Shown here: positions 1 to 15,410 of the stretch, piece after piece
How positions within the stretch are numbered: the first letter of the stretch is position 1
Layout of the letters: every line of letters starts with the position of its first letter
From: Actinomycetes bacterium
GTDB taxonomy: Bacteria > Actinomycetota > Actinomycetes > Mycobacteriales > Mycobacteriaceae
Direction: 5' to 3'
Assembly (NCBI GenBank): GCA_022600695.1
Contig: JAHZJY010000290.1
Coordinates: 1 to 15,410 of the forward strand
DNA length: 15,410 nucleotides
Program-made: the position numbers and the translations under genes
Notes under the pieces: model-generated
Told to the model about the DNA's origin: nothing
Seen by the model: the letters and a program-made list of their open reading frames with translations, nothing else
The model's database searches: none

Positions 1-999
1 ACGATCGCCGGCGCGGTGTCCGGCGGGGGCCGCGCCGCCCCGATGACCCCGGCCCAGGCCGTGCTGGCCGCCCACCGCGGCGCCACGTACCTGATCTGGA
101 ACGGTCAACGCAGCCGCATCGATCCGACCGACCGCGCCGTGACCTTCAACCTCGGCCTGGACCCCGGCGTGACCCGGCCGGTCGAGATGTCCAACGCCCT
201 CTTCGACGCCCTGCCGGCCACCGAACCCCTTACCGTGCCGACGATTCCGGCGGCGGGAAGCCCGTCGCGGCTACTGCCCGGGTCGGTGGTGGGGCGGGTG
301 TTGGAGACCCGCGACGCCAACGGCGCGGCCAGCGGTTTCTATGTGCTGCTGGCCAATGGGGTGCAGCGGGTCACCGCGTTCGTCGCCGACCTGTTGCGGA
401 CGGCCGACAGTCAGGGGGCCACCACACCCCAGTTGGTCTCGCCGGATGTTCTCGTCGATATCCCGGAGGTTCAAGTCCTGCCCGTCGGCCGCTACCCCAC
501 CGGGAAGCTGGACTTCGTCGATACCGGAGCCAACCCGGTCAGCTGTGTCGCCTGGGCGAAACTGGCCACCGACCCGCAGGCGGGCGTCACGGTGTTCAGC
601 GGGCGAGGTCTGCCGACCCCACCGGCGCTGGACTCCCGCCTGGTCGCGCTGGTGCGGGATATCCGTGATCCGGATTCGGTCGAAGCGAATCAGACCCTGA
701 TCCTGCCGGGCGCGGCGAACTTCATCGCCACGACCAGCGCCGCCCTGACCGCCGACACCCGGGAAAGCCTCTACTGGATCTCGCCGCAGGGTGTCCGCTA
801 CGGAATCGCTCCCGATCGGGACACCGTGCAGGCCCTGGGAATCGATCCGCGACGGGCGGTGCAGGCACCGTGGCCGATCATCCGGACCTTCGCGGCCGGT
901 CCATCGATCAGCCGGGCGGACGCCCTGTTGGCACGGGACGCGATCAGCCCGGCCGGCCCGGCGACCCCGCTGGCCGCGCCCGGGGACACGGGAGGGTAG
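1..999 (+). CDS. eccB: EccB, type VII secretion core protein (5'-truncated by window edge)
   Basis: EccB is a membrane-anchored, mostly extracytoplasmic subunit of the ESX/type VII secretion core complex, assembling with EccC, EccD and EccE. The reading frame is open from base 1 (the GTG at 16 is internal, not a demonstrated start) and ends at TAG 997-999, giving about 332 visible residues. EccB proteins are usually near 500 residues, so the N-terminal part with the transmembrane helix is outside the window. Visible EccB-like features are the segment reading YLIWNGQRSRID, the later repeat-like segments YVLLANGVQRVT and YWISPQGVRYGI (the repeated 'xxxGxR/QxxI/V' modules of the periplasmic domain), and a paired-Cys region near SCVAW. 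eccC begins 2 bases after the stop, the usual eccB-eccC order. Family assignment is firm; which ESX paralogue it belongs to is not. Confidence 0.9.
   Translation, partial: TIAGAVSGGGRAAPMTPAQAVLAAHRGATYLIWNGQRSRIDPTDRAVTFNLGLDPGVTRPVEMSNALFDALPATEPLTVPTIPAAGSPSRLLPGSVVGRVLETRDANGAASGFYVLLANGVQRVTAFVADLLRTADSQGATTPQLVSPDVLVDIPEVQVLPVGRYPTGKLDFVDTGANPVSCVAWAKLATDPQAGVTVFSGRGLPTPPALDSRLVALVRDIRDPDSVEANQTLILPGAANFIATTSAALTADTRESLYWISPQGVRYGIAPDRDTVQALGIDPRRAVQAPWPIIRTFAAGPSISRADALLARDAISPAGPATPLAAPGDTGG
991..996 (+). promoter_or_regulatory. Ribosome binding site of eccC
   Basis: GGAGGG lies 5 bases before the ATG at 1002 and overlaps the end of eccB. It fixes the eccC start at 1002 rather than the longer in-frame opening at 870, which would sit wholly inside eccB. 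Confidence 0.75.
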
Positions 1000-1001
1000 G
1001 G

Positions 1002-4000
1002 ATGTCCAAGAGAGGGTTCGTCCGGGGCTCCAGAACACCGGTGCCGACGGTGCCGCCGGTGCGGGTCGCGGTGGCACCGCCGCTGGCGCTGCCGGAGCGA
1101 GAGCCGCGCAATATCCTGCTGATGATCGCCGCACCGGCGCTGCTGGTGGGGATCATCGGGACGCTGGTCGTGATGTACACCTCCGGCGTGCGGTCGCTGC
1201 AGTCCGGCTTCTTCCCGCTGATCGGTCTGGTCGGATTCGCGGCCCTGATGTTCACCGGGCGGTTCGGCCGGGGACGCCGGATCAGCTGGGGTGAACAGGA
1301 AAAGCAGCGCCGAAGCTATCTGCGTCAACTCGACGAGGACCGGGACGAGGTTCAACGCGCCGCGCAGCAGCAGCGCCGAAGCGCGCTGTTCGTCCACGGC
1401 GACCCGCAGAACCTCGACACCGTCATCGGGGGCCCGCGGATGTGGGAACGGCGCCCGGCCGACCCGGACTTCCTCGACCTCCGGCTGGGGATCGGCGTGC
1501 AGGCCACCGCGGATTCGGCGGTGTCGCTGCAGTGGCCGGAGGTGCCGGTCGGTGAGGAACTCGAACCGGTCAGCGGCCGGGCGTTGCGGGATTTCATTCT
1601 GGAGCAGAGCCGGATCCGCGATGTCGCGAAGGTGCTGAGTCTGCGTTCCAAACCGGGTTTCAGTTTCATCGGCGCGGACCCGGCGGAGCTGCACGCCCTG
1701 GCCAGATCGCTGCTGTGCTCGCTGGCGGTGCACCACAGTCCGGCCGAGCTGAAGCTGATGGTCGTCACCCGACACCCCGAGCAGTGGTCGTGGCTGGTCT
1801 GGTTGCCGCACAACCAGCATGACGCGATGTTCGACGCGTGCGGTCTGCGCCGGCTGGTGTTCACCTCACCGGCGGAACTCGAGGAGGCGCTGGACGCCGA
1901 GTTGCACCGCAAAGGCCGTGGGCCGTGGGCCCCGCCGAGTGGGACGAGCCCCACGACCACCCCCTCGCCGCTGGTCACCGGGGCGGGATCAGCGCTGGGG
2001 CCGCACTGGGTCATCGTGGATGACAACGTGGGTATGCCCGAGCAGTGGGAGGCGGTGACCGGCCAGAAGGGGATGGCCGGGATCACCGTGCTGCGGCTGG
2101 CGGCCCGGCCCGGCGAGGGGGTGGGCTTCGGCGAGCCCTCCGAGCGGTTCGAGCTCCGGCACGGACGGCTGCGGCACCGCGAGGCGTTCTATGCCGTCGC
2201 CGACCTGCTCGCCGAGACCACCGCCAACCGGTATGCGCGCGCGCTGGCCCGCTGGTCGCCGACGACCGCCGGTGCACTGGCCGAGACCGACAGCCAGGGC
2301 GCGGAGCTGTTACGGGCGTTGGGAGTCGACGATCCCCGGCGTCTGGACCTCGACCGGTTGTGGGCGGACAGCCGCGGCCGGGGCGATCCGCGCTGGGCGA
2401 TGATCCCGGTGGGCGTCAAACCGGGCGGGGAGTTGCAGTACGTCATCCTGCGCGCCAAGGACTTCGGTGGCTACGGATTTCACTCCGTGGTGATCGGGAC
2501 CTCGGGCTCAGGGAAGTCGGAGTACTTTCTGGCCCTGTGCAACGGCATCGCGCTGACCCACTCGCCGGAAACCTTCATCGTCATCTTCGTCGACATGAAG
2601 TTCGAGTCGGCGGCCCAGGACCTGGCGGGGCTGCCGCATGTCGCGGCCTCGCTGTCCAATCTCGGCAAGGATGACCGTCACCTCGCCGAGCGGATGCGAA
2701 AGGCCGTCGACGGTGAGATGGCCAGGCGCTACGCCCTGTTCAAACAGGCCGGCGCGCGCGATGCCAACGAGTACGAGGAGATGCGGCTGGCCGGGCGGGA
2801 TCTCGAACCCGTGCCGATCCTGCTGGTCATCATCGACGAGTACCTCGAGCTGTTCCACCACCACCCGGACTGGATAGACCTGGTTATCCACATCGGCCAG
2901 GAAGGGCGCGGCTGCAACGTGTTCTTCACCCTCGGTGGTCAGCGGTTGGACCTGTCATCGTTGAGTAAAGCCAAGAGCAACATCGCCTTTCGGGTGGCGC
3001 TGCGCGCCGAGACCGCCGAGGACTCCCGCGATGTGATCGGCAGCGACGCCGCCCTACACCTGCCCTCGAAGGAGAACGGGTACGGCCTGCTCAAGATCGG
3101 CCCGCGTGAGTTGGAGCAGTTCCGGTGCTTCTATGTGTCGGCACCGTTCGTGGTGCCGAGGAAAACCGTCGCCGCCGATACCACGGTTGCGGTCAGCTTC
3201 ACCCGGCCGCGCTCGCTGACCTGGGAGTACCAGCCACTCAACGCCGACGACAGCCGGGCGCTCGCGGTCGCCGACGAACCGGAGGAGCCCGACGAATTCC
3301 TTTACCACGCGGACGGTTTCAAGCGGAAGAAGCTGCTGGACGTCATCCGGGAGTCGTTGGTCTCGCACCCGGCCCGGGCACCCCACCGAATCTGGCTGCC
3401 ACCGCTGGAGACCGGTGAGACCGCCGATGCACTGGTGCGACGATGGCGGGGTAAACCGTGGTGGGTGGACTACGGCCGGAACCCCGGCCTGGTCTTCCCG
3501 GTGGGTGTCGAAGACTTCCCCGAGGAACATGACCAACGGGTGCATGTGCTGGACGCCGAGATGGACAACATCATGGTGGTCGCCACCGCTCAGCGGGGAA
3601 AGTCGACCACCCTGATGACGCTGATCACCACTGCGGCGCTGATGTACACCCCGGAACGGGTCACGTTCTACTGCATGGGCGCCTCGCTGTACCCGGTGGA
3701 GGCCTATCCGCATGTCGCCGGTGTGGTCAGCATCACCGATGCCGAGGGGATGTCGAGGACGGTCGCGACGGTCGAGGGGCTGATCCGGGCCCGGGAGGCG
3801 TCGTTCAAGCGCTATCAGATGGATATTGCGGAATTCCGGGACCGTCGGTTCGGCACTCCGGCCGGCGGCGGCACCGACCCGGAGGACAAGTTCGGCGACG
3901 TGTTCCTGGTGATCGACAACTTCGGCGACCTGTATGACAAGGACAACGGCCTCGGCGACCGGACGATCGCCATTGCGCGGCAGGGCCTTTCCTACGGGGT

Positions 4001-5090
4001 GCATGTGATCACCAGTGCCAGCGGCTGGCTGGTCGGCCAGAAGCAGGCGCTTCTCACCGTCGCGAACGCGCGCATCCAGCTTCGGTTGAGCAACCCCGAC
4101 GAGACCCAGATGGGTACCGGGATGGAACACCGACGGGCCGCCCGGCAGACCCTGGACCGGCCGGGTTTCGGTATCACCAGGACGAGCCACGAGCTGTTGA
4201 TCGGCGTGCCGGAGATCCTCGATCCGGACGGTAACCGGGTGACGACCCGGGCGGTCGGGGCAGTGATCGCGGCCCAGACCGGGGCCGGGAAGGTGGAGAC
4301 CCTGGCCCGCCTCCCGGAGCGAATCGCGCTGCGCGACATCGTGTCCGCCTACCGGTCGGGCAGTGCGGACATCGACGGCGACGCGGTGTTCGACATCCCG
4401 TTCGGCCTTGGCGAGAGCGCGCTCAAACCGGTGGTGCTGCCGACCCGGCAGCTGCCACACCTGCTGGTGGTCGGCCGGCAGGGCTGCGGGAAGACCACCG
4501 CGCTGGCGGCCATCGGTCAGGCGATCTCGGCCAGGCTGTCGCCCCAGCAGGCGCAGATCACCATCATCGATCCGAAGACCAGCCTGATCGGCCGGATCCC
4601 GGATGGTGCCGTTCGGGCATATGCCTACACCCCCGACGATATCGATCGCGCGCTGACCGAGATCGCCGGGATCGTCGGTGACCGGCTGCCGCCTTCCGGC
4701 CTGACCCAGGGGGAACTACTGGCCCGGCCGGCGTGGACCGGGCCGCATCACTTTGTGCTGATCGACGACGAGCACGAACTCCGAGCAGGCGGGGTGGTCG
4801 GAAAACAGGCTGCGACCGCACCGCTGTGGAACCTGATCGAACGTGGCCGCGAGGTCGGATTGCATGTCATCGCCAGCCGTCTGCCGGGGAACTGGGCCGG
4901 GGTGTCGGCGATGAGCCCGTTCCTGCAGAAGCTCACCGGTTCCCGGGCGCCCACCCTGTTCATGGACAACGACCCGCAGGCGGTCAAGGTGTTCGGGCGC
5001 ACCAGCGCCCAGCAATTGCCACCCGGTCGGGGTCTGCTGGTCACCACTGACGGCGTGCTGGAGGGCGTCCTGGTCGGCGACCCGGCGTGA
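1002..5090 (+). CDS. eccC: EccC, single-chain three-ATPase type VII secretion motor
   Basis: EccC is the FtsK/SpoIIIE-type ATPase that recognises and drives ESX substrates through the inner membrane. The product is 1362 residues, matching an unsplit EccCa+EccCb. Two hydrophobic helices lie at about 38-60 and 69-86 near the N-terminus. Three ATPase domains follow, with Walker A motifs GTSGSGKS (499-506), ATAQRGKS (861-868) and GRQGCGKT (1158-1165). Walker B of domain 1 is complete (LLVIIDEY, D612-E613), whereas domains 2 and 3 read VIDNF and LIDDE. That fits the family pattern in which domain 1 is the competent ATPase and domains 2-3 mainly bind nucleotide and substrate. Domain 1 carries DMKFES (D531) where ESX-1/3/5 EccC proteins usually read DFKGG. 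The N-terminus (KRGF, then PLALPEREPRNI) and this variant recall ESX-2-type EccC2 from memory; this is tentative. It follows eccB by 2 bases, but no PE/PPE/esx genes follow. Confidence 0.93.
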   Translation: MSKRGFVRGSRTPVPTVPPVRVAVAPPLALPEREPRNILLMIAAPALLVGIIGTLVVMYTSGVRSLQSGFFPLIGLVGFAALMFTGRFGRGRRISWGEQEKQRRSYLRQLDEDRDEVQRAAQQQRRSALFVHGDPQNLDTVIGGPRMWERRPADPDFLDLRLGIGVQATADSAVSLQWPEVPVGEELEPVSGRALRDFILEQSRIRDVAKVLSLRSKPGFSFIGADPAELHALARSLLCSLAVHHSPAELKLMVVTRHPEQWSWLVWLPHNQHDAMFDACGLRRLVFTSPAELEEALDAELHRKGRGPWAPPSGTSPTTTPSPLVTGAGSALGPHWVIVDDNVGMPEQWEAVTGQKGMAGITVLRLAARPGEGVGFGEPSERFELRHGRLRHREAFYAVADLLAETTANRYARALARWSPTTAGALAETDSQGAELLRALGVDDPRRLDLDRLWADSRGRGDPRWAMIPVGVKPGGELQYVILRAKDFGGYGFHSVVIGTSGSGKSEYFLALCNGIALTHSPETFIVIFVDMKFESAAQDLAGLPHVAASLSNLGKDDRHLAERMRKAVDGEMARRYALFKQAGARDANEYEEMRLAGRDLEPVPILLVIIDEYLELFHHHPDWIDLVIHIGQEGRGCNVFFTLGGQRLDLSSLSKAKSNIAFRVALRAETAEDSRDVIGSDAALHLPSKENGYGLLKIGPRELEQFRCFYVSAPFVVPRKTVAADTTVAVSFTRPRSLTWEYQPLNADDSRALAVADEPEEPDEFLYHADGFKRKKLLDVIRESLVSHPARAPHRIWLPPLETGETADALVRRWRGKPWWVDYGRNPGLVFPVGVEDFPEEHDQRVHVLDAEMDNIMVVATAQRGKSTTLMTLITTAALMYTPERVTFYCMGASLYPVEAYPHVAGVVSITDAEGMSRTVATVEGLIRAREASFKRYQMDIAEFRDRRFGTPAGGGTDPEDKFGDVFLVIDNFGDLYDKDNGLGDRTIAIARQGLSYGVHVITSASGWLVGQKQALLTVANARIQLRLSNPDETQMGTGMEHRRAARQTLDRPGFGITRTSHELLIGVPEILDPDGNRVTTRAVGAVIAAQTGAGKVETLARLPERIALRDIVSAYRSGSADIDGDAVFDIPFGLGESALKPVVLPTRQLPHLLVVGRQGCGKTTALAAIGQAISARLSPQQAQITIIDPKTSLIGRIPDGAVRAYAYTPDDIDRALTEIAGIVGDRLPPSGLTQGELLARPAWTGPHHFVLIDDEHELRAGGVVGKQAATAPLWNLIERGREVGLHVIASRLPGNWAGVSAMSPFLQKLTGSRAPTLFMDNDPQAVKVFGRTSAQQLPPGRGLLVTTDGVLEGVLVGDPA

Positions 5091-5100
5091 GAGCGGTCGC

Positions 5101-5106
5101 TACGAT
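5101..5106 (+). promoter_or_regulatory. Candidate -10 element for a leaderless echA transcript
   Basis: TACGAT fits the TANNNT -10 pattern of mycobacterial promoters and ends 6 bases before the ATG at 5113. Transcription would therefore start at or next to the start codon. No purine-rich ribosome binding site is seen in the 22-base gap after eccC, which agrees with a leaderless mRNA. No good -35 is visible. Inference only. Confidence 0.45.
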
Positions 5107-5112
5107 CTCCGA

Positions 5113-5892
5113 ATGAGCGAAGAAGCCAGCACCGCCGAGGCCGTGCTCACCGAGAAGCGCGACCGGATCCTCATCGTCACCATCAACCGGCCGGAGGCCA
5201 AGAACGCGGTGAACGCCGCGGTCAGCCACGGCTTGGCGGCGGCCATGGACACCCTCGACGACGACCCGGGGCTCTCGGTGGGCATCCTCACCGGGGCCGG
5301 GGGCACGTTCTGCGCCGGCATGGACCTCAAGGCCTTCGCCCGCGGGGAGAACGTCGCGGTCAAGGGCCGCGGGCTGGGGTTCACCGAGCGTCCGCCGGTC
5401 AAACCGCTCATTGCCGCCGTCGAGGGGTATGCGCTGGCCGGCGGGACGGAATTGGCCCTGGCGACCGACCTGATCGTGGCGGCCACCGACTCGGCCTTCG
5501 GCATCCCGGAGGTCAAGCGTGGTCTGGTCGCCGCCGGCGGCGGACTGCTGCGGCTGCCGCAGCGGATCCCGTACCAGATCGCGATGGAGTTGGCGCTGAC
5601 CGGCGATGTCCTCACCGCGCAGCGGGCCCACCAACTGGGACTGGTCAACGTGCTCGCCGAGCCCGGCCGGGTGCTGGAGGCCGCGATCGAGTTGGCGTCC
5701 CGGATCACCGCGAACGGGCCGTTGGCGGTCGCGGCGACCAAGCGGATCATCACCGAATCACGGGGCTGGAGCCCGGAGGATCAGTGGCGTGAGCAGCTGA
5801 GGATCATCATGCCGGTGTTCGGGTCCAAGGACGCCCAGGAGGGTGCGGTCGCCTTCGCCGAGAAGCGCGCGCCGAACTGGACCGGAAGCTAG
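5113..5892 (+). CDS. Enoyl-CoA hydratase/isomerase family protein (crotonase, EchA-type)
   Basis: A 259-residue crotonase-fold protein, the usual length for single-domain EchA enzymes that hydrate trans-2-enoyl-CoA in beta-oxidation-type pathways. The N-terminal strand motif ITINRPEAKNAV-like segment is at about 21-33. The CAGMDLKAF segment (67-75) and ALAGG (107-111) supply the two oxyanion-hole backbone amides. Glu113 (GGTELAL) and Glu133 (FGIPEVKRG) align with the two catalytic glutamates of rat crotonase (Glu144 and Glu164), so a hydratase rather than a degenerate member is likely. The C-terminal FAEKRAPNW ending is seen in several mycobacterial EchA proteins such as EchA19. The start ATG lies 22 bases after eccC but probably has its own promoter. 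It converges with the M42 peptidase gene. The exact substrate cannot be read from sequence, and no EchA number is assigned. Confidence 0.88.
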   Translation: MSEEASTAEAVLTEKRDRILIVTINRPEAKNAVNAAVSHGLAAAMDTLDDDPGLSVGILTGAGGTFCAGMDLKAFARGENVAVKGRGLGFTERPPVKPLIAAVEGYALAGGTELALATDLIVAATDSAFGIPEVKRGLVAAGGGLLRLPQRIPYQIAMELALTGDVLTAQRAHQLGLVNVLAEPGRVLEAAIELASRITANGPLAVAATKRIITESRGWSPEDQWREQLRIIMPVFGSKDAQEGAVAFAEKRAPNWTGS

Positions 5893-5908
5893 GCCTGGCA
5901 GCCAGGCC
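5892..5908. terminator. GC-rich hairpin between convergent genes
   Basis: GGCCTGG-CAG-CCAGGCC is a perfect 7-bp stem with a 3-base loop. It begins at the last base of the crotonase stop codon and lies in the 31-base gap before the end of the convergent M42 peptidase gene. There is no U-tract, as is common for actinobacterial terminators, so it could act in both directions. The function is inferred from structure and position. Confidence 0.5.
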
Positions 5909-5923
5909 GGCGCCCCGCCCGGC

Positions 5924-7117
5924 CTACTCGACCTCGATCGGCCCGTCCTGCGGGCCCTCCTCCTGTGCCGGCTGCACGGCCAGCGACGGGAAGCTGCGCA
6001 GCGGGCCGTCCGCAGTCGCGTCCCAGCCGGGGAACACCAGGTCCGACCGCAGCCAAACGGTCAGCAGTCGGGCCAGGCCGAGCAGGCTGCTCATGTGAGT
6101 GCGCTCGTGCCCGTGGCTGGCGTCGACTCCGAAGCCCAGCAGCGCCACCCGCAGATGGGCGCCGGCCTCGATCGCGGCGGCGGCATCGGAGCGGTAGTGG
6201 GCGAAGGTGTCGCGTACGACCTCGATATCGTGCTGCCGCGCCAGCGCGTGCAGTCGCCGGGTCAGGTGGTAGTCGAACGGACCGACGCTGTCGGCCATGG
6301 TCACCGTCACCGCCGTCTCCCTGGACTGCTGGCCGGGGGCGACGATGGCGGCATCGATCGAGACCATCTCGGCGACGTCCGCGTCGAGTCCGTGGCTGGC
6401 GCCGTGCCCGATTTCCTCGGTGCAGGTCACCAGCAGTTGGGCACGCACCGGCAGTTCGACGCCGGCCTCCTTCAGCGCTTTCAGGGCGGCGAGCGTGGCC
6501 GCCACACCGGCCTTGTCATCCAGGTGCCGGGAGCGGATGAATCCGTTGTCGGTGATCAGCGGATGCGCCAGGGGCGCGACGAAGTCCCCGACATCCAGGC
6601 CGAGGGCGCGGAGGTCCTCGACGCTGGAAGCGTGCTCATCCAGGCGAACCTCGACGTGCTCCCAGGAGACGCCCTGCGAGTCGACCTCGTCGTTCCAGCG
6701 GTGCCCCGAGGCTTTCAGCGGCAGCACCTGTCCGTGGTAGACGGTCTCCAGATCGTCGGGGAAGACCCGCACGTCGGCGCCCTCGGAGAACCGCGCGGAG
6801 TGAGTCCCGACCGGTTTCAGTTCCAGGCGGCCGTTGCTCTTCAGGGTGCGGATCATGGCGCCGATCGTGTCGGTGTGCACCACGGCCGCGCGGCTGGCCT
6901 CGGAGTCCGACGGCCCGCCCAGATCCGCCACGATGGTGCCGCGCCGGGTCACGACGAATGGCACACCCAGCCGGTCCAACCGCTCGCCGACGTACTGCTG
7001 GACATGGTCGGTCCGCCCGGTCGGGCTGGGAATGTCCAGCAGTTCCAGCAGCACCCGGCGCAGGAAGTCCAGGTCGATCTCCAGAGTGGTGTCGAGGCTG
7101 GTCTCCGGGGCGGTCAT
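5924..7117 (-). CDS. M42-family metallopeptidase of the NAGGN osmoprotectant trio
   Basis: A 397-residue product related to M42/M20-type dinuclear-zinc aminopeptidases, the third member of the conserved trio found with asnO and ngg. Its role there is unproven; trimming or recycling of the dipeptide N-acetylglutaminylglutamine amide or its precursors is the obvious guess. Candidate metal and catalytic residues follow the family order: His81 (HTDTIG), bridging Asp200 (HLDDKAG), Glu234-Glu235 (CTEEIGHG), Asp255 (SIDAAIVAPG) and His341 (GHERTHMSS). All are present, so it looks active. The ATG at 7117-7115 overlaps the ngg stop as ATGA, which indicates translational coupling. The C-terminus ends in an acidic, Glu/Gln/Pro-rich tail. 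It has no signal peptide and is therefore cytoplasmic. The longer upstream opening of the frame lies inside ngg and was not used. Confidence 0.85.
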   Translation of the reverse strand: MTAPETSLDTTLEIDLDFLRRVLLELLDIPSPTGRTDHVQQYVGERLDRLGVPFVVTRRGTIVADLGGPSDSEASRAAVVHTDTIGAMIRTLKSNGRLELKPVGTHSARFSEGADVRVFPDDLETVYHGQVLPLKASGHRWNDEVDSQGVSWEHVEVRLDEHASSVEDLRALGLDVGDFVAPLAHPLITDNGFIRSRHLDDKAGVAATLAALKALKEAGVELPVRAQLLVTCTEEIGHGASHGLDADVAEMVSIDAAIVAPGQQSRETAVTVTMADSVGPFDYHLTRRLHALARQHDIEVVRDTFAHYRSDAAAAIEAGAHLRVALLGFGVDASHGHERTHMSSLLGLARLLTVWLRSDLVFPGWDATADGPLRSFPSLAVQPAQEEGPQDGPIEVE

Positions 7118-8949
7118 CCCTGCACCGTAGCGGTGCCCGGGTCGGCAGCGCCTCCGTGGCGCGCGGGACGGCGGGTCTTCGCGGCCCGGGCCGCCTGCGA
7201 GGGCGAGGCCGTGGTCGGGAACAGCAGATCCACGAACCGCTCGGTGGTCGGCTGCGGCTCGTGGTTGGCCAGCCCCGGACGCTCGTTGGCCTCGATGATG
7301 ACGTACTCGGGCTGGTCCGGCGCGGGCGCCAGCACGTCGATCCCGGTGACCGGGATCGCCAGCGCCCGACTCGCCGCGACACACGCCTCCGCCAGCACCG
7401 GGTGCAACTCGGAGGTGACATCGTGAATGGTCCCGCCGGTGTGCAGATTGGCGGTCCTGCGCACCGTGAGTTCCTCGCCTTTCGGCAGGACATCGTCCAT
7501 CGACCAGCCCGCTTCGGCCACGGTGTCGGTGGTGCCGGAGTCCACGGGGATTCGCGACTCGCCGCCGGTGGCCGCGGCGCGACGCCGCGACTGCCGCTCG
7601 ATCAACTGCCCGATGGTGTGGGCGCCGTCCCCGAGAACCCAGGCCGGCCGGCGTATCGCGGCCGCCACCACCTTGTGATCGATGACGAGCACCCGGATGT
7701 CCTGGCCGGCCACCATCTCCTCGATCAGGACGTCGGGGCAGTAACCGCGGGCGTCGGCGACCGCCCGTCGCAGCGACTCCGGGTCGGCGACGCCCACCGT
7801 GATCCCCTGGCCCTGTTCGCCGCGGGCGGGCTTGACCACGACCGTCCCCACCTCATTGAGGAAGTCCACATTCGCGGTCTCGTCACCGGCGGTGACACCA
7901 CGCGGGATCCGCAGCTCAGCGTCCGACAGGACGCGCCGGGTCACTCGCTTGTCATCACACCGGGCCATTGCCAGCGCGCTGGTCAACTCCGACAGCGACT
8001 CGCGGGTGTGCATCACGCGGGCACCCTGGGTGAGCCTCAGCTCCCCCCACTGCGGGTCGGTCACCTCCACCCGGATGCCGCGGCGCAGCGCCTCGTCGGC
8101 GACGATCTTCGCGTACGGGTTCAGCTCGTCGTAGTGCTCCGGCGGCGCGGCGCGGAACAGCCGCTCGTTGATCGGGTTCTTACGCTTGACCACCAGTTCG
8201 GGCACCTGGTGGAAGCCCAGCCGCTCGTAGAGCCGGATGGCGCCGGTGTTGTCGGCGAGCACCGACAGGTCGACGAAGGCACGCCCCCGCGCGGCCATCT
8301 CGGCGGCCAGCCGGCCGAGCAGCGCCTGGCCCAGGCCCATGGGGGCGACGTCGGGATCCACCGTCAGGCACCACAACGAGGACCCGTTGGCCGGGTCATC
8401 GAACAGTGCCGCGTGATCCACGACGGTGACGGTGCCGATCAACGGACCCGTGGACAGCGACGCCACCAGGTGCAGCACCTCGGGCCGGGAAGCCACCTGC
8501 AGCAGCACGTCCGACGGTGCGGTGACCATTCCGTTGCGGGCATAGATCGCGTTGACCGCGTCCGCCTCCTCGATGGTTCGTAACTCGGTGATCGTGACAT
8601 TCGGGGGCGGCTCGGAGCTGATCCCCTCGGCCGGCAGATCGAGGCGGAAGGTCAACGACGGGTCCACGAAGAACTCGTCCGGGTGGTCGGCGACGAACAC
8701 ATGGGCGTCCCGGAGGTAGATGCAGATATCGCGGGTGCCCTCGATCTCCGCGCGCAGCACCTCGGCGGCCTGGCTGCGGTCGGCGAAGGTCTGCCCGAAC
8801 ACGATCTGGCCCCAGCCGCAGTCCAGCGCCACCCCCGGCGAGGGATGGCTGTGCTCGACATCGGCGTGCGGAATCCGCGGGTCGCCGCCCGGGCCGATGA
8901 CCTCCCGCGCCGGGGGCGCCTCGCGGTTCCCCTCCACCTCAGATGCCAT
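7114..8949 (-). CDS. ngg: N-acetylglutaminylglutamine synthetase (GNAT + ATP-grasp fusion)
   Basis: A 611-residue bifunctional enzyme. In Sinorhizobium meliloti and Pseudomonas, Ngg makes N-acetylglutaminylglutamine from glutamine, acetyl-CoA and ATP, the backbone of the compatible solute NAGGN. An N-terminal family-specific region (about 40-105) precedes a GNAT acetyltransferase domain (about 118-256), whose acetyl-CoA motif is at 194-215 (TVDPD...MGLGQALL). An ATP-grasp ligase domain follows (about 275-580), with the nucleotide-binding lysine segment VVKPARGEQGQGI (371-383) and the metal-binding segment IIEANERPGL (551-560). The basic, Ala/Pro-rich tail after 580 is probably disordered. The ATG at 8949 overlaps the end of asnO by 11 bases (ATGGCATCTGA). 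A GTG at codon 5 is an alternative start, since no strong ribosome binding site distinguishes them. The domain order and the flanking asnO and M42 genes make the assignment strong. Confidence 0.9.
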   Translation of the reverse strand: MASEVEGNREAPPAREVIGPGGDPRIPHADVEHSHPSPGVALDCGWGQIVFGQTFADRSQAAEVLRAEIEGTRDICIYLRDAHVFVADHPDEFFVDPSLTFRLDLPAEGISSEPPPNVTITELRTIEEADAVNAIYARNGMVTAPSDVLLQVASRPEVLHLVASLSTGPLIGTVTVVDHAALFDDPANGSSLWCLTVDPDVAPMGLGQALLGRLAAEMAARGRAFVDLSVLADNTGAIRLYERLGFHQVPELVVKRKNPINERLFRAAPPEHYDELNPYAKIVADEALRRGIRVEVTDPQWGELRLTQGARVMHTRESLSELTSALAMARCDDKRVTRRVLSDAELRIPRGVTAGDETANVDFLNEVGTVVVKPARGEQGQGITVGVADPESLRRAVADARGYCPDVLIEEMVAGQDIRVLVIDHKVVAAAIRRPAWVLGDGAHTIGQLIERQSRRRAAATGGESRIPVDSGTTDTVAEAGWSMDDVLPKGEELTVRRTANLHTGGTIHDVTSELHPVLAEACVAASRALAIPVTGIDVLAPAPDQPEYVIIEANERPGLANHEPQPTTERFVDLLFPTTASPSQAARAAKTRRPARHGGAADPGTATVQG

Positions 8950-10720
8950 GGGTCTGCAGCCACATCTCGAGCAGGCCGAGTTGCCAGAGCTTGTTGCCCA
9001 GCAGCGGCGTCAGCTCGCTGTTCGGGTCGGCCAGCAACGCGTCGACATAGTCGGCGCGGAACATCCCGCGTTCCCGCGCAGCGGGGTCGTGCAGGGCGTC
9101 GCGCACCCGGGCGAGCACCTTGCCCTCGAGGTGGGTGATACCGGGGACGGGGAAGTACCCTTTCGGCCGGTCGATCACCTCCGGTGGCAACATCCGGCGG
9201 CCGATGGACTTCAGCACGCCCTTGCCGCCCTCGGCGAGTTTGAGATCCGGGGGGCAGGTCGCGGCGAGTTCGACGAACTCGTGGTCGAGGAACGGCACCC
9301 GAGCCTCGAGCCCGTGCGCCATCGTCATGTTGTCGACCCGCTTGACCGGATCGTCGACGAGCATGACCTCGGTGTCGATCCGCAGCGCGGCGTCCACCGC
9401 CGTCTGGGCGCCGGGGGCCGACATGTTGGCGGTCACGAACTCGCGCGCCGGGTCGCCGGCGGGCAGGTAGTCGGGGCTGAGCACGCGGGCCAGCCCGGCG
9501 GCATCGCGATCGAAGAAGGCCTTGGCGTAGGTGTCTACCGCAGCCTCGCGCGGTACCCCTGCCAACGGCGGATACCAGTGATACCCGCCCAGGATCTCGT
9601 CGGCTCCCTGGCCGGACTGGACGACTTTCAGGTGCCGGGCGACGGCCTCGGACAGCAGGTAGAAGGCAACGGCGTCATGGCTGACCATCGGTTCGGCCAT
9701 CGCGTGGACCGCGGCCTCCAGCGGAGGGAGCAGGTCGGTGTGCGGAATGAGGATGCGGTGGTGATCGGTCTCGAACCGTTTGGCGATCACATCGGAATAC
9801 TGGAACTCGTCACCCTCCCGGCCGCCCACGGACTCGAAGCCGATCGAGAACGTCGACAGCCCGGTCTGCCCCTGCTCGGCCAGCAGCGCCACCACCAGTG
9901 AGGAATCCAGTCCGCCGGACAGGAGAACCCCCACCGGGACATCGGCGACCATCCGCCGGCGGACCGCGGTGGACAGCGACTCCGCGAGCGCGTCCTGCCA
10001 GTCGTTCTCGGTCCAGTCGCTGCGGCCGGCGTCGCGGGCGAACGGCGCGTCCCAGTAGCGGTGCTCGCGCCGCGTACCGTCCGGTTCGTAAACCCGCACG
10101 GTCGCGGGCGGCAGTTTCCGCACGCCGTTGAGGATGGTGCGGGGCGGGGGCACCACCGAGTGGAATGACATGTAGTGCGCCAGGGCCACGGTGTCGATGC
10201 TGGTGTCGAGTCCGCCGCCGGCCAGCAGTGCGGGCAGGGTGGACGCGAACCGCACGGTGTCGCTGGACTCGGCCACATACAACGGTTTGATCCCGAGCCG
10301 GTCGCGTGCGAGGACGACGCGGTTGGTGTCCCTTTCGACAATGGCCACCGCGAACATCCCGATGAGGTGTTCGACGAAGGCCTCGCCCCATTCGGTGTAA
10401 GCCTTCAGCACCACCTCCGAATCGCCGTGGGAGAAGAACCGGTGGCCTTTGCCGGTGAGTTCTTCGCGCAGTTCGACGTAGTTGTAGATGCAGCCGTTGA
10501 ACACACCGGTGATACCCGCGGCGGAGTCGACGATCGGCTGCCCGCTCGCGGCGGACAGGTCGATGATCTTCAGGCGCCGGTGCGCCAGCGCGACCCGGCC
10601 GGAAGCCCAGGTGCCCGAGTCGTCGGGTCCGCGGTCGGCCATCGTCGATGCCATCCGGTCGACGGTGACCACATCCGCCCGCCCGCCGTCCAGCCGAATC
10701 TCTCCCGCGAGTCCGCACAT
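8939..10720 (-). CDS. asnO: N-acetylglutaminylglutamine amidotransferase (asparagine synthase-like)
   Basis: A 593-residue class II glutamine amidotransferase / asparagine-synthase-fold enzyme. In the NAGGN pathway it amidates the C-terminus of N-acetylglutaminylglutamine. The start at 10720 is fixed by biochemistry: it gives Met-Cys2, the N-terminal nucleophile exposed after Met removal (MCGLAGEIRL), whereas the frame opens 81 codons earlier with unrelated sequence. Other glutaminase residues are RGPDDSG (30-36) and FNGCIYNY (74-81). The synthetase domain has the PP-loop SGGLDSS (268-274), SGQGADEILGGY (369-380), and a basic RPKGYFPVP segment (518-526) typical of this subgroup. The glutaminase motif reads FNGCIYN instead of the FNGEIYN of ordinary AsnB, a divergence that supports AsnO over housekeeping AsnB. 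It is first in the three-gene set. The 110-base gap upstream may hold a promoter, with a weak GACACT element ending 6 bases before the ATG. Confidence 0.9.
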   Translation of the reverse strand: MCGLAGEIRLDGGRADVVTVDRMASTMADRGPDDSGTWASGRVALAHRRLKIIDLSAASGQPIVDSAAGITGVFNGCIYNYVELREELTGKGHRFFSHGDSEVVLKAYTEWGEAFVEHLIGMFAVAIVERDTNRVVLARDRLGIKPLYVAESSDTVRFASTLPALLAGGGLDTSIDTVALAHYMSFHSVVPPPRTILNGVRKLPPATVRVYEPDGTRREHRYWDAPFARDAGRSDWTENDWQDALAESLSTAVRRRMVADVPVGVLLSGGLDSSLVVALLAEQGQTGLSTFSIGFESVGGREGDEFQYSDVIAKRFETDHHRILIPHTDLLPPLEAAVHAMAEPMVSHDAVAFYLLSEAVARHLKVVQSGQGADEILGGYHWYPPLAGVPREAAVDTYAKAFFDRDAAGLARVLSPDYLPAGDPAREFVTANMSAPGAQTAVDAALRIDTEVMLVDDPVKRVDNMTMAHGLEARVPFLDHEFVELAATCPPDLKLAEGGKGVLKSIGRRMLPPEVIDRPKGYFPVPGITHLEGKVLARVRDALHDPAARERGMFRADYVDALLADPNSELTPLLGNKLWQLGLLEMWLQTHGI

Positions 10721-10830
10721 GGGTCCAGTGTCCCAGGCCGGCCCGCGGAGGGCGCGTTCGCGCTGATTTCGCCTGGTCACAAGGTCGCGGTCGGGCCGGT
10801 CCGGTCCTGGGGCAGCGCGCTCCGGTGCCG

Positions 10831-11898
10831 CTAGCCGACGCTGCCGATCAGCACATCCCACGGGTCCGCGCCGGACAGCGCCAGCCGGCCCAGTCGGCGC
10901 GCGTAATGGGCGGTGTCGCCGAACTCCCCGATCCAGCTCCGTGCCCGCATCGTGGCCAGCCACAGCCGGTGTTCGATCGTCACCCCGATGGCGCCGTGCA
11001 CCTGGTGGGCCGCGGTGACCACACCGGGCACCACCTGACCGAGGGTCACCTTGGCCACCGTCACCGCGAAGTCGGTCCGGGGGTCCGCGAAACCGAAGTC
11101 CGCTGCCGCCGCCACTGCGAGGTTGGCCGCGGCGCGGGCCCGTTCCACCTCACCGGCCATCGTCGCGAGGGTGTGCTGGACGGCCTGGAACGCACTGAGC
11201 GGACGGCCGAACTGCTCGCGCTCGCGGGTGTGCGCCACCGAGAACTCCACGGCGGCGTCGAGCGCACCGATGGTCTGCACGCAGCGCGCCCAGGCACCCC
11301 TGCGGATGAGTTCATCGCCGACATCGACGGCGGCGAACCCGTCGTAGCTCTCATCGACGGATACCCGGTCGCGGGGTTCCCCGCCGGCGTTTCGGCCGCG
11401 CGTGACGGATAACCGCGCAGGATCGGGGACCGCCACCATGAGCCGGTCGCCGTCGCGCAGGGCAAGCACGACCGCGGCGGCATCCGCGGCATAGGGAACG
11501 TCGTTCAGGTGCGCGACGATCCGCCCGCCGGATCTGCCGGCCGGGCCAATGGCGACGGTCAGCGGGCCGGCCTCCGGGATGTCGAGGCCTGTTGTGGCGG
11601 CCAGCCAGCAAGCCAGCAGATCGGTCTCGGCAACCGGAACCGTCACCGCGTGACGGGCCATCGAGCGCAAAATGACCGCGACTTCGATTGGACCGCCACC
11701 GGATTCGGTACCGCTGTCCAGCCGGGTGAGGCCGGCCTGTTCGAGGTGGTCCCAGGCGGCGCAGTCCAGGGGATCGGGCAGCGTCCGATATCCGATTCGG
11801 GCATCGAAGGACCTTGTGCCGATCTCATCGGCGAGACTGCGCAGATCAGTGAGATCGTCAGTGCCGCAACCGAAAACGCCGCCACCCAATACGCTCAT
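10831..11898 (-). CDS. Acyl-CoA dehydrogenase, probable partner (beta-type) subunit
   Basis: A 355-residue FadE-like protein. The C-terminal half is recognisably acyl-CoA dehydrogenase: REQFGRPL (227-234, FAD contact region) and HQVHGAIG (298-305), then a helical EHRLWLATMRAR segment. The N-terminal half is diverged and lacks the SEPxAGSD substrate/FAD motif present in its neighbour. This is what is seen in the non-catalytic partner of heteromeric (alpha2beta2) mycobacterial FadE enzymes such as the ChsE pairs, so the two adjacent FadE genes probably form one enzyme (inference). The start is ATG 11898, chosen because AAAGGA sits 5 bases upstream; a TTG start 8 codons earlier has no such signal. 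It follows the other fadE by 31 bases and ends the TetR-led gene group, 110 bases before asnO. Substrate unknown. Confidence 0.8.
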   Translation of the reverse strand: MSVLGGGVFGCGTDDLTDLRSLADEIGTRSFDARIGYRTLPDPLDCAAWDHLEQAGLTRLDSGTESGGGPIEVAVILRSMARHAVTVPVAETDLLACWLAATTGLDIPEAGPLTVAIGPAGRSGGRIVAHLNDVPYAADAAAVVLALRDGDRLMVAVPDPARLSVTRGRNAGGEPRDRVSVDESYDGFAAVDVGDELIRRGAWARCVQTIGALDAAVEFSVAHTREREQFGRPLSAFQAVQHTLATMAGEVERARAAANLAVAAAADFGFADPRTDFAVTVAKVTLGQVVPGVVTAAHQVHGAIGVTIEHRLWLATMRARSWIGEFGDTAHYARRLGRLALSGADPWDVLIGSVG

Positions 11899-11903
11899 CT
11901 GGG

Positions 11904-11909
11904 TCCTTT
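11904..11909 (-). promoter_or_regulatory. Ribosome binding site deciding the start of the second fadE
   Basis: On the minus strand AAAGGA precedes ATG 11898 by 5 bases (spacer CCCAG). It favours this ATG over the upstream TTG at 11922. Confidence 0.6.
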
Positions 11910-11929
11910 GTTCTTCGCGCAAGCGCTCA

Positions 11930-13093
11930 TCACCGCAACCCCATTCCCCGGGCCACCATCCCGCGCAGCACCTCGTTGGTTCCGCCGCGCAGGGTGAACA
12001 GCGGCGCGTGTACCCGCCCCACCTCCAGTAGTACCGCCACCGCCTCCCGGCCCTCGGCGTCCGCGGCGGCGTAGGACAGCAGGTCCGCGGCGAGGTCCAC
12101 CGACTCCTGCTCGAAACGTGTCCCCAGGTCTTTGACCAGTGCTGCCTCGTTGACCGGGGACTGCCCGCCGGCCAGTGCGCGGGCCACCGACACCGACAGT
12201 TGACGCAGCGAAATCACCCGGGCGGCAAGCCCGCCCACCGCGGCCGCGGCGTGATCGTCGAGATCATCCTGATCGGCCAGCACTCGTATCAGCGCGGTGA
12301 GCAGTGGAACGGTGGTCAGGATTCGCTCCGGCCCACTGCGCTCGACGGACAATTCCGTGGTGACCTGACGCCAGCCGTCGCCCTCCGTCCCGAGCAGGTT
12401 GGCGTCGTCGACGAACACCTCATCGAAGCTGACCTCGTTGAAATGGTGCTCGCCGGACATCAGCACAATCGGACTGATCCCGACTCCGGGTGCGTCGGTC
12501 GGCACGATGAACTGGCTGAACCCGGCGTGCCGTCGCTCGGGATCCGGTGGGCGGGTCCGGGCCAGCACCACGATCTGGTGACACAGGTGGGCGCCACTCG
12601 TCCACACCTTGGTTCCGGACAGTAACCACCCGCCATCGGTGCGGGTGGCCCGCGCAGTGGCAGCCGCCAGGTCCGAGCCGGCCTGCGGCTCGCTCATTCC
12701 GATCGCCGAGAAGTACCGTCCGGCAGCAATTTTCGGCAGGATGCGGGTCCGTTGCTCCTCAGTGCCGTAGGACAGCAGACCCGGGCCAACTTGGCGATCG
12801 GCTATCCAGTGCGCGGCGACCGGCGCTCCGCATGCCAGTAGTTCCTCGGTCACCACATAGCGGTGCAGGTGGCCCAACCCCTGGCCGCCATACTCCTCGG
12901 GGATGGTCAGTCCGAGGAATCCGGCGTCACCGAGGCGGGCGCTGAACGGCTCGTCCCAGCTCGACAGCCAGGCGTCCACGCCGGGCCGCCAGCCGAACTC
13001 GGCGCGGTCGGCGATCAGGAACTCCCGCAGCGCGCCGCGTAGCCCAGCGAGTTCGGGTTCGTTGGCGCACAACGCAGCGAAGTCGTCAGCCAC
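11930..13093 (-). CDS. Acyl-CoA dehydrogenase, probable catalytic (alpha-type) subunit
   Basis: A 387-residue FadE protein of normal family length, which oxidises an acyl-CoA to the 2-enoyl-CoA with FAD. Seen in order: the N-terminal helical domain with the family segment LGLTIPEEYGGQGLG (60-74); the GMSEPQAGSD substrate/FAD motif (132-141); GTKVWTSGA (160-168); and a C-terminal LRGGTNEVLRGMVA segment (368-381). The C-terminal catalytic Glu of medium-chain dehydrogenases (in YEGT) is a Gly here. Instead, Glu251 in LSVERSG falls at the helix-G position used by isovaleryl-CoA dehydrogenase and by alpha subunits of heteromeric FadE enzymes. The protein can therefore be catalytic with the base at 251 (inference from alignment by eye). 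The start is GTG 13093, 17 bases after the thioesterase stop, with only a weak GGGGAT upstream. Substrate unknown. Confidence 0.87.
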   Translation of the reverse strand: MADDFAALCANEPELAGLRGALREFLIADRAEFGWRPGVDAWLSSWDEPFSARLGDAGFLGLTIPEEYGGQGLGHLHRYVVTEELLACGAPVAAHWIADRQVGPGLLSYGTEEQRTRILPKIAAGRYFSAIGMSEPQAGSDLAAATARATRTDGGWLLSGTKVWTSGAHLCHQIVVLARTRPPDPERRHAGFSQFIVPTDAPGVGISPIVLMSGEHHFNEVSFDEVFVDDANLLGTEGDGWRQVTTELSVERSGPERILTTVPLLTALIRVLADQDDLDDHAAAAVGGLAARVISLRQLSVSVARALAGGQSPVNEAALVKDLGTRFEQESVDLAADLLSYAAADAEGREAVAVLLEVGRVHAPLFTLRGGTNEVLRGMVARGMGLR

Positions 13094-13110
13094 CTCGATC
13101 CCCGTCCCGC

Positions 13111-13953
13111 TCAGCGATATCCGGTAACCCGGGCAATGACAGCAGCCTTACCGTCATCCCCGATGGCGGTGGCGTCGGCGATCGCGGAGGTGCGGCCGAT
13201 TCGCAACGCGGTGGCCTCATAGATCGATTGTGCCCCGGCGAGGAACGGTCGCAGGAAGTTGACCCTGATCGAGGCGGTCCGCAGCGGTGCGTCCTGCCCG
13301 TGGTTGAACGCCGCCGCGCCGGCCAACTCCAGACCGGCGCTGCTGACCCCGCCGTGGACGATGCCGATGAGGTTGTTGACCATGGGGTCCGGATGCTGGC
13401 GCAACCGGTAGACACCGTCCCGGGCCGGCAGCGGTTCGACCGACATCAGCTCGGCCAGCGTCGTCGCCGGTGTCCGCACCAGGGGGTCCGCACCGCGGTT
13501 CCGCGGTTCCTCCGGTCCGCCGGTCAGTGGCATGGTGCGCACCGTCCCGCCGCCGATCACGATTCCCCGGTGGATCAGGGTGCAGATCGACAACAGGGTG
13601 GCGCCGGCCGGGCCGAGCGGCCGGGCGTTGGCGATGACCGGCTCATCGGGGTCGGCCAGCAGGCGCTCCACGGCACCCGGGCTCAGCTCCACGGTCAGTT
13701 CGCTGGAGACCGTCCACACGCCGGGCCCGCACCGGTAGTAGTTGACCCGCCCTGCCACATCGTCGACGAGGATGGCCAGTCCCGCCACCGAGGGCAGTCC
13801 GGTGAACGGGTTGCGCATACCGCCGACCGGCATCTGCGCCACCACGGTGAAGCGGGCCATATCCTGCTCGAGCGTGGTGACATCGAACCTGCTCAGGACG
13901 CTCAGCGGGGTCTCGGGGTCCATCCCATCGGCCCGCGATGTGGTCGTCGGCAC
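13111..13953 (-). CDS. Acyl-CoA thioesterase-like double-hotdog protein (PaaI family)
   Basis: A 280-residue protein about twice the length of a single hotdog domain, so probably two tandem hotdog folds. The C-terminal half holds a PaaI-type thioesterase signature NNLIGIVHGGVSSAG (193-207) followed by a long hydrophobic helix. The N-terminal half (about 40-140) is diverged, with an NPFTGLPSVAGLAILVD segment in the corresponding place. Such proteins hydrolyse acyl-CoA or act as fold relatives without activity. Here, between a TetR regulator and two fadE genes, a role in releasing an acyl group or relieving CoA sequestration is likely. The GTG start (13953) has AGCGGA 4 bases upstream and lies 9 bases after the TetR stop. 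An ATG at codon 11 (13923) is an alternative start. No signal peptide or membrane segment is seen. The substrate cannot be read from sequence. Confidence 0.78.
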   Translation of the reverse strand: MPTTTSRADGMDPETPLSVLSRFDVTTLEQDMARFTVVAQMPVGGMRNPFTGLPSVAGLAILVDDVAGRVNYYRCGPGVWTVSSELTVELSPGAVERLLADPDEPVIANARPLGPAGATLLSICTLIHRGIVIGGGTVRTMPLTGGPEEPRNRGADPLVRTPATTLAELMSVEPLPARDGVYRLRQHPDPMVNNLIGIVHGGVSSAGLELAGAAAFNHGQDAPLRTASIRVNFLRPFLAGAQSIYEATALRIGRTSAIADATAIGDDGKAAVIARVTGYR

Positions 13954-13962
13954 GGCGTCCGC

Positions 13963-14565
13963 TCAGCTCGCCGTGGGAGTGGGGAACCTGGAGACGAGCT
14001 CCTTGGCCCTGACCAGGAACTCGAGTTGGCGAGCGATATCGGTGAGCGGTGCCAGGCTTCGGGCGGACCGGCACAGCACCACCGCGCCCTCCATCGCCGC
14101 GATCGCGGTATCGGCCAGTGCGGCAGCCTCGCCAGGGTCGAATCCCTCTCGGATATAGGCCTGTGCCGCGGCGTCGCGCCACCTGCCGAAGATGGTGCTC
14201 GCCAGCGAGGTCAGCTGCTGCTCATCCCGGCCGGAACCGATCGCGGCCGCGAGTACCGGGCAACCGGCCGCGTAGTCGCTGGCGATCAGCGCCTCGCTCC
14301 ACATCTCGACGAACTGATGCAACAGAGCGGTCCCACTGTCCCCGGCGGCGGTGTCTATCCTGGCGGTGATCTCCTGACCGGCGTACTCCAGTGCCTCGCG
14401 CAGTAGCTGACCGCGACCGGCCGGGAAGTGGTGGTAGACCGAACCGCGTGGGGCGCCACTGCGCTCCAGCACCGCGTCGATCGTCACCCCCGCGGCGCCG
14501 CGCTGACGCAGTAACTCGGCCGCGCTGACCAGCATCGCGGTCCGGGTTGATCCCCGGGCGGTCAC
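13963..14565 (-). CDS. TetR-family transcriptional regulator
   Basis: A 200-residue repressor of normal TetR length. The helix-turn-helix lies at about 25-50 (VTIDAVLERSGAPRGSVYHHF). The C-terminal ligand domain contains GCPVLAAAIGSG (101-112), typical of the LmrA/YxaF-like subgroup. It heads the thioesterase-fadE-fadE series and sits divergent to a MaoC hydratase gene, so it probably represses both sides and responds to an acyl-CoA or related ligand (inference). The GTG start falls one base after the stop of a small upstream ORF (TGA-G-GTG), so its translation is probably coupled to that ORF, and its own ribosome binding site is weak. Two matching palindromes in the divergent control region are its likely operators, which would make it autoregulated. 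Confidence 0.88.
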   Translation of the reverse strand: MTARGSTRTAMLVSAAELLRQRGAAGVTIDAVLERSGAPRGSVYHHFPAGRGQLLREALEYAGQEITARIDTAAGDSGTALLHQFVEMWSEALIASDYAAGCPVLAAAIGSGRDEQQLTSLASTIFGRWRDAAAQAYIREGFDPGEAAALADTAIAAMEGAVVLCRSARSLAPLTDIARQLEFLVRAKELVSRFPTPTAS

Positions 14566-14566
14566 C

Positions 14567-14692
14567 TCACGCCGCGCCGGACGGCCGCAGTATCGCCCGC
14601 GGTGACAGCAGGCCCGGACCCAGTAGGTGGCGGCGCTTGTCGGCCCGGCGGTTGATCCGGATGCCGGCGATGTTCAATTCGACGATCCACAT
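14567..14692 (-). CDS. Small 41-residue ORF leading the TetR operon, unknown function
   Basis: An unrecognised small protein of 41 residues, starting MWIVELNIAGIRIN and basic in the middle (RRADKRRH). Three features support translation. A strong GGGAGG ribosome binding site lies 6 bases before the ATG at 14692, much better than those of its neighbours. Third codon positions are almost all G or C. The TGA stop is one base before the TetR GTG, a coupling arrangement. It begins with a short hydrophobic stretch (about 2-11), too short for a membrane helix. It may be a functional microprotein or simply a leader peptide that delivers ribosomes to the TetR start. The open frame extends upstream to 14788, but that part crosses the operator palindrome and has no ribosome signal. 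Confidence 0.55.
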   Translation of the reverse strand: MWIVELNIAGIRINRRADKRRHLLGPGLLSPRAILRPSGAA

Positions 14693-14698
14693 CGAAAA

Positions 14699-14704
14699 CC
14701 TCCC
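14699..14704 (-). promoter_or_regulatory. Strong ribosome binding site of the small ORF
   Basis: The minus strand reads GGGAGG followed by TTTTCG and ATG at 14692, a 6-base spacer. It is a near-perfect Shine-Dalgarno sequence where no TetR start is in frame, so it points to the small ORF. Confidence 0.65.
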
Positions 14705-14731
14705 GATCGGAATCTCGTCAACAGATGCGTA

Positions 14732-14751
14732 ACTATGGTTATAACCATAGT
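14732..14751. promoter_or_regulatory. Perfect 20-bp palindrome, likely TetR operator 1
   Basis: ACTATGGTTATAACCATAGT is a perfect inverted repeat in an AT-rich island of otherwise GC-rich DNA, 40 bases upstream of the small ORF start. On the minus strand TATGGT within it can serve as a -10, with TTTGCC 18 bases upstream as a possible -35. Repressor binding would then block the TetR operon itself. Its inner 16 bases share the TATGRT-N4-AYCATA layout with the repeat at 14829-14844. Binding by the adjacent TetR protein is inferred. Confidence 0.7.
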
Positions 14752-14828
14752 CGTGGGCCGTAACGGGGGCAAAGCGAACAGCACACAAGTGGGTTACACC
14801 TTGATGACGGGGTGAGACCGGCCACTTG

Positions 14829-14844
14829 TATGATCCTTATCATA
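14829..14844. promoter_or_regulatory. Second 16-bp palindrome, likely TetR operator 2 at the maoC promoter
   Basis: TATGATCCTTATCATA is an inverted repeat with 6-bp arms and a 4-base centre, ending 35 bases before the maoC start. It matches the core of the first palindrome at 11 of 16 positions with the same symmetry, centre to centre 95 bases. TATGAT may be the maoC -10 (possible -35 ATGACG at 14804-14809, spacer 19, weak). Occupancy would shut off maoC. Confidence 0.6.
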
Positions 14845-14867
14845 ATCAGCGTGGGTAGAGCGGTACC

Positions 14868-14873
14868 GGAGGG
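14868..14873 (+). promoter_or_regulatory. Ribosome binding site of the MaoC-like gene
   Basis: GGAGGG lies 6 bases before ATG 14880 and fixes that start. Confidence 0.7.
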
Positions 14874-14879
14874 CGAGCC

Positions 14880-15338
14880 ATGCAGGTCATCACATCGGTC
14901 GACGACGCGCACGGTCTGGTCGGCCGGGAACTCGGGGTCAGCGACTGGTTTCGGATTGACCAACAGCGCATCAACGACTTCGCCGACGTCACCGGCGACC
15001 ACCAGTGGATTCACGTCGATGTCGAGCGCGCCAGGGCGCAGAGCCCGTACGGCACCCCGATCGCGCACGGATTCCTCACGCTGTCACTGATCCCGGCGCT
15101 GAGTAAGGACAACTTCCGTGTCGAGAACGCGAAACTGGCCATCAACTACGGCCTCAACAAGGTCCGCTTCCTGTCGGCCGTCCCCGTCGACAGCCGCATC
15201 CGGGTCCGCTCCGAGTTGGCCGATACCGCCAGGGTGGATGACACCACGGTCAACATGACCGTCAGGCACACCGTCGAGATCGACGGGGTGGACAAGCCGG
15301 CCGCCGTCGCCGAGATGATCGTCCGGGTGATCTTTTAA
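14880..15338 (+). CDS. MaoC-like (R)-specific enoyl-CoA hydratase, HtdZ/Rv0130-like
   Basis: A 152-residue single-hotdog hydratase 2 that adds water to trans-2-enoyl-CoA to give (R)-3-hydroxyacyl-CoA. The active-site segment GDHQWIH gives Asp40 and His45, the same spacing and numbering I recall for the catalytic pair of Mycobacterium tuberculosis Rv0130 (HtdZ). AHGFLTLSLIP (62-72) and the LAINYGLNKVRFLSAVPV segment (about 86-103) also follow Rv0130 closely. The protein is complete, with no signal peptide. A strong ribosome binding site and an operator-like palindrome lie directly upstream. It is divergent from the TetR/thioesterase/FadE group and is probably co-regulated with it, supplying the hydration step after FadE dehydrogenation (inference). 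Stereochemistry follows from the family, not from this sequence. Confidence 0.9.
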   Translation: MQVITSVDDAHGLVGRELGVSDWFRIDQQRINDFADVTGDHQWIHVDVERARAQSPYGTPIAHGFLTLSLIPALSKDNFRVENAKLAINYGLNKVRFLSAVPVDSRIRVRSELADTARVDDTTVNMTVRHTVEIDGVDKPAAVAEMIVRVIF

Positions 15339-15368
15339 CCGCCCCGGCGCCCCCGCCCGGCGAGCAGA

Positions 15369-15410
15369 CGCAAAGTCGCACGCCCAGCGGGCGTGTTGTG
15401 CGACTTTGCG
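15369..15410. terminator. Long nested hairpin downstream of maoC, at the window edge
   Basis: CGCAAAGTCGCAC (15369-15381) and GTGCGACTTTGCG (15398-15410) form a perfect 13-bp stem. Inside it GCCC-AGC-GGGC stacks as a second stem, leaving a GTGTT bulge on one side; an alternative 7-bp inner stem (CACGCCC/GGGCGTG) is also possible. It lies 30 bases after the maoC stop and is cut by the window end. The GCAGACGCAAA...TCGC core resembles an intergenic repeat I recall from mycobacterial genomes (unverified). A terminator, or a member of a dispersed hairpin repeat, is likely. Confidence 0.6.

Follow-up and report, generated by a model that had tools for sequence, protein, structure and literature searches.

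In Tn10, TetR controls its own gene and its target through tetO1 and tetO2, twin operators that lie about 30 bp apart between the divergent genes. The mycobacterial locus analyzed here resembles that system in carrying a same-design pair of predicted operators between divergent genes, two such sites being found in 80 of 81 regions compared, and differs from it in spacing: the 81 loci span 73-143 bp, against roughly 30 bp for the tet operators. The closest solved relative of its regulator, by both sequence and fold, is QdoR (YxaF)/LmrA of Bacillus subtilis. QdoR represses its own gene through one operator downstream of the −10 element and represses qdoI through two operators (PMC8481877). Its ligand is the flavonoid quercetin and its targets are qdoI and qdoR, whereas the TetR considered here lies beside beta-oxidation genes.

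Among mycobacterial regulators, MftR of Mycobacterium smegmatis is described as a TetR repressor that binds long-chain acyl-CoAs and recognizes a conserved palindromic operator; it differs from the present case in having one 27-bp operator with a GGCA-N5-TGCC core and in its targets (PMC8728441). More broadly, Balhana et al. (2015; PMC4482099) report eleven novel mycobacterial TetR motifs, obtained with MEME from divergent intergenic regions on the basis of conservation, together with a table of 30 regulators listed by M. tuberculosis gene. The TATG-N8-CATA motif described below may be the same as one of those eleven. In the open-licence literature we found no description of this TetR or of its motif. 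This type of switch is already known; the well-supported operator pair of a predicted TetR autorepressor is a new case of it, and control of a divergent fatty-acid gene by this TetR is probable.

The window, that is, the whole 15,410-nucleotide stretch of DNA analyzed, belongs to an incomplete mycobacterial genome (401 contigs, 2.82 Mb, 86% complete). What we report on the sites and how they are conserved, on the −35/−10 geometry at O1 and on gene order was read from sequence. The features relevant to the argument are the following.

10831..11898, minus strand: FadE (b), acyl-CoA dehydrogenase-like, 355 aa, with Pfam matches to the C-terminal domain only
11930..13093, minus strand: FadE (a), acyl-CoA dehydrogenase, 387 aa
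13111..13953, minus strand: acyl-CoA thioesterase, hotdog fold, 280 aa
13963..14565, minus strand: TetR-family regulator, LmrA/YxaF-like, 200 aa, GTG start
14567..14692, minus strand: microprotein MWIVELN..., between O1 and tetR, 41 aa
14699..14704, minus strand: Shine-Dalgarno-like GGGAGG of the microprotein ORF (direct reading)
14732-14751, no strand: O1, predicted operator site 1, ACTATGGTTATAACCATAGT, a perfect 20-bp palindrome
14744..14749, minus strand: predicted −10 element of the tetR promoter, TATGGT, inside O1
14767..14772, minus strand: predicted −35 element of the tetR promoter, TTGCCC, 17 bp from the −10
14793..14808, plus strand: GTTAC-N6-ATGAC, an 11-bp-period element between the operators, common to the window's clade
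14829-14844, no strand: O2, predicted operator site 2, TATGATCCTTATCATA, TATGAT-N4-ATCATA, with perfect 6-bp arms around CCTT
14880..15338, plus strand: (R)-hydratase, MaoC-type, 152 aa

Domain analysis of the regulator revealed a TetR_N helix-turn-helix (PF00440, 36.7 bits, cut-off 24) and an LmrA/YxaF-like C-terminal domain (PF21993, 84 bits, cut-off 27). Its predicted structure comprises nine helices in the TetR fold (pLDDT 89.4), for which Foldseek ranked YxaF first (1sgm_A, TM 0.75, E 7.7e-7); by sequence, too, 1sgm was the closest solved structure (E 1e-18). The 26 orthologues and 8 paralogues examined share an almost unchanged recognition-helix segment, SGAPRGS-x-Y. For the MaoC hydratase, the nearest solved relative is Rv0130 (2c2i, E 7e-46).

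The initial annotation had proposed twin palindromes of one design. Its positions were exact, as was the agreement of O1 and O2 in 11 of 16 core bases; their centers lie 95 bp apart by direct reading, and the support gathered here exceeds the original claim. At up to two mismatches, TATGRTNNNNAYCATA matched the window twice against 0.17 expected, and 4 of 200 shuffles reached two matches. The genome scan suggested alongside that claim was run, and over the whole genome (86% complete) O1 and O2 were the sole matches to TATGRTNNNNAYCATA at up to one mismatch, with none for a reversed-pattern control. The proposed architecture TATGRT-N4-AYCATA held, its RT and AY positions being slightly too narrow, in that position 5 of the half-site may be A, C or G.

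Orthologues of the TetR (at least 55% identity) were present in 26 of 37 same-genus genomes, counting the window's own and with some of the 37 incomplete. Judging by synteny, M. tuberculosis is not known to carry an orthologue. We assembled a set of 81 loci, consisting of the window and the 80 best among 506 related stretches found by scanning named genomes. In a motif-free search, in which perfect 6-bp inverted repeats were counted over the 600 bp that precede the TetR gene, the commonest half-site and spacer classes over the 81 regions were ATTATG-N8 (24), TATGGT-N4 (18) and TATGAT-N4 (13). With a symmetric weight matrix, 80 of the 81 regions (the window and the best 80 of 506) held a pair of sites that each reached 14.8 bits, against one such site in 2 of 810 shuffled regions and two in none of the 810, a comparison that is partly circular since the matrix was trained on the scored regions; the motif-free search is not. 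The exception, L140, whose sites are listed at a lower cut-off than those of other loci, has a second site of only 8.0 bits.

Both the TATG and CATA arms were exact in 79 of 81 first sites and 75 of 81 second sites. The informative matrix columns were TATG and CATA, then T at position 6 and the A/T flanks, with position 5 and the middle variable. A second set of 25 orthologous loci, which partly shares species with the first, yielded 23 loci with two sites and 2 with a single site at 8 bits or above (L043 and L046). The conservation check named beforehand, on orthologous intergenic regions, therefore came out in favor of the palindromes, with two strong sites in 80 of 81 loci. Judged by these comparisons, the TATG-N8-CATA motif is not due to chance; since both sites accompany this regulator in some 80 other mycobacterial genomes, they are very probably that TetR's own sites.

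The mycobacterial −10 consensus is TANNNT. The half of O1 that lies farther along reads TATG.T in the direction of tetR, and TTGC occurs at one fixed offset, 17 bp upstream of O1's −10, in 59 of 81 loci, so that O1 appears to overlap the −10 element of the tetR promoter. Beyond O1, the 81-locus set shows the consensus GGAGG. This position bears on the reading of the palindromes as RNA hairpins or terminators within transcripts, which their nature as intergenic inverted repeats might suggest. Because O1 contains the −10, it lies largely upstream of the predicted transcription start, and action as RNA is rejected by position; the A+T-rich arms and variable middle eight bases also speak against such structures, which leaves this reading scarcely credible.

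On the other side, O2 is centered 26-65 bp ahead of the first aligned codon of maoC across the 15 loci of the window's clade (44 bp in the window). No conserved −35 was found for the O2 side in the 81-locus set, so any position for the maoC promoter is a guess, although the first half-site of O2, TATGAT, could serve as its −10. The earlier placement of one palindrome over the tetR promoter thus stood, and the other does lie just upstream of maoC; adjacency to maoC proved clade-specific, and its promoter lacks a conserved −35. Linking the motif to the thioesterase and the FadE pair was likewise upheld by contiguity within the window's clade and failed outside it; in the sister clade both stand away from tetR.

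Taken with the conservation data, we regard it as highly probable that the LmrA/YxaF-type TetR represses itself and a divergent beta-oxidation gene through the paired operators O1 and O2. Here we infer binding, repression, ligand and co-transcription. One TetR dimer would occupy each TATG-N8-CATA site. A dimer on O1, positioned over the −10, would block RNA polymerase and thereby autorepress tetR together with the upstream microprotein, and a dimer on O2, immediately before the divergent beta-oxidation gene (maoC in the window), would block that promoter. A fatty acyl-CoA or related ligand, whether a product of the pathway or an input to it, would then release TetR and turn both sides on. The window's clade lacks the genes that separate tetR from thioesterase-fadE-fadE in relatives, so its TetR transcript probably extends through these three as well.

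Analysis of gene order revealed that the identity of the divergent gene varies. Gene labels (RibD, ALDH, EchA1) were assigned by BLAST to selected representatives, with family searches for the loci scanned. Within 2.5 kb beyond O2, the nearest recognized gene at the 81 loci was fadE5-like in 40, maoC in 16 and an enoyl-CoA hydratase gene in 9, a divergent reference gene thus being the nearest in 65 of 81; the remaining loci had an oppositely facing aldehyde dehydrogenase gene (13) or none recognized (3). The fadE5-like protein matched FadE5 structures at E 2e-278, and a FadE5-like gene (66% identical) is present elsewhere in the window's genome. The divergent gene therefore swaps among maoC, fadE5-like and enoyl-CoA hydratase genes, all of them for beta-oxidation steps, while the sites stay.

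The TetR phylogeny placed the window in a 15-row clade (support 98/92) in which maoC is first beyond O2 and a thioesterase or FadE gene is the nearest recognized gene after TetR. In its sister group of 18 rows (support 89/86, below the starred level), the fadE5-like gene comes first and maoC follows in 17, the exception being L092, whose contig ends too early; after TetR, a ribD-like gene is nearest in 13 of 18, and a thioesterase gene is nearest, though set apart, in 5. Given these intervening genes in the sister group, the window's arrangement was probably derived by gene loss, the direction of change being inferred. In many relatives, nat, AraC-type and RibD_C-domain genes adjoin tetR, a neighborhood resembling the nat-araC-reductase operon MSMEG_0306-0308 of M. 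smegmatis (PMC4266540). The two motifs reported there differ from ours in sequence and place: nat is preceded by a 20-bp palindrome, araC by a sequence of 23 bp (PMC4266540).

At eight loci belonging to two clades (L108, L120, L122, L128, L134, L137, L139 and L144), O2 is kept, at 17.6-28.7 bits, beside the reversed aldehyde dehydrogenase gene. The longer plus-strand ORFs beyond O2 at these loci reach 215 codons and run antisense through the aldehyde dehydrogenase gene; we judge them not credible. With no evident divergent gene at these eight loci, O2 may act on tetR too, and may have a role beyond blocking a divergent promoter. Two further, related loci with the aldehyde dehydrogenase gene, L133 and L136, do have a divergent ORF on the plus strand beyond O2; it encodes about 90 residues, and its start resembles a signal peptide.

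This persistence of O2 in two separate clades is what would be expected if both sites served mainly tetR autoregulation, through cooperation or looping, with the divergent gene a secondary target. The favored values of O1-O2 spacing (73-74, 85-86, 106, 117-118 and 129-135 bp) point the same way. The DNA between the sites is itself divergent, with 26 length values of 73-143 bp in the 81-locus set, and the 95 bp of the window corresponds to 9.05 turns, from which same-face binding or looping by helical phasing had been suggested. That suggestion was not sustained: we found no 10.5-bp phase lock among 31 distinct spacings (R 0.23, p 0.066), drawn from the 81-locus set and 23 added from the second locus set, some of the same genomes, or by 12 clusters (R 0.27, p about 0.42). 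The distinct values were more concentrated at a period of 11-11.5 bp (R 0.41-0.47), which does not correspond to the helical repeat of B-DNA. Together with the location of O2 26-65 bp before maoC in the window's clade, as promoter block predicts, the lack of a phase lock makes a mainly autoregulatory role unlikely, and repression of both tetR and the divergent gene remains our preferred reading.

We then considered how far the motif extends beyond this locus. Across 12 genomes the strict pattern matched 18 times on the forward pattern, and this intergenic region accounts for 16 of these, against 2 for the reversed control; one of the 12, G014, had none. In 22 genomes with the TetR, a looser pattern gave 59 forward matches against 45 for the reversed-pattern control; a manual tally by coordinates assigned 33 to this locus, 13 to the vicinity of paralogous TetR genes and 13 to other places. 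Eleven genomes that lack the orthologue yielded 13 forward matches against 14, and the same tally put 4 of the 13 next to paralogues. With a background as large as the control, the looser pattern does not discriminate by itself, as the strict one does. The window's own genome holds a third TATG-N8-CATA that fits the looser pattern only (G000:C328:4632-4651). No recurrent distant target appeared in the pattern scans of the 12, 11 and 22 genomes, nor any further site of at least 18 bits in the 10 regions, among 33 scanned, that hold thioesterase/FadE. The motif is thus local, and a wide TetR regulon did not emerge; a KstR-like multi-gene regulon was rejected on the same grounds, 16 of 18 strict matches in the 12 genomes, and both of those in the window's own genome, being local.

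Eight loci of paralogous TetR genes (L058-L065; 42-46% identity) were intended as a negative control. Seven of the eight carried TATG-N8-CATA at 17 bits or above, no more than about 45 bp ahead of where the aligned TetR begins, and the eighth, L061, had none within 600 bp; the motif therefore appears to belong to the TetR branch. Paralogous TetR genes (32-46% identity) with their own palindrome near the start were noted at L058-L060, L062-L065, G004, G009, G013, G031 and others. From this distribution, TATG-N8-CATA looks like an operator rule of the TetR branch, each member using its own locally, and one recognition rule may serve the whole branch.

The same data weigh on whether another regulator binds the palindromes, the TetR gene being a mere neighbor, a reading to which further conserved elements between O1 and O2 lend something. 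Because the motif tracks the TetR subfamily, through 80 of 81 orthologous regions and the paralogous TetR genes, and its strict form is otherwise rare, such a regulator is very improbable. The motif provides a testable operator sequence for a widespread mycobacterial regulator of a fatty-acid breakdown locus, and the orthologue set presents an operator pair that stays constant while target gene, spacing and neighbors vary.

The locus comparison also brought to light a conserved microprotein. Homologues of about 40-60 residues (MWxVELNxAG...) were present in 79 of 81 loci, none being found in L141 and L145 of that set. The residue directly before W is M or V in 71 of 78 non-window copies; the other 7 start further upstream. 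Over 14 codons, pN/pS was 0.45 in frame versus 0.86 and 1.47 in the other frames, and over 44 codons of 39 loci it was 0.64 versus 1.17 and 1.16; by this measure, the frame is under purifying selection. A database search with the L093 copy returned 38 relatives, hypothetical proteins where named, and the window's copy had no Pfam or NCBIfam match. It is conceivable, though quite doubtful, that the microprotein works together with the repressor, for instance as an anti-repressor, a co-repressor or an acyl-CoA sensor arm, with the operators forming one cooperative switch that evolves independently of the adjoining beta-oxidation gene. Such a partnership, if true, would account for the retention of O1, the microprotein, tetR and O2 as a unit even at loci where no divergent gene is evident.

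Between the operators, the MaoC clade carries an 11-bp-period, GTNAC-N6-GTGAC-like element, located between O1 and O2, which resembles PhoP, GlnR or OmpR-family boxes. The direct repeat looked conserved in that clade and was dropped as a generally conserved element, being weak over all loci (21 of 81 versus a shuffled mean of 7.1, with 15 on the opposite strand; in a stricter form, 7 of 81 versus a shuffled mean of 2.6 and maximum of 7). A further sequence, GTATTCC, occurs in 29 of 81 loci (e.g., L117) at a fixed offset from O1, 24 bases past the matrix end. It lies just upstream of the tetR −35 within a longer common stretch, TGTATTCCNCATCACA, and is perhaps an activator site.
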